Part shown: positions 1 through 64,000 of the stretch, piece by piece
How positions within the stretch are numbered: position 1 is the stretch's first letter
How the letters are laid out: each line of letters opens with the position of its first letter
Assembly: GCF_030162935.1 (NCBI RefSeq)
Contig: NZ_JASAUZ010000073.1
Span: forward strand, 1 to 64,000
Origin: Comamonas halotolerans
Lineage (GTDB): Bacteria; Pseudomonadota; Gammaproteobacteria; Burkholderiales; Burkholderiaceae_C
Reading direction: 5' to 3'
Length of the DNA stretch: 64,000 bases
Program-made: the position numbers and the translations under genes
Notes under the pieces: model-generated
What the model was told of the DNA's origin: nothing
Database searches by the model: none
The model's input: only the letters and a program-made list of their open reading frames with translations

Positions 1-36
1 ATTCCCGTGTGAAAGTAGGTCATCGCTAGGCTCTTA
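1..36 (+). rRNA. rrf: 5S ribosomal RNA, 3' end (partial)
   Basis: The first bases match the 3' third of betaproteobacterial 5S rRNA: a CCCGTGTGAAAGTAGGT loop E/helix IV segment followed by CATCGCTAGGCT, the closing strand of helix I. The gene begins before the window, so only the last 33-37 nt are present. It implies that an rrn operon lies just upstream on the plus strand. The exact 3' end cannot be fixed because the 5' pairing strand is missing. Confidence 0.88.
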
Positions 37-46
37 CAGCTGCAAC

Positions 47-84
47 ACCCCCTGACCTTGAATGAGGCAGGGGGTTTTGTTTTT
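47..84 (+). terminator. rRNA operon intrinsic terminator
   Basis: CCCCCTG (48-54) pairs with CAGGGGG (68-74) and is followed by TTTTGTTTTT. It lies about 12 nt after the 5S end, as expected for the end of an rrn operon. Confidence 0.85.
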
Positions 85-221
85 GGTGCGCTGACTTTAA
101 ATCGGGAAAGGCTGTGCAGTTATTGCCCGGCATTTCTGGTTTGACTATTTTTCTGGGTTTGATGCGTTGAGTGCTAGATGCTCAGCTTTATGAGGCCGCT
201 GTCTGCGGCAGAGGTAATGCT

Positions 222-959
222 ATGCAGTTACAAGACATTCTTTACTCTCAAGGTTTTGGGATCCGCCGGGTATGCTCGGGATTGGTTCAGCAGGGTTGGG
301 TCGAGGTTTATGAGAAAGATTCTGCTGAACCTGTGCAAGTGACAGATTCGACAGCAGACTATGAGCCGGAAGGCTTGCGCTTTCGTGTGCAGGGCGTGGA
401 CTGGGAATATCACGAGAAGGGATATGCACTGCTGTACAAGCCTGCAGGGACGGAGTGTTCGCAAAAACCATCAGCCTATCCGAGCATCTATACCTTGCTG
501 CCGGCGCCGTTGCGTCAACGTCCCAACAAAGGCGCGGTACAAGGGTTGCAAGCGGTGGGGCGGCTGGATCAGGACACAACAGGCTTTTTGTTGCTGAGTG
601 ATGATGGTCAGTTCATTCACCGCATGAGCTCTCCCAAGAAGCATGTGCCCAAGGTTTACCGTGTTACTGCCAAGCATCCAATCACACAAACGATGGTGGA
701 TAAATTGTTGGCTGGTGTGGTGCTTGATGATGATCCCAAGCCTGTCAAGGCAGCAGCGTGCGAGTTGGTGTCTGAAAATGTGTTGGATTTGACATTAACT
801 GAAGGCAAGTATCACCAGGTCAAACGCATGCTGGCAGCGGTAGGTAACCGCGTAGAAGGGCTGCATCGCTGGAAGATGGGAAATCTGGCTTTGCCAGAAG
901 ATATGAAACCTGGTGAGTGGCGTTGGCTTAGTGCGCAGGATCTTGAAATGCTGCGTTAA
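222..959 (+). CDS. rsuA: 16S rRNA pseudouridine synthase, RsuA family
   Basis: Probable pseudouridine synthase of the RsuA/RluB/E/F group, which isomerises a uridine in rRNA (position 516 of 16S rRNA for RsuA itself). The 245-aa protein has an N-terminal S4-like segment and the catalytic motif GRLDQDTTGFLLL with the nucleophilic Asp at residue 116. A KxYRV block and the KYHQVKRM segment typical of the family follow. The reading frame is open from 171, but ATG 222 has a GAGG 7 nt upstream and begins at the usual RsuA N-terminus (MQLQDILYSQGFG). The gene stands alone between the rrn operon and a convergent Ppx/GppA gene. RsuA fits better than RluE/F from overall similarity, but the target uridine is inferred. 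Confidence 0.85.
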   Translation: MQLQDILYSQGFGIRRVCSGLVQQGWVEVYEKDSAEPVQVTDSTADYEPEGLRFRVQGVDWEYHEKGYALLYKPAGTECSQKPSAYPSIYTLLPAPLRQRPNKGAVQGLQAVGRLDQDTTGFLLLSDDGQFIHRMSSPKKHVPKVYRVTAKHPITQTMVDKLLAGVVLDDDPKPVKAAACELVSENVLDLTLTEGKYHQVKRMLAAVGNRVEGLHRWKMGNLALPEDMKPGEWRWLSAQDLEMLR

Positions 960-988
960 GCATCTTCGCTCGTGCATATGTGAGCAAC

Positions 989-1029
989 AAAAAAGCCAAG
1001 TCTCTTTACGAAAAAGACTTGGCTTTTTT
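989..1029. terminator. bidirectional terminator between rsuA and the short Ppx/GppA gene
   Basis: AAAAAAGCCAAGTC (989-1002) pairs with GACTTGGCTTTTTT (1016-1029). The A run on one side and T run on the other let it stop transcripts from both convergent genes. Confidence 0.85.
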
Positions 1030-1051
1030 ATGTCTGCCGAGTCCAGGTATG

Positions 1052-1996
1052 TCAGCGATTGATCTGCATGCTTGTATGTGCCGACAGTGCTTGATGCATC
1101 TCAAATATCAGGCCATGGCGCAAAGCACCCTGGGCGATACGCATATGTTGAAGTTTCAGCATTTCGAACACAGCGCACATGATGCTCACACCTCCACCAA
1201 TGACCGGGCGAAGTTCTTCGCGCAGTCCTTGTAGGGGGAGGTGATCAATGTGTCCCGCCTGAATGAGCTGTGCCTTCAATTGAAAAAGTGCGTGTCGCTC
1301 AATCACTCCGGCTGGGGAGCCTGCTTGATGGAGTGCCTTGCTGATGGCTCCTGCTGTTCCGGAAGAGCCTAAAACATGTTCCCACCGAGAGCGGATTATT
1401 GCAGTTAAGTGCTGATTCATTAGCGTTTGGGCAGCAGCATCAGCCGCAGAAAAGCGCTCATGGCTGAGCAAGCCATCTCCAAAAAAACGCTGTGCCCAGG
1501 AGACACTACCGATGGGGCACGATGTTGCAACATGCAGTTGCGTACCTTGGCCGATGCAGACTTCGGTGGAGCGCCCACCGATATCGATAACGAGTCTGCG
1601 ATCAGGATTGTCAGACAGCAGGTTGCTCACACCTTGGTAGATGAGTGTGGCCTCACGCTCGCCAGAAATGAGTTCGACAGGACATTGCAAGATAGCACGA
1701 GCCTGAGACAAAAACATTTCGCGGTTGTGTGCTTCTCGCAAGGTTTGCGTTGCGACCACCCGGCGATGCTGCGGAGCCACCTCGGCAATCAGCTCTGCAT
1801 AACGCCGCAGGCACTCCAAGCCACGTTCGATAGCACTTGCTTGCAGGTTGCCGCTACTATCCAGTGCACCGCCTAAGCGCACAGTTTCTTTGCGTTGTAG
1901 ATCCACATGCAATCTGCCATCCAGAATGCGACCGACAAGCAGTAATACGCTATTGGATCCGATATCAATGCTGGCAAGCCGTGGAGGTGCTTTCAT
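1052..1996 (-). CDS. Short Ppx/GppA phosphatase family protein
   Basis: Ppx/GppA-fold protein of 314 aa with the two actin-like subdomains only. Visible motifs are the N-terminal phosphate loop SIDIGSNSVLLLVG, TQTLREAHNR, SGEREA, the second phosphate loop VIDIGGRSTE, and a C-terminal GGGVS. The C-terminal HD-like region of full-length exopolyphosphatase is missing. It is divergent from ppk across 130 bp that carry a Pho box facing ppk. The family hydrolyses polyphosphate or pppGpp. Which substrate this copy uses cannot be told from sequence. A full-length paralogue (4455-5933) lies on the other side of ppk. No Pho box is visible in the orientation of this gene. Confidence 0.8.
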   Translation of the reverse strand: MKAPPRLASIDIGSNSVLLLVGRILDGRLHVDLQRKETVRLGGALDSSGNLQASAIERGLECLRRYAELIAEVAPQHRRVVATQTLREAHNREMFLSQARAILQCPVELISGEREATLIYQGVSNLLSDNPDRRLVIDIGGRSTEVCIGQGTQLHVATSCPIGSVSWAQRFFGDGLLSHERFSAADAAAQTLMNQHLTAIIRSRWEHVLGSSGTAGAISKALHQAGSPAGVIERHALFQLKAQLIQAGHIDHLPLQGLREELRPVIGGGVSIMCAVFEMLKLQHMRIAQGALRHGLIFEMHQALSAHTSMQINR

Positions 1997-2079
1997 GGTT
2001 CACAAGGAAATACGCAGCCCACCAGATTACCACCAGAGTGTTTCCCCTTGAGTCGGTTAGCAATCTTGTGTGCATGAAA

Positions 2080-2124
2080 TAGTCACAGACCTGTCATCGT
2101 TTCGTCATATGGCTTGGGGATACT
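2080..2124 (+). promoter_or_regulatory. Pho box (three 7-mers) and -10 element of ppk
   Basis: TAGTCAC (2080-2086), CTGTCAT (2091-2097) and TCGTCAT (2102-2108) repeat every 11 bp, the PhoB-binding pattern. The -10-like GATACT (2119-2124) starts exactly 10 nt after the last repeat, so the Pho box replaces the -35. Transcription would start near 2131. Confidence 0.8.
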
Positions 2125-2151
2125 GAGGTGGCAACGCCAGAGAGCACCCCA

Positions 2152-4311
2152 ATGTATTCAAAGACAGAACCATTTATTGCACCCCTTTCCGCATTTATGG
2201 TGCTACCGCAAGAAACGTCGCGGGCAGCAACTGAAGGGGGGGACTTACCTGCGGTGGCTGTTCAAGCTCCTTCCACTGAGCCGCTGGTTTTGCTGCCTCG
2301 CGATCATTGCATTCTTGCCTTTAACGAGCGAGTGATGGCCTGGGCGCGGCGTGACGATGTGCCCCTTTTGGAGCGTCTGCGTTATTTGTGCATCGTTTCG
2401 TCTAATCTGGATGAGTTTTTTGAAGTGCGCTCGGCGCCGCATATTGCCGCAGTGAATACGCAGGCACAGGGTGTGTACAACCTGGCGGATGGACTTGCCT
2501 TGTTGGACAAGGCGCAAGAGTTGGTGGCGCGTCAATATGCGCTCTACAACACTGCATTGCGGCCTGCGTTTGAAGCAGCAGGTATACGCATTGTGAACCA
2601 TAAGAATCGCACTGAAGCCCAGCGTCGCTGGGTACACAAGCACTTCAGGCAGGCGGTGAAGCCTTTGTTGGTGCCTGTGGCCCTGGATCCAGCGCATCCT
2701 TTTCCGCAGGTTGCCAACAAATCATTGAATATGGTGGTGCGCCTCAAGGGAGGTGATGCCTTTGGGCGGGCCAACGAGGTGGCGATTGTGAAGCTGCCGC
2801 GTGCGCTGCCTCGCCTCATGGAGCTGCCAGCCAGTATTTCCGGGAAAAAGCGTTTGTTTGTCAGCTTGTCGAGCATGGTGCGGGCGCATATCTCGGAGCT
2901 GTTCGATGGGCGTGAAGTGGTGGAGGCGGCCCAGTTCCGCGTCACACGAAACACAGAGTTGCTTGTGGAGGAAGACGAAGTCGATGATTTGCGCACAGCT
3001 TTGCGTGAAGAGTTGGCCTATCGTCAGTTTGGTCAAGCGGTCCGGCTGGAGGTCACCAGTCATTGCTCGGAATTTCTGGCGACAACGCTGCTGCAAGAAT
3101 TTGACTTGCCCGCCCGTGCCATGTTTCGTGTGGATGGGCCTGTCAACTTGGTGCGTCTGGCGGAGTTGATCGACTTGGTCAATGACCCTTCTATGCTGTT
3201 CAGGCCGTGGCAAGGTAGTTGGCCAAGGCAGCTCAATCCACAAGCCAAGGTGATGGCGCAAATGCGCAGGCGGGATGTGTTGATTCATCAGCCGTTTGAG
3301 CAGTTTGATGCAGTGCTGGAGTTGCTGCGTGAAGCTGTGCATGACCCGGCGGTAGTGGCAATCAAGCAAACCATCTATCGCACAGGTGCCAAATCCGAGT
3401 TGATGGACTTGTTGGCCAAGGCGGTGCGCCTGGGTAAGGAAGTGATGGCTGTAGTTGAGTTGAAAGCGCGTTTTGACGAAGAAGCCAACATCAACTGGGC
3501 AGATGCGCTGGAGGCCGTTGGTGCACAGGTGGTGTATGGCGTTGTCGGGCTGAAAACCCATGCCAAGATGCTGCTGGTGACGCGTCGTGAAGGCCGGGGT
3601 TTGCGTCGCTATGGTCATTTGTCCACGGGCAACTACAACCCCAAAACGGCGCGTCTGTACACGGATCTGAGTTATCTGACTTGTGACCCCGTGCTCACAG
3701 CGGATATGGATGCAGTTTTTCGGCACCTGGCTAGCCCCAATGTGAAACCCAAACTGGAAAAGCTTGTGATGGCACCTTTTGCCTTGCAGGCCACCATGCT
3801 GGAGCACATACAGACATGCGCGCAGGCAGCACAGCAAGGCCAGTATGCGCGTGTGGTGGTGAAAACCAATGCGATGACCGATGAGGTGCTGATTCACGCC
3901 TTGGTTCAAGCAGCACAAGCGGGTGTAAAGATTGATTTGATTGTGCGTGGTGCCTGCATGCTGCCTCCCCAATTAGCAGGTGTGACAGACAATATTCGGG
4001 TGCGTTCCATCATTGGTCGTTTGCTGGAGCATTCGCGTGTGTTCTATTTCTCCTGGGGGAATGATCAGGAGTATGTCTACCTCTCCAGTGCAGACTGGAT
4101 GCGCCGCAATATGACGCGCCGTGTTGAGCTGGCCTGGCCTGTTCAAGAGCCCAAGTTGCGGCAGCGTGTGATTGATGAGTGCTTGGTTGCGTATTTGCAT
4201 GATGACCGCGATGCGTGGACCCAGCAGGCGGATGGCAGTTATCTACCCGCTCCGAATCCAGAGAATGGGCACGGTGTGCAAAATGCATTGATGCAACTGT
4301 ATGGCGCATGA
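2152..4311 (+). CDS. ppk: Polyphosphate kinase
   Basis: PPK1 makes inorganic polyphosphate reversibly from ATP. The domains appear in the usual order: N-terminal helical domain (N-L-D-E-F-F-E-V-R), head domain, then two phospholipase D-like catalytic domains. The autophosphorylated His is in YGHLSTGNYN (residue 489) and the second catalytic His is in LEHSRVFYF (residue 627). The frame is open from a GTG at 2128. If the Pho promoter at 2080-2124 is used, transcription starts near 2131, beyond that GTG, so ATG 2152 (GAGAG at 2140-2144) is preferred, giving 719 aa. It lies between two Ppx-family genes, so polyphosphate synthesis and degradation are encoded together and next to the phosphate-uptake operon. 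Confidence 0.93.
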   Translation: MYSKTEPFIAPLSAFMVLPQETSRAATEGGDLPAVAVQAPSTEPLVLLPRDHCILAFNERVMAWARRDDVPLLERLRYLCIVSSNLDEFFEVRSAPHIAAVNTQAQGVYNLADGLALLDKAQELVARQYALYNTALRPAFEAAGIRIVNHKNRTEAQRRWVHKHFRQAVKPLLVPVALDPAHPFPQVANKSLNMVVRLKGGDAFGRANEVAIVKLPRALPRLMELPASISGKKRLFVSLSSMVRAHISELFDGREVVEAAQFRVTRNTELLVEEDEVDDLRTALREELAYRQFGQAVRLEVTSHCSEFLATTLLQEFDLPARAMFRVDGPVNLVRLAELIDLVNDPSMLFRPWQGSWPRQLNPQAKVMAQMRRRDVLIHQPFEQFDAVLELLREAVHDPAVVAIKQTIYRTGAKSELMDLLAKAVRLGKEVMAVVELKARFDEEANINWADALEAVGAQVVYGVVGLKTHAKMLLVTRREGRGLRRYGHLSTGNYNPKTARLYTDLSYLTCDPVLTADMDAVFRHLASPNVKPKLEKLVMAPFALQATMLEHIQTCAQAAQQGQYARVVVKTNAMTDEVLIHALVQAAQAGVKIDLIVRGACMLPPQLAGVTDNIRVRSIIGRLLEHSRVFYFSWGNDQEYVYLSSADWMRRNMTRRVELAWPVQEPKLRQRVIDECLVAYLHDDRDAWTQQADGSYLPAPNPENGHGVQNALMQLYGA

Positions 4312-4314
4312 GCC

Positions 4315-4365
4315 AAGCTGCCCCATAAAAAGGATGCCATAAGCATCCTTTTTATGGGGCAGCTT
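4315..4365. terminator. Long perfect hairpin, bidirectional terminator between ppk and ppx
   Basis: A 23-bp perfect inverted repeat (4315-4337 and 4343-4365) with a 5-nt CATAA loop. The inner part is a classical bidirectional terminator: A5-GGATGC on the left, GCATCC-T5 on the right. The outer extension to 23 bp is longer than needed for termination. Confidence 0.85.
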
Positions 4366-4454
4366 ATAAGGCCGAAAATCGCCACTACATATGCCTATAT
4401 GCACTCTGAGAGAAGCTGGAAGCCGACTTGTTGAGCGGAGAGGATCCAGTCTTG

Positions 4455-5933
4455 TTACTGCAAGTGGAGTTGCAATTGCCATTCGGACTTGTTGACAGCA
4501 TCGGCTTCCTCACGCAGCAGCTGAGCACTAAGAGGATAGCGTTCAGCCCAGCCTTCTGGGGTTTGCAGCAGAAGTTGCTGATCGCGACGTTGCAGCTGCA
4601 GACCTTCCAAATCGGGCGCGCGACGACTGTTGCACAACACTGCTGCCAGCCGCAGGCATAGCAGCTGCTCGGCATGTGCTGGCAGATGCATGAATGCCTC
4701 TACCTTCTTGATCTTGCCACGGTGCCCCAAAACCAGCTGGCCCAAGTGCGCCAGCTCATTGGGGCTAAAGCCTGGTGCATTGCAGTGCTCCAGGATGTAG
4801 GCGCTGTGCCGATGGTAGTTGCTGCGAGAAATACGACAGCCTACTTCATGTAGCAAGCCTGCCCAGATCAGTGGGGCCGGGGCTTGGGTTTCTTGAGGGT
4901 GTAGCTGCAGCCACAGATGCTGGGCAGTGTCTGCAACATGGCGAGCATGTAGGCTGTGTACGCCAAATCGCTGCATCAGACCCAAGACGCTGGCGGTGTG
5001 GATATCGCCAACCTCCGCGCCTCGATCATCGACTAATCCATAAAGCACACCCATACGTAGTGCACCTTGCGCAACTTCCATGCGCTCCAGTCCCAGAAGG
5101 TCAAAGACAGCGCGCAGCACACTCAAACCACCCGCTACCACGGGACGGCGATCTTCCTTGAGGCCTTCGAGCTTGACCTTGTCAATATGCTTGGCCTGAA
5201 GCAGTTGCTGGTGCAGCCAGTCCAGACCCGCTCGCGTGATCACACCTTGCCCCTGGCCATTGGCAGCCAAGGTATCTCCGACGGAATTGGCGGTTCCTGC
5301 GGAGGCATAAGTCACCTCCCAGCTACCAGGGCTGAAGGTGTCCAAGGCTTCGTCGAGCACGGCGCGTGCAGCAATTTCTGCAGTTTTAAAAGTTTCGGCG
5401 GTGAGTTCGCCTCGTGGGAAGTAGCGTGAAGTCCAGGCCACACTTCCGATGCGGTAGGAGGCAACCGCTTGTGCCACGCTGTTTTGCCCGAGGACGAATT
5501 CGGTGGAACGGCCCCCAATATCAATTACCAAGCGGTGCTCATCGGAAGCCGGAAGCTGGCTGATCACGCCTCGGTAAATCAAAGCGGCTTCTTCCTCGCC
5601 GGCAATGACTTCAATGGGAAAGCCCAGCAGTTCGCTGCCACGCTCGATAAATTCGTCACGGTTGCGTGCTTCACGCAGGGTTTGCGTGGCTACAGCGCGC
5701 ACGTGCGCAGGATTGAACCCGCGCAGACGTTCGCCAAAACGGGCCAGACATGCCCATCCTCGTTCCATGGATTCCTGGGTGAGATTGCGGCTGCTATCTA
5801 AGCCATTACCTTGACGAACGGTCTCTTTGAGGTACTCAACGCGGTGAATCTGGTTGTGTTCATAACTACCAATTTCAAGACGGAAACTGTTAGAGCCAAG
5901 GTCTACGGCAGCAAGGGCAATCGCATTGTTCAT
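4455..5933 (-). CDS. ppx: Exopolyphosphatase, full-length Ppx
   Basis: Exopolyphosphatase releasing terminal phosphate from polyphosphate. It is 492 aa, close to the usual length. The N-terminal actin-like part has AAVDLGSNSFRLEIG, TQTLREARNRDEF, AGEEEA and VIDIGGRSTEF. The HD-like C-terminal domain shows the LLHEVG segment and helical repeats. Compared with the short paralogue at 1052-1996 it keeps the complete C-terminal half. It converges with ppk and diverges from pstS. A Pho box in its own orientation (6048-6065), with a -10-like TAGCAT 10 nt downstream, suggests PhoB control. A GppA-type pppGpp hydrolase activity is possible, but length and context favour Ppx. Confidence 0.88.
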   Translation of the reverse strand: MNNAIALAAVDLGSNSFRLEIGSYEHNQIHRVEYLKETVRQGNGLDSSRNLTQESMERGWACLARFGERLRGFNPAHVRAVATQTLREARNRDEFIERGSELLGFPIEVIAGEEEAALIYRGVISQLPASDEHRLVIDIGGRSTEFVLGQNSVAQAVASYRIGSVAWTSRYFPRGELTAETFKTAEIAARAVLDEALDTFSPGSWEVTYASAGTANSVGDTLAANGQGQGVITRAGLDWLHQQLLQAKHIDKVKLEGLKEDRRPVVAGGLSVLRAVFDLLGLERMEVAQGALRMGVLYGLVDDRGAEVGDIHTASVLGLMQRFGVHSLHARHVADTAQHLWLQLHPQETQAPAPLIWAGLLHEVGCRISRSNYHRHSAYILEHCNAPGFSPNELAHLGQLVLGHRGKIKKVEAFMHLPAHAEQLLCLRLAAVLCNSRRAPDLEGLQLQRRDQQLLLQTPEGWAERYPLSAQLLREEADAVNKSEWQLQLHLQ

Positions 5934-6031
5934 TGTGAGAAATCAGCTAGCGGCGCAAAGATTGCAGCTTATCAGCCATCGTATCCGTGAAATGAAAAAA
6001 ACTGCCAAGCACAGCGCAAGGCTGGGGTGCG

Positions 6032-6065
6032 ATGCTAGAAGGGCCGCATGACGGTGTCATGACAA
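6032..6065 (-). promoter_or_regulatory. Pho box and -10 element facing ppx
   Basis: On the minus strand TTGTCAT (6065-6059), GACA spacer and CCGTCAT (6054-6048) form an 11-bp direct repeat. A -10-like TAGCAT (6037-6032) follows after exactly 10 nt. This is the same geometry as the ppk and pstS promoters. Confidence 0.7.
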
Positions 6066-6118
6066 TTTTTTGAAGACGAAAAGCTGTGGTTTTTAAGCAT
6101 TAAGTCCTTAATTTTTGT

Positions 6119-6152
6119 ATGTCACAAACATGTCACATACGCTTTTTACATT
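6119..6152 (+). promoter_or_regulatory. Pho box and -10 element of pstS
   Basis: ATGTCAC (6119-6125), AAAC and ATGTCAC (6130-6136) form a perfect 11-bp direct repeat. A -10-like TACATT (6147-6152) follows after 10 nt. Known PhoB-dependent promoters have the Pho box in place of a -35, as here. Confidence 0.82.
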
Positions 6153-6201
6153 CACGTCATCGAACTTTCTTCGACTAAGTTTTTAACCGAGAGGTACTTC
6201 C

Positions 6202-7242
6202 ATGAAGATGTCCATGATGCGAGTTTTGGTGACCGGTGCCTTGGTGTCCGGCGGTTTTTTGAATGTGGCAGCCGCACAAGAAGCAACAGGTGCTGGCGCC
6301 AGTTTCCCTGCTCCTCTGTATTCCAAATGGGCAGCTGACTACAACAAGGCCACTGGCGTAAAGATCAATTACCAATCCGTGGGCTCCAGTGCAGGCTTGA
6401 AGCAAATTGAGGCCAAGACAGTTGATTTCGGCGCTTCCGATGAACCACTGAAAGACGATGACCTGAAAGCCAAGGGTTTGGTGCAATTCCCGACGGTGAT
6501 CGGCGGTATCGTGCCTGTGGTGAATATCCAGGGTATCCAGCCTGGTCAGCTCAAGCTCAATGGCCAAGTACTGGGCGATATCTACCTGGGCAAGATTACA
6601 CAATGGAACGATCCAGCCATCGTTGCGTTGAATCCAGGTGTCAATTTGCCTGATGCAAAGATCTCTCCGGTACGTCGTGCCGATGGTTCAGGCACAACGT
6701 TTGGCTTTACCAATTACCTGTCCAAGGTAAATGCGGAGTGGAAGGAAAAAGTGGGTGAAGGCAAGGCTGTGAACTGGCCAACAGGTGCAGGCGGCAAGGG
6801 CAACGAAGGCGTAGCTGCATTTGTTGGTCGCCTGGCCAACTCCATCGGCTACGTGGAATATGCCTACGTCAAGCAAAACAAACTCACATTTGCACTGTTG
6901 CAAAACAATGAAGGTGCATTTGTTTCGCCGAATGAAGCGAGCTTCAAGGCTGCGGCTGCAGGTGCGGATTGGAGCAAGAGTTTCTACCAGATTCTGACCA
7001 ACCAGCCAGGCAAGGATGCGTGGCCTATCACCAGCGCCACGTTCATTCTGATGCACAAGAGCCAGGAAAAGCCTGCGCAAGCTGCCACAACGCTGAAGTT
7101 CTTTGACTGGGCCTATAAAAATGGTGACACCACTGCCAGCGGCCTGGATTATGTGCCCATGCCTGATTCTGTGAAGACACAGGTGCTCAAGGCTTGGGCG
7201 GAGATCAAAGACAGTGCTGGCAAGCCAGTGTCCTGGAAGTAA
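6202..7242 (+). CDS. pstS: Phosphate ABC transporter, periplasmic phosphate-binding protein
   Basis: Periplasmic component of the high-affinity Pst phosphate importer, 346 aa. A signal peptide (about residues 1-23, ending NVAAAQ) is followed by the PstS hallmark [14 protein letters not shown], the phosphate-contacting [15 protein letters not shown] and [14 protein letters not shown] 6202 has a GAGAGG about 7 nt upstream. First gene of a pstSCAB-phoU-phoBR operon behind a clear Pho box. Expression is expected to rise under phosphate starvation. Confidence 0.95.
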
Positions 7243-7320
7243 TCGACTGATCTGACAGTCACATCCTGCCGGATGCTTGCGCATCTGGCAGGTCTCGTTA
7301 TTTGTAAAGAGGTGACACCC

Positions 7321-8346
7321 GTGTCCACATCCATGACTTCAGCCAATGCGGTGGCTCAGCGGCAAAAGCCGGTAGCTAGCCGCGCACAACCTCCACGGCG
7401 CAACGCTTGGATTTCCTCTAGTTTTGCTGACCGATTGTTTTCATGGTTGGCTAAAGGTGCAGCACTGATCACCTTGGGCTTGCTGCTGGCCATCATGGGC
7501 TCGCTGCTGGTAGGCGCTTGGCCTGCGATTCATGAATATGGGCTGGGCTTTTTTACCCGTACCGAATGGGATCCCGTGCAGGATCAGTACGGTGGTTTGG
7601 TGATGATTTATGGCACCTTGATGACCTCGCTGATCGCCCTGGTCATTGCAGTGCCAGTGAGTTTTGGCATCGCACTGTTTCTGACGGAGCTGGCACCTAG
7701 CTGGCTCCGGCGCCCGTTGGGTACCGCGATTGAGCTGTTGGCCGCCGTGCCATCTATTGTGTATGGCATGTGGGGCCTGATGGTGTTCGGGCCTGTTCTG
7801 GCTACCTATGTGCAGCAGCCGCTGCAAAACCTGTTTGATGGCGTCCCTTACCTGGGAGCACTGGTGTCTGGCCCGCCGGTTGGCATTGGCATTTTGTCTG
7901 CCGGCATTATTTTGGCCATCATGATCATTCCTTTTATTGCCTCTGTGATGCGCGATGTGTTCGAGGTGACTCCCGCACTGCTCAAAGAGTCGGCTTATGG
8001 CTTGGGAGCGACGACCTGGGAAGTGGTCTGGAAAGTGGTGCTGCCCTATACCAAGGCGGGCGTTCTTGGCGGCATCATGCTTGGCCTGGGACGCGCTCTG
8101 GGTGAAACCATGGCCGTCACCTTTGTGATTGGCAATATGAATCAGCTCAACTCGCTCTCGATGTTTGAAGCGGCCAACAGCATCACGTCGGCCCTGGCCA
8201 ATGAGTTTGCAGAGGCCGGAGAAGGTCTGCATCAAGCTTCTTTGATCTATTTGGGTCTGGCTTTGTTCTTCATCACGTTTGTGGTGCTGGCACTGTCCAA
8301 GCTGCTGCTCAACCGTCTGCAAAAGAATGAGGGAGCACGTACATGA
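7321..8346 (+). CDS. pstC: Phosphate ABC transporter permease PstC
   Basis: Inner-membrane permease subunit of the Pst importer, 341 aa. It has a variable N-terminus and about six membrane segments. The permease signature EAA-like loop is visible around [20 protein letters not shown], and the conserved [16 protein letters not shown] follows. The frame is open from 7273, but GTG 7321 with GAGGTG 7 nt upstream is the better start. Its stop overlaps the pstA start (ATGA), which points to translational coupling. Confidence 0.92.
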
Positions 8347-9227
8347 GTACCTCCAGCCAAAAATTGATTGCAGCACAAAAGCACAATACCCAGCGTCAGG
8401 CGCGCTTCGCATCGCGCAAACGTCTCAATCAAGTTGCGTTGACCTTGTCCATGATGGCCATGGCCTTTGGTGTGTTCTGGCTGATCTGGATTCTGTGGGA
8501 AACCATCCGCTTGGGCATTGGCGGTTTGAGTTTTGCACTGTTCACAGAGATGACGCCACCTCCCAATGAGGTGGGAGGTTTGGCCAATGCGATCTTTGGT
8601 TCGTTCGTGATGGTGGCACTGGCCACTTGTGTGGGCACTCCCATCGGTGTGATGGCTGGGGTGTATCTGGCTGAATACGACAAAAAGAGCTGGCTGGCCA
8701 GCACGACGCGGTTTGTCAATGACATCCTGCTGTCAGCACCTTCCATCGTGATTGGTCTGTTTGTCTATGCCGTGGTGGTGGCCAAGTTCAGAAGCTTTTC
8801 GGCGTACGCAGGCATTGTGGCGCTGGCTTTGATTGTGATCCCGGTGGTGATTCGTACCACAGAGAACATGCTCACACTGGTGCCTTCGGCGTTGCGTGAA
8901 GCCGCTTATGCTCTGGGCACGCCCAAGTGGAAGGTGATTCTGTCCATTACTTTGCGTGCCGCGCGTGCCGGTGTTATTACGGGTGTGTTGCTGGCAGTGG
9001 CGCGTATTGCAGGAGAAACAGCACCGCTGTTGTTCACCGCGCTGAATAACCAGTTCTGGAACGGTGACCTGGCCAAACCGATGGCCAGCTTGCCTGTAAC
9101 CATCTTTAAGTTCGCCATGAGCCCTTACGAGAACTGGCAGCAGCTAGCTTGGGCGGGCGTGTTCCTGATCACTGTGGCCGTCCTGGGCCTGAATATCCTG
9201 GCCCGTGTACTCACGCGCCAGAAATAA
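8343..9227 (+). CDS. pstA: Phosphate ABC transporter permease PstA
   Basis: Second inner-membrane permease of the Pst importer, 294 aa with about six membrane helices. The EAA loop [20 protein letters not shown] and the [24 protein letters not shown] block are typical of PstA. It overlaps pstC by 4 nt and is followed 14 nt later by pstB. It pairs with PstC to form the phosphate channel energised by PstB. Confidence 0.93.
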
Positions 9228-9241
9228 ATTGCAAGGATTTG

Positions 9242-10045
9242 ATGATGTCTACTGCAACAATGACGGCTCCTGCCATTGCGCCCATTAGTGGCCCCTCAAA
9301 ACTTTCGGTGCGTGACCTGAACTTCTATTACGGCAAGTTCCATGCACTGAAAAACATCAATCTGGAAATTCCAGAGAAAAAGGTGACTGCCTTTATCGGC
9401 CCCTCTGGCTGTGGCAAATCCACTCTGCTGCGCACTTTCAATCGCATGTACGAGTTGTACCCCGAGCAACGCGCGGAAGGGAAGATCTTGCTGGATGGCC
9501 ACGATTTGCTCACCAGCAAGCAGGATGTGGCGTTGATTCGTGCCAAGGTCGGCATGGTGTTTCAAAAACCGACCCCATTTCCCATGTCCATCTACGACAA
9601 CATCGCATTTGGCGTGAAGCTTTTTGAGAGCCTGGATGCAGCGGATATGGACGAACGCGTGGAATGGGCGCTACGCAAAGCCGCGCTGTGGACTGAGGTG
9701 AAAGACAAATTGCACCAAAGCGGCGCCAGTTTGTCGGGTGGCCAGCAGCAACGTCTGTGCATTGCGCGAGGTATTGCGATCAAGCCTGAAGTGTTACTGC
9801 TGGACGAGCCATGCTCGGCACTTGATCCCATTTCCACTGCCAAGGTGGAAGAGCTGATCGCTGAACTGAAGAACGACTACACCGTGGTCATCGTCACGCA
9901 CAACATGCAGCAAGCTGCGCGTTGCAGTGATTACACCGCATACATGTATTTGGGCGACCTGGTGGAGTTTGGAGAAACCGAACAGCTGTTCTTCAAACCC
10001 CAGCGCCGAGAAACCGAAGACTACATTACAGGCCGCTTTGGCTAA
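9242..10045 (+). CDS. pstB: Phosphate ABC transporter ATP-binding protein
   Basis: ATPase of the Pst importer, 267 aa. Walker [10 protein letters not shown], the family's NRMYELYP region, signature [14 protein letters not shown], Walker [13 protein letters not shown] and switch His in [15 protein letters not shown] are all intact. Of two adjacent ATGs (9242, 9245), the first follows AAGGA by a normal distance; the frame is open from 9149 inside pstA but has no ribosome site there. Together with PhoU and PhoR it also takes part in phosphate signalling in known systems. Confidence 0.95.
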
Positions 10046-10061
10046 CCCAAAGGAGACAGAT

Positions 10062-10763
10062 ATGCCCGCTAAGCATTTGTCCACCCAGTTTGATAGTGAA
10101 CTCAATCGTATTTCCTCCCGTGTGATGGAGCTGGGTGGTTTGGTGGAACGCCAGATCAGCCAAGCCATTTATGCTTTGACCCAGTTCAATCTGGAGGCCG
10201 TGCAACAGGTGGCCGAGCTGGAGGAGCGCGTGAATGCCATGGAGGTGGAGATCGACTACGAATTGGTCTCCATCATCGGCCGCCGCCAGCCGACAGCGCG
10301 TGATCTGCGCATGTTGATGGCTTTCTCGAAAGTGACCGCCAACCTTGAGCGCATGGGCGATGAGGCTCACAAAATGGCCCGCATGGTCAAGTCCATCATT
10401 GAAAGTGGCGCAGCGCGCAATTTGCCTTCCAGCGAACTGCGTGTTGCTGCCGAAATGGCATCTTCGCTGCTGCGTAAAGCACTGGATGCGCTGGCGCGCT
10501 TGGATACCAAGGCGGCTTTGGATATTCTCAAAGAAGATGATTTGATTGATGATGAGTTTGATGGCTTTGTACGCAAGCTCATCACCTACATGATGGAAGA
10601 CCCCCGCACCATCTCTGCCAGCTTGGATTTGTTGTTCCTGGCAAAAGCCATTGAGCGCATCGGTGATCATTCCAAGAATGTGGCGGAGCTGATTATTTAT
10701 TTGGTGGAAGGCAAAGATATTCGCCATCTGTCCATGGACGTGATTGAGTCCACGGTGCGTTAA
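10062..10763 (+). CDS. phoU: Phosphate signalling protein PhoU
   Basis: Negative regulator linking the Pst transporter to the PhoR kinase, 233 aa, all helical. Two PhoU domains each carry an E/DxxxD metal-binding pattern: the first around LERMGDEAHKMARMV and the second around IERIGDHSKNVAELI. ATG 10062 follows AAGGAG (10050-10055) and begins MPAKHLSTQFD, the usual PhoU start. It sits between pstB and phoB in the same operon. Confidence 0.95.
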   Translation: MPAKHLSTQFDSELNRISSRVMELGGLVERQISQAIYALTQFNLEAVQQVAELEERVNAMEVEIDYELVSIIGRRQPTARDLRMLMAFSKVTANLERMGDEAHKMARMVKSIIESGAARNLPSSELRVAAEMASSLLRKALDALARLDTKAALDILKEDDLIDDEFDGFVRKLITYMMEDPRTISASLDLLFLAKAIERIGDHSKNVAELIIYLVEGKDIRHLSMDVIESTVR

Positions 10764-10782
10764 ACAAGCTCAGGTAGTAAGC

Positions 10783-11475
10783 ATGAAGAAATTGCCGCAA
10801 GTACTGATCGTGGAAGATGAGCCAGCGATTGCAGAGCTGATTGCTGTGAATTTGCGCCACAATGGTTTTGCGCCGCTATGGGCAGAAGATGGTGTGAGCG
10901 CGCAGCGTGAACTGGATGCCGCATTGCCTGATGTGATCTTGCTGGACTGGATGCTGCCCGGTGGCTCCAGTGGCTTGAATCTGGCGCGCAAATGGCGCGC
11001 AGATGCCCGTACCAAGCAAGTACCTATTTTGATGTTGACAGCGCGTGGCGATGAGCCCGACAAGATTGCGGGTCTGGATGCCGGTGCGGATGACTACATC
11101 ACCAAGCCGTTTTCAACCCAAGAGCTGTTGGCACGCATTCGCGCAGTGTTGCGTCGTCGCACGCCCGAGCAAGCGGGTGAGCGCGTACAGGTAGGTGCCT
11201 TGGTGCTGGATGGGCAGACCCATCGCGTGACCTTCCAGGATCAGTTGCTCAAGCTGGGGCCGACTGAATTCAAGCTGCTCAGTCACCTGATGCATAACCC
11301 CGAGCGCGTGCACAGCCGTGCTCAACTGCTTGATAAAGTCTGGGGTGACCACGTCTATATTGAAGAGCGGACGGTGGACGTGCACATCAAGCGCTTGCGG
11401 GAAGCTTTGGGCGAAGCGGGGACGCTGGTTGAAACCGTGCGTGGTGCTGGCTACCGTCTGTCTGCTACTGCTTAA
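10783..11475 (+). CDS. phoB: Phosphate regulon response regulator PhoB
   Basis: OmpR/PhoB-type response regulator, 230 aa. The receiver domain (about 1-120) has acidic residues in VEDEPA, the phospho-acceptor Asp in VILLDWMLPG, and ITKPF with the conserved Lys. The C-terminal winged-helix domain ends in RGAGYRLS. Start ATG 10783 gives the normal KKLPQVLIVEDE N-terminus. It is expected to bind the Pho boxes before ppk, ppx and pstS in this window. Confidence 0.95.
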   Translation: MKKLPQVLIVEDEPAIAELIAVNLRHNGFAPLWAEDGVSAQRELDAALPDVILLDWMLPGGSSGLNLARKWRADARTKQVPILMLTARGDEPDKIAGLDAGADDYITKPFSTQELLARIRAVLRRRTPEQAGERVQVGALVLDGQTHRVTFQDQLLKLGPTEFKLLSHLMHNPERVHSRAQLLDKVWGDHVYIEERTVDVHIKRLREALGEAGTLVETVRGAGYRLSATA

Positions 11476-11484
11476 GGATTAGCG

Positions 11485-12855
11485 ATGGTCGCATGGCGCT
11501 GGATAGAGTTGCTGGGTTTGCAGGCTGTGCTGGGTGGCATTGCTGCCTGGTTCTGGGGTGCCTGGGCTGCTCTGGCGGGAATGGTGCTGGCTAGTTGGCT
11601 GTGGGTGGCGTGGGACAATTTGAAGGTACGTCGCTTGCGTCAATGGCTGATGCAGGGCGATTTGGCTGTAGCCCCGTCGTTCAAAGGCATGTGGGGCATT
11701 GTGGCAACCTATGTCCGGCGCGCAGCCCGCTCACGCGAGCAGGCTGTGGTGGGTGCTGAGCAGCGGGTCCAGGATATCTTGGCGGCCCTGCAAGCCAGTC
11801 CCAACGGTTTGGTTTTGATGGATGCAGAAGGGCACATCGAGTGGTGCAACCACATGGCTGAACGTCACTTTGGTTTTGATGCCGAGAGGGATATTCAGCA
11901 GACGATTGGCAACCTGGTGCGCGATCCTGCATTCAGCCGCTATTGGTCAAACCAGGACTTTACAAACCCCGTGCTGATGGTGGGGCGTGAGAGCTCTCCT
12001 TCACGGCCTGTCATGCTGTCCGTGCACATCTATCCGTATGGTGATGGCCGGCATTTGCTCTTGGCGCGTGACATTACTGCGCTGGAGCAGGCGGAGGCCA
12101 TGCGCCGAGACTTTGTGGCCAATGTTTCGCACGAAATCCGCACACCGCTGACGGTGTTGGTTGGTTTTGTGGAAACACTGCAGACACTGGATCTGTCTCC
12201 TGCAGAAAGCAAGCATTATCTGGCGCTTATGGCCCAGCAAGCGGGGCGTATGCAGAGCTTGGTACAGGATTTGTTGACGCTGTCACGCCTTGAAGGCAGT
12301 CCTTTGCCTGGATTTAGTGACTGGGTGTCGGTGTCAGCCATGTTGCGTCAGTGTGAAATTGAAGCGCAAGCATTGTCCAAACTGCTCACCAAGGGCGCAG
12401 GGGCAGGGCACATCATCAGCTTTCCGCAAGCTGATGCTCCTGGCATGGACTGGGAAATTGCAGGGGTTCAGGCCGAGTTGATCAGTGCATTTTCCAATCT
12501 GATCAGCAACGCTTTGCGCTATACCCCGGCAGGTGGCAGCGTACAAGTCCGTTGGGAAATTCAACCAGGAGGTGGAGCGAGCTTTTCGGTCAAGGACTCA
12601 GGGCCAGGTATTGATGCTGCACACATTGGCCGTTTGACAGAACGCTTTTACCGCATTGATCGCAGTCGTTCACGCGATACGGGGGGCACGGGCTTGGGGC
12701 TGGCGATTGTCAAACATGGCTTGCAGCGCCATGGAGCGAAGCTGGAAATTCAGAGCCAGCTCGGTGCTGGCGCGACCTTCAAGGCGGTATTCCCTGCCAG
12801 TCGTCTGCGTCATGCTCAGCATGCGCAATCGGTGCTGGATATCGACCCAAAGTAA
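11485..12855 (+). CDS. phoR: Phosphate regulon sensor histidine kinase PhoR
   Basis: Membrane sensor kinase partner of PhoB, 456 aa. Two N-terminal membrane segments (about residues 5-45) are followed by a PAS domain (NGLVLMDAEGHIEWCN onward). The HisKA domain carries the phosphorylated His in FVANVSHEIRTPL, and the HATPase domain has NLISNALRYTP, DSGPGI and GTGLGLAIV. It starts 9 nt after phoB. No large periplasmic loop is present, as expected for PhoR, which reads phosphate status through PhoU/Pst. Confidence 0.94.
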   Translation: MVAWRWIELLGLQAVLGGIAAWFWGAWAALAGMVLASWLWVAWDNLKVRRLRQWLMQGDLAVAPSFKGMWGIVATYVRRAARSREQAVVGAEQRVQDILAALQASPNGLVLMDAEGHIEWCNHMAERHFGFDAERDIQQTIGNLVRDPAFSRYWSNQDFTNPVLMVGRESSPSRPVMLSVHIYPYGDGRHLLLARDITALEQAEAMRRDFVANVSHEIRTPLTVLVGFVETLQTLDLSPAESKHYLALMAQQAGRMQSLVQDLLTLSRLEGSPLPGFSDWVSVSAMLRQCEIEAQALSKLLTKGAGAGHIISFPQADAPGMDWEIAGVQAELISAFSNLISNALRYTPAGGSVQVRWEIQPGGGASFSVKDSGPGIDAAHIGRLTERFYRIDRSRSRDTGGTGLGLAIVKHGLQRHGAKLEIQSQLGAGATFKAVFPASRLRHAQHAQSVLDIDPK

Positions 12856-12880
12856 GAAAAGTAGACTCAGTGATCGCAGA

Positions 12881-12908
12881 AAAGCGGCCATATGGCCGCT
12901 TTCTTATT
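12881..12908. terminator. Terminator between phoR and the MATE gene
   Basis: AAAGCGGCCAT (12881-12891) and ATGGCCGCTTT (12892-12902) are perfectly complementary with T-rich sequence after them. It closes the pst-pho operon and reaches the end of the convergent MATE gene. Confidence 0.75.
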
Positions 12909-14244
12909 TGTGGGGTTGCAAGACCCGGTAAAGCAGATAGACAAAAGCGCTGGCGACGAACATCAGTGCTACACCGCTGCCAAGCCAGAAAGGCGTTGGG
13001 TTGCCAGACCACAAGGCGCTGGTGCTGGCATTTTGATACGCCATCCAGTATCCACCGCCAAGGCCACCACCCCATAGCAAGCTGCAGTACACCACCAGTG
13101 GAGCCAAGGTGACGCGCCAGCAGCGCAACAAGAAAATGCAGACACACTGGATGCTGTCGAAGGCATGGTAGAGCGCAACCCACAGCAGCAAGGCGGAAGT
13201 CAGTGCTATCACGCCCGGATCAGCGGTATACACATGTGGGATGTAGCTACGTAGCAGCAGCAAGCTGGTGGATAGCACGACACCACTGATGATGGCAATT
13301 TTGATGCCCAGCCATGCCAGTTGCTGGGCTTGAGCTTCATTGCCTGTACCACGCCACCAGCTCACCCTTGCACTGATCGCAATCCCCAGTGACAGGGGCA
13401 GCATGTAGCATACGGCGGCCAGGTTGGCTGCAATTTGGTGGCTGGCTGCGGACATTGCACCTTGGCGAGCCACGAATAAAGCCACCAAAGTGAATGAAGT
13501 GACTTCCACCAGAATGGATAGCCCTGCAGGGATGCCCAAGCGTAAAAAACTGCGCAAGCGCTTCCAATCTGGCGACTCCAGAGACTGCCATAGCTTCAAG
13601 GGGGCATACAGTTTTTGGTGGCGCATCAGCGCCACTGCCAAGATGGCAATGGCGTAATCCACAAGCAAAGTGGCCCAGGCACAGCCAGCGACCCCCTGAG
13701 CTTGCACGCCCCATCCACCAAAGGTGAACCAGATGGACAGCGGGATTTTGAGGACCAAGGCCGCCACCTGTAGCCAAGTTACCAGTTGCGGGTATCCCAA
13801 CGCTTGGTTGAGCGTGGTGTAGAGGCGGAAGAACATCGCAGACGGTAATGCCCAGCCAACGATGATGAGGTAGGCACGGACATCCGCTTGCATCACTTCT
13901 GGTACTTCTGTCCAGGCCAGGATGGGGCCGGGAAAGAGCAAAATCAGCATACCCAACAGGGTGAGTCCTGAAGCCAGGTACAGCGATTGGCGAAATGAGG
14001 TGCCAATCTCGGTGGTATCGCCTCGACCATGCTGCTCGGCCCAGATGGGCAGCAGTGCCTGCAAGATGCCCATGAGCGAGATGAAAACACTCACAAAAAC
14101 GGCTGAAGCCACAGACAACGCAGCGAGGGCTTCGGAAGAGAAGCGCCCTGCCACAATGGTGTCAGTCACACCAAAGGCCATGACGGCCAGCTGTCCGGCC
14201 AGCACGGTGCCGGCATGCCGCGCAATGGTGGCAAGTTCACGCAT
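12904..14244 (-). CDS. MATE family multidrug/organic cation efflux protein
   Basis: Inner-membrane exporter of 446 aa with about 12 hydrophobic segments arranged as two MATE repeats. N-terminal features are GQLAVMAFGVTDTIVAGRFSSEALAA and, later, a second-repeat NIAA-like segment (SHQIAANLAAVCYMLPLSL). MATE proteins expel cationic drugs or metabolites using Na+ or H+. The substrate is unknown here. It ends close to the convergent phoR terminator and lies 15 nt downstream of the glycosyltransferase gene, so the two may share a transcript. Confidence 0.88.
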   Translation of the reverse strand: MRELATIARHAGTVLAGQLAVMAFGVTDTIVAGRFSSEALAALSVASAVFVSVFISLMGILQALLPIWAEQHGRGDTTEIGTSFRQSLYLASGLTLLGMLILLFPGPILAWTEVPEVMQADVRAYLIIVGWALPSAMFFRLYTTLNQALGYPQLVTWLQVAALVLKIPLSIWFTFGGWGVQAQGVAGCAWATLLVDYAIAILAVALMRHQKLYAPLKLWQSLESPDWKRLRSFLRLGIPAGLSILVEVTSFTLVALFVARQGAMSAASHQIAANLAAVCYMLPLSLGIAISARVSWWRGTGNEAQAQQLAWLGIKIAIISGVVLSTSLLLLRSYIPHVYTADPGVIALTSALLLWVALYHAFDSIQCVCIFLLRCWRVTLAPLVVYCSLLWGGGLGGGYWMAYQNASTSALWSGNPTPFWLGSGVALMFVASAFVYLLYRVLQPHK

Positions 14245-14259
14245 ACCTCAATCCTGCTT

Positions 14260-15957
14260 TCAGCGGGTTCGACGCAATACTAGAAGGTGGTCTCTGCGGT
14301 CGGTGGGGCGATTGACTTGTGCTTCCAGTTCCCACTGCGCAGTGGTGTCGGAATCCATGGCGGACCAGCCAGCAGGTGTGGCGATCAGCCAGTCACATTG
14401 GCTTGCCGGCCCGGCGGGCAGACCGCGGTGCAACGTCCATGCAGTATGAAAACGGAATGCGGTGGTCAACGCGGGATTGAAACCCAGTGTGTGCACACAC
14501 TGGGCCTGCTCGGGCACTATGCGTGCCACAGCGTTTACGTGGGGCGCGTAGCTGCGACCGTAGTCCAGCATGGGCAGCCATAACGTCATAAGTAGTACCC
14601 AGCCCAATACGGTACCGCCTGCTGGCACAGCCAAGCTTTTCCAGATGGCAGCGCGGTGGCGACGTGTGCGCCAAGCCACCAGCAGGCACCAGCCAATGGT
14701 GGCTGCCAAGGCCACTAGAAATGGAAATGGCGCAAATGAAGGCTCGAAGCCTACAGCCAGACGCTGTACGTTTTCTGCAGGTTTGGCGGGAAAGCCTGTT
14801 TGCACTGAAATCCAGACCACCCAAATGGTGATGGCTGAGATAGTGAAGAAAAACAGGGTAAGCCAGTCAATGAGTGCGCCGAGGCTGCGCTTGAAGGTGG
14901 GCAGTGCAAAAGCGGCCACTGTGGCAATGCCCGGCAGCGCCAATATGAGTGCCCGGTCACCTTCCTGTGTGAAGATGGTGCAGAACACAGCAATTGCCCA
15001 TAGCCACAGCGGCCAAGCAATGTGCGGATTTTGAGTAGGACGCAGCAGCTGTTTGCGCCAGCGCCACAGTGCCCACAAGGCAAGTGGCCACGCCGGCCAA
15101 CTGAACCACGTCAGCAATCGTGCCGTGCTTTGCCACTCCTTGCCTTGTTCCCAGGGGTTGATCAGGCGATATTCCCATATGCCCAGCAGCCAGGCAGCGG
15201 CTGCAGCAACTGCCATGGCCAGTATCCACCATGCGGCCCAGCTATAGCGATGGGAAAGTTTGGGAATTTTGGTGCACATCGAAATGGCAATTGCCCCTAG
15301 GCCAAGCAGCATGGACATCGAAGGGGCGCCTGCCATGGACAGTGCCAACAGGCTCAGTAAAGCCGTCGCTGCCGCCAGTTTGGGTTGCCACCACATGGAC
15401 GCAGCGGCAAAAAAAGCAGCGCAGACTGCGCTCAGCTGCACCAAGGTGTGACTGGTTTCATGTGACAGCTGTGCCAGGCCCAGGCAGGCCATCAGGGCAA
15501 GCAAACCGCCATCGGCCAGGGCCCGTGCGTAATCCGTGGGTGAGGCTTCGCCACCAAAAGCAAATGCGACAGGTTGTGCGCCTGGCGTGCGCGCCAAGCT
15601 GAAGACCGCGCGCCATGTACACCAAAAAGCCAGTCCTAACAGCAATATGAATGGCAGGCGCACCACCAAGTCGGCGGGCATGCCTGCAGGCATAAGTTGA
15701 AGCGCCCAAGCGCCAAGCCAGTATTGCAGCAACCCAGGGCTTTGTGGTCGTATGCCATCCAACTGGGGCTGCAGCCAGGATGTCTCTCCTGCGGCCATGG
15801 CTTGCATATACCCAAACGCCGTAATGTCCACATCGCGCCAGGGTTCGCGACCAACAAAGCCTGCCAGGATATAGGCGGCACACAACAACAGCATGATCCA
15901 GCTAGGGAGGCGGCGGACAGCGTTTTGGGCAACGATGGCGGGTGATGGCGGATTCAT
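14260..15957 (-). CDS. ArnT-like membrane glycosyltransferase (GT-C fold)
   Basis: Integral-membrane glycosyltransferase of the PMT/ArnT type, 565 aa with about 11-12 membrane segments. An early acidic motif (REPWRDVDITAFGYMQAM) resembles the D/E-rich first loop of ArnT-like enzymes, which move a sugar from a polyprenyl-phosphate carrier to an acceptor such as lipid A. The frame is open further upstream (to 16299), but that part is hydrophilic and overlaps the rpmE2 region. ATG 15957 starts just before the first membrane segment and is preferred, though its ribosome site is weak. Donor and acceptor are unknown. Confidence 0.75.
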   Translation of the reverse strand: MNPPSPAIVAQNAVRRLPSWIMLLLCAAYILAGFVGREPWRDVDITAFGYMQAMAAGETSWLQPQLDGIRPQSPGLLQYWLGAWALQLMPAGMPADLVVRLPFILLLGLAFWCTWRAVFSLARTPGAQPVAFAFGGEASPTDYARALADGGLLALMACLGLAQLSHETSHTLVQLSAVCAAFFAAASMWWQPKLAAATALLSLLALSMAGAPSMSMLLGLGAIAISMCTKIPKLSHRYSWAAWWILAMAVAAAAAWLLGIWEYRLINPWEQGKEWQSTARLLTWFSWPAWPLALWALWRWRKQLLRPTQNPHIAWPLWLWAIAVFCTIFTQEGDRALILALPGIATVAAFALPTFKRSLGALIDWLTLFFFTISAITIWVVWISVQTGFPAKPAENVQRLAVGFEPSFAPFPFLVALAATIGWCLLVAWRTRRHRAAIWKSLAVPAGGTVLGWVLLMTLWLPMLDYGRSYAPHVNAVARIVPEQAQCVHTLGFNPALTTAFRFHTAWTLHRGLPAGPASQCDWLIATPAGWSAMDSDTTAQWELEAQVNRPTDRRDHLLVLRRTR

Positions 15958-16085
15958 GGGAACACAATCAGTATGCCGGGAGCAGGCATGAGTAAAGCAA
16001 GATGTCTGGGGCCAAGCATGCCACGACTGCATGGAATATGCAGCAGTTTGGCCCACGCTCGGTGGTGTTGCAAAGGCCGTAAAAG

Positions 16086-16118
16086 AAAAAGGCAGCCGGG
16101 TTGCCCTGGCTGCCTTTT
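16086..16118 (-). terminator. rpmE2 terminator
   Basis: GGCAGCC (16091-16097) pairs with GGCTGCC (16108-16114). On the minus strand the stem is followed by a T run, directly after the rpmE2 stop codon. Confidence 0.85.
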
Positions 16119-16135
16119 GGCGGAGAAGTAAGAGA

Positions 16136-16381
16136 TTACTTCTTGCCGAAGCGGTTGCGGAACTTTTCCACGCGGCCGCCCATGTTGTCCACCGACTTCT
16201 GTGTGCCGGTGTAGAAGGGGTGCGATTCAGAAGAAGTATCCAGCTTGAACAGGGGATATTCCTTGCCTTCGAAAGTTTCTGTTTCCTTTGTTGCAACACA
16301 AGAACGTGTCACAAACTTGAAGTCGTTGGACATGTCAACGAACAGAACTTCACGGTAATCGGGGTGGATGCCTTCTTTCAT
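16136..16381 (-). CDS. rpmE2: 50S ribosomal protein L31 type B
   Basis: Large-subunit ribosomal protein L31, 81 aa, starting [14 protein letters not shown] and containing [23 protein letters not shown]. It is the type B form: the zinc-binding cysteine pairs of type A are absent and only one Cys remains. No second rpmE copy is visible in the window. It lies downstream of rho with 139 bp between them, a common neighbourhood for this gene. Confidence 0.96.
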
Positions 16382-16520
16382 GATCTTCCTTTAGTCAAGT
16401 GCGGCAGCCGTGTCGAACCCGAAGCAACCTTTGCTTCGAAAATGCATTCAACATACTTACCGCAATAAAAGCCCCCCATTATAGCGTGAGGGGGTAAATT
16501 TCTGCAAAGCTGATGGGTTA

Positions 16521-17783
16521 TCAGCCGCCGCGACGCATCATGTCGAAGAACTCGACATTGGTTTTGGTCTGCTTCATGTTCTTGATCATCAGCTCCATGG
16601 ATTCGATCTCGTCCATGTTGTACATGAACTGACGCAGGATACGCGTCTTTTGCAGAATCTCTGGAGGCAGCAGCAGCTCTTCACGACGTGTGCCGCTCTT
16701 GGACAATTCGATCGCAGGGAACACGCGCTTTTCGTAGAGGCGACGGCTCAGATGGATTTCGCTGTTACCGGTGCCCTTGAACTCTTCAAAAATCACTTCG
16801 TCCATGCGCGAGCCGGTGTCGACCAGGGCAGTGGCGATGATGGTCAGGGAACCACCTTCTTCCACATTGCGCGCTGCGCCAAAGAAGCGCTTGGGGCGAT
16901 GCAGGGCGTTGGAGTCCACGCCACCCGACAGCACCTTGCCCGACGAAGGCACCACGTTGTTGTAGGCACGGGCCAGACGGGTGATCGAGTCCAGCAGGAT
17001 GACCACGTCTTTCTTCAATTCGACCAGTCGCTTGGCACGCTCGATCACCATCTCGGCCACGTGAACGTGGCGGGTGGCGGGCTCGTCGAAAGTGGAAGCA
17101 ATGATTTCGCCCTTGACCGAGCGCTGCATTTCCGTCACTTCTTCAGGGCGTTCGTCCACCAACAACACCATCAGGTGCACGTCTGGGTTGTTGGCCGTGA
17201 TGGCGTGCGCAATGTGCTGCATCATCATGGTCTTGCCGCTCTTGGGCGGGGCAACAATCAGTGCACGTTGGCCGCGGCCAATGGGAGCAATGATGTCAAT
17301 GATGCGGCCAGTGATGTTTTCCTCGGCCTTGATGTCGCGCTCGAGCTTCATCTGTTCCTTGGGGAACAGAGGCGTCAAGTTTTCGAACATCACCTTGTGC
17401 TTGTTGGACTCGGGCGAATTGCCGTTGACCTTGTCCAGCTTGGTCAAAGCAAAATAGCGCTCGCCATCCTTGGGCGTGCGCACTTCACCTTCGATCATGT
17501 CGCCGGTGTGCAAATTGAAGCGGCGCACTTGGCTGGGCGAGATATAGATATCGTCAGTGCTGGCCGTGAAGCTGGTGTCTGGGCTGCGCAGAAAGCCAAA
17601 ACCGTCGGGCAAAATTTCCAGCACGCCGTCGGCAAATACTTGTTCGCCTGCTTTGGCGCGCTTTTTAATGATGGCGAACATCAGCTCTTGCTTGCGCATG
17701 CGGCCGGTGTTTTCAATCTCAAGCGCTTCGGCCTGCTTCAACACTTCAGACACGTGCAGTGCCTTGAGTTCGTTAAGGTGCAT
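16521..17783 (-). CDS. rho: Transcription termination factor Rho
   Basis: Hexameric RNA-dependent ATPase that ends transcription, 420 aa. Order of parts: N-terminal helix-extended-loop domain ([15 protein letters not shown]), cold-shock-like RNA-binding domain (GFGFLRSP and [12 protein letters not shown]), Walker A APPKSGKT, Walker [17 protein letters not shown], and the R loop near [11 protein letters not shown]. Length and motifs are normal. The Walker A has Ser where many Rho proteins have Ala. It is downstream of trxA on the same strand. Confidence 0.97.
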
Positions 17784-18059
17784 CTGGAGTTACTCCTTGC
17801 AAGGAGTTCATAGAAATCTGGGGATGTGGCGAATGCCAGAGTAATCGGCGAGGAGCGCAGTACTTCGATGGCTTGCCAGGATGATCGGAAACGACCGCCA
17901 ATGCTTTGGGTCGTGATCAGGAATCGATTATGACAGGAAAAGTGCGCAAGGTGCACACTAGTTTTTGTCAGAAAACTTGCAAAGATGTGCTGCTGGGCAG
18001 AAAGCAGGCCTGAAAGAGCAGGCCAGAGCGTACTGTAGGCATGCTCTGGCGTCGCATAT

Positions 18060-18392
18060 TTAAGCGATTTGCTGGTCGATGAAGGCAGTCAGCTGAGGTT
18101 TGGCCATGGCGCCTACCTTGGTTGCAACCAGTTCACCATTCTTGAAAACCATCAGTGTGGGGATACCGCGAATGCCGAACTTGGCGGGGATCAGGCGGTT
18201 TTCATCCACATTCATTTTGGCGATGGTGATCTTGCCTTCGTAAGTTTTTGCCACGTCGTCCAAAATGGGGGCAATCATCTTGCAAGGGCCGCACCATTCA
18301 GCCCAGTAATCCACCAGCACGGTGCTGCCGGGTTGCAGTACATCGGCTTCAAAACTGGCGTCTGTGACATGCTTGATGAGTTCGCTTGCCAT
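18060..18392 (-). CDS. trxA: Thioredoxin
   Basis: Cytoplasmic disulfide reductase, 110 aa, with the active site [10 protein letters not shown] and the cis-Pro in [13 protein letters not shown]. The frame is open 14 codons further upstream, but ATG 18392 gives the normal [15 protein letters not shown] start. The region between trxA and rho (276 bp) holds a weak hairpin (CCAGAGC at 18022-18028 with GCTCTGG at 18042-18048) but no clear terminator. Confidence 0.95.
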
Positions 18393-18635
18393 GGAATTGT
18401 TCCTTGTTGTGTATGTTGGGGCGGGTGCGCTCAATAGCGCACAGATAACGTTTCAATAATTGTGACAGAAACCAATGTCCGGACATGCATCATGGCTGGT
18501 CAAAAACGGCTATGGGGCTTATATAAGTGAGCAATGGAGAGCATGCTTGTGGGTGGGCGTGGGTCTTCGTTCTAGCGTTATGCTGCCAGCCCTTTGGCGT
18601 TTGGCGCCGTGTATTTCTGAAAGATCGGGTTATTT

Positions 18636-19976
18636 ATGTCTGCTGCCGCACTGCTGCCAGCTTTGAAGTGTGATGTTGCCATTGTCGGGGCTGGGCCTGC
18701 CGGCTTGATGGCGGCAGAAATTCTGTCGGCTCAAGGGGTCCAGGTGCATGTGTTTGATGGCAAGGCATCCGTTGGCCGCAAGTTTTTGCTGGCGGGCAAG
18801 GGCGGATTGAACTTGACACACTCAGAAGCCTTTGAGCGTTTTGCGCAGCGTTATGGGGAAACGCAGCCCATGTTGCAGCCCTTGCTGCAAGACTTCGGGG
18901 CGGACCAGATGCGAGCATGGGCCGAGGGCCTGGGCATCGGTACTTTTGTGGGAACGTCTGGCCGTGTTTTCCCTACTGAAATGAAAGCTGCGCCCTTGCT
19001 GCGCGCTTGGTTGTCGCGTTTGCGTGCGCAAGGCGTGGTTTTCCATATGCGTCACCAGTGGAAGGGGTGGAATGCTGAGCGCGCCTTGATCATGGAAACG
19101 CCTGGTGGCGTGTTTGCCGTTCAAGCAAAAGCAAGCTTGCTGGCGCTGGGTGGTGGCAGTTGGGCACGTTTGGGGTCAGACGGCGCTTGGGTGCCGCTGC
19201 TGCAAGCTCAAGGCGTGCGTGTGGCAGCCTTGCAGTCAGCGAACTGTGGATTTGATGTGGGCCAGCCTGCTGCCGCTACCCCAGAGACGGAATCGCGTCG
19301 TGCCTTCTTCAAAGAGTTGGTGGGCATCAAACCACAACTTGATAAGGGCTGGAGTCCGTTTTTTGCGCAACGCTTTGCAGGTGCTCCGTTGAAGTCGGTG
19401 GTCATCCGTTTTGTCGATAGCCTGGGACGAAGCTTTGAGCGCCGCGGAGAGTTCGTGGTAACAGATACAGGTGTAGAAGGCAGTCTGGTGTATGCCGTGT
19501 CCAATTTGCTGCGCGATGAAATCACACGCAATGGCAGCGCAACGTTTGAGCTGGATTTGCTACCAGCCTTCTCGGCTGAGAAGGTGCTGCAAGAGGTGCG
19601 CCATCCACGTGGCTCTCGCAGTCTGTCCAGCCACATGAAGGGGCGTTTGGGACTGGATGGCGTGAAGACTGGTCTGCTCTACGAAGTGCTGAGCAAGGAA
19701 ACCATGCAAGACCCTGTGAAGCTGGCACAGGCTATTAAGTGCTTGCCTGTTACTGTTGTGGCTGCACGACCTATGGATGAGGCCATCAGCACTGCTGGCG
19801 GTGTCACATGGGATGCGCTGGATGCGCAGCTCATGTGCAAGGCATTGCCCGGTGTGTTCTGTGCAGGCGAGATGATCGATTGGGAAGCCCCCACAGGCGG
19901 ATATTTGCTTACCGCATGTTTTGCCACTGGTGTGCGTGCCGCGCGAGGCATTCAGGCTTTCATTCAGCAGCAATAA
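18636..19976 (+). CDS. HI0933-family FAD-dependent oxidoreductase
   Basis: Flavoprotein of the HI0933/YhiN family (TIGR03862-like), 446 aa. It has an N-terminal dinucleotide-binding motif VAIVGAGPAGLMAAE, the family signature GRKFLLAGKGGLNLTHSE, and a C-terminal FAD segment GVFCAGEMIDWEAPTGGYLLTAC. The physiological substrate of this family is not established for most members. It is divergent from trxA across about 240 bp and followed by an arsenite-type transporter, with no evident functional link. Confidence 0.85.
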   Translation: MSAAALLPALKCDVAIVGAGPAGLMAAEILSAQGVQVHVFDGKASVGRKFLLAGKGGLNLTHSEAFERFAQRYGETQPMLQPLLQDFGADQMRAWAEGLGIGTFVGTSGRVFPTEMKAAPLLRAWLSRLRAQGVVFHMRHQWKGWNAERALIMETPGGVFAVQAKASLLALGGGSWARLGSDGAWVPLLQAQGVRVAALQSANCGFDVGQPAAATPETESRRAFFKELVGIKPQLDKGWSPFFAQRFAGAPLKSVVIRFVDSLGRSFERRGEFVVTDTGVEGSLVYAVSNLLRDEITRNGSATFELDLLPAFSAEKVLQEVRHPRGSRSLSSHMKGRLGLDGVKTGLLYEVLSKETMQDPVKLAQAIKCLPVTVVAARPMDEAISTAGGVTWDALDAQLMCKALPGVFCAGEMIDWEAPTGGYLLTACFATGVRAARGIQAFIQQQ

Positions 19977-20087
19977 GCGCCTGCCATGATTGCGGACCGT
20001 GCAAGGCTTGTGCGGTATTTGTGCAGCGGATCAGTGCAGTGGATTTTCGCGATTGCGGGCAAATGATTGCTTTGATCCACGGACAAT

Positions 20088-21044
20088 GTGCACATGTTGT
20101 TGCCACGTGATGCTCTAGAGCGCTACCAAGCGCTCATTTACTTTGCCGCCGTTGCTTTGGGGGCAGGGTTGGCCGTCTATGTGCAGGGCACGCAAGCGTT
20201 GGAGCCGCTGATTAATCCGTCGTTGGCGTTTATGCTGTACGTCACTTTTTTGCAAGTGCCGCTGTCCACTTTGCGAGCTGCATTCTTGCAGCGGCGTTTT
20301 TTGCTGGCACTGCTGCTCACCAATTTTGTCGCTATCCCGCTGCTGGTCTGGGGGCTGAGTCAGTTTCTGCCGCAGGAAGGCATGCTGCGCTTTGGCGTTC
20401 TGCTGGTCTTATTGGCACCGTGCATTGACTATGTGGTGACCTTTGCCCACATGGGTAAGGCCGATGCAAGTTTGCTGCTGGCATCCACCCCGGTTTTGTT
20501 GCTCACGCAGATTGCGTTGTTGCCGATTTATTTGGGATATATGTTGGGTGCGGAGGCAGCAGCCTTGGTGCAAGTGAGGCCTTTTATGGATGCCCTGCTT
20601 TGGCTTGTTGCCCTGCCATTGCTGCTTGCGTTGGTCACACAGAAATGGGCTGCACGATCCCCGGTGGGTGTGCGTGTCAGTGTGTATCTGGGTTTTTTGC
20701 CCGTGCCTGCCACGGCTTTGGTGTTGTTTGTTGTGGTGGCTTCGGTGGTGCCCCAACTTGAAGCTGCCAGTGGGGTTGCATGGCATGTGCTGCCGGTATA
20801 TGTGGCTTTTGCGGTGCTGGCTCCTGCGCTGGCTTGGGCTGTGGCCAAGGCCTTCAAGCTCCAGGTCGGTGCCGTGCGTGCAGTGACGTTCAGCGCAAGC
20901 ACGCGCAATTCATTGGTGGTTTTGCCTTTGGCGCTGGCAGTACCAGGCGCGATCCCAGTGCTGCCCGCCGTGATTGTGGCGCAAACATTGGTGGAGCTGG
21001 TGAGCGAGCTTATCTATATCAAGCTTATTCCCAAGCTGCGCTGA
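20088..21044 (+). CDS. ACR3/bile-acid symporter superfamily transporter (arsenic-resistance type)
   Basis: Membrane protein of 318 aa with about ten hydrophobic segments, related to the ACR3 arsenite exporters. Blocks such as NPSLAFMLYVTFLQVPL, LAPCIDYVVTFAHMGKADA (a Cys in the position used by ACR3) and FSASTRNSLVVLPLAL support this. No arsR or arsC is adjacent, so a role in arsenic export is inferred. Two in-frame ATGs (20088 and 20094) are possible starts. Confidence 0.75.
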   Translation: MHMLLPRDALERYQALIYFAAVALGAGLAVYVQGTQALEPLINPSLAFMLYVTFLQVPLSTLRAAFLQRRFLLALLLTNFVAIPLLVWGLSQFLPQEGMLRFGVLLVLLAPCIDYVVTFAHMGKADASLLLASTPVLLLTQIALLPIYLGYMLGAEAAALVQVRPFMDALLWLVALPLLLALVTQKWAARSPVGVRVSVYLGFLPVPATALVLFVVVASVVPQLEAASGVAWHVLPVYVAFAVLAPALAWAVAKAFKLQVGAVRAVTFSASTRNSLVVLPLALAVPGAIPVLPAVIVAQTLVELVSELIYIKLIPKLR

Positions 21045-21154
21045 AACCTTGGCTACCGCAAAAAGGCAGAAATGCCCAAAAGAAGTTGATGCTACGCAAG
21101 GAGCGGTGGGATGTATGCATCTTTGTGGGCCAAAGAAATCCCTGAAGAGAAGTT

Positions 21155-21247
21155 GACAACCCTTACCTCGGCACTGGTTTCACAGTTAGGGCTGCTTGGT
21201 TCCCCACCTGACCCGGTTGGCTGCTTCCCCATGCGAGGGGGGCTGTC
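21155..21247 (-). ncRNA. ffs: Signal recognition particle 4.5S RNA
   Basis: On the minus strand the SRP helix 8 core is clear: GGTC AGG TGG, GGAA tetraloop, CCA AGCA GCC (around 21188-21211). The distal ends pair: GACAGCCC at the 5' end (21247-21240) with GGGTTGTC at the 3' end (21162-21155). A perfect -10 TATAAT (21260-21255) lies 7 nt before the proposed 5' end. In many betaproteobacteria ffs lies next to dnaX, as here. The 3' end may extend a few nucleotides; no strong terminator is visible. Confidence 0.9.
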
Positions 21248-21254
21248 AGCAGCG

Positions 21255-21260
21255 ATTATA
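21255..21260 (-). promoter_or_regulatory. ffs -10 element
   Basis: Perfect TATAAT on the minus strand, 7 nt upstream of the predicted 4.5S RNA 5' end. No good -35 is seen at 17 bp. Confidence 0.7.
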
Positions 21261-21335
21261 GGTGTGTTTATGGTGCGCGTGAGTGACGTGCACAGATAAA
21301 CACGCCTACGCTGAGGTCGCCTTGCCCACAACCCG

Positions 21336-21341
21336 TAGAAT
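21336..21341 (+). promoter_or_regulatory. dnaX -10-like element
   Basis: TAGAAT lies 8 nt before the dnaX ATG with no purine-rich ribosome site between. If used, transcription would start at or next to the start codon, giving a leaderless mRNA. Confidence 0.45.
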
Positions 21342-21349
21342 TCGCCCTT

Positions 21350-23281
21350 ATGTCTTATCTCGTGCTCGCCCGTAAATACCGTCCCCGCAACTTTGCCGAA
21401 ATGGTGGGGCAGGAGCACGTCGTGCAGGCTCTGGGCAATGCGCTCACACAGCAGCGCCTGCATCATGCATATCTGTTTACCGGTACGCGCGGTGTTGGTA
21501 AGACCACGGTGTCGCGCATTTTTGCCAAGTCGGTCAACTGTACGGGTGTTGATGGACAAGGTGGAATCACTGCCGAGCCTTGTGGTGTTTGTCCAGCTTG
21601 TACTGAAATTGATAGTGGTCGCTTCCCCGACTATATTGAGCTGGATGCGGCATCCAACCGTGGTGTGGATGAGGTGCAAAGCTTGCTGGAGCAGGCGGTG
21701 TACAAACCGGTGCAGGGGCGCTTCAAGGTCTTCATGATCGACGAGGTGCACATGCTCACCAATACCGCGTTCAACGCCATGTTGAAAACGCTGGAGGAGC
21801 CACCGGAGTATTTGAAGTTTGTGCTGGCCACAACCGATCCGCAGAAGGTACCTGTGACAGTGCTTTCGCGTTGCCTGCAATTCAATTTGCGTCCTATGGC
21901 GCCAGAGACGGTATTTGAGCACCTGACTCAGGTGTTGGCCAAAGAAAACATTCCTGCAGAGCCACAGGCGCTGAAACTGCTGGCACGTGGTGCACGTGGC
22001 TCCATGCGCGATGCTTTGTCGCTGACCGATCAGGCGATTGCCTTCGGTTGTGGTGAGCTGAAAGAGACTTCGGTGCGCCAGATGCTGGGCAGTGTGGATC
22101 GCAGCTATGTTTTCCGGCTGATTGCAGCCCTGGCTCAGGGCGATGGTCGTGCGGTGGTGGAGACTGTGGATGCACTGCGCCACAACGGTGTGTCAGCGGC
22201 ATCGACCTTGGAAGAAATCGCTTCTGTGCTGCAGCGAATGGCTGTGCTGCAAGCAGTGCCAGATATGGCTGCCGCATTGGATGCAGCGGATCCAGATGCG
22301 ATGGTCATGGCTGATCTGGCGCAGACCATGGCTGCGGATGAAACGCAGCTGCTCTACAGCATTAGTTTGCATGGCCGTCAAGAACTGGGTTTGGCTCCGG
22401 ATGAATATGCAGCGCTGACGATGGCGCTGCTACGCTTGCTGGCTTTCAAGCCGCAAGCCTCATTACAGACTGGGGCAGTGGCACCAGCGGCTGAAAAAAA
22501 AACACTGAAGCTTCCTGATTTACCTGCGGCCACGGAGCAAGCTGAGCCACAGCCACAGCCACAGCCACAGCCACAGCCACAGCCACAGCCACAGCCACAG
22601 CCACAGCCACAGCCACAGCCACAGCCACAGCCACAGATTGCTGCGGTGACTGTCGCTCCTGCGCCAGAGAAGGACGCCATTGCGAAATCCAAAGAGCCGG
22701 CACCTGCTGAGCAAGACATGCCTCCACCATGGGAGGACTTGCCGCCCGAGGCGTTGGAGTCAGAGCCTACTTACGACAGCAGTGAGCCTCCGGTGTGGAA
22801 TGATGCACCTGTAGATGAGGAGCCGAGCGTCGTCGCTTCTGCTCCGGTTGTGCAGCGCAAACCGGTGGTGCAAGAAGCAAGTGCAGAGCTGGTGACCACC
22901 CCGTTGGGCGATATCTGGCATGCCATCGTCACGCAACTGGACGAAGCACAGGCCATCTCCGCGCTGGTGCGCGAGCTGGCCATGCAGTCCCAGCTGGTAG
23001 CGCAAGACGGTGGTGTGTGGTCGCTGCGGGTGCAACGCACCTCTCTCAATCAAACCATGCCGCGCGAGCGATTGCTAAAGGCTCTGACGGGCATCGCTGC
23101 ATGCACCAGCCTGCATGTGGAAAATGGTTCAGTGTCGGACACTCCAGCGCTGCGCAACAAAGCTCATGCCGAAGCACGACAAAAGCAGGCAGAAGCAATT
23201 GTTATGAACGATCCTCACGTGCAGCATCTACAGCAAACCTTAGGCGCTACCATCGTGCCCGGTAGTATTCGCCCGGTATAG
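21350..23281 (+). CDS. dnaX: DNA polymerase III tau/gamma subunit
   Basis: Clamp-loader ATPase and replisome organiser, 643 aa in full (tau). Domains I-III (about residues 1-375) show Walker [10 protein letters not shown], a zinc site (CxxxxxCGVCPAC), DEVHMLT and the sensor SRC motif. A low-complexity linker (about 380-440) contains an A9 run at codons 382-385 and a (Pro-Gln)15 tract at residues 400-429. The C-terminal tau region follows (about 510-643). Either alternative frame at the A9 run meets a stop within a few codons, so a gamma-like product of about 385-389 aa is predicted. It is divergent from ffs and upstream of ybaB-recR, the classical cluster. Confidence 0.95.
22494..22502 (+). 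other. A9 slippery run in dnaX
   Basis: Nine consecutive A residues read as GAA AAA AAA ACA in frame. A -1 shift (or one extra A in the mRNA) reads on to TGA at 22516-22518. A +1 shift (or one A lost) reads on to TGA at 22506-22508. It lies just after the end of the ATPase domains. Confidence 0.7.
22547..22636 (+). repeat. (CCACAG)15 tandem hexanucleotide repeat in dnaX
   Basis: Fifteen perfect copies of CCACAG encode (Pro-Gln)15 in the linker before the C-terminal tau domain. The 6-bp unit keeps the frame, so copy-number changes would alter linker length only. Confidence 0.95.
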
Positions 23282-23363
23282 CTTGAACAAAGGCCGGGGC
23301 ATGCCAAGTCGTGGCACTATTGGCCCCAATTGATTTTTAAGTGACAAACAAAGGAAACCCAAC

Positions 23364-23696
23364 ATGTTCAACAAAGGACAACTCGCTGGCCTGATGAAGC
23401 AAGCCCAAGCCATGCAGGACAACCTGAAGAAGGCGCAGGAAGAACTGGGCAACGTCGAGGTTGAAGGCGAATCCGGCGCTGGTTTGGTCAAAGTGGTGAT
23501 GACCTGCAAACACGATGTCAAGCGCATTACCATCGACCCCAGCTTGCTGAGTGAAGACAAAGACATGCTGGAAGACTTGGTGGCTGCTGCATTCAACGCG
23601 GCAGTGCGCAAGGCAGAAGAAACTTCCAACGAAAAAATGTCCAAGCTGACTGCTGGTATGCCAGGTTTGCCAGGCGGCATGAAGTTCCCCTTCTGA
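23364..23696 (+). CDS. ybaB: YbaB/EbfC family nucleoid-associated protein
   Basis: Small DNA-binding protein of 110 aa with the typical start [28 protein letters not shown] and the [23 protein letters not shown] core. Family members form dimers that bind and compact DNA. It lies between dnaX and recR, the conserved dnaX-ybaB-recR order. A perfect 14-bp palindrome (23704-23717) and a strong terminator follow, so recR may need some readthrough or its own promoter. Confidence 0.94.
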
Positions 23697-23720
23697 TTTT
23701 TAGGGCACAACGTTGTGCGA

Positions 23721-23748
23721 GGGAAAGCGGTTGCGCTTTCCCTTTTTT
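23721..23748 (+). terminator. Terminator between ybaB and recR
   Basis: GGGAAAGCG (23721-23729), loop GTTG, CGCTTTCCC (23734-23742), then six T. A strong intrinsic terminator 15 nt before recR. Confidence 0.8.
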
Positions 23749-23763
23749 CATGGGGTTTAAACG

Positions 23764-24354
23764 ATGTCAGATCTTCAACCGCTGGAACCGCTGATTCAGG
23801 CTCTGCGTCGCTTGCCGGGAGTTGGTGTGAAATCCGCGCAGCGCATGGCTTTTCATCTGATGCAGCGCGATCAAGATGGCGCCCGCGTGCTCTCTCGTGC
23901 TTTGATGGAAGCCGTTGACTCCGTGCAGCATTGCACACGATGCAACACATTCACGCACGATGCGGTATGTCCTATCTGTCAGGATACAGGGCGCGATGCT
24001 GCGCGTCTGTGCGTCGTGGAGACGCCGGCCGATTTGGCGGCCATGGAGCGCACGGGTGCCTACACTGGTTACTATTTTGTATTGATGGGGCGTATCTCCC
24101 CCATGGATGGGGTGGGCGCCAAAGATATTGGCTTGCCGGCCTTGCTGCAGCGTGCATTGGATGGTGTGGTGCAGGAAGTCATTCTTGCCACCAGCTTCAC
24201 AACGGAAGGCGAAGCGACAGCGCATGCGGTGACCGAGCTGATGCAGGGGCGCAATATTCAGGTCACGCGTCTAGCACGAGGGGTGCCGGTTGGCAGTGAG
24301 CTGGAGTATGTGGACCTCGGAACAATTGCGCATGCGCTGGTAGAGCGTCGATAA
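23764..24354 (+). CDS. recR: Recombination mediator protein RecR
   Basis: RecFOR-pathway protein that helps load RecA at gaps, 196 aa. Helix-hairpin-helix segment [16 protein letters not shown], a four-Cys zinc finger (CTRCNTF and CPIC), and a Toprim domain beginning [14 protein letters not shown]. The C-terminus ends [13 protein letters not shown] ribosome site is not obvious between the preceding terminator and ATG 23764. Confidence 0.95.
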
Positions 24355-24381
24355 AAAAGCCCTGCATTGCAGGGCTTTTTT
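24353..24381. terminator. Terminator between recR and the lytic transglycosylase gene
   Basis: A6-GCCCTGC (24353-24365), loop ATT, GCAGGGC-T6 (24369-24381). Symmetric A and T runs let it serve both convergent genes. Confidence 0.9.
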
Positions 24382-24397
24382 AGAGGGGGGCGTTGAA

Positions 24398-25891
24398 TCA
24401 GCGCTTTTTCTTGGTGGTGGTTCCACCTTTGCTTTTTTGTGCAACCTTGGTCGCTGGAGCTTTGCGGGCAGATTTGGTGACCTTGGTGCTACTGGATTTT
24501 TTGATGCGCGTGCTTTTCTTTGTGTTAGCACCTGAAGCCACAATCTTCACACTCTTGTAGACATCCAGTGATTGCCCGGCAGTGAGGCGGGCGTTGGTCT
24601 TGATGTCGTTCCAGCGTGCCAGGTTGGCCACGGTGACACCATTGCGTCTGGCCACCTTGGCCATGGTGTCACCCTTGCGCACCTTGACCGCAGTACGGCG
24701 GGTGACTTCCGTGATCTCCGGTGCAAAGGAGATGGTGCCGTTGTCTGCAATGTGCGTGGACACATCGCTGAGGTGTTGTGAAGTGCGCGGCACCATCAAT
24801 GCAGAGCCCGCCTTGATCATCATGCGAGGGGGAATGCGATTGACACTGCGCAGGTCGGCTTCGCTCATGCCGACCCGTTGGGCAGCATTGGCAACTGTCA
24901 TGGTGCTGGGCGCCACCCATACTGTCCAGCTGGCGTACTGACCATCATTGTGCGCAGCCAGATTGCGCTGAAAGACTTTGGCGTTGTCCCAGGGCAGCAG
25001 GATATGGGTGGTTCCTGCTGCAAAAATGGTCGGCCGGTGAAAAGATGGATTCAGCGCCTTGAAGTCTTCCAGGCGAACGTCAGCCAGTCGTGCGACCAGT
25101 TCCACATCCATGTCGCGCTTGATTTCAACGGCTTGGAAGTAGGGGTGATTCTGTATGTGAGGCAGTTCAATGTTGAACTTCTCGGGATTGGCAATGATGT
25201 TCTTGACGGCCTGCAATTTGGGGACGTAATTGCGGGTTTCGTTGGGCATGTTCAGCTCAACATAGCTGGTGCCCAGCCCCTGGCGCTCGTTGCGTTTGAT
25301 GGCGCGCCCAACGCTGCCTTCGCCCCAGTTGTAGGCGGCCAGGGCCAAGTGCCAGTCACCAAACATGCGGTGGAGTTTTTCCAGGTAATCCAGCGCAGCT
25401 TTGGTCGAGGCCAAGACATCGCGGCGGTCATCGCGGAAAGCATTCTGGGTCAGGTCAAAGTAAGAGCCTGTGGCGGGCATGAACTGCCACATACCCGCTG
25501 CCTTGGCGCTGGAAACGGCTTGCGGGTTGAAGGCACTTTCAATATAGGGCAGCAGTGCCAGCTCTGTAGGCATGTTGCGCTGCTCTAGTTCTTCAACGAT
25601 GTGGAACAGGTATTTGCTAGAACGCGTAGTCATGCGCTCAATGTAGTCAGGCCGGCTGCCATACCACTGCTCTTGGGTGTTCACCAGTTCGTGCTCAAGA
25701 TCGGGGATGGCAAAGCCACTGCGAATGCGTTCCCATAGATCGCCATTGGACTCCAGCGATGCTACTTTGGAGGTGCCTGTGCGAGCTTGTGTAATGGGTT
25801 TGAGAGGACCGTCGTACTTCGAGGAGGGCGATGTCGCGCAGCCGGCGAGCCATACGACACTGAAAGCAACAAGAAGATGGCGCAAGTTCAT
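24398..25891 (-). CDS. mltD: Membrane-bound lytic murein transglycosylase with LysM repeats, MltD-like
   Basis: Peptidoglycan-cleaving lipoprotein, 497 aa. Lipobox VVWLAGCA (Cys about 17), SLT domain with catalytic Glu in LPYIESAFNPQAVSSAKAAGMWQFMPATG, then two LysM-like repeats (about 320-370 and 400-450). The last 50 residues are a Lys/Ser/Thr-rich tail ending GGTTTKKKR, unusual for MltD. ATG 25891 overlaps the gloB stop (TGATG) and is preferred over an ATG six codons upstream. Co-transcription with gloB is likely. Confidence 0.88.
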   Translation of the reverse strand: MNLRHLLVAFSVVWLAGCATSPSSKYDGPLKPITQARTGTSKVASLESNGDLWERIRSGFAIPDLEHELVNTQEQWYGSRPDYIERMTTRSSKYLFHIVEELEQRNMPTELALLPYIESAFNPQAVSSAKAAGMWQFMPATGSYFDLTQNAFRDDRRDVLASTKAALDYLEKLHRMFGDWHLALAAYNWGEGSVGRAIKRNERQGLGTSYVELNMPNETRNYVPKLQAVKNIIANPEKFNIELPHIQNHPYFQAVEIKRDMDVELVARLADVRLEDFKALNPSFHRPTIFAAGTTHILLPWDNAKVFQRNLAAHNDGQYASWTVWVAPSTMTVANAAQRVGMSEADLRSVNRIPPRMMIKAGSALMVPRTSQHLSDVSTHIADNGTISFAPEITEVTRRTAVKVRKGDTMAKVARRNGVTVANLARWNDIKTNARLTAGQSLDVYKSVKIVASGANTKKSTRIKKSSSTKVTKSARKAPATKVAQKSKGGTTTKKKR

Positions 25892-26664
25892 CAGAATGCG
25901 TTTTTCCATGCACGCAGCGCGGCCAGCACGCTTGCGGGTTGTTGGGGATGAATGTTGGGATGGAAGCGTTGTGCACTTTGCACAACCTGCTTAACGTCAC
26001 AACGCAAAAAAGGGTTGATTGCAAGCTCTAGCGCCAGCGTGGAGGGCAGCGTGGGTAGCTGCTGCTGGCGCAGGTCTTCGCAATGCGACCGGTATTGGAG
26101 CAATGCTGTGTTGTTAGGTTCCACAGCACAAGCAAATTTCAGGTTACTTAAAGTGTACTCATGGGCACATGCCACACGGGTGTTCTGCGGCAACTGTGCC
26201 AGCCGTTGCAAGGAGGTGTACATCTGCTCTGGCGTTCCTTCAAATAAACGTCCACAACCACCGGAAAATAAGGTGTCACCGCAAAACACAATCGGATCCT
26301 GATCCGGCGGTTCACAATACCAAGCAATATGACCCGCAGTGTGGCCTGGCACTTCCAGCACGCGCCAATCCAGACCCAGAAGCTGTAGGCGGGTCGCAGC
26401 ATCCACGCGAATGACTGGCTCCGGCAGTACTTCAAATGCAGGTCCATATACCAAGGCGCCTGTTGCTTCGCGCAGCGTGGCAACACCTCCTACGTGGTCA
26501 GCATGGTGGTGGGTCACTAAAATGGCTAGAAGCTGCAGATCTAGGGCTTGTAGGGCAGCTTCAACAGGGGCAGCATCACCAGGATCGACCACCAGGGCTT
26601 GCTTGCCGTTGTGCAGCAGCCAAATGTAATTGTCAGAAAACGCAGGCAACGGCAACAGGTTCAT
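25891..26664 (-). CDS. gloB: Hydroxyacylglutathione hydrolase (glyoxalase II)
   Basis: Zinc hydrolase releasing D-lactate and glutathione from S-D-lactoylglutathione in methylglyoxal detoxification. It is 257 aa with the metallo-beta-lactamase motif VTHHHADHVGG, a second His in PGHTAGHIAWY, and FCGDTLFSGGCGRLFEG. Its start codon (26664-26662) overlaps the start of the divergent methyltransferase gene (CATG). Its stop overlaps the start of the mltD-like gene. Confidence 0.93.
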   Translation of the reverse strand: MNLLPLPAFSDNYIWLLHNGKQALVVDPGDAAPVEAALQALDLQLLAILVTHHHADHVGGVATLREATGALVYGPAFEVLPEPVIRVDAATRLQLLGLDWRVLEVPGHTAGHIAWYCEPPDQDPIVFCGDTLFSGGCGRLFEGTPEQMYTSLQRLAQLPQNTRVACAHEYTLSNLKFACAVEPNNTALLQYRSHCEDLRQQQLPTLPSTLALELAINPFLRCDVKQVVQSAQRFHPNIHPQQPASVLAALRAWKNAF

Positions 26665-27436
26665 GAACGTGGTTAGTCAATCAGGCCATCCGTGGATGGC
26701 AAAGGCATTTGGCCGCTATCTGCTCGAGTGGGAGCAGCAGCGGAGCGATGAAGCTGTGGCGGATATTTTCGGCTACCACAGTTTGCAATTGGGGCAGCCT
26801 ATGTTGCACGCATTGCGCCACAATCGCATGCCGCACCAGTGGATGGCAGCAACAACTGCTGATTTAACCCCTGAACGCACAACTTGCCAAGGGGTTCATC
26901 AGGTTCAATTGTGCTGTGCCCCAGAAGCGCTGCCATTTTCCGAATCTAGCCTGGACTTGCTGGTCATGCCACATACCCTGGAATGCTGCCAAGACCCTCA
27001 TGCGGCTTTGCGTGAAGCGGTGCGAGTGCTGGTGCCAGAAGGGCGGCTTTTGTTGTTCGGACTCAACCCTTTCAGCTTATGGGGACTGCAACATGGCCTT
27101 GAACGTGTGCAAAGCCCCGGTATGAATGCCTGGAAAGGCCTGCCACATTGGCGTGTGCGTGATTGGCTGCATGTGCTGGCCATGGATGTAGTGGCCGCCG
27201 ATTTTGGCTGTCATGCGCCGGCAGTGGACAGCCGTGCATGGTTGGAGCGCTGGCGCTGGATGGATAAGCTGGGCAATAAGGCTTGGCCGGTGCTGGGCGG
27301 TGCATACTGCATGCTGGCTGTGAAGAAGGTGCATGGCATGCGGCTGATGGAGCCTGCATGGCGCAAAAACAAAGCGCCCGCGCAAGCTGCGCCTGCGGCG
27401 GCGTGCCAACAAGCACCGCAAAGGAAAGAAATTTGA
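26663..27436 (+). CDS. SAM-dependent methyltransferase domain protein
   Basis: Class I methyltransferase-like protein of 257 aa. The N-terminal part ([28 protein letters not shown]) and the methyltransferase_11-type core ([19 protein letters not shown], then [19 protein letters not shown]) match a conserved Burkholderiales family found beside rnhA and gloB. The usual GxGxG motif I is not evident, so catalytic activity is uncertain. ATG 26663 is chosen because it precedes the conserved block; it has a poor ribosome site. The stop overlaps the rnhA start. Confidence 0.7.
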
Positions 27437-27882
27437 ACCAGGTTGTGATTTATACGGACGGTGCCTGCAAGGGCAATCCCGGTCCAGGTGGTTGGGGCGT
27501 GTTGCTGCAAGCAGGCCCGCATGTCAAGGAAATGTATGGCGGTGAGCGTGAAACCACCAATAACCGAATGGAACTGACCGCAGTGATAGAGGCTTTGCGT
27601 GCGCTCAAGCGACCTTGTGATGTCACGCTGTTTCTGGACAGCGAATATGTGCGCAAAGGTATTACCGAGTGGGTACAGGGCTGGAAGGCCAAAGGCTGGA
27701 AAACTGCTTCCAAGCAGCCGGTGAAGAATGTCGAGTTATGGCAGGAGCTTGATGCCTTGGTTGCTACCGCCGGCCACCGCATTGAATGGCGCTGGGTAAA
27801 GGGCCACGCCGGAGATCCTGGCAATGAAAAAGCCGATGAACTGGCTAATAAAGGCGTGGAGAAAGCTTTGGGGCGTTTGTAG
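27433..27882 (+). CDS. rnhA: Ribonuclease HI
   Basis: Cleaves RNA in RNA-DNA hybrids, 149 aa. All four catalytic acidic residues are visible: Asp in [17 protein letters not shown], Glu in [11 protein letters not shown], Asp in LFLDSEYV and Asp in [14 protein letters not shown]. The N-terminus only fits a TTG start at 27433, which overlaps the TGA of the methyltransferase gene and follows AAGGAAAG by about 5 nt, so translation is probably coupled. Confidence 0.93.
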
Positions 27883-27906
27883 AAGACGCGGCGCGTGTCG
27901 ATAAAG

Positions 27907-27942
27907 AAAAAGGCTTCAGAGCTTGTCTATCTGAAGCCTTTT
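27907..27942. terminator. Terminator between rnhA and the thioredoxin-like gene
   Basis: AGGCTTCAGA (27911-27920) pairs with TCTGAAGCCT (27930-27939), with A and T runs at the flanks. It can serve both convergent genes. Confidence 0.85.
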
Positions 27943-27972
27943 GTATCTCCAAGGCAAGGCACAAGCTTGTGC

Positions 27973-28296
27973 TCAGATGGCCACAGGCAGTTGTTCTTCA
28001 ATATCCAGAACAGACTGGGGGCGTATGCTGCGGCTGATTTCTTCACCATTGCGCAGTATCACCAAGGTTGGCCATAGTTTGACCTTGAAGTGGCGACCAA
28101 GCTTGCGGCCTGGGCCGTCTTCAATCTTGATGTGTGTGATGTCGCGCCTTTCTTGCAGTGCTTCACGCAGAAAAGGCTGTGCACCTTGGCAGTGTGGGCA
28201 CCAGTCCACACCAAATTCAATGGCTACAGTGCCGGGAAGTGTGGCCAAGTCTTCCGGGCTTGGGGGGGGGGCTGTGAATGCGGTGGCAAAGGCCAT
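27973..28296 (-). CDS. Thioredoxin-like protein with a C10 tract near its start
   Basis: Thioredoxin-fold protein of 107 aa with the redox motif VDWCPHCQGAQ and the cis-Pro in LWPTLVILRNGEE. The CPHC active site is closer to DsbA- or glutaredoxin-like thiol chemistry than the CGPC of TrxA. ATG 28296 follows AAGGAGA. Codons 10-13 lie in a run of ten C residues, which is rare in coding DNA and prone to slippage. No signal peptide is seen. The partner and substrate are unknown. Confidence 0.8.
   Translation of the reverse strand: MAFATAFTAPPPSPEDLATLPGTVAIEFGVDWCPHCQGAQPFLREALQERRDITHIKIEDGPGRKLGRHFKVKLWPTLVILRNGEEISRSIRPQSVLDIEEQLPVAI
28262..28271 (-). repeat. C10 homopolymer in the thioredoxin-like gene
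   Basis: Ten G on the plus strand, C10 in the coding sense, encoding part of APPP at residues 10-13. A change of one base would shift the frame before the active site. Confidence 0.9.
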
Positions 28297-28372
28297 GCTG
28301 TCTCCTTGATAGGTTGCTGCTTGTCTAGCCTTCATGGTGCTGGCAATTGGCGCTTGTCGTCAACCCTGGATG

Positions 28373-28996
28373 TTATGCATTTTGTAGCGCTTGCAATTCT
28401 TCCAGTGTGTTGGCGTTGGCAAAGGCTTGCGGGTTGTCGCTGCATAGATCAAAGCGGCATAGAGCCTGGGAATGTCGCTGCGTCCAGGTATCAATCTTGC
28501 GTCCGCCTTTGGCGACAAATGTTTGCAGGCTCGGCAACAGGCTGCGGTGCAAGAGTGCAAACACGGGCTGAGAGCGAACTTGTAACGTTCCATCGCGACC
28601 CACTTCGGGGCCCGCTGCAATAACGATGTCGGCCTGCATGTGTGTTGCCACTGCCGCCATACGTTGCGCCAGATCTTCTGGAAAGCAAGGGCTGTCACAA
28701 GGGACGGTGAGCAGCCACTCGGTCTCACAATGGCTCAAGCCGGTCAAAAAGCCGGCAAGCGGTCCAGCGTAGTCGGGCAGCACATCGGTATGAACCGGGA
28801 CGCCAAAACTTTGGTATGTGTCCAGACTGCGGTTGGCGTTGAGCATGCATTGGCCCACCTGACTTTGCAGTCGTTGCAGCGCATGCATGGCCAGGGGCCG
28901 GCCTTTATAGATTTGCAAGCCTTTGTCGACACCGCCCATGCGGGTACCTCTGCCACCTGCCAGAACCAGGCCGGTGATGTCTTGCGAAGAAATCAT
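28373..28996 (-). CDS. mobA: Molybdenum cofactor guanylyltransferase
   Basis: Adds GMP to molybdopterin to make the MGD form of the cofactor, 207 aa. The nucleotide-binding signature LVLAGGRGTRMGGVDKGL is at the N-terminus, followed by DVLPDYAGPLAG and LTVPCDSPCFP. It is 58 nt downstream of moaA on the same strand, so two steps of molybdenum cofactor synthesis are probably co-expressed. Confidence 0.93.
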   Translation of the reverse strand: MISSQDITGLVLAGGRGTRMGGVDKGLQIYKGRPLAMHALQRLQSQVGQCMLNANRSLDTYQSFGVPVHTDVLPDYAGPLAGFLTGLSHCETEWLLTVPCDSPCFPEDLAQRMAAVATHMQADIVIAAGPEVGRDGTLQVRSQPVFALLHRSLLPSLQTFVAKGGRKIDTWTQRHSQALCRFDLCSDNPQAFANANTLEELQALQNA

Positions 28997-29054
28997 GGTG
29001 TTGTGCGCTCAACTAGCTTGGAGGAAAAGCCAAGTATGGCGCGAGTTCAAAGGC

Positions 29055-30191
29055 TTAGCCGCCGATGTAGCTCATTTCCACACGTTTGCGACCTTGAGCC
29101 GGCTCAGCGGGCATGCTGGCGCGCAGTTCGGAATAGCGGTCGCTGCGTTGTCCCCAGATATGACCAATGGCGTCGCTGATGGTGGCATCGTCTGCATCGC
29201 CACGCAGCAATTCGCGTAAATCCCAGCCTTTGTCGGCGAACAGGCACAAATACAAGCGTCCCTCGGTGGAGAGGCGAGCGCGGTTGCAATCACCGCAGAA
29301 AGCTTGGGTAACGCTGCTGATGACGCCAATTTCACCCAGGGCAGGGTCATGCAAACCATCGGCACCGACATAGCCCCAGCGTTTGGCTGTTTCGCCGGGG
29401 GCGCTGGGTTCGAGTTGAACCAAGGGCATTTCAGCGCTGATCCGCTGCACCACTTCCGCAGACGGCAGGACCTCATCCATGCACCAGCCGTTGGTAGCGC
29501 CTACATCCATGTATTCGATAAAACGAAGCGTCACACCTGTGCCACGGAAATGGCGAGCCATGGGCAGAATCTGATCAATGTTGGCGCTGCGTTTGACCAC
29601 CATGTTGACCTTGATGTCAGAAAGCCCAGCCTCTCGCGCGGCTTCAATGCCATCGAGCACGTCGGCGACGGGAAAGTCCACATCATTCATGCTGCGGAAG
29701 ATGGCGTCATCAAGCCCATCAAGGCTCACAGTCACCCGATGGAGTCCGGCATCCTTGAGTAATCGCGCTTTACGGCGCAGCAAGGAACCATTGGTCGTGA
29801 GAGTGATGTCCAGAGCATCGCCGCCAGGTGTACGCAGGGTTGCCAATTGGGCAATCAGTTGGTCCAGATCTTTGCGCAGCAAAGGCTCGCCGCCTGTGAG
29901 GCGAAGCTTGCGCACGCCGTGAGCGGCGAAAATGCGGGCCAAGCGCGTAATTTCTTCAAAGCTTAGCAGTGCTTTGTGCGGCAGGTAAGGGTAGTCCTTG
30001 TCGAAGACATCCTTGGGCATGCAGTAAGCGCATCGAAAGTTGCAGCGGTCTGTCACGCTGATGCGCAGATCGCGCAAGGGGCGAGCATGCTGATCCAGCA
30101 ATTGCCCGCGCGGAGCAACATGCTGTGCCTGTAAAGGGGCGTGCAGCACACCATACCTTTGTTCCACCAACGGGATTACGCGATCGACCAT
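29055..30191 (-). CDS. moaA: GTP 3',8-cyclase, molybdenum cofactor synthesis
   Basis: Radical SAM enzyme for the first step of molybdopterin synthesis, 378 aa. The N-terminal cluster motif [18 protein letters not shown], and the C-terminal cluster [18 protein letters not shown] are intact. The C-terminus ends in the essential GlyGly (SYIGG). The frame is open to 30668, overlapping the DUF2889 gene. ATG 30191 gives a normal-length protein with a slightly long N-terminus. Confidence 0.95.
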
Positions 30192-30256
30192 AGGGGCATG
30201 ATTGTGCCGCAAGGTAGTCAGCCGTGCCGGCTTCGGGGTTTGTTGCGAGTGCTGGG

Positions 30257-30853
30257 TCAGCCTTGCTTTGAAGATGCCTGGGTGCCTGGGACGACAGGCT
30301 CTTTGGCTGCTGCTGATTTCCAGCCTACAAACTGTGGGTAGTACTGCAAGACGGCGGGGCCATTGAAGTCCCAGCCGGTGCAGCGCCCAAGATATGCAGG
30401 AGGCTGATCGGCTGAGGCGCTGAAGGCCGCGACAACGCTTTGAAATGCAGCAGTGGCCATGTTCTGCAGCAACTCTCGCATATGTGTGCAACCGACGATG
30501 CCAGCCAGGTTGGCTTCGATGGATTTGCGCCAACCCTTGGCCATGCTGCAGCCGACCATCCGTTGCATGGCCGCCAAAGCGCCGGGGCATCCGTCGATAG
30601 GGTGCGCATCCATGCAAGCTTCGATGCTTTGCACCACCAATTCGGGTGTAACCGTTACGCGGATCCACATATGGTGAATAGGCTCACCTGCTTTGCGCAT
30701 GCCTTTGCCACTTGGGCGGGGCGTGTCAATGGCTTTGGTGTCCAGCAACTCGCCTTCAATGTCCCAGAGACCATCGTCACGCTCGAAGCTGCGGTAGTTC
30801 ACTTGGCGAATATGTTGCGGGCTACGTGCCACCGTGGGATTGCTAAGAGGCAT
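30257..30853 (-). CDS. DUF2889 domain protein
   Basis: Protein of 198 aa matching the DUF2889 family: [24 protein letters not shown] at the N-terminus, [10 protein letters not shown], and [18 protein letters not shown] near the middle. The function of the family is not known. ATG 30853 begins [11 protein letters not shown]; the frame is open 15 codons further. It lies just upstream of moaA on the same strand. Confidence 0.85.
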
Positions 30854-31125
30854 GTGTTTGTACTTATTGAGCGGTGAACACCTGGCAACAATGCACAAGT
30901 GTCATCTGGTTCGTCATTCATGCGGCAAGCCGCAGGCTTTGTATTCTGACTGTGGTCAAGTGGATTGTCAGTCACTCAAGCAACCTGAATTTCCAATGAA
31001 ACTGCCCTTATTTGCAGATGTGGAAAGAGCTTTTTGCTATCTATTTTTATAGGTGCTTGCCCTATGGACACACTGCACAGTGCGACAGAGCATGCATGAA
31101 CCAAGATGATGATGTGGAGGTCGCA

Positions 31126-31653
31126 ATGAGTAACTTGGTTGAGCAACTGGCTCAATATGCGGAATATCACCGGGATGGGCGCAACATTCTCACGCATTTC
31201 TTTGGCGTTCCCATGATTTTGCTGGCGGTAGTGATCCTGCTGTCACGGCCTGCATGGGTGTTGAGCGGCAGTGGGTTTGGCTTGAGCCCTGCGGTTATGG
31301 CTGCATTGGCCGCTGCGATTTATTACATGCTGTTGGATATGCGTTATGGTCTGGCTCTGGCATTGGTTTTAGGTGTGATGCTGGCCGTGGGTGCTTGGCT
31401 GGCGCAGCATTCGGTGGTGCTCTGGTTGAGCTGGGGGCTTGGTTTGTTTGTTGTCGGCTGGATCATCCAGTTTGTGGGGCATTACTGGGAAGGGCGCAAA
31501 CCAGCGTTCTTGGACGATATCGTGGGTTTGCTGATCGGTCCCTTGTTTGTATTGGCCGAAATGGGCTTTGTGCTGGGCCTGCGACATGAGGTTCAGAAGG
31601 CTATTGAAGCGCGCTCTGGTCCGGTAAGACACCCTGAGCGTGCTGCCTTGTAA
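31126..31653 (+). CDS. Mpo1/DUF962 family membrane protein
   Basis: Integral membrane protein of 175 aa with about four to five hydrophobic segments. The N-terminal block QYAEYHRDGRNILTHFFGVP and the later QFVGHYWEGRKPAFLDDIVGLLIGPLFV carry the conserved His residues of the Mpo1 family. Yeast Mpo1 is an iron-dependent dioxygenase acting on 2-hydroxy fatty acids; the bacterial role is inferred. ATG 31126 has GGAGG upstream. Confidence 0.85.
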   Translation: MSNLVEQLAQYAEYHRDGRNILTHFFGVPMILLAVVILLSRPAWVLSGSGFGLSPAVMAALAAAIYYMLLDMRYGLALALVLGVMLAVGAWLAQHSVVLWLSWGLGLFVVGWIIQFVGHYWEGRKPAFLDDIVGLLIGPLFVLAEMGFVLGLRHEVQKAIEARSGPVRHPERAAL

Positions 31654-31770
31654 TTGATTGTTGCGCGGATATTCAAGGGGTTTGCAAGAAGTGAGCAAGG
31701 GCATGCCTCTAAAATCGTCAGGTCTCCCCCTGTTGGGGGATTGTTTATTTCATAACCTGACCAACCCATC

Positions 31771-32301
31771 ATGTCCTTCGAAAAACTGACTCCCGGCAAA
31801 AACGCCCCTGAAACCTTCAACGTTGTGATCGAAATCGCTGCCAATTCCGATCCTGTGAAGTATGAAGTGGATAAGGAAACAGGTTGCGTGTTTGTGGATC
31901 GCTTCATGGGCACCGCCATGCACTACCCAGTGAACTATGGTTATGTACCCCAGACTTTGGCTGGCGATGGCGACCCCGTGGACGTGCTGGTCATGACTCC
32001 TTTCCCATTGCCTACAGGCGTGGTGGTTCCTTGCCGTGCCATCGGCATTCTTCACATGGAAGACGAAGGCGGTGTGGATGGCAAGGTTCTGGCCGTGCCT
32101 ACCAAGAAGATCCTGCCTGCGTACGACAAGATTGAAAGCCTGGAAGATGTGCATGAACTGACACTGAACCAGATCGCTCACTTCTTCGAGCACTACAAGG
32201 ATCTGGAAAAAGGTAAGTGGGTGAAGGTTCTGGGCTGGAAGGGTATTGATGAAGCCAAGAAGGAAATCACAGACGGCATCGCCAGCTACAACAAGGCCTA
32301 A
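31771..32301 (+). CDS. ppa: Inorganic pyrophosphatase
   Basis: Soluble family I pyrophosphatase, 176 aa. The acidic active-site motif DGDPVDVLVMTPFP and the N-terminal SDPVKYEVDKETG and YPVNYGYVPQT blocks are typical. It hydrolyses the pyrophosphate made by biosynthetic reactions. A -10-like TAAAAT (31710-31715) lies about 60 nt upstream, and a CCCCC/GGGGG hairpin falls in the leader. Confidence 0.96.
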   Translation: MSFEKLTPGKNAPETFNVVIEIAANSDPVKYEVDKETGCVFVDRFMGTAMHYPVNYGYVPQTLAGDGDPVDVLVMTPFPLPTGVVVPCRAIGILHMEDEGGVDGKVLAVPTKKILPAYDKIESLEDVHELTLNQIAHFFEHYKDLEKGKWVKVLGWKGIDEAKKEITDGIASYNKA

Positions 32302-32360
32302 GGTAATACCGTGAAACAGGCAGTGAAGCCATGGCTTCGCTGTTCGCTTCTTCTTTCAAT

Positions 32361-32395
32361 AAAAAAGCAGGCGCTCATGGAGTGCCTGCTTTTTT
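32361..32395 (+). terminator. ppa terminator
   Basis: A6-GCAGGC (32361-32372) pairs with GCCTGC-T6 (32384-32395). Confidence 0.85.
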
Positions 32396-32687
32396 ATGGT
32401 GCATACAGCGCCTCCCATTTTTCCAATCGCGTGCGCAGCACCCACTTCATGGCTCCATGAACCCGGGCAACTCAGCGAGCATTAAATGGCAAATTCCTTG
32501 CGTGTATGAAGTTGCAAGCAGATTGGGGGCGTAATCCGGTTTTTAATACGAAGCCACAATCTGTCAAAGCCCATACAGGTGGAGCGAGCGTGAGGGAGTG
32601 ATAATCGCTCTCTTTGGGCTTGTTGGTTGAATATCGATTCAGCACAGCAATAGCTGTTAGCGCTTAGGCCTCATCGCCTCACTTTCC
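32396..32687 (+). other. Intergenic region before nadE with a possible structured RNA
   Basis: No gene is seen in these 292 bp. A nested two-helix structure can be drawn at 32565-32622: CAAAGCCCA (32565-32573) with TGGGCTTG (32615-32622), enclosing GAGCGA (32582-32587) with TCGCTC (32605-32610). It ends about 65 nt before the nadE start. No known riboswitch was recognised. Confidence 0.35.
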
Positions 32688-34726
<2,039 letters not shown>

Positions 34727-34741
34727 GTTAGCAAAGGGTTG

Positions 34742-34771
34742 AAAAAAAGCGATCTTGGAGATCGCTTTTTT
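34742..34771. terminator. Terminator between glnB and the LOG gene
   Basis: A7-GCGATCT (34742-34755), loop TGG, AGATCGC-T6 (34759-34771). Confidence 0.88.
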
Positions 34772-34800
34772 ATGTGCGCTAAAGAATGGAATGCGCCTGT

Positions 34801-35397
34801 TCACAGTACTTCGCGCAAATCCTGGCTTTCTGGGGTTGTGCCTGCTGATTCAACCAGAAACTCCATCAACTCCGATGTGTTGTTGCAGGCATGAATCAAA
34901 TCCATTTGCCACTCGCCCATGAAGCCGTTGTTAACGGTGGATTTCAAGAAGCTCAACATGCTGGCGTAGTAGTCTTCTACATTGAGCAATCCAATCGGTT
35001 TGTCGTGGTAGCCAAGCTGGCGCCAGGTCCATACCTCAAACAGTTCCTCAAATGTACCAATGCCGCCAGGCAAGGCCAGAAAAGCATCACTGCGCTCAGC
35101 CATCATTGCTTTGCGCTGGTGCATGTTGGCAACGATATGCAATTCGTCACAGGCCTGGTTGGCCACTTCTTTATCAACCAGAGCTTGTGGGATGACGCCC
35201 ACAACACGTCCGCCAGCAGCTTTGGTGGACTCTGCAACAATACCCATCAAGCCTGTTCGGCCGCCACCGTAGACCAGTTGCCCATTGTGTTGACCAATCC
35301 AGGTGCCCACGGCACGTGCTGCTTCAGCGTAGGCAGGAAGTTCACCAGGGCGGGAACCGCAGTAAACGCAAATTGAGAAGTTGGGATTCAAGGACAT
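34801..35397 (-). CDS. LOG family (TIGR00730) Rossmann-fold protein, cytokinin riboside 5'-monophosphate phosphoribohydrolase-like
   Basis: Nucleotide-binding protein of 198 aa with the LOG signature SICVYCGSRPGE, VYGGGRTGLMG, and LPGGIGTFEELFEVWTWRQLGYHDKP. Members release free base from nucleoside monophosphates; the natural substrate in bacteria is often unclear. ATG 35397 begins MSLNPNFS. It is last in a run of minus-strand genes that starts with a sigma factor, 41 nt after the RDD gene. Confidence 0.88.
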   Translation of the reverse strand: MSLNPNFSICVYCGSRPGELPAYAEAARAVGTWIGQHNGQLVYGGGRTGLMGIVAESTKAAGGRVVGVIPQALVDKEVANQACDELHIVANMHQRKAMMAERSDAFLALPGGIGTFEELFEVWTWRQLGYHDKPIGLLNVEDYYASMLSFLKSTVNNGFMGEWQMDLIHACNNTSELMEFLVESAGTTPESQDLREVL

Positions 35398-35438
35398 CGG
35401 GAGACTGTGAAAGATAAAAAAGGTTGGTGACAGAGCAA

Positions 35439-35966
35439 TCAAGCCACCTTTTGTGGTGGCGCTGCTTGGACCAGGCGTGTGCCAGCGAGCACATCGTGCA
35501 GGAACTGGCGTTGCGGGTGAAAGCGGCTTAGCAATGCCCACACCAGGATCCAGCCGAGAGTCAGCACGGCGACTTCAGCCATGGGTAGATGAAATGGTTG
35601 AAGGATAGCCAAAGGTGGCAGCAGCCACATCCAGGACAACGCATAGCGTGCCAAGGCGCGAATACGGGTCAAGGGGCGCCCATGCTTGTCAACAACCTGG
35701 ATGTGCCAGGTCTTCATGGCCAAGGTCTGGCCTTTGCTCCAGAACCAGGCAAAGTAGGCACCAAGAACCAAAAACAAAAGTGCTTGCAGGGTGCTGGGTG
35801 AAAGCGGGGTGCCAAAAAGCGCGCCAGCAGCCCCCAAGACCAGGCCTCCCACAAAAACGACACCAAACAACAGCAGGCTTTCATACAGCCAGCAAGCCAT
35901 GCGGCGACGCAGACTGGGGGCGGTGAGTGCGGCAGGAGGAAGTGAGGGGGATGTGGAGGCGGACAT
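35439..35966 (-). CDS. RDD family membrane protein
   Basis: Protein of 175 aa with an N-terminal Arg-rich stretch (LRRRMACWLYESLLLFGVVF) and three to four membrane segments. The family motif RIRALARYALSWMW is present. RDD proteins are thought to be involved in transport, but their function is poorly known. It is the fourth gene of the sigma-DUF3619-DUF3106-RDD group. Confidence 0.85.
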   Translation of the reverse strand: MSASTSPSLPPAALTAPSLRRRMACWLYESLLLFGVVFVGGLVLGAAGALFGTPLSPSTLQALLFLVLGAYFAWFWSKGQTLAMKTWHIQVVDKHGRPLTRIRALARYALSWMWLLPPLAILQPFHLPMAEVAVLTLGWILVWALLSRFHPQRQFLHDVLAGTRLVQAAPPQKVA

Positions 35967-36079
35967 GCAGGCAGGGTTTGAGGAGCTGGCACTTGGTGCA
36001 GGAAAACCCCTCTATTGTGCCTTTACTCATGTGACAGCTGTCTTGCACATCTGAGCAAGCTTCTCAGCGTTTGAAGCGC

Positions 36080-36898
36080 TCAAGGCTCGTCCGCAGGTAG
36101 TGGGGGTAGATCCACGCGAGGCATGGATTGCGGCACAGCAATGGGCTGGCTAGAGACAGCAGGCGGATGCGGTAGTGGTGGCAAATGCACCGAAGGCATT
36201 GCCTGTGGGGTTTCTACTGGGATTGCCTCCACGGGGGGCTTCACCATGACCGCGGGTGCTGTTGGCTCAAGCTGCTCCACTTTAGGTTTGGGGGGCTTGG
36301 GAGGCGGTACAACAGCAAGTCTACGTTTTGCCTTTTTCGCGGTTTTGGCTTTGCGAGCCTGTTCTGCCAGGCGCTTTTTCTCGGCTTCGCTCAAAGCCTG
36401 GTATTCATCCCACTTGGTTTGAAGTTCTTGCGCGGACAGTCGACGACTGCTCTCAAAGTTCAGGCGTGCCTGGTTTCGCTGCTGGGCGCTCAGGCTGGCC
36501 CATGTATTCATTCGGCTGAGAAGCTTGTTACGCTCAGTGGTATCCATTTGAGGGTAGCGGTCGGCCAGTACCAGCCAACGGCGTTTAGCCAAGGCTCCCA
36601 TACTGTCCCAGCGATCACGTAGAGGCATCAGAACCTGGCGTTGTGCTTCTGTAATTTCACGCCAGATCGGGCCGGAAGAGCTCAACCTAAGCTGGGGGGC
36701 ATGTGTGTTGCTGCTCAGCGAGCTGCGTTCGCTATCACCTTCCACGGCCATATAAGCCGGTACGGCACTGGGAACCATGGCCACTTGGTTCATGCTCCAG
36801 AGACCTCCAAAGGCCAAGCCCAACAACAGCACGCCCGCCACAGCTGTGGCGAAGATGGTAGCGCGAGAGGTTTTTGGGGTGTCAGCTATCAGGGGCAT
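36080..36898 (-). CDS. DUF3106 domain protein, membrane-anchored
   Basis: Protein of 272 aa. One N-terminal membrane segment (about residues 10-32) is followed by a long exported region. DUF3106 core (about 85-165) has repeated short helices ending in LSAQQR, LSAQEL and LSEAEK motifs, then a Lys/Arg-rich stretch and a Pro/Val-rich tail. The LSxxE/Q repeats recall periplasmic stress proteins such as CpxP/Spy, but this is only resemblance. ATG 36898 is preferred over an upstream TTG. It follows the DUF3619 gene by 62 nt. Confidence 0.8.
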   Translation of the reverse strand: MPLIADTPKTSRATIFATAVAGVLLLGLAFGGLWSMNQVAMVPSAVPAYMAVEGDSERSSLSSNTHAPQLRLSSSGPIWREITEAQRQVLMPLRDRWDSMGALAKRRWLVLADRYPQMDTTERNKLLSRMNTWASLSAQQRNQARLNFESSRRLSAQELQTKWDEYQALSEAEKKRLAEQARKAKTAKKAKRRLAVVPPPKPPKPKVEQLEPTAPAVMVKPPVEAIPVETPQAMPSVHLPPLPHPPAVSSQPIAVPQSMPRVDLPPLPADEP

Positions 36899-36960
36899 GT
36901 ATTGCCAAGTGTAAATCTTTACGCCTTTGACCAAGTCAGGCGTATGAGGCTAGAGAGAGT

Positions 36961-37428
36961 TTAAGGTGTGTCAGAAACTGTAGCTTGCAAGTATTGCTGA
37001 AAGCCAGGGTCTGTATACGCGGCGGGAGGTAACTCGCTGGTCAGCAGGGCTGCATCTACCTCGGCTACATCCACGGTGGCCCGGTTGTCCAGGTCTGCGC
37101 CAATAAAAGCCAATGCACCTGCTAAGGCAACCAAAGGCAAAGCTGTTAACAAGCGGCGAACCCAGATTGGGGTGTTGTCATGACTGGGAGCGCCCAAAGA
37201 AAGCGTCCCATCGGCATTGCTGCCAAGCAGTGATGCAGCAGTTTCTGCTTGCAAAGCACGGAGTGGCGTACTCGTGCGCTTGCGCGCTGAAACAGCCTGC
37301 ACACGTGCGGCACGCAGACGCTCTGTGACCACATAGGGCAGATCTGCACTTGTCATGGACAGGCGCGCAGTCAGCTTTCGGGCAAATTGCTCGGCCGCAA
37401 GTTCATCGTGGTGCGAAGGTGTGGTCAT
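36961..37428 (-). CDS. DUF3619 family protein, possible anti-sigma factor
   Basis: Protein of 155 aa with a cytoplasmic N-terminal half (about 1-90), one membrane segment (WVRRLLTALPLVALAGALAF, about 90-110) and a short exported C-terminus. It overlaps the sigma factor gene by 4 nt (ATGA). Size, single membrane segment and coupling to a sigma factor fit an anti-sigma factor. No zinc HxxxCxxC motif is present, so this role is inferred from position. Confidence 0.78.
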   Translation of the reverse strand: MTTPSHHDELAAEQFARKLTARLSMTSADLPYVVTERLRAARVQAVSARKRTSTPLRALQAETAASLLGSNADGTLSLGAPSHDNTPIWVRRLLTALPLVALAGALAFIGADLDNRATVDVAEVDAALLTSELPPAAYTDPGFQQYLQATVSDTP

Positions 37429-37997
37429 AACTCAATTCCTTTGGCTTTGAGCGCTTTGCTCAGCGACTGGATAGCTCTAAAACAGTGTGTCTTTACGCTG
37501 CCCTCAGAGCAACCCATGGCTGCAGCGGTCTCTGCAACATCCATGTCTTCCCAATAACGCAGCAAAAAGGCTTCCCGTTGACGCGCAGGCAAAGATTGAA
37601 TTTCATTTTCAATGCTTTGTAACAATTGCATGCGTTGCGTGTGCGTTTCGGCGCTTTGTGCTGTTTCACGGTCTTCGTCGGCTGCATAAGTCTGCATCCA
37701 ATCGAAATCGGCATCCTCAGAGTCATCTCCATGTGAGATGTCTGCCATATTGGTAAAGACTGCATTCCGCGTCTTTTGTCGCCTGAACCAGTCCAGCGTG
37801 CAGTTGGACAAGATGCGGTGAAACAACATTGGGAGTTCTGCAACAGGCTTGTCGCCGTAGTGCTGCGCGAGCTTGAGCATGCTGTCTTGGACGATGTCCA
37901 AAGCTGCTTCCTCGTCACGGACGTGGTAAACCGAGCGTTTGAACGCACGTTTTTCAACGCCTTTCAGGAAGTCGGATAGCTCTTGTTCAGTGGCCAA
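37425..37997 (-). CDS. RNA polymerase sigma factor, ECF type
   Basis: Sigma-70 family protein of 190 aa with only regions 2 and 4. Region 2 (about 10-80) holds VRDEEAALDIVQDSMLKL and FHRILSNCTLDWFRRQ. Region 4 (about 130-185) holds LPARQREAFLLRYWEDMDVAETAAAMGCSEGSVKTH. The start is a TTG at 37997: an in-frame stop lies upstream without an ATG between. First gene of a four- to five-gene minus-strand operon with DUF3619, DUF3106, RDD and LOG genes. Confidence 0.88.
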   Translation of the reverse strand: MATEQELSDFLKGVEKRAFKRSVYHVRDEEAALDIVQDSMLKLAQHYGDKPVAELPMLFHRILSNCTLDWFRRQKTRNAVFTNMADISHGDDSEDADFDWMQTYAADEDRETAQSAETHTQRMQLLQSIENEIQSLPARQREAFLLRYWEDMDVAETAAAMGCSEGSVKTHCFRAIQSLSKALKAKGIEL

Positions 37998-38295
37998 GAC
38001 AGGGGTGCTCGGTAAGTCGGGATCTAACGAATCTGCTCACAGGACTGGATCCTGGCAGCACGCAGCAAAGATTGTCATTATCGCATTGCGTTGGCAAACT
38101 GCCTAAAAAGCGTTAGCCAAACTGTATGTTGCAGTGCCATAATCATTTCTTGCAATTAATAAAGGCAAACGGGTCAAGGTCCGGCGTTCACCATCTCGCC
38201 CATGTCCTCTGGCCTTAAGTCCCAAGACAGTCTCACAAGGGCTCGGACAAGGGGCACCCAAGGTTTTTCGTTAGAGAAATTCGCAAAGGTTGATC

Positions 38296-40083
<1,788 letters not shown>

Positions 40084-40252
40084 ACACAGACTAGATAGTC
40101 TGCGAGTGCAAGCTGACAGCAGACGGAAAGTCTTTCCATACGCGCGTGCAATTTCGACCTGCACAAAGCGCGCTCATTTTGACGAATCTATTGTTTGCCA
40201 AGCCTGACGCTTACCGGTGTCAGGGGAGGGCAGCGAAAAGAGGAATCTGGTT

Positions 40253-40744
40253 ATGAAACACATTATTGCCGTGCTGCTCGAAAACGAGCCCGGAGCCTTG
40301 TCCCGTGTGGTTGGCCTGTTTTCGGCCCGCGGCTACAACATTGAATCACTCACGGTTGCACCGACAGAAGATGCCTCGCTGTCTCGCATGACTATCCAGA
40401 CCACAGGGTCGGATGACATCATTGAGCAGATCACCAAGCACCTGAACCGCCTGATCGAAGTCGTGAAAGTGGTGGATCTGACTGAAGGTGCTTACACCGA
40501 GCGAGAGCTCATGATGGTGAAGGTGCGCGCCGTAGGCAAGGAGCGCGAAGAGATGAAACGCATGGCGGATATTTTCCGCGGTCGCATCATCGACGTCACT
40601 GAGAAAAGCTACACGATTGAACTCACCGGTGATCAGTCCAAGAACGATGCGTTCCTGCAGGGCATTGATCGCTCGGCGATTCTGGAAACCGTCCGCACTG
40701 GTGCTTCGGGCATCGGACGTGGCGAGCGCATTTTGCGTGTCTGA
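40253..40744 (+). CDS. ilvN: Acetolactate synthase, small (regulatory) subunit
   Basis: Regulatory subunit conferring valine feedback inhibition, 163 aa. An N-terminal ACT domain (KHIIAVLLENEPGALSRVVGLFSARGYNIESLTV) is followed by the ALS_ss C-terminal domain. ATG 40253 follows AGAGGAA. It lies 169 nt after ilvB and 80 nt before ilvC in the same direction. The name ilvH is equally used for this gene. Confidence 0.95.
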   Translation: MKHIIAVLLENEPGALSRVVGLFSARGYNIESLTVAPTEDASLSRMTIQTTGSDDIIEQITKHLNRLIEVVKVVDLTEGAYTERELMMVKVRAVGKEREEMKRMADIFRGRIIDVTEKSYTIELTGDQSKNDAFLQGIDRSAILETVRTGASGIGRGERILRV

Positions 40745-40812
40745 GGGCTATTTGCCGCTTACACTGATTTTTAAGAACGTTTTACATACCCCATATACCA
40801 AACGGGAAATAA

Positions 40813-41841
<1,029 letters not shown>

Positions 41842-41883
41842 TGCGTGTGTCGTCCTAAGTCCCGAATCAGGGGCTGAAAGCTG

Positions 41884-41916
41884 AAGGCCACTGTGCAAGC
41901 AGTGGCCTTTTTATTT
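41884..41916 (+). terminator. ilvC terminator
   Basis: AAGGCCACTG (41884-41893), loop TGCAAG, CAGTGGCCTT (41900-41909), then TTTATTTG. Confidence 0.88.
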
Positions 41917-42042
41917 GTGGTGTTGATCAGCGACAGCGATACACTGGTATTCATACAGCCACGAATGTGGCTTGCGTAAAATACTATGGTTTTAATAGCT
42001 GCTCGCCATGTTGGATGAGGCAGCGTACTGGAGGTGCATTTC

Positions 42043-42879
42043 ATGCATGACAGCAATGACGCCAAAACGGGCGACAACGGCGTGGTGATTCGTAAGCGCC
42101 GCAAAGGCATTTACATCCTGCCCAATCTGTTTACGTTGGCAGCGTTGTTTGGTGGCTTTTATGCCATTGTGATGGCGATGAACGGTCGCTTTGATCTGGC
42201 CGCCATTGGCGTGTTCTGTGCGATGGTGCTCGATAGCCTGGATGGCCGCGTAGCGCGGATGACCAACACGCAAAGTGCGTTTGGTGAGCAAATGGACTCG
42301 TTGTGCGACATGGTGTCATTCGGAGTGGCGCCCGCATTGGTGGCCTATGAATGGGCGCTCAAAGGTTTGGGGCGCTGGGGCTGGATTGCCGCATTTGTGT
42401 ATTGCTCATGCGCGGCCCTGCGCTTGGCGCGTTTCAATGTCAACACCGGTGTGGTGGATAAACGCTGGTTCCAAGGACTGCCTTCGCCTGCGGCGGCAGC
42501 TTTGGTGGTCGGCTTTATGTGGGTGCTCAATGACTACGGCGTAGTGCGTGGCGAGGACGGCCTGCTGACTTGGGTGCAGATGATGTGGGTCATGTTCTTC
42601 CTGACGCTGTATTCAGGCTTGACGATGGTCACCAACGTGCCTTTCTACAGCTTCAAAGATGTCAACATGAAGCGCAGCGTGCCCTTTGCCGTGATCATCT
42701 TGATCATGCTGGGCATTGCCGTCATCAATATCCACACTCCCACGGTGCTGTTTGCTGTTTTCGCTATTTATGGCTTTAGCGGCTATGCGGTTTATGTGGT
42801 GCGCAAGGCCAAAGGTCAGCAAACCAGCGTGATCAGCACATCCAAAGATGAGCCCGAGGAACGTGGTTTGCACCACTAA
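42043..42879 (+). CDS. pssA: CDP-diacylglycerol-serine O-phosphatidyltransferase
   Basis: Makes phosphatidylserine, precursor of phosphatidylethanolamine, in the membrane. It is 278 aa with about seven hydrophobic segments and the CDP-alcohol phosphotransferase motif in LDSLDGRVARMTNTQSAFGE followed by MDSLCDM. ATG 42043 has GGAGG 8 nt upstream; an in-frame GTG at 42034 overlaps that site and is unlikely. Location between ilvC and leuA is typical for this family of bacteria. Confidence 0.92.
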   Translation: MHDSNDAKTGDNGVVIRKRRKGIYILPNLFTLAALFGGFYAIVMAMNGRFDLAAIGVFCAMVLDSLDGRVARMTNTQSAFGEQMDSLCDMVSFGVAPALVAYEWALKGLGRWGWIAAFVYCSCAALRLARFNVNTGVVDKRWFQGLPSPAAAALVVGFMWVLNDYGVVRGEDGLLTWVQMMWVMFFLTLYSGLTMVTNVPFYSFKDVNMKRSVPFAVIILIMLGIAVINIHTPTVLFAVFAIYGFSGYAVYVVRKAKGQQTSVISTSKDEPEERGLHH

Positions 42880-42911
42880 GTAAAAACGCGGAAATGTTTT
42901 TTGAAAAACTG

Positions 42912-42920
42912 TGCTAGAGT
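42912..42920 (+). promoter_or_regulatory. Extended -10 promoter element before leuL
   Basis: TGC-TAGAGT resembles an extended -10. Its end lies 7 nt before the leader peptide ATG, so transcription would begin at that ATG. No good -35 was found. Confidence 0.4.
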
Positions 42921-42927
42921 CGCCTGC

Positions 42928-42984
42928 ATGCAAAACCTGTCGCTAGCCCTACTACTAACTTTCATGTCCAACGGGCAGAACTAG
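42928..42984 (+). CDS. leuL: leuA leader peptide (attenuator)
   Basis: Short open frame of 18 codons: MQNLSLALLLTFMSNGQN, then TAG. Five of 18 residues are Leu, including three in a row, and four of the five use the codon CTA, normally rare in such genomes. An intrinsic terminator begins 29 nt after its stop, and leuA follows. This is the layout of a transcription attenuator in which ribosome stalling at Leu codons, when charged tRNA-Leu is scarce, prevents termination. No ribosome site is seen before the ATG. Confidence 0.78.
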   Translation: MQNLSLALLLTFMSNGQN

Positions 42985-43013
42985 TAGCGCGCGCGTACAA
43001 CACCCTACTTCCC

Positions 43014-43050
43014 AGGCCCGTAGCTTCCAGCGACGGGCCTTTTTGCTTTT
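43014..43050 (+). terminator. leuA attenuator terminator
   Basis: AGGCCCGT (43014-43021) pairs with ACGGGCCT (43033-43040), followed by TTTTGCTTTT. It lies between the leucine-rich leader and leuA. Confidence 0.8.
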
Positions 43051-43104
43051 AAGGGTTGCTGGGAATCAGGCCAAATTTTCTTGAATCCACGAAAGAGAGC
43101 TCCT

Positions 43105-44778
43105 ATGTCGATGTTGCAGAACCCCGCAAGCAAGTACCAACCCTTTGTACCTGTACGTCTGACCGATCGCACTTGGCCTGATGCCACAGTTTCCAAGCCA
43201 CCTGTCTGGTGCAGCGTGGACTTGCGTGATGGCAACCAGGCTTTGATCGAACCCATGGATATCGAACGCAAGATTCGCATGTTCGAGCAGCTTGTGAAGA
43301 TTGGCTTCAAGGAAATCGAAGTTGGTTTTCCCTCTGCGTCCCAGATTGAGTTTGACTTCATGCGCAAGCTCATCGAGGAAAAGCGCATTCCAGATGATGT
43401 GACCGTGCAAGTGCTGACCCAGGCGCGTGAGCACTTGATTCGCCGTACTTTTGAGGCTTTGGAAGGCGTGCCCCGTGCCATCGTTCACTTGTATAACGCC
43501 ACAGCTCCTGTGATGCGTCGTGTGGTGCTGAACATGAGTGAAGACGAAATCGTGGAATTGGCGCGCAGCAACGCGCAACTGTTCAAAGACATTGCGGCAG
43601 AGCATCCCGGCACCGACTGGACATTTGAATATTCGCCCGAGATGTATTCGGACACTGAAGTCGAGTTCTCCAAGCGCGTTGTTGATGCTGTCACTGACGT
43701 GTGGCAGCCTACGCCTGAGAAGAAGTGCATCATCAACTTGCCCACTACGGTGGAGCACTCCAGCCCCAATATTTTTGCGGACATGGTTGAGTGGACTCAC
43801 CGCAACCTCAAACGCCGCGATTCCATCGTTTTGTCGGTGCATCCACACAATGACCGAGGCACAGGTACGGCGACTGCAGAGATGGCGCTGTTGGCAGGTG
43901 CGGATCGGCTGGAGGGGTGCTTGTTCGGTAACGGTGAGCGTACCGGCAACCTCGATATCGTGAACGTGGCCTTGAATATGTACATCCAAGGTATCAACCC
44001 CGGTCTGGATTTCTCGGACATTGACGGTATTCGCGCCACAGTTGAGTATTGCAACCAGTTGCCAGTTCATCCACGCCATCCCTATGTGGGCGAATTGGTC
44101 TACACCTCTTTCTCGGGCTCGCACCAAGACGCCATCAAGAAGGCGTTCAGCGCGCGCAAGGATGGGGATGTTTGGGATATGCCATACCTGCCTATTGATC
44201 CTAAAGATTTGGGCCGCAGCTACGAAGCAGTCATTCGTGTGAACAGTCAGTCGGGTAAGGGGGGCATTTCTTACCTGCTTGAAGCAGAGTATGGTTTGCA
44301 ATTGCCTCGCCGCCTGCAAATCGAATTTTCGCAAGTGGTTCAGCATGAGATGGACACTCTGGGAACGGAGTTCGCAGCAGCTGACTTGTGGAAGATTTTC
44401 CGCAAGGAATTCGGCATGGATGTCTCGCAAGCACCTCAGTACCGCCTGGCTGAGGAAGATGGCGTAGTCACCATGGACGCCAAGTTAAATTGGGATGGTC
44501 AAGAGCGTATTTTGCAAGGCAAGGGTACAGGGCCTATCGATGCGTTTGTGCAGGCTTTATCACAAGCCACGGGTCGCAGCGTGCGCGTGATGAACTATTC
44601 CGAGCATGCAGTGGGCGAGGGGGCGAATGCCCAAGCTGTTGCATACGTAGAGGTGCGTGTGGATGACAGCCACTCTGTGTTTGGCGTGGGTATGGATGCC
44701 AACATAGTGTCTGCCTCTATTCGTGCCATTTTGTCGGGTTTGCGACGCGCGCCAGTTGCCCAAGTAGCTGCTGCGTGA
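43105..44778 (+). CDS. leuA: 2-isopropylmalate synthase
   Basis: First committed enzyme of leucine synthesis, condensing acetyl-CoA with 2-ketoisovalerate. It is 557 aa, the longer LeuA type. The catalytic HMGL-like domain has [13 protein letters not shown] with the metal-binding Asp and [13 protein letters not shown] with the His pair. The C-terminal LeuA dimer domain (about 430-557) gives leucine feedback control. ATG 43105 (GAGAG upstream) begins [15 protein letters not shown] leader peptide and terminator precede it. Confidence 0.95.
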
Positions 44779-44966
44779 CGAGTATTTGAGCGGTCATTTG
44801 AATAATAAAAGCAAGTACCGCTCAGCTACTAACCTGCCGGATTATGAAATCCAGCTTGGATCCAAAAGACGGGGGGGAGGGCAAACTCAGATGCCTTATG
44901 TATTGTTTGCTCTCAAATAAATGCAAATGAGTGCTTTCTGCATGCTACTAACGGTAGAGGCAGGCC

Positions 44967-44972
44967 TATAAT
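44967..44972 (+). promoter_or_regulatory. Perfect -10 element before pbpG
   Basis: TATAAT, about 100 nt before the pbpG start. No good -35 at 17 bp. The RNA would meet the hairpin at 44990-45025 within the first 15-50 nt. Confidence 0.5.
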
Positions 44973-44989
44973 TTATGAATACCCGACTT

Positions 44990-45025
44990 AAAAGTCGCGC
45001 AATTTGGCTAATTGTGCGACTTTTT
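44990..45025 (+). terminator. Terminator-like hairpin in the pbpG leader
   Basis: AAAAGTCGCGCAAT (44990-45003) pairs with ATTGTGCGACTTTT (45011-45024), with one G-T pair, followed by T. It lies between a perfect -10 and the gene. Confidence 0.7.
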
Positions 45026-45071
45026 AGTGGATGACGGCACTCCCTTGTTGTTTGTTGCTCGGAGCACTTGC

Positions 45072-46226
45072 ATGCACCACCGATCCCCTTTTGCTTACCG
45101 TCGAATTGCCCATGCTCTGGCTTTTCTGACTCTAAGTTGTGCTCTGGCTTCTCCTGCCGCTTATGCAGCGAAGAAGGCTCCAACAAAAAAACCTGCTGCA
45201 ACAGCAGCAGCCTCCAAGGGTAAAAAAGTTAGCACCAAGGCCAAAGCAACTTCTACCAAGAAGGTTGTGGCACAAAAGGCAAGAAAACCTGCTGCCTCAA
45301 CTCGCAAGGCTGTGGCGTCGCGTAGCACCAAGGCCAGTGCCAAAGTTGCTCGTAAATCAACTGCTGCACGTGCTGTGGCAGCTGCAGCGGCAGGTGCTAC
45401 AGCTGTTGCTGTGGCCCGGCCTTCCTTTGGCCAAATGGCTGGCCTGCACCAGGTTTCTGATCCGCTGGACTTGAAGTCCAGTGTGGCGCTGGTGCTTGAT
45501 CAAGACACCAAAGAAGTGCTGTTGAGCAAAAACGACCATGCAGTGTTGCCGATTGCCTCCATCACCAAGTTGATGACGGGCTTGCTGATTGCTGAAGCAC
45601 AACTGCCGATGGATGAAATCATCACCATCACGCAAGACGATGTGGATACCGAAAAGCACAGCAGCTCGCGTTTGCGGGTGGGTACGCAGCTGACGCGTGG
45701 CGAAATGCTGCATCTGGCGCTTATGTCCAGTGAAAATCGCGCAGCGCACGCACTAGGCCGTACCTATCCTGGTGGTCTGCAGCACTTTGTTCAACTGATG
45801 AACAACAAGGCAAAGTTGCTGGGGATGAGCGAGACCCAGTATGTCGAGCCCACAGGTCTTTCCAGTCGCAACCAGTCCAGTGCACATGATTTGGCAACGT
45901 TGGTGAATGTGGCGCACGGCAATACTTTGCTGCGTCAGCTGTCAACTTCGCCGAGCCATGAAGTTGCGGTTGGCAACCGTGTGCTGCAATTCAACAATAC
46001 CAACAGTCTGGTCAAGAGCGATCGTTGGGATATCGGTCTGCAAAAGACTGGCTATATCTCAGAGGCTGGTCGTTGCTTGGTTATGCAAGCTGAAGTGGCT
46101 GGCCGTAAGTTGATCATGGTGTTTCTTGACTCCATGGGAAGATACAGTCGCCAAGGCGATGCAGAGCGTGTGCGCCATTGGGTGGAAACGCTGGGTGATC
46201 AGCGCATCATGTCTGCCAGCAAATAA
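45072..46226 (+). CDS. pbpG: D-alanyl-D-alanine endopeptidase, PbpG-like, with a Lys/Ala-rich extension
   Basis: Periplasmic serine peptidase cutting peptidoglycan cross-links, 384 aa. The signal peptide ends near ASPAAYA (about residue 32). A stretch of about 80 residues very rich in Lys, Ala, Thr and Ser follows (about 33-115), like histone H1 tails. The S11 peptidase domain then shows the three motifs SITK, SEN and KTG. The C-terminal DacA domain 5 is absent, as in PBP7. ATG 45072 has GGAG 7 nt upstream. Confidence 0.88.
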   Translation: MHHRSPFAYRRIAHALAFLTLSCALASPAAYAAKKAPTKKPAATAAASKGKKVSTKAKATSTKKVVAQKARKPAASTRKAVASRSTKASAKVARKSTAARAVAAAAAGATAVAVARPSFGQMAGLHQVSDPLDLKSSVALVLDQDTKEVLLSKNDHAVLPIASITKLMTGLLIAEAQLPMDEIITITQDDVDTEKHSSSRLRVGTQLTRGEMLHLALMSSENRAAHALGRTYPGGLQHFVQLMNNKAKLLGMSETQYVEPTGLSSRNQSSAHDLATLVNVAHGNTLLRQLSTSPSHEVAVGNRVLQFNNTNSLVKSDRWDIGLQKTGYISEAGRCLVMQAEVAGRKLIMVFLDSMGRYSRQGDAERVRHWVETLGDQRIMSASK

Positions 46227-46312
46227 GAGTTTTGCGGCGCTTTAGCTATTTGTGTGGGGCTGCGCTGGGGAAGACGGAAGGAAGGCCTGTAGCACCGTAA
46301 TTAATAGTCAAG

Positions 46313-46346
46313 AAAAAAGCCGCTCAATTGAATTGAGCGGCTTTTT
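46313..46346. terminator. Bidirectional terminator between pbpG and tRNA-Arg
   Basis: GCCGCTCAATT (46319-46329) pairs with AATTGAGCGGC (46331-46341), flanked by an A6 run and a T5 run. It serves pbpG on the plus strand and the tRNA on the minus strand. Confidence 0.88.
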
Positions 46347-46353
46347 GAATTTG

Positions 46354-46430
46354 TGGCGCGGCGTACTGGAATCGAACCAGTGACCCACAGCTTAGAAGGC
46401 TGTTGCTCTATCCAACTGAGCTAACGCCAC
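46354..46430 (-). tRNA. tRNA-Arg(TCT)
   Basis: A 77-nt cloverleaf on the minus strand. The acceptor stem GTGGCGT pairs with ACGCCGC, including one U-G pair. The D arm contains AGCTCAGTTGGATAGAGC. The anticodon stem ACAGC/GCTGT holds the loop CTTCTAA, giving anticodon TCT. The T arm reads CTGGTTCGATTCCAG. Discriminator G and CCA are encoded in the DNA. Confidence 0.96.
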
Positions 46431-46528
46431 CACTTTACTTTTGCATGAACTCCCTACCTTGGTTGGGCGGTGTCTAGCAACACCTCAATCATACCGTGCA
46501 TTAGGTATGGTTTCGGGCTTGCTGCTGT

Positions 46529-48289
46529 TTAGTCTTCTTCGAAAACGATTTGAGGCAGGGCGATCACGCGAGAGGTTTCGCTCAAATCATTCAAGATGCC
46601 CTGGCTGTAGAAGCTGAAGGGAGTGTCAGGCTCCAGCGCTGCAGCAGCCAAAAATGCCAGAGGCTGGTTCATGCTGACGTAGTAGCTGCCAGGGGGGGCT
46701 TCAAAGCTGTTGCGCACGAGGTTGACGCTGGAGGGCTTGGTATTGTCAACTGCGCTGGATTGGTAGGTCTCAACTTGCAGCGACGAAAGCTCGGCCACCT
46801 GCTGTACATACACACCCATCATGCCCAGGCGCTCAGTGGCTTGAACAGCGTTCGCTGAGAGCCAATAGCCGCATGGATTGCTGCGAGTGCGTGGAGCAGT
46901 GAAGTCCAGGGTACTGCTCCATGGGGCAGTTTTCTGAACAATTTGAGCGCTGCTTGCATCAATTAAAGTGACTTCACGATGCTCGCTACGAGGCTGGGCT
47001 TGGACAGTCATTGTGCTGCGGCAGGCGTGAGATGCCACATCGCGGGTCACAAAAGTGTTCACTTGGCGCAGGTCGGTCGCCCGTTGGGCAGCAGCTTCCA
47101 AGACCGTGGTCATGGCTTTGACATGGCTGTGTACACGGCGTTGCAAGTGGGTGCGGCCCAGGTCACTGCCGCGGCTGTTTGCTTCCAGGCTGGCAATATT
47201 CTTCAAGCTGGAGACATTCCGCAACGTGGTGGGCTCGATGGTGCCCATGGCAAAACCACCTTCTGCATTTTCACCCTGAGCTTCAAAGTTCCAGTCCACA
47301 CGCATACCAGCTTGTGTCAGCTGGCGGCTAACGGGCTGCTGCAACCATTCACGTGCAGCTTTGGTCACAAACTCATGACCATTCGGCGTGACTGCATATT
47401 GCAAACCCATGTCATTAGCGCGCACGGCATTAAACCGCTGCAGCGTGGGCTCAAGCGCGTCAAACTCCCCGGCGTCTAGCAAAACGCTGGGGCGGTAGTC
47501 GCGCGTCAGCTTGGCCAAAAAGCGCGCTTCTGGTGTTTTGAGAGATAGATGGTCAAAACGCAAATCGGTACCGTCGGCTGTGGAGGCTGTGCGATTGGCA
47601 AAACCATCTGGGTTGGTTCGTGGGACAAAGACGATGTTGATCTTATCGAGCAATGGTTCAAGCAAACCACCCGTACTTAACTCTTTGGCCAGCACCAGCA
47701 CGGCTTCAGTGGGCGCTGGGGCTGTGCCCTGTTGTCCGGCAACAATCATGACGGTAGGGCGACCACTCTCATCCAGTGCCATGGGAGTGATAGCTTTCGC
47801 CTTGGTCGCCACCAGTGCATAAATGGGTGTACCGCTTTGGGCATTGCCATTGTTGAGCAGGCCCAATTGGGGGGAGCTGTTGGGGCTTTGCTGACTGAGT
47901 TCGCCCAGCAGCTCTGCTAACTCGGTGTTGGTGGTGAAACTGCTGCGCCCATCGGAAAGGCCGGGCGTGCTGTAGCGGTCGCTAGGCTCAGGAAACAGTG
48001 CGGCGATAGCGGCACTGTAGGGGAGCGCTTCCAGGTAAGTGTTAGGTGCAACAGGTGTGACGCTGGCAGGTGATGTGCTCGGTGTTCCGCGCACAGGAGC
48101 TTGGGTCGTCGCAGATGGTGTCTGAGCGCGCGGCGCTGTCGACGAGGGCCATTCTGGAAGAGGCGTGCTGGAGCAGGCTGCCAGTGCCAGAGCGGAGCCC
48201 ATCAGAAGCCAGCGAGTGACACGAGAGGGGATAGCGTGACCTGGGCGTTCCAGATACGGCGCGAAGACAGGGGCGTAGGGCTTTGTCAT
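46529..48289 (-). CDS. M14 carboxypeptidase-like lipoprotein lacking the zinc motif
   Basis: Predicted lipoprotein of 586 aa with lipobox ALALAACSS (Cys about 39), a Pro/Thr/Ser-rich linker (about 40-80) and an M14-like fold. Recognisable parts are VMIVAGQQGT, EAVLVLAKELSTGGLLEPLLDKINIVFVPRTNPDGFANRTA, and YRPSVLLDAGEFDALEP. In active M14 enzymes the first region holds HxxE (often HGNEP), here replaced by GTAP. The DxHE-type motif reads DAGE. The protein may therefore be inactive or use other ligands. The start is uncertain, since the lipobox lies 39 residues in. Confidence 0.7.
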   Translation of the reverse strand: MTKPYAPVFAPYLERPGHAIPSRVTRWLLMGSALALAACSSTPLPEWPSSTAPRAQTPSATTQAPVRGTPSTSPASVTPVAPNTYLEALPYSAAIAALFPEPSDRYSTPGLSDGRSSFTTNTELAELLGELSQQSPNSSPQLGLLNNGNAQSGTPIYALVATKAKAITPMALDESGRPTVMIVAGQQGTAPAPTEAVLVLAKELSTGGLLEPLLDKINIVFVPRTNPDGFANRTASTADGTDLRFDHLSLKTPEARFLAKLTRDYRPSVLLDAGEFDALEPTLQRFNAVRANDMGLQYAVTPNGHEFVTKAAREWLQQPVSRQLTQAGMRVDWNFEAQGENAEGGFAMGTIEPTTLRNVSSLKNIASLEANSRGSDLGRTHLQRRVHSHVKAMTTVLEAAAQRATDLRQVNTFVTRDVASHACRSTMTVQAQPRSEHREVTLIDASSAQIVQKTAPWSSTLDFTAPRTRSNPCGYWLSANAVQATERLGMMGVYVQQVAELSSLQVETYQSSAVDNTKPSSVNLVRNSFEAPPGSYYVSMNQPLAFLAAAALEPDTPFSFYSQGILNDLSETSRVIALPQIVFEED

Positions 48290-48466
48290 AGTGCTGTAAA
48301 CCGCAGAAAACCAAGTGGTGATATGCCCGTGTGCACGGACATATCGCGTGGAGGCATTGAGCGCAGTGAAGGCATGTTAAGACACTGCACGGTTCAATGC
48401 TGTCAGCACAAGGCGCGAGCCTTGTCAAAAGTCAAAGCTTGCGCACAAGTGCTGAAGAGGTGAGGC

Positions 48467-50395
48467 TTAGCGGTTGAAGTTGCCGCCGCCACGACGATTG
48501 CCACCGCGGAAACCACCACCACTGTTGCCTCCGCTGTTACCACCTCGGAAACCGCCGCCGCCGCTGCGGCGTGGACGTTCCATCATCAGGTCAATGCTGG
48601 TACGGGTAGGGTCGGGTTGTCCGCCGCTGGTGCCTCGTGGGGTGCGCGAGACAGGGTTGCCCAATTGGGTGCCAAGGTGAGCGTTGGCACGGGGCTGCTG
48701 CTCGTCGAAGCGGCTGTAGCCTTCATCGCCATAAGAATGGCGGGGCTCGCGAGGTTGGCGAGGTTCGCGGGGCTCACGTGGAGGACGTGGTGCCTGGAAT
48801 TCATTGCCTCCTTGTGCGCCACGCGAAGTTTCACGTGAGGGGCGCTGGCGAGATCGGTTGTAGCCTTGACCACTACGGCGATTTTGTCCGTTTTGCTCAG
48901 GGCGTTCACGCTCACCACGTTCCATGCGAGGTGCATCCAGGCCATCATCGCGGGCTTCGAACGATGCCATTTGTGGGGTGTTGCGTGGAGCGCCACCTAC
49001 GCGTGCGGGGCGGCGCGAGCCGCTGCGGCGTGGGCCTTGACTTTCACCTTCCGGGGGGCTGGTGCCTTCACCACGGGGAGCTCGTTGTGAGCGGCCGCCG
49101 CTACGTTCTGTTTGCGCAGCCTTGGTCGTGCGGATGCGCTCCATCATCTCTTGGCGCGCAGCGCGTGCGGCTGCTTGCATCACTTCACGGCTTGGCGGCT
49201 TGCCAGCGCCACCCCAGATGGTTTGGCGGCCCATGGCAATCGGTTCTGCCTTTTCGCCTTCATCGGGGCCGAACTCTGCCATTGGCACGACAGGGATTTC
49301 CTGTTTGGTAAAGCGCTCAATCTCCATCATGAAGCCTTCTTCGTCCATGCAGACCAGGCTCACGGCATGTCCTTCTCGGCCAGCGCGGCCGGTGCGACCA
49401 ATACGGTGCACGTAGTCTTCCGGCACATTGGGGATTTCGTAGTTGACCACGTGTGGCAATTCATCAATGTCAATGCCGCGTGCTGCAATGTCGGTAGCAA
49501 CCAGTGCGCGCAACTCACCGGTCTTGAAACCAGCCAGAGCCTGTGTGCGTGCGCTTTGGCTCTTGTTGCCGTGCAATGCCATGGCCGTGACGCCGTTCTT
49601 GGTCAGAAACTCGGCCACGTTGTTGGCACCGAACTTGGTGCGCGTGAACACTAACACCTGGTTCCACTGGTTTTCATTGATGATGTGCAGCAAGACCTGC
49701 TTTTTCTTGGCACGGCCCACCGGATGGATGACCTGCTTGATGCGCTGCACCGTGGTGTTGCGAGGGGTGACCTGAATGCTTTCAGGATTCTTGAGCAAGC
49801 TGTTGGCCAAAGCACGGATGTCGTCGCTGAAGGTGGCAGAGAACAACAGGCTCTGCTTGTCTGCAGGCACCAAGGCCAGGACCTTTTTCACGTCATGGAT
49901 GAAGCCCATATCCAGCATGCGGTCGGCTTCGTCCAGCACCAGCATTTCCACATTGGACAGATCCATGAAGCCTTGTTGCTCCAGATCGAGCAAGCGGCCG
50001 GGGGTGGCCACCAAAACGTCCACACCCTTGTTGATACGGTCGATCTGCGGCTTCATGCCTACGCCACCAAAGATCACGGCGGTGGTGACATCCAGGTATT
50101 TGGCATAGGAGCGAATGTTCTCCTCAATCTGCGCAGCCAGCTCGCGTGTAGGCGTGAGGATCAGGGCGCGAATGCCGCCAGCAGGACGTGCTGTGCCGCC
50201 CTGCGTCAGGCGGTGCAGCATAGGCAGCGAGAAAGCGGCTGTCTTACCGGTTCCGGTCTGTGCTCCAGCCAGCAAGTCTTTGCCTGTCAGTACGGCAGGA
50301 ATAGCCTGTGCCTGAATCGGAGTCGGGTTTTCGTAGCCCTGTTCCAGCACGGCCTTCACGATGGCAGGTGCCAAGTTCAATTCTTCAAATGTCAT
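48467..50395 (-). CDS. rhlE: DEAD-box RNA helicase, RhlE type, with a long RGG-rich tail
   Basis: ATP-dependent RNA helicase of 642 aa. The motifs follow the normal order: Q motif [10 protein letters not shown], Walker [22 protein letters not shown] in [17 protein letters not shown], then [13 protein letters not shown] and [10 protein letters not shown]. After the helicase core (about 1-380) comes a long Arg/Gly/Pro-rich tail with FRGG and RRSGGGG repeats, likely RNA binding. ATG 50395 gives the usual [16 protein letters not shown] start; an ATG six codons upstream is also possible. Confidence 0.92.
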
Positions 50396-50670
50396 TGTTG
50401 TCGATACGCCCATCCGGGCGCGGGGTATCAGCCTGTCGCAGCAACATACATGGTCGCCAAGCCAGTCGTAGGCAGATTAGATTCACAGGATTCGGGAGTA
50501 GGAATCGCTTGGGTTGGCGAGCCTTTTTCCCCAGCTGAATGCTGATGCCAAGGGGAAACTGGAGCCCCTAGCGGAACATATTGTCGCATGAGGAGATAAT
50601 CAACGGTTGGGGCGCTTGGAAACTGTGCGCTAAATTTTTATTTTTTTGACAAGAATTTGCTGACAAACAC

Positions 50671-52332
50671 ATGGCTCAATACGTCTTTTCGATGAACCAC
50701 CTGACCAAGACGGTGCCTCCAAAGCGCCAGATCTTGAAGGACATTTCACTGAGTTTCTTCCCCGGTGCCAAGATTGGTGTGCTTGGCCTGAACGGCTCGG
50801 GCAAGTCTTCGCTGCTGAAGATCATGGCGGGCGTGGACAAGGAGTTCGAAGGCGAAGCCATCCCCATGCAGGGCTTGTCCATTGGCTACCTGCCCCAGGA
50901 GCCTCAGCTCAACCCAGAGCACACAGTGCGTCAGGCCGTGGAAGAGGCCATGGCTGAAGTGAACAAGGCGAAGGCGCGTCTGGAAGAGGTGTACGCAGCC
51001 TATGCCGAAGAGGATGCAGACTTTGATGCCCTGGCGGCCGAGCAAGGGGAGCTGGAAGCCATCATTGCCGCAGCGGGCACTGATTCCGAGCACCAGCTGG
51101 AAATTGCAGCCGATGCGTTGCGCCTTCCTGCATGGGATGCGGTGATCGGCAAGCTCTCCGGTGGTGAAAAACGCCGTGTGGCTTTGTGCAAGCTGCTGCT
51201 GTCCAAACCCGATATGCTGTTGCTGGACGAACCCACCAACCACCTGGACGCGGAGTCTGTGGACTGGCTGGAGCAATTCCTGCACCGCTTCTCCGGCACT
51301 GTGGTGGCCATTACCCACGACCGCTATTTTCTGGACAACGCGGCCGAGTGGATCTTGGAGCTGGACCGCGGGCACGGCATTCCCTACAAGGGCAACTACT
51401 CCGAATGGCTGATCCAGAAGGGCAACCGCCTGGAAGCTGAACAAAAGGGTGAGGAAGCACGCGCCAAGGCCTTGAAGAAGGAGTTGGAGTGGGTGCGGCA
51501 AAACGCCAAGGGGCGTCAAGCCAAGTCCAAGGCACGTATTGCGCGTTTTGAGGAACTGAGCGATTACGAATACCAGCGCCGCAACGAAACACAGGAAATC
51601 TTCATTCCTGTGGCCGAGCGCCTTGGCTCCAAGGTCATTGAGTTCAAGAATGTCTCCAAGGCCTTTGGCGATCGTTTGCTGATCGACAACCTGTCGATGA
51701 ACATTCCCGCGGGTGCCATCGTCGGCATCATCGGCCCTAACGGGGCCGGCAAGTCGACGCTGTTCAAGCTGATTGCCGGCAAGGAACAGCCCGATTCAGG
51801 TACCGTGGAAATCGGCCAGACTGTGAAGATGGCCTTTGTGGACCAGCACCGCGATGCATTGTCCGACGAAAAGACCGTGTGGGAAGACATCTCCGGTGGT
51901 CTGGACATGATCAATGTGGGCAAGTTCACCATGGCCTCGCGTGCCTATGCTGGTCGCTTCAACTTCAACGGCCAGGATCAGCAAAAGAAGGTGGGCATGC
52001 TCTCCGGCGGTGAGCGTGGTCGCCTGCACCTGGCCAAGACCTTGATTCAGGGTGGCAACGTGTTGTTGCTGGACGAGCCATCGAACGACTTGGACGTGGA
52101 AACACTGCGTGCGCTGGAAGACGCGTTGCTGGAATACGCGGGTACTGTGCTGGTGATCTCGCACGATCGCTGGTTCCTGGATCGTATCGCGACGCACATT
52201 CTGGCTGCAGAAGGCGATTCGCAGTGGGTGTTCTTTGACGGTAACTACCAAGAGTACGAAGCCGACAAGAAGAAGCGCCTGGGCGAAGAAGGTGCTGCTC
52301 CCAAGCGCTTCCGCTACAAGGCTCTCAAGTAA
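50671..52332 (+). CDS. ettA: Energy-dependent translational throttle protein, ABC-F
   Basis: Ribosome-associated ABC-F ATPase that gates translation elongation according to energy state, 553 aa. Two ABC domains each have Walker A (GLNGSGKSS, GPNGAGKST), signatures LSGGEKRRVAL and LSGGERGRLHL, and Walker B (LLLDEPTNHLD, LLLDEPSNDLD). The arm insertion and the charged linker between the domains are present. The N-terminus MAQYVFSMNHLTKTVPPKRQIL is characteristic of EttA. Confidence 0.96.
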   Translation: MAQYVFSMNHLTKTVPPKRQILKDISLSFFPGAKIGVLGLNGSGKSSLLKIMAGVDKEFEGEAIPMQGLSIGYLPQEPQLNPEHTVRQAVEEAMAEVNKAKARLEEVYAAYAEEDADFDALAAEQGELEAIIAAAGTDSEHQLEIAADALRLPAWDAVIGKLSGGEKRRVALCKLLLSKPDMLLLDEPTNHLDAESVDWLEQFLHRFSGTVVAITHDRYFLDNAAEWILELDRGHGIPYKGNYSEWLIQKGNRLEAEQKGEEARAKALKKELEWVRQNAKGRQAKSKARIARFEELSDYEYQRRNETQEIFIPVAERLGSKVIEFKNVSKAFGDRLLIDNLSMNIPAGAIVGIIGPNGAGKSTLFKLIAGKEQPDSGTVEIGQTVKMAFVDQHRDALSDEKTVWEDISGGLDMINVGKFTMASRAYAGRFNFNGQDQQKKVGMLSGGERGRLHLAKTLIQGGNVLLLDEPSNDLDVETLRALEDALLEYAGTVLVISHDRWFLDRIATHILAAEGDSQWVFFDGNYQEYEADKKKRLGEEGAAPKRFRYKALK

Positions 52333-52357
52333 TCTTCACGATTCTTGCGTGCGAAAC

Positions 52358-52385
52358 AAAGGCTCCTTCGGGAGCCTTTGTTTTT
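52358..52385 (+). terminator. ettA terminator
   Basis: AAAGGCTCC (52358-52366), stable TTCG loop, GGAGCCTTT (52371-52379), then G and T5. Confidence 0.92.
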
Positions 52386-52505
52386 CCTGGGGGCTGGGAG
52401 TGCGGTTGCGAGTGTGGGCTGTCGCCACTGATGGCAACAGTTGGTGAAAAGTGGAAGGCACAATATGGTGCTTGGTCACTTTGGCTTGTACATCAAGAAG
52501 CTCTC

Positions 52506-52829
52506 ATGCACAGACCCGCTTTAACGCCCTCAGAAATTAAGGCTTTGCAGCAATACCAGCGTTTGTCTGCCTCGCGCACGCACTGGCTGCACCGCTGGGT
52601 GGTGGAGTTGCTGCCTCCGCTGATCTTTGTGGGACTGTGGGCCTGGACGGAGCGCAGCGTCATTTTGTTGGCCTTGATTGCGGTGCTGGTGTTCTTCAAT
52701 CTTCTACGCGTGGTACAGCAGCGGCGTACTGTTGAGCAACTGGCAGGCATGGCACAAAAAATCATGGATGCTGATAACGCTGTGCCTGCGCAAGAAGAGA
52801 GTACCGCCTCGGGCCTTACATCCCATTGA
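52506..52829 (+). CDS. Small membrane protein of unknown function
   Basis: I do not recognise this gene. As drawn it is 107 aa with two closely spaced membrane segments (about 37-55 and 58-73: LLPPLIFVGLWAW, then SVILLALIAVLVFFNLL) and a polar C-terminus. The frame is open from 52431, which would add 25 residues; ATG 52506 is chosen because that extension has no membrane or domain features. Its 3' end overlaps the convergent peptidase gene by 14 nt. It follows ettA after a terminator. Confidence 0.55.
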   Translation: MHRPALTPSEIKALQQYQRLSASRTHWLHRWVVELLPPLIFVGLWAWTERSVILLALIAVLVFFNLLRVVQQRRTVEQLAGMAQKIMDADNAVPAQEESTASGLTSH

Positions 52830-53844
52830 GGTGTTGAGGGCCTGCGCACAGATTTTTCCAGCTGGGCAGCCGGTCTTGATCGGGGACGCTCACAGAGTGA
52901 GCCAGCAGCACCGCACGCGCGGTGGCAATGGCAACGGCCTCTGCGGCCATGGTGCTCAGGGTCATCATGCCCAGCGTTTTTCCAGACTCTCCGGTGCCTA
53001 ACGCAAACAATGTATCGCCATCGCTCATGGTGTGTACGGGGTTGATACTGCGGGCCAGCCCATCGTGCGCGGTGACAGCAAGGCGGTGCGCCTGGGGTTT
53101 GGTGATTTGTGCATCGGTGGCCACTACACCAATGGTGGTGTTGCTGCCAGCCAAAATGGCTTGCGCTTCTTCGCCTCGCAGGAGTGCGTCTCGGGCATTG
53201 AGCAGTTGTTTGCCATCTGGGGTTCTGGCTCCGGCGATCAGGGCACCATTGTGCGGGTTGAAGACATCGCCCAATGCGTTGCAAGCTACCAGTGCGCCCA
53301 CCGTGATTCCATCGACCGTGATGCTGGCTGTACCTATGCCGCCTTTCATGGCGCGTTGCCAGCCAAATATTTTGCCGATCACTGCGCCCGCACCCGCACC
53401 GACGCTGCCTTCTTCCGGTCGCTCGGATGATGCGGCCTTGCAGGCCGCATAGCCGGCTGCCGCATCGGGGCGAATCTTCATGTCGCCGAGCATCACATCA
53501 AAGAGGACGGCAGCAGGCACGAGTGGGATGCGTCCAATGCCGATGTGCAGCCCTGTGCCTTGTTCTTCCAGCCAGCGTACGGCGCCCGTGGCGCTGTCCA
53601 AGCCCCATGCGCTGCCACCGGAAAGCACGATGGCGTGGACAGCCTGAACCAGATTGCTGGGATGTAGCAAATCGGTCTCACGTGTGCCAGGGGCTGCGCC
53701 GCGCACATCCACGCCGGCGACAGCGCCCTCGGGACAGAGCACCACGCTGCAGCCTGTGGGGCGGCGTGTATCAGTGTAATGACCCACGCGTATGCCTTGT
53801 ACCTGTGCGATGTGTCCGGTGTGGTTGAGTAAAGCGGAGTGCAT
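52816..53844 (-). CDS. P1 family (DmpA/L-aminopeptidase-D-esterase) peptidase
   Basis: Self-processing Ntn-type hydrolase, 342 aa. The N-terminal part has IRVGHYTDTRRPTGCSVVL and GGSAWGLDSATGAVRWLEE, and the cleavage region LAGSNTTIGVVATDA contains the Asn-Thr junction whose Thr would become the nucleophile after autocleavage. Members cut N-terminal amino acids or beta-aminopeptides. The substrate is unknown here. The Gly-rich C-terminal segment ALGTGE and the region up to the stop are complete. Confidence 0.88.
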   Translation of the reverse strand: MHSALLNHTGHIAQVQGIRVGHYTDTRRPTGCSVVLCPEGAVAGVDVRGAAPGTRETDLLHPSNLVQAVHAIVLSGGSAWGLDSATGAVRWLEEQGTGLHIGIGRIPLVPAAVLFDVMLGDMKIRPDAAAGYAACKAASSERPEEGSVGAGAGAVIGKIFGWQRAMKGGIGTASITVDGITVGALVACNALGDVFNPHNGALIAGARTPDGKQLLNARDALLRGEEAQAILAGSNTTIGVVATDAQITKPQAHRLAVTAHDGLARSINPVHTMSDGDTLFALGTGESGKTLGMMTLSTMAAEAVAIATARAVLLAHSVSVPDQDRLPSWKNLCAGPQHLNGM

Positions 53845-54023
53845 GCCTGTCTCGTAGTTGGGGTAGCTGGTTGTTATATGTGGCGAAGGAATAAACAGAT
53901 AGAGATTAAATCTTTAGGGTTTGCCCCATAAAGCCGGATACTGGCGGGCAATTGAAGGTCTTGTGCACTGTGCTGTGATTTCACACTTTTTCTGCGCAGT
54001 GCCTGTTTTTACTGGAAGTCACC

Positions 54024-54866
54024 ATGTCTGAACGCTTTTCCTCGAAGGCTGGCGCTGGCCGCCGCACTGTATTGACTGCTGCCGTCCTGGCACTGGCAGG
54101 TGCTTTGGCTGCACCAGCCATGGCGCAAGATGCGGCCAAGAAAAACCTGCTGATTGGCGCTACGGCGGGCTCCAACTATGACTTGCTGAAAGAGGGCATC
54201 GTGCCTCAACTCCAAGCCAAAGGCTATACCGTCAAACTCATTGAATTCAATGACTACGTGCAGCCTAACCTAGCGCTCGATGATGGTTCTCTGGATGCCA
54301 ATTTCTTCCAGCACCGCGCTTATTTTGACCAGTTCACCAAAGATCGCAAACTGGCATTGACCGCGATTGTGCAAGGCCCAGTGGCACCCATGGGCGTGTA
54401 CTCCAAGAAGTTCAAAAGCATGGATGCGTTGAAAAGCGGTGCAAGCGTGGCATTGCCCAACGACCCCAGCAATCTGGCGCGTGCCTTGCTGGTGTTGCAA
54501 AACGCTGGCCTCATCAAGATCAAGGATGGGGTGAACCCTGCACGTGTGTCTGAACTGGACTTGGCAGAAAACAAGCACAAGCTGAAATTCTTGCCACTGG
54601 ATGCAGCTCACCTTCCTCGTGCGATGGAGGATGCGGACTTCGTGGTGGTCAATGGCAATTTCGCCATGTCTTCAGGGCTGAAGCTGACCGAGGCCGTGGT
54701 GTTGGAGAAAACCCCAGACCTGTATCTGAACGTGGTGGCCGTGAAGACTGGTAATGAAGCCACGCAGTGGGCCAAGGACTTGGCGCAAGCTTATCGCTCA
54801 CCAGCTTTCAAGCAGGTCGTGGACACCAAGTTTGTGGGCTATATGAAGCCCGCCTTCTTGCAATAA
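54024..54866 (+). CDS. MetQ/NlpA family ABC substrate-binding protein (copy 1)
   Basis: Periplasmic binding protein of 280 aa related to the methionine-binding MetQ. The signal peptide (about 1-36) ends AAPAMAQD with an AxA site and no lipobox Cys, so it is probably soluble in the periplasm. Family blocks are IGATAGSNYDLLKEGI, FNDYVQPNLALDDGSLDANFFQH, VQGPVAPMGVYS and FVVVNGNFAMSSGL. A close paralogue is at 55687-56511. No MetN or MetI gene is in the window, so the partner transporter is elsewhere. Confidence 0.88.
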   Translation: MSERFSSKAGAGRRTVLTAAVLALAGALAAPAMAQDAAKKNLLIGATAGSNYDLLKEGIVPQLQAKGYTVKLIEFNDYVQPNLALDDGSLDANFFQHRAYFDQFTKDRKLALTAIVQGPVAPMGVYSKKFKSMDALKSGASVALPNDPSNLARALLVLQNAGLIKIKDGVNPARVSELDLAENKHKLKFLPLDAAHLPRAMEDADFVVVNGNFAMSSGLKLTEAVVLEKTPDLYLNVVAVKTGNEATQWAKDLAQAYRSPAFKQVVDTKFVGYMKPAFLQ

Positions 54867-54922
54867 GCTGCCCAAGCGCCGAGAAAGTACTGCAAAAAGG
54901 GTCAGCACGTGGCGTGTCAGTG

Positions 54923-55395
54923 CTAATGCGACAGCATTGGTAAAAAACGGATGCCCAGACCAATCATCACCATGCCCATGAACTTTTCAGGCCATGTGGT
55001 GAGCCGGAGGAAGCCGCAGGAGCCGCTTCTTAAACAACTGTTTGCCAGCGCAATGCTGCCCAGAGAAACAATGCCTGTCAGTTTTGGCGGTTGCCCAGGA
55101 TCAGTAGGTGCAGCCACACAGGCCCTTGGGCTGAGTCTACAAACTGGGGCAAAAAGGCAAATAGAAACAGCAGAGACTAGGGATTGGCGAGGCTATTGAT
55201 CGTGCCTTGCTTGATCAAACCAATCTGCACGGCACCCGCCACAAACATCATGCTGACCATGGTGAACAGGGCTGTATGTTTGCCCTGGCCAATGCCGAGA
55301 GCGGTAACCAGCATCATGTCAGGTCCTGGAGAAAGCTCTAGCAGCAGTGCTGCCAGAAAGGCCAGAGAAGGATTTCAGGGCTTGGATTGGTAAAG
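54923..55395 (-). pseudogene. Decayed LysE/RhtB family amino-acid exporter
   Basis: On the minus strand three pieces of a LysE-type exporter lie in order but in different frames. They are SLAFLAALLLELSPGPDMML (N-terminus, with GPDMMLVTALGIGQG), then LFAFLPQFVDSAQGPVWLH (middle), then a C-terminal piece WPEKFMGMVMIGLGIRF. In-frame stops separate them and a large central part is missing, so about 140 of the usual 205 residues remain. No intact start codon is seen. Confidence 0.82.
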
Positions 55396-55686
55396 GAGGG
55401 AATGTGTGGATAGTCGAATGTGTGCAGCATTCTTAGAACGGCGGATACAGTTGTGTGGAGCAAGCAACCTGGCTTTCAAAGAACGTCTTTGAGGAGAGTC
55501 GGGAGTGAACTGAAAGAGTTGCCAAGGTCAGCAGGACTGGCGAGCTCTGAAAATTCGATTAGCTCTAATTTGCATAAGCAATGTATTTTTTATTGGTTCG
55601 GTTTTTTTAAAAATATTCGGATACTGGCTTGCATCAACGTGGCGTCAACAAGCTGCGTGACTCATAACCAACCGGAGACAATTTTT
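55396..55686 (+). other. Region before the second metQ-like gene
   Basis: No gene is seen. The stretch 55560-55625 is strikingly AT-rich. An 11-bp motif CGGATACTGGC (55618-55628) is also found before the first metQ-like gene (53935-53945). Confidence 0.5.
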
Positions 55687-56511
55687 ATGTTCCCCCAACT
55701 TCATCGCCGCAGCGTGCTGGCTGCCGTGGCTTTGTCAGTGAGTGGCTTTGCTTTTGCACCTGCAAACGCGCAAGATGCCAGCAAACCCCAGCTCATCATT
55801 GGCGGCACGGCAGGCTCCAACATTGACCAGTTGCAAGCGGGCATTGTTCCTTTGCTCAAGGCCAAGGGTTACAAGGTCAAGCTGGTGGAGTTCAACGACT
55901 ATGTTCAGCCCAATCTGGCCTTGGCAGACGGATCGCTCGACGCCAATTTTTTCCAGCATGAGGTGTATTTCAACCACTTCAAGGGTGACCGCAAGCTGGA
56001 CTTGAAGGCTTTGGTGCAAGGGCCTATCGCACCAATGGGGGTGTACTCCAAGCAGCGCAAAAGCCTGGCCGATTTGAAAGAGGGCGATCGAGTAGCCTTG
56101 CCCAACGATGCCAGCAATCTGGCGCGTGGCTTGCTGTTGTTGCAGCAGGCTGGTCTGGTGAAGCTGAAGGAAGGTGTGAATCCGTTGCGGGTGTCGGAAC
56201 TGGACTTGGCTGAAAATCCCAAGAAGATCAAGCTGGTGCCGCTGGATGCTGCGCACCTGCCACGTTCATTGGATGATGCCCAGTTCGCCATCATCAATGG
56301 CAACTTTGCAATCTCTTCGGGTTTGAAGCTCAGCGAGGCAGTCTTGTTGGAGAAAACGCCAGATCATTATCTGAACATCGTGGCCGTCAAAACCAAGGAC
56401 CAGAGCGCGCAGTGGGTCAAAGATTTGGAGGCAGCCTTCCGGTCACAGGATTTCAAAAAAGTGGTGGATACGCAATTTGCTGGTTATGCCAAACCTGCAT
56501 TCCTGCAGTGA
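55687..56511 (+). CDS. MetQ/NlpA family ABC substrate-binding protein (copy 2)
   Basis: Periplasmic binding protein of 274 aa, closely similar to copy 1 over the whole mature part. The signal peptide (about 1-28) ends FAPANAQD without a lipobox Cys. Blocks IGGTAGSNIDQLQAGI, FNDYVQPNLALADGSLDANFFQH, VQGPIAPMGVYS and FAIINGNFAISSGL match copy 1. ATG 55687 has GGAGA about 9 nt upstream; the open frame further upstream is AT-rich non-coding DNA. Likely ligand is methionine or a related compound, by family. Confidence 0.88.
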   Translation: MFPQLHRRSVLAAVALSVSGFAFAPANAQDASKPQLIIGGTAGSNIDQLQAGIVPLLKAKGYKVKLVEFNDYVQPNLALADGSLDANFFQHEVYFNHFKGDRKLDLKALVQGPIAPMGVYSKQRKSLADLKEGDRVALPNDASNLARGLLLLQQAGLVKLKEGVNPLRVSELDLAENPKKIKLVPLDAAHLPRSLDDAQFAIINGNFAISSGLKLSEAVLLEKTPDHYLNIVAVKTKDQSAQWVKDLEAAFRSQDFKKVVDTQFAGYAKPAFLQ

Positions 56512-56599
56512 TGGTTTTGGTCAGAGCGTGGAGAGTGAGAGTACTTGGGCTGCCTATGGGCAGCCCTTTTTTTGTTTGCTACAGCAGACAGATCGATAT

Positions 56600-57799
56600 T
56601 CAAGGCTTGCAGCGCATCAGCACCTCTGCTTGCAAATGCGCAAAGGCACGCCACTCCATGGCTTGCAAAGACGTGACCAGCTGCAATGGCAGATCATGGG
56701 CGCAAACCGCTGCACCCAGGTCGCTCAATATGGCATCACCAGTTTGAGGGTTCCACAGGATGTTGTGGGCATAGAGGTCACCATGTAACACACCGTGAGC
56801 GTGCAAGTGGTCCACGGCTCCACGAATGCAATCCAGCAATCGCCGAGCAGTATGGGGCGTGAAGCGTGTATCAGAGGCATACACATCGCGCGTGCAGCTT
56901 TCAAAACTCGGGGGGCCTGCCAGATTGACATAGCCTGGTGGCAGCAGAGGCAGTGCCATGGCTAGCTTGTTTTCAGGATGACCAGACACATGCGCCAAAG
57001 GCGTGAGCAGAAAAGGGTGCTGTCCTGCTGCCAAGCCTGCGGCCAGCTCCGACAGAGGGCTGCCGTCACTGGTGCGCGCAGCTTTGAAAATTTTCAATGC
57101 AAGAGCCTGACCAGTTTCTTTGTGCGTGGCGTGGTGAATATGGCCGCTGGCTCCTTCTCCCAGTAACTCGTCGATAACCAAGGTTGAGAAGGGTATGGCT
57201 GGGTGTGTTCTTGCATCAAGCGTCAAACGTTCGCTGCTCAGTGTCAGGAGGTTGCCAGCCAAAGCAATCCAGGCCAGCGTGGGGATGCGCAGCAGCGTCG
57301 CTGGAACGGTACTGAGCTGGTTGCAGGCAATGCGCACCAGTTCCAGTTGCTGACAGGTGCTCAGGTCTGGCAGATCACGCAGCAGGTTGCAGGAGAGCAT
57401 GAGCTTTTGCAGGCGTTGACAGTGGCCCAGGCTGGCTGGTATTTCAGTAATGCGGTTGTCGGTCAGAATCAGCCAGCGCAAGCGGGCAGGCAGACTGTCG
57501 TGCGGTACGTGGGAAATTTGGCAGCTTTTAAAGCCCACCATTTCCAGCTGTGGGCAATGGCCGAGCACGCGCGGTAGTTCTGAGAACGGGTTGTTCGAGG
57601 CGAACAGGATGCGCAGCCTTGTCAGGCGTGGCAAGTCATCAGGCAGGCTATGCAGTTGATTGCCCGAGAGATCCAGAATTTCCAGGGTATCGGCCAGGGA
57701 AAAAAGTTGCCGTGGAAATTCAGTCAATCCCTGCTGGCATAGCCGTACGTGGCGTGCCCCCGTGAGCGCGCCGCTTTCTATGTCTTCAAGAGTATGCAT
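56600..57799 (-). CDS. Leucine-rich-repeat protein kinase family protein
   Basis: Protein of 399 aa with a bacterial LRR region (about 10-205, roughly eight repeats of the L..LP..L..L..N type) joined to a small Ser/Thr kinase-like domain (about 215-399). The kinase shows a Gly loop LGEGASGHIHHA, Lys in LALKIFK, catalytic loop HGDLYAHNIL, and DLG in place of DFG (LSDLGAAV). The C-terminal lobe looks truncated. No signal peptide or membrane segment is seen, so it is cytoplasmic. The start is uncertain: another ATG lies ten codons upstream. Confidence 0.8.
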   Translation of the reverse strand: MHTLEDIESGALTGARHVRLCQQGLTEFPRQLFSLADTLEILDLSGNQLHSLPDDLPRLTRLRILFASNNPFSELPRVLGHCPQLEMVGFKSCQISHVPHDSLPARLRWLILTDNRITEIPASLGHCQRLQKLMLSCNLLRDLPDLSTCQQLELVRIACNQLSTVPATLLRIPTLAWIALAGNLLTLSSERLTLDARTHPAIPFSTLVIDELLGEGASGHIHHATHKETGQALALKIFKAARTSDGSPLSELAAGLAAGQHPFLLTPLAHVSGHPENKLAMALPLLPPGYVNLAGPPSFESCTRDVYASDTRFTPHTARRLLDCIRGAVDHLHAHGVLHGDLYAHNILWNPQTGDAILSDLGAAVCAHDLPLQLVTSLQAMEWRAFAHLQAEVLMRCKP

Positions 57800-57840
57800 G
57801 CAGGCGCAGAGTTTAGTGTCTGCATGCATCTACGGAGGAG

Positions 57841-58353
57841 TTAGCGGTAACTGGTGAAGACTGACGTGGATACACCGGTGCGGATCATGTTTTTGGTGAC
57901 AAGAAGCACGTCATACGGGTCTTTGCGTCCGCCGTAAACCTCGCCATCCATGCCGGGGCTGCCAATCGGCATGCCGGGCACGGTGATGCCCAGTGCTTTG
58001 GGCTTGGCTTTGAGCAGCTTGTGGACATCGGCTGCGGGCACGTGGCCTTCCACTACATAGCCGCCCACCAAGGCAGTATGGCAGGAGCCTAGCTCCACAG
58101 GCAGGCCCAATCTAGCCCGTACGGCGCTGTTGCCAGACTCGTGTACCTTGACGCTGAATCCATGGGCTTGCATATGATCGATCCAATCCTGACAGCAACC
58201 GCAACTGGGATCTTTCCAGACTTCCACAGGGATGCCGTTTGATGCTGTGGGAGAGGCGGCCCAGACTGCAGGCAGGCTTACCGCAGCGGCTGTAGCCATC
58301 AGATTCAGCATGGCCGTGCGACGAGTCATGCGGGATGATCGGTTGTGAGACAT
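57841..58353 (-). CDS. DUF411 family metal-binding protein, exported
   Basis: Periplasmic protein of 170 aa. The N-terminal Arg-containing signal (RMTRRTAMLNLMATAAAVSLPAVWA) is compatible with Tat or Sec export. The DUF411 domain has the Cys motif KDPSCGCCQDWIDHM and a later Cys in LGSCHTALVGGYVVEGHVPAADV. DUF411 proteins often occur with copper-resistance genes. ATG 58353 follows AAGGAG. It lies 22 nt downstream of the cupredoxin gene in the same direction, so the two are likely one operon. Confidence 0.85.
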   Translation of the reverse strand: MSHNRSSRMTRRTAMLNLMATAAAVSLPAVWAASPTASNGIPVEVWKDPSCGCCQDWIDHMQAHGFSVKVHESGNSAVRARLGLPVELGSCHTALVGGYVVEGHVPAADVHKLLKAKPKALGITVPGMPIGSPGMDGEVYGGRKDPYDVLLVTKNMIRTGVSTSVFTSYR

Positions 58354-58375
58354 GGTGCGCTCCTTGGGGGAAATG

Positions 58376-58876
58376 TTAGGGCGAGACAGTAATGCTGCCA
58401 CGCATGCCGTTTTGATAATGACCGGCAATCAGGCAGGCGAAGTCAACGGTGCCTGGTCGGTTGAATGTCCAGGTCAGCGTGCCGGTATCTTGCGGAGATA
58501 CATGGGCCATGAAGGCTTGCGCATGTGCCCTCCCTGGATGCTGCAACATGTCTTGGGCATGGGCATCGAGCGTGTCTTGGGTGCCCAGAACAATTTCATG
58601 CTGGATTTGTCCTGCATTCTTCACACGCAGCTGCACTGTCTCGCCCAGCTTGACGTTGAAGTGAGATGGGGTAAAGCGCATATCGTCACTCATGCTTAGC
58701 TCAATGGTGCGGGTGGCCGTATCAGGCGTACCAGCGATGCCCCAGGGCTGCTGTTCGGGGATCACATGCTGAGATGCAGGCATGTGCTGCGCGTGGTGGT
58801 CGATGCTGTGTGAAAAGGCAGGGCGCACAGCGATGAAGGCGGCCAAAGCAGCCATGCAATGAGAGAGTTTGTTCAT
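58376..58876 (-). CDS. Cupredoxin-like exported protein
   Basis: Periplasmic protein of 166 aa with a signal peptide (about 1-22) and a His-rich N-terminus (HSIDHHAQHM). The cupredoxin fold is supported by the type 1 copper ligands: His in IQHEIV, then Cys, His and Met in FACLIAGHYQNGM. The pattern is close to small plastocyanin-like copper proteins found beside copper-export genes. It precedes the DUF411 gene on the same strand. Confidence 0.82.
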   Translation of the reverse strand: MNKLSHCMAALAAFIAVRPAFSHSIDHHAQHMPASQHVIPEQQPWGIAGTPDTATRTIELSMSDDMRFTPSHFNVKLGETVQLRVKNAGQIQHEIVLGTQDTLDAHAQDMLQHPGRAHAQAFMAHVSPQDTGTLTWTFNRPGTVDFACLIAGHYQNGMRGSITVSP

Positions 58877-58956
58877 GGATTTGTTGTGAGCGGAAAAACA
58901 GGGCAGCCTTTGCTTTCAGAAGCCTGAGGCTGTGCTTTCTGGACGCAATAAGGGCG

Positions 58957-59355
58957 TCACGCTCCAACAATGGGTGGCTTGATCAGGTTGCTGATTGGGG
59001 CGCTGATTGGAGTTGCTGCAAAGTGCGCAGGCAGTTCACGATGTTCCAATCCAGCCAGAGATATGTGAGTGGACTGCACGCTCCATGCGCTGTGGCACAG
59101 CACACAACTGCTGCATGTATCGCCGTCAGTGTCATGCTGGCAATGCTCCGCACTGAAGCTGGGCATGCAATGCGCGTCGGCAGGCTGAAAGGCTGAATCA
59201 ACATGGTGCTCATGCGTTGTTGCTTCGGCGGTAGCTTGAGCATTGAGGCTGATTGCAGGAGTAATCGGCAGCATCAGCTCCATGGACATGGCATCACCCA
59301 CCAGACCACGCAGGACCAGCAATACCACCATGAAGAAAGACAAGCAGCGACGCAT
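58957..59355 (-). CDS. Small Cys/His-rich exported protein, CzcI/CopL-like
   Basis: Protein of 132 aa with an N-terminal signal segment (about 1-23) and a mature part rich in His and Cys: TTHEHH, HCMP, HCQHD and CSSCVLCHSAW. Arrangement and size recall CzcI or CopL-type periplasmic proteins that accompany metal-efflux operons. No close homologue is recalled with certainty. It precedes the cupredoxin gene by 80 nt on the same strand. Metal binding is inferred from composition. Confidence 0.6.
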   Translation of the reverse strand: MRRCLSFFMVVLLVLRGLVGDAMSMELMLPITPAISLNAQATAEATTHEHHVDSAFQPADAHCMPSFSAEHCQHDTDGDTCSSCVLCHSAWSVQSTHISLAGLEHRELPAHFAATPISAPISNLIKPPIVGA

Positions 59356-59448
59356 GATGCAATGATGCCTGTTGCAGCATGAAAGTTCCGCCTACATGGC
59401 ATAACGCCATGCATGCAGATCAACTTTGATGCAATTTTTTACCCTGTC

Positions 59449-60066
59449 TCAGCTGCCATAGCGGCCAGGACGGTGATTCATGGACAGTACCTGATTGAGC
59501 GTTAAAGCGGCGAGGATGGACCAGAGCGCCCGTTCCGTATCAACGATAAAAAAAGCACTCAGCAGGATCAGGCAGTCAAAAACCATTTGCACATAGCCTG
59601 CGCGCCAGCCAAAACGTTGTTGCAGGTAAAGCGCGGCAATGCCCAGGCCTCCTAGGGAGCAGCGATGACGGAACAGCACCAGCATGCCAATACCCATGAG
59701 CATGCCGCCTATCACCGCAGCATAGGGCGCTTGAATACTCGCCAGCTTGAAAAAGAGCGGCTGCAACTCTGTGACCAGCGACAGCAGGCCAACAGAACAA
59801 AATGTTTTGATGGTGAACGCCCAGCCCATTTTGCGAATGGCCAGCCAGTAAAACGGCAGATTGAGCAAAAAGAACCAGATGCCAAAACCAATGTCCGTAG
59901 CGTAGTGCAGTGCAAAACCCAGCCCAGCCATTCCGCCTGTCACCAAGCCTGCCTGCTTGAAAAAGGCCACACCTACCGACACCAGAAGCACACCGGTAAT
60001 GATGGCGGCAATGTCTTCTGCAGTGGTATGCGGAGGTGGTGGTGCGGTAGGCTTGTGAGAACTCAT
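59449..60066 (-). CDS. YitT family membrane protein
   Basis: Membrane protein of 205 aa with about five hydrophobic segments. The N-terminal VSVGVAFFKQAGLVTGGMAGLGFALHYATDIGFG and RCSLGGLGIAALYLQQRFG match the YitT/DUF161 family, whose transport function is unknown. It lies between the P-type ATPase and the Cys/His-rich protein on the same strand, 58 nt after the ATPase stop. Confidence 0.82.
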   Translation of the reverse strand: MSSHKPTAPPPPHTTAEDIAAIITGVLLVSVGVAFFKQAGLVTGGMAGLGFALHYATDIGFGIWFFLLNLPFYWLAIRKMGWAFTIKTFCSVGLLSLVTELQPLFFKLASIQAPYAAVIGGMLMGIGMLVLFRHRCSLGGLGIAALYLQQRFGWRAGYVQMVFDCLILLSAFFIVDTERALWSILAALTLNQVLSMNHRPGRYGS

Positions 60067-60124
60067 GGGCTGAAATCTGGGCGCACAGGGCGTGCGAGGC
60101 GCACAGATTATGCAGTGCCCGACC

Positions 60125-62137
60125 TCACAAAGCTGATTTTTTGTTTACATCTCGGCGTAAGCGCAAACTGTTGGCCACCACCAGCAAGCTCACTCCCATA
60201 TCTGCCAGCACGGCCAGCCACATGCTGGCTGTGCCTGTGATGGCCAGAATGAAGAAACCCGCTTTGATGCCCAGAGCCAGTGCAATGTTCTGCCACAGCA
60301 CGGTGTGAGCCCGTTGAGACAATTTGATGGTGTCAGGAATGCGACGCAGATCGTCATGCATCAACACCACATCGGCAGTCTCCATAGCCATTCCGGTGCT
60401 GTGCGCGCCACCCATGGCAAAGCCCATGTCGGCTTGTGCCAGTGCAGGCGCGTCGTTGATGCCATCACCCACCATGCCAACGGGCCCCCTGTGCTGCAAT
60501 ACACGTAGGCGATCAAGCTTGTCTTGTGGCAGCAAGCCTCCTTCGGCGTGGGTGATGCCTGCCTGCTCAGCCATGGCGCGTGCGGCGTCAGAGTTGTCTC
60601 CACTGAGCATGATGGGAGTGACACCCAGGTCCTGCAGCTGCTGGACGGCTTGCTGTGCTTCGCTGCGCAACGAATCGGCTACGGCAAAGATAGCCAGTAC
60701 CTGCTGTTCGGAAGCCAGCAAACTTACGCTACGCCCCTGACGACTGTGTGCGTCAACAACAGCTTGCACAGCCACGGTGTCCAGTTGATGTTCTTGCGCC
60801 CAACGCAGATTGACCAAAAAATAGCGCTGCGCATTGATGTTGGCCTGCACACCGCGGCCAGGCAGGGCTTGCAGGTTTTGGGCGCTAGAAGTTGCAAGTG
60901 CTGTAGTTTGCAGGCCTTGCGCAATGGCGTTGGAGACAGGGTGGTCGGAGCGTGCAGCAATTTGCCACGCCAGTGATGCTGCTTGTGCTTGCGAGATGCT
61001 TGGATCCACGGTTTGCCACTCCACGAGGATAGGTTTTCCTGTGGTGAGGGTGCCAGTTTTGTCCAGCGCAATGGTTCGCAAGCCGCGTGCGGCTTCCAGC
61101 GCGCTACCGCCTTTGAGCAGCACACCTTGGCGCGCTGCAGCAGCCAACGCGCTGACTACGGTGACCGGGGTGGACAGTACCAGCGCACAGGGACAGGCAA
61201 TCACCAGTAAAGCCAGTGCCTGATAGAGCGCATGCAGCCAAGGCCAGCCAAATAGCAGAGGCATGAGCAGCGCCAGCGCAATAGCCAGCAACATGACGAT
61301 AGGGGTGTAGATGGCAGCAAAACGGTCAACAAAGCGCTGGGTGGGGGCTTTGTTGGCCTGGGCTTGCTCCACCGCTTTGACAATGCGCGCGAGCAAAGAG
61401 TCGCTGGTGGCTGCTGAGACCTGAATATGTAGTTCTGCTTGCTCATTGATGCTGCCTGCCCATACGATATCGCCGGGAGATTTGTCAACGGGTACGCTCT
61501 CTCCGGTAATGGGGGCTTGGTTCACGCTGCTGTGTCCGGCGCTGATTTGGCCATCCAGTGGAATACGCGCACCAGGGGCAATGCGAACCGTAGCACCGGC
61601 GGCGACATTGCTGGTGGGGGTGGTGATGGTTCGCCCATCGGGCTGAAGCACTTCGGCAGTGTCGGGTGCCAGACTCAGCAAATTGCGGATCGCCAGGCGT
61701 GCGCGATCCATGGCCTGGTCTTCAATGCGCTCAGCCGCAGCATACAGAGCCATGACCATGGCCGCTTCTGGCCACTGGCCAATCAGGAAGGCGCCTGTTA
61801 CCGCAACAGCCATCAGCGCATGAATGCCCAGTTGCATCTGCATCAGGTTTTTGATCCCCGCCTTGTAAACGCCCAGGCCTGCTAAGCCGATGGCAGCAAC
61901 CGCCAAAGCCATTCCGGCATATTGCAGTGCAGGATATTGCGAAGTGAGCCAGTGCGCAGCCTCTGCCAACAAGGCCAGCACCAGTGCGGCACTGATGCGA
62001 GACCAGCTGGGGAGCACACCATGATCATGACTGTGATCATGTCCATCATCAGGGTGATGGGTGTGCTGGTCAATGTCATGAACATGGGGGCTGGAAGGTG
62101 AGCAACAGCAATGGTTGTGCGTACGTTGGGTGTTCAT
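60125..62137 (-). CDS. Heavy-metal P-type ATPase (Zn/Cd/Pb type)
   Basis: Metal-exporting P1B ATPase of 670 aa. A Cys/His-rich N-terminus (HNHCCCSP and HDHSHDH) replaces the usual HMA domain. Then come the membrane segments, TGES in the actuator loop, the CPC metal motif in VIACPCALVLSTPV, the phosphorylation site ALDKTGTLT and GDGINDAPALAQAD. Six to eight membrane segments and the CPC-with-DxTGT layout suggest zinc, cadmium or lead. It diverges from a MerR-type regulator over 41 bp. No Shine-Dalgarno site is visible. Confidence 0.9.
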   Translation of the reverse strand: MNTQRTHNHCCCSPSSPHVHDIDQHTHHPDDGHDHSHDHGVLPSWSRISAALVLALLAEAAHWLTSQYPALQYAGMALAVAAIGLAGLGVYKAGIKNLMQMQLGIHALMAVAVTGAFLIGQWPEAAMVMALYAAAERIEDQAMDRARLAIRNLLSLAPDTAEVLQPDGRTITTPTSNVAAGATVRIAPGARIPLDGQISAGHSSVNQAPITGESVPVDKSPGDIVWAGSINEQAELHIQVSAATSDSLLARIVKAVEQAQANKAPTQRFVDRFAAIYTPIVMLLAIALALLMPLLFGWPWLHALYQALALLVIACPCALVLSTPVTVVSALAAAARQGVLLKGGSALEAARGLRTIALDKTGTLTTGKPILVEWQTVDPSISQAQAASLAWQIAARSDHPVSNAIAQGLQTTALATSSAQNLQALPGRGVQANINAQRYFLVNLRWAQEHQLDTVAVQAVVDAHSRQGRSVSLLASEQQVLAIFAVADSLRSEAQQAVQQLQDLGVTPIMLSGDNSDAARAMAEQAGITHAEGGLLPQDKLDRLRVLQHRGPVGMVGDGINDAPALAQADMGFAMGGAHSTGMAMETADVVLMHDDLRRIPDTIKLSQRAHTVLWQNIALALGIKAGFFILAITGTASMWLAVLADMGVSLLVVANSLRLRRDVNKKSAL

Positions 62138-62143
62138 GCCATG

Positions 62144-62174
62144 ATTGGAAAGCTGAAAGTTACTTGAAGGTCAA
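62144..62174 (-). promoter_or_regulatory. MerR-type operator and promoter of the P-type ATPase gene
   Basis: On the minus strand TTGACC (62174-62169) and TCCAAT (62149-62144) are separated by 19 bp, the long spacer typical of MerR-controlled promoters. The spacer holds an imperfect dyad (about six of nine positions match) centred on TAA. Transcription would start at or beside the ATPase ATG (62137). Confidence 0.6.
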
Positions 62175-62178
62175 GTCC

Positions 62179-62625
62179 ATGACTGCACTGCGTATAGGTG
62201 AAGCAGCCAATCGCTCTGGTGTTTCTGCTGCAAATATTCGGTATTACGAAAAGGAAGGGCTGCTGGAGCCGGCCCTGCGGCAAGAGAACGATTACCGCCT
62301 TTACAGTGATGCAGATTTGCATCGGCTGCGCTTTATTCGCATGTGCCGTGCGATGGATATGTCGCTGGATGAAGTCCGTACGCTGTTGGCGCTGGATTGG
62401 CAAAACTCTGAAGATTGCCTTGCAGCCACGGCGACCATCAATGCGCATTTGCAGCATGTGCGCCAGCGTCTCAAAGAGCTGCGCTTGCTGGAGCGTGAAC
62501 TGCTAGCTCTCAGGTCGCTGTGCGATGGTCCCCAGGCACCGTGCAATCTGATCGCAGCCTTGCATGCCCAGGCCGATGCCAGTTTGCCCCCTGAACCGGG
62601 CACACATGTGAAGCGCCATGTTTGA
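62179..62625 (+). CDS. MerR family metal-responsive regulator, CadR/PbrR-like
   Basis: Transcription regulator of 148 aa. The N-terminal helix-turn-helix (RIGEAANRSGVSAANIRYYEKEGLLEPALR) is followed by a long dimerisation helix and the metal-binding C-terminus. Cys residues in SEDCLAATATINAHL and in LCDGPQAPCNLI fit the three-Cys pattern of Cd(II)/Pb(II)-responsive CadR/PbrR. ATG 62179 gives the usual MTALRIGEAA start. It is divergent from the P-type ATPase it is expected to activate when metal is bound. Confidence 0.88.
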   Translation: MTALRIGEAANRSGVSAANIRYYEKEGLLEPALRQENDYRLYSDADLHRLRFIRMCRAMDMSLDEVRTLLALDWQNSEDCLAATATINAHLQHVRQRLKELRLLERELLALRSLCDGPQAPCNLIAALHAQADASLPPEPGTHVKRHV

Positions 62626-62723
62626 AGGCCAGCATGGGAGTTGCAGCGTATGAAAAAGACTGTTTTGCTTGATTTGCTCATGCGATAAGACGTGGGACCT
62701 GCCTTGCCGCGACAATTGACGCC

Positions 62724-63410
62724 ATGGTCTTGATGAAAGAAACAATGCAGACATTGGATTGGGAGGGTGTACGTGCCATGGTCTTTGATATGGATGGCAC
62801 CTTGCTCAATACCGAAAAGGTGATCATTCAAGCGGCCAGTGACACGCTGGAGTACCTGGGGCATGCGCCTCTGCCTGAGGGCTATCGCATGCCCAATATG
62901 TTTGGCACGGCAGCAGATTTGATGGTTGATGTCTTGTGTGAACGCCAAGTTCCAGTGCAGCCAGAAGGCCGTGCACATATGGGGATGCTGTTTGAGCGTT
63001 TTTATGCACAGCAACCTGCTAGCCAAGCACCGCTGTATGACGGGGTGCTCAATTGGCTGAAGGCCGCACACTCGCGCGGTGTTGCGCTGGGTGTTTGCAC
63101 CAACAAGCAATATGCGTTGGCTCTGAAAGGCTTGGAGGCCGCCGGAATTTTGAAGTTTTTTAGTGCGGTGACAGGACGCGATAGCTGTGGTGTGGCGAAG
63201 CCTGCGCCGCAGCCATTGTTTGCAACCTTGTCACATATGCAGGCCAGCGCAGCAGACGCCGTCTTCTTTGGTGACACGCACGCAGATGCCGCTTGCGCGC
63301 ATGCTGCAGGTGTGCGCTTTGCATGGTTTACTTCGGGCTTTGGAACTGCTGCCGTCAAGCAATATCCGCGTGCGCTGGAGTTTGCGGCCTATGCTGAACT
63401 GGAGCCTTAG
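62724..63410 (+). CDS. HAD family hydrolase, phosphoglycolate phosphatase-like
   Basis: Haloacid dehalogenase-type phosphatase, 228 aa as drawn. Motif I FDMDGTLLNTE has both Asp residues, with a cap domain after it. Motif II is in GVCTNK, motif III Lys in GVAKPAPQP, and motif IV in VFFGDTHADAACAHAAG. The C-terminal part is complete. Three in-frame ATGs (62724, 62733, 62745) are possible starts and none has a convincing ribosome site. Substrate is likely a small phosphorylated metabolite. Confidence 0.85.
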   Translation: MVLMKETMQTLDWEGVRAMVFDMDGTLLNTEKVIIQAASDTLEYLGHAPLPEGYRMPNMFGTAADLMVDVLCERQVPVQPEGRAHMGMLFERFYAQQPASQAPLYDGVLNWLKAAHSRGVALGVCTNKQYALALKGLEAAGILKFFSAVTGRDSCGVAKPAPQPLFATLSHMQASAADAVFFGDTHADAACAHAAGVRFAWFTSGFGTAAVKQYPRALEFAAYAELEP

Positions 63411-63525
63411 CTGCACGATCCATCATTAAGCGCAAACTTCTCCGTACAGTCTTTACATGACATTAAGGTGGTCTCGCCTGGGGGCGGAAGAGGGGGCTCT
63501 GTGGAGTCAAAGAGAGACCAGATCC

Positions 63526-64000
63526 TTAGCGCAGCTGCGGCGGAGGTCCGCGGAAGCCCAGGGCTTGTGATATTTCGTAGGCGGTGCTTTGCAGTTTGGG
63601 CAGCCAGCCTTCATCGAGGCGATCGGCGGGTGCGGAGATGGACAGTGCTGCAATCAGCTTGGCCTGATCGTCATAAATGCCTGCAGCCATGCAGCGGACA
63701 CCCATTTCAAGCTCTTCGTTGTCATAAGCGACGCCGGTTTCACGTGCCTTGTTCAGCTCGCGCTCCAGCATGGGTAGCTGGGTCAGGCTGTTGTGCGTAT
63801 TACCGGCCAAACCGGTGCGCATGGCATAGGCGCGCACGCGTTGAGGTTCATCGGCTGCCAGGAAGAGCTTGCCGTTGGAGGTCAGGTGCAAAGGGGCGTG
63901 TCCTCCAATGGCGCGAACTACCTGCATGCCGGAGCGCTCACTGTATGCGCGCTCGACATACACGATCTCATCACCTTGGCGCACGCTCAGGTTCACGGGC
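63526..64000 (-). CDS. IclR family transcriptional regulator, C-terminal part (runs off the window)
   Basis: Partial gene: the frame is still open at the window edge, where its N-terminal DNA-binding domain would lie. The visible 158 or so residues are the IclR effector-binding domain: GDEIVYVERAYSERSGMQVVRAIGGHAPLHLTSNGKLFLA, LEMGVRCMAAGIYDDQAKLIAALSISAPADR. The C-terminus ends LGFRGPPPQLR. The regulated genes are presumably beyond the right edge. Confidence 0.88.
   Translation of the reverse strand, partial: PVNLSVRQGDEIVYVERAYSERSGMQVVRAIGGHAPLHLTSNGKLFLAADEPQRVRAYAMRTGLAGNTHNSLTQLPMLERELNKARETGVAYDNEELEMGVRCMAAGIYDDQAKLIAALSISAPADRLDEGWLPKLQSTAYEISQALGFRGPPPQLR

Follow-up and report, generated by a model that had tools for sequence, protein, structure and literature searches.

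The window, meaning the whole 64,000-nucleotide stretch of Comamonas halotolerans DNA analysed here, contains the gene dnaX, downstream of which ybaB (23364-23696) and then recR (23764-24354) are found (Pfam). Immediately 5′ of dnaX, on the opposite strand, lies a small bacterial SRP RNA gene (21152-21247, minus strand; Rfam RF00169, 62.5 bits versus a gathering score of 40). Within dnaX, a run of nine adenines (A9) is closely followed by a stop codon in each of the two alternative frames. The features of the gene are the following:

21350-23281, plus strand: dnaX, full-length tau-type product of 643 aa and 69.4 kDa (NCBIfam dnaX_nterm, 414.9 bits; Pfam gamma/tau domains)
21350-22462, plus strand: clamp-loader part, domains I-III, aa 1-371, retained in the predicted gamma (Pfam; E. 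coli alignment)
22494-22502, plus strand: A9 run, T9 in the template, predicted slippage site (sequence; conservation in genus and family)
22495-22501, plus strand: in-phase A_AAA_AAA heptamer within A9, with a possible ribosomal contribution (sequence)
22506-22508, plus strand: TGA in the +1 frame (one A lost, as in an A8 transcript, or a +1 shift)
22516-22518, plus strand: TGA in the -1 frame (one A gained, as in an A10 transcript, or a -1 shift)
22545-22636, plus strand: tandem array of 15.3 six-base units, Pro-Gln repeat of the tau linker (tandem-repeat search)
22907-23263, plus strand: tau-only domain V, Pfam DNA_pol3_tau_5, aa 520-638, absent from the predicted gamma (Pfam)

In this gene the run is read GAA (from 22493) AAA AAA ACA. 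A previous sequence-only reading, whose span of 22493-22518 begins with the G preceding A9 and takes in the whole -1 stop, had described an A9 with an A-AAA-AAA heptamer in this reading, and the description is correct in the sequence; an in-phase A_AAA_AAG does not occur in the window dnaX, its heptamer being A_AAA_AAA. The two truncated products which it had predicted are also recovered by translation: an added A or a -1 shift leads to a protein of 389 aa and 42.05 kDa ending in EKKNTEAS, and a lost A or a +1 shift to one of 385 aa and 41.69 kDa ending in EKKH. As for its claim that the truncated product would contain exactly the clamp-loader domains, Pfam domain III of DnaX ends at aa 371, residues 1-372 of the query align to the E. 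coli gamma/tau clamp-loader chains, and the cut falls approximately 10 residues past both, in agreement with it. The short form would therefore be a clamp loader minus the tau-only parts. The Pro-Gln array, a perfect repeat and the sole tandem repeat in the window, is located 3′ of both alternative stops; since its unit is of six bases, the gain or loss of units preserves the frame.

Neither strand of the window has an A9 other than that of dnaX, and dinucleotide shuffles lead to an expectation of 0.70. Over the 4.05 Mb of the genome, A9 is matched 23 times, at 22 places; these 22 places were inspected and all but five minus-strand loci were resolved. The count in the window is near the shuffle expectation, and the argument depends on comparison.

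Conservation of the run and of its two stops

Checking the run and the stops in related genera had been proposed in the sequence-only reading, and they prove to be conserved. In a genus set formed by Comamonas and its allies, dnaX was readable in 50 of 53 genomes (G027, G032 and G037 gave no match to the front part of the protein, and the second dnaX copy of G002 was left out). The A9 run is found in the same phase, at residues 369-388, in 49 of these 50 genes, and consists of exactly nine adenines in all 49 run-bearing ones. The family draw comprised 120 genomes, nearly all of them one per genus, and 115 dnaX rows were counted, with G120 and G143 (no match at the threshold), G119 and G155 (fragments) and G047 (a second Comamonas) left out. 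An A run is present in 67 of the 115 rows, being exactly A9 in 65, A8 in one (L082) and A10 in another (L143); among the 48 run-less rows, 46 have no run of five or more A's beyond residue 341. In a set of named loci, which overlaps the other sets and in which 79 of 80 loci were counted (L211 was left out), 76/79 have exactly A9 and the remaining three are all Polaromonas.

On a DnaX tree built with a quick method from the front 368 residues of 127 rows, the A9 label requires 5 changes, against a mean of 42 when the labels are shuffled. Among the 67 run-bearing rows, all but L159 (66 rows) group together in a 70-row clade with a support of 98, so that 66/70 rows of this main clade carry the run, and the stops in both frames are conserved. 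Neither A9 nor A_AAA_AAG occurs in L016, L167 and L176, which belong to the A9 clade or to the genus. Four other species congeneric with L176 were read: L365 has A9, and the remaining three lack any run of six or more A's. Such a run is also missing from all four congeners of L167 that were read (L350, L360, L364 and L366). Altogether, 46 of the 115 family rows have neither the run nor the A_AAA_AAG cassette described below; since 48 of 115 genera are run-less and only two of them (L069 and L164) have the cassette, gamma by either route seems to be dispensable family-wide.

Beyond the family, 42 of 97 genomes from the same order were read, and three of the 42 have same-phase runs: A9 at residue 519 in L087, A9 at residue 385 in L199, and A10 at residue 428 in L205. 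A -1 stop is near in all three and a +1 stop only in L205; these are possibly independent cases. Two further order-mates, L103 and L108, have a long A run in another phase. The draw from the class gave 72 DnaX matches in 114 genomes, the best with 62% identity to E. coli DnaX and none from a close enteric. Among the best 30 of these 72 matches, 29 of which were read (L320 was left out), same-phase runs of at least eight A's are found in two, namely L307 (A8) and L315 (40.7% GC, with two A8 and one A9).

The nucleotides of the run appear to be maintained as such. Elsewhere in the 67 run-bearing family genes, AAG and GAG are the commoner codons for Lys and Glu; AAA accounts for 344 of 984 Lys codons (35%), and GAA for 38% of the Glu codons. 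When synonymous codons were redrawn according to the usage of each individual gene, leaving the protein unchanged, A9 was present in a mean of 5.8 of the 67 genes (maximum 12), being lost in 91% of cases, versus 66/67 genes in which at least nine A's are observed; these rows were selected for a run of at least seven, and the unselected comparison is that of the 66/70 clade rows and the 49/50 genus members. Codon usage and resampling thus indicate a constraint on codon choice and not on the protein, and, as judged from the compared genes, the conservation of A9 is far above chance. Among the 65 A9 rows all nine columns are invariant, as follows from the choice of rows; the columns upstream of the G that precedes the run mostly hold less than 1 bit, the 5′ flank being variable. 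Of the columns 3′ of the run, those that form the +1 stop (9 and 11-14) hold 1.0-1.9 bits. The two outer A's are invariant even though they lie outside A_AAA_AAA, and shorter runs are nearly absent (one A8 in 67).

The stops are similarly constrained. A +1 stop is located within three codons in 62 of the 67 run-bearing genera, and a -1 stop within eight codons in 63. Within eight codons, the frequencies are 97% for the +1 and 94% for the -1 frame, against 16% and 16% elsewhere in the same genes. With the protein fixed, resampling gives the +1 stop within three codons in 43/67 (maximum 53), so that a large share of it follows from the protein sequence after the run, and the -1 stop within eight codons in only 14/67 (maximum 23). 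By this resampling, both stops are more frequent than the protein sequence requires. Linker positions in the 48 run-less genera have a +1 stop within three codons in 4% of cases, a -1 stop within eight in 4%, and both within eight in 0.4%.

Stimulatory elements and the A_AAA_AAG cassette

In E. coli-type frameshifting genes, the slippery heptamer is accompanied by a Shine-Dalgarno (SD)-like element, and the E. coli gene (NC_000913.3, L291) and L298 were used as positive controls. In the A9 genes, SD-like pairing upstream of the run, measured with the anti-SD hexamer, is not above the same-gene background over 67 genera (p 0.80), and the fold z-scores for a downstream hairpin do not differ from those of other places in the same genes (67 genera, p 0.29). 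The median SD pairing is -2.3 kcal/mol in A9 genes, -6.6 in A_AAA_AAG genes and -6.3 in E. coli by the same calculation. The window dnaX taken alone has a GGGG upstream of A9 with moderate SD pairing (-4.7 kcal/mol), an element which the group lacks. Rfam includes a dnaX frameshift element family, and no match to it was obtained in 20900-23700 at E values up to 1. An upstream hairpin was also considered as a stimulator of slippage and was rejected, there being no enrichment over 67 genera (p 0.55).

Two nested lineages within the A9 clade have a different arrangement. Where A9 would be expected, 13 relatives carry a cassette composed of an SD-like element of the GGGAG type, a spacing of 13-14 bases, an in-phase A_AAA_AAG and a -1 stop. 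Eight of these rows group with Polaromonas (L069, L345, L348, L349, L352, L238, L247 and L251; support 100/99) and five belong to a second genus (L164, L358, L359, L361 and L363). As to their origin, two come from the family draw (L069 and L164), three from the named set, and eight were targeted from the same two genera. All 13 show strong SD-like pairing and have a -1 stop within eight codons, and only two have a +1 stop within three, compared to 62/67 A-run genes (Fisher p 3e-8, a value that is too small because the rows are related). A pattern search for the spacer plus A_AAA_AAG, within one mismatch, in 399 family genomes gave nine matches, of which seven are in the two cassette genera and two (G130 and G091) do not coincide with any dnaX that was read; the spacers of L345, L349 and L352, of the Polaromonas type, are more diverged and were missed by this search. 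In L298, an unrelated member of the class, an E. coli-like SD element and A_AAA_AAG are found at residue 372, with a -1 stop immediately after.

The sequence-only reading had held that relatives interrupting the run with AAG codons would speak against it. Such relatives do exist, in the form of these 13 rows, and all 13 carry the E. coli-type cassette instead. In a large clade of the family, gamma production by programmed slippage was probably ancestral, at least one lineage (Polaromonas and the second genus) having switched to a -1 frameshift nearby and several having lost both. The tree splits the cassette rows into two clades; a single clade is not rejected (p-AU 0.343, with the bootstrap unsettled), and therefore one or two switches might have taken place. 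Common descent or transfer is plausible because the cassette spacers are similar, and the distribution may be compatible with transfer, common descent and convergence alike.

Proposed transcriptional slippage, its alternatives and known systems

What is observed is the A9 run with its phase and exact length, the conservation of the run throughout the clade, and the stops in two frames. Slippage at the site, its efficiency, and the production and use of gamma are inferred. The A9 of dnaX is very probably a selected, programmed site of transcriptional slippage yielding a gamma-like DnaX beside tau. According to this proposal, RNA polymerase would slip on the T9 template and generate a mixed pool of mRNAs. 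Those with nine A's, or nine plus or minus a multiple of three (e.g., A12), would be translated into the 643-aa tau, and those with A8, A10, A11 and so on would enter another frame, reach a near stop and give a gamma-like DnaX with a length of 385 or 389 aa. This protein would keep the domains for clamp-loader ATPase activity and oligomerisation but would be devoid of the linker and of the C-terminal alpha-binding domain.

It is unlikely that ribosomes produce gamma instead, through a programmed -1 frameshift at A_AAA_AAA, and that the +1 stop and the additional A's are incidental. Such a mechanism would agree with the in-phase heptamer inside A9, with the -1 stop within eight codons in 63/67 genes and with the presence of the E. 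coli-type cassette in relatives of the same family. However, nine A's are fixed where only seven are needed, the +1 stop goes beyond protein constraint (62 versus 43 expected and a maximum of 53), SD-like elements and hairpins are not enriched, and the family's own heptamer-type cases look different, having the A_AAA_AAG cassette. Moreover, a section of PMC5009743 reports that, in E. coli, A_AAA_AAA is far less prone to shifting than A_AAA_AAG. A ribosomal -1 shift needs only the -1 stop and two-way slippage needs both, so that the contrast between A9 and cassette genes favours transcriptional slippage. Since A_AAA_AAA is also able to shift ribosomes, the mechanism might nonetheless be a mixed one.

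Conservation of a linker motif, E-K-K-T/S, with the A's as a by-product, is a very improbable explanation. The run does code for Glu-Lys-Lys in 66/67 genes, and Thr or Ser mostly comes next; but AAG and GAG are the commoner codons elsewhere, and protein-fixed resampling of these run-selected rows loses A9 in 91% of cases. Only four of the 70 clade rows are run-less, and of these L069 and L164 have AAA AAG as part of the frameshift cassette and L167 and L176 lack any Glu-Lys-Lys. The residue preceding Glu is also variable, and GAG AAG AAG, which would have favoured such a motif, is found here in none of the rows inspected, the run-less rows outside the A9 clade being unaligned for the motif. 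A contingency locus, in which replication slippage would alter the length of the DNA run between cells (phase variation), is hardly credible. Mononucleotide runs are indeed prone to mutation, yet there are exactly nine A's in 65 of 67 run-bearing genera and in all 49 run-bearing genus members, and the gene is that of the clamp loader, whose loss of tau is expected to be lethal. Equally hard to credit is the chance retention of a functionless run: about 0.7 A9 per window is expected, but the tests of conservation, of synonymous sites and of stops in two frames contradict it, as does the clustering on the tree (5 changes versus 42).

Transcriptional slippage at dnaX has a precedent in Thermus thermophilus, in which, according to sections of two articles, it occurs at an A9 and each alternative frame has a stop (PMC1088944, PMC5009743). 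The window gene is similar in that the sense strand of one uninterrupted tau ORF carries A9, with near stops in both frames, and in its short clamp-loader form, which is here predicted from sequence. It differs in the position of the run, at about 60% of the ORF here and at seven-eighths in Thermus in the account consulted (PMC1088944), and in belonging to an unrelated family. The RNA-DNA hybrid in Thermus RNA polymerase is given as 9-10 bp in a section of PMC5009743, and the nine base pairs of the run are about the length of the hybrid in RNA polymerase. With E. coli dnaX the gene shares the order dnaX-ybaB-recR, the retention of domains I-III and the near -1 stop. Unlike the A_AAA_AAG of E. 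coli, the heptamer here is A_AAA_AAA within A9, and neither an SD-like element nor a hairpin is conserved around it. A near +1 stop is conserved here; that of E. coli dnaX lies 11-12 codons on.

Other bacteria obtain the two DnaX forms differently. Antonov et al. (2013) described dnaX genes formed by two ORFs, with A10 and similar runs, and proposed poly-A slippage for them in the portion consulted (PMC3711429); in those genes the slip is needed for tau, while here it would be needed for gamma. In Caulobacter crescentus gamma arises by proteolysis, as mentioned in a section of PMC5009743, that is, a short DnaX from one gene as here but at a different step of expression. The same portion of PMC3711429 lists the dnaX entries of Recode-2 as Escherichia, Neisseria, Salmonella and Vibrio, in addition to its own two-ORF cluster. 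A 2012 review, in the section seen here, considers that bacteria beyond the enterobacteria and Thermus mostly lack dnaX frameshift signatures and perhaps have no gamma (PMC3290774). In the open-licence literature searched, we found no published report of dnaX slippage in Comamonadaceae or of the Polaromonas switch. The kind of slippage is already known from Thermus, and its proposed wide occurrence in Comamonadaceae and the apparent switch of mechanism appear to be new.

A strongly selected signal in 66 rows of a 70-genus clade is evidence that gamma is worth keeping. A 2005 survey of genes with A9 or T9 omitted the truncation cases as hard to judge comparatively, as stated in a section of PMC1088944, and the test of stops in two frames can judge such cases. 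The apparent exchange of slippage and frameshifting within one family also offers a direct route to testing why cells pick either. If the proposal is true, the family would represent a natural series in which RNA polymerase or the ribosome is swapped as the setter of the tau:gamma ratio, with the product kept.

A relation to the tRNA-Lys complement was also considered, since a section of a review ties slippage in Thermus to the presence of both tRNA-Lys types (PMC5009743). The genome of the window has one UUU gene and three CUU genes, which suits the idea, but it fails over 27 genomes and was rejected. These were searched with a pattern allowing up to two mismatches, which diverged tRNAs could escape. 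Both types are found in 8 of 11 A-run genomes (UUU only in the other three), in 5/5 Polaromonas-type A_AAA_AAG genomes and in 6/7 genomes with neither signal. By the same pattern, all four genomes of the second A_AAA_AAG genus (G079, G415, G496 and G563) have UUU only, CUU not being found in any of them.
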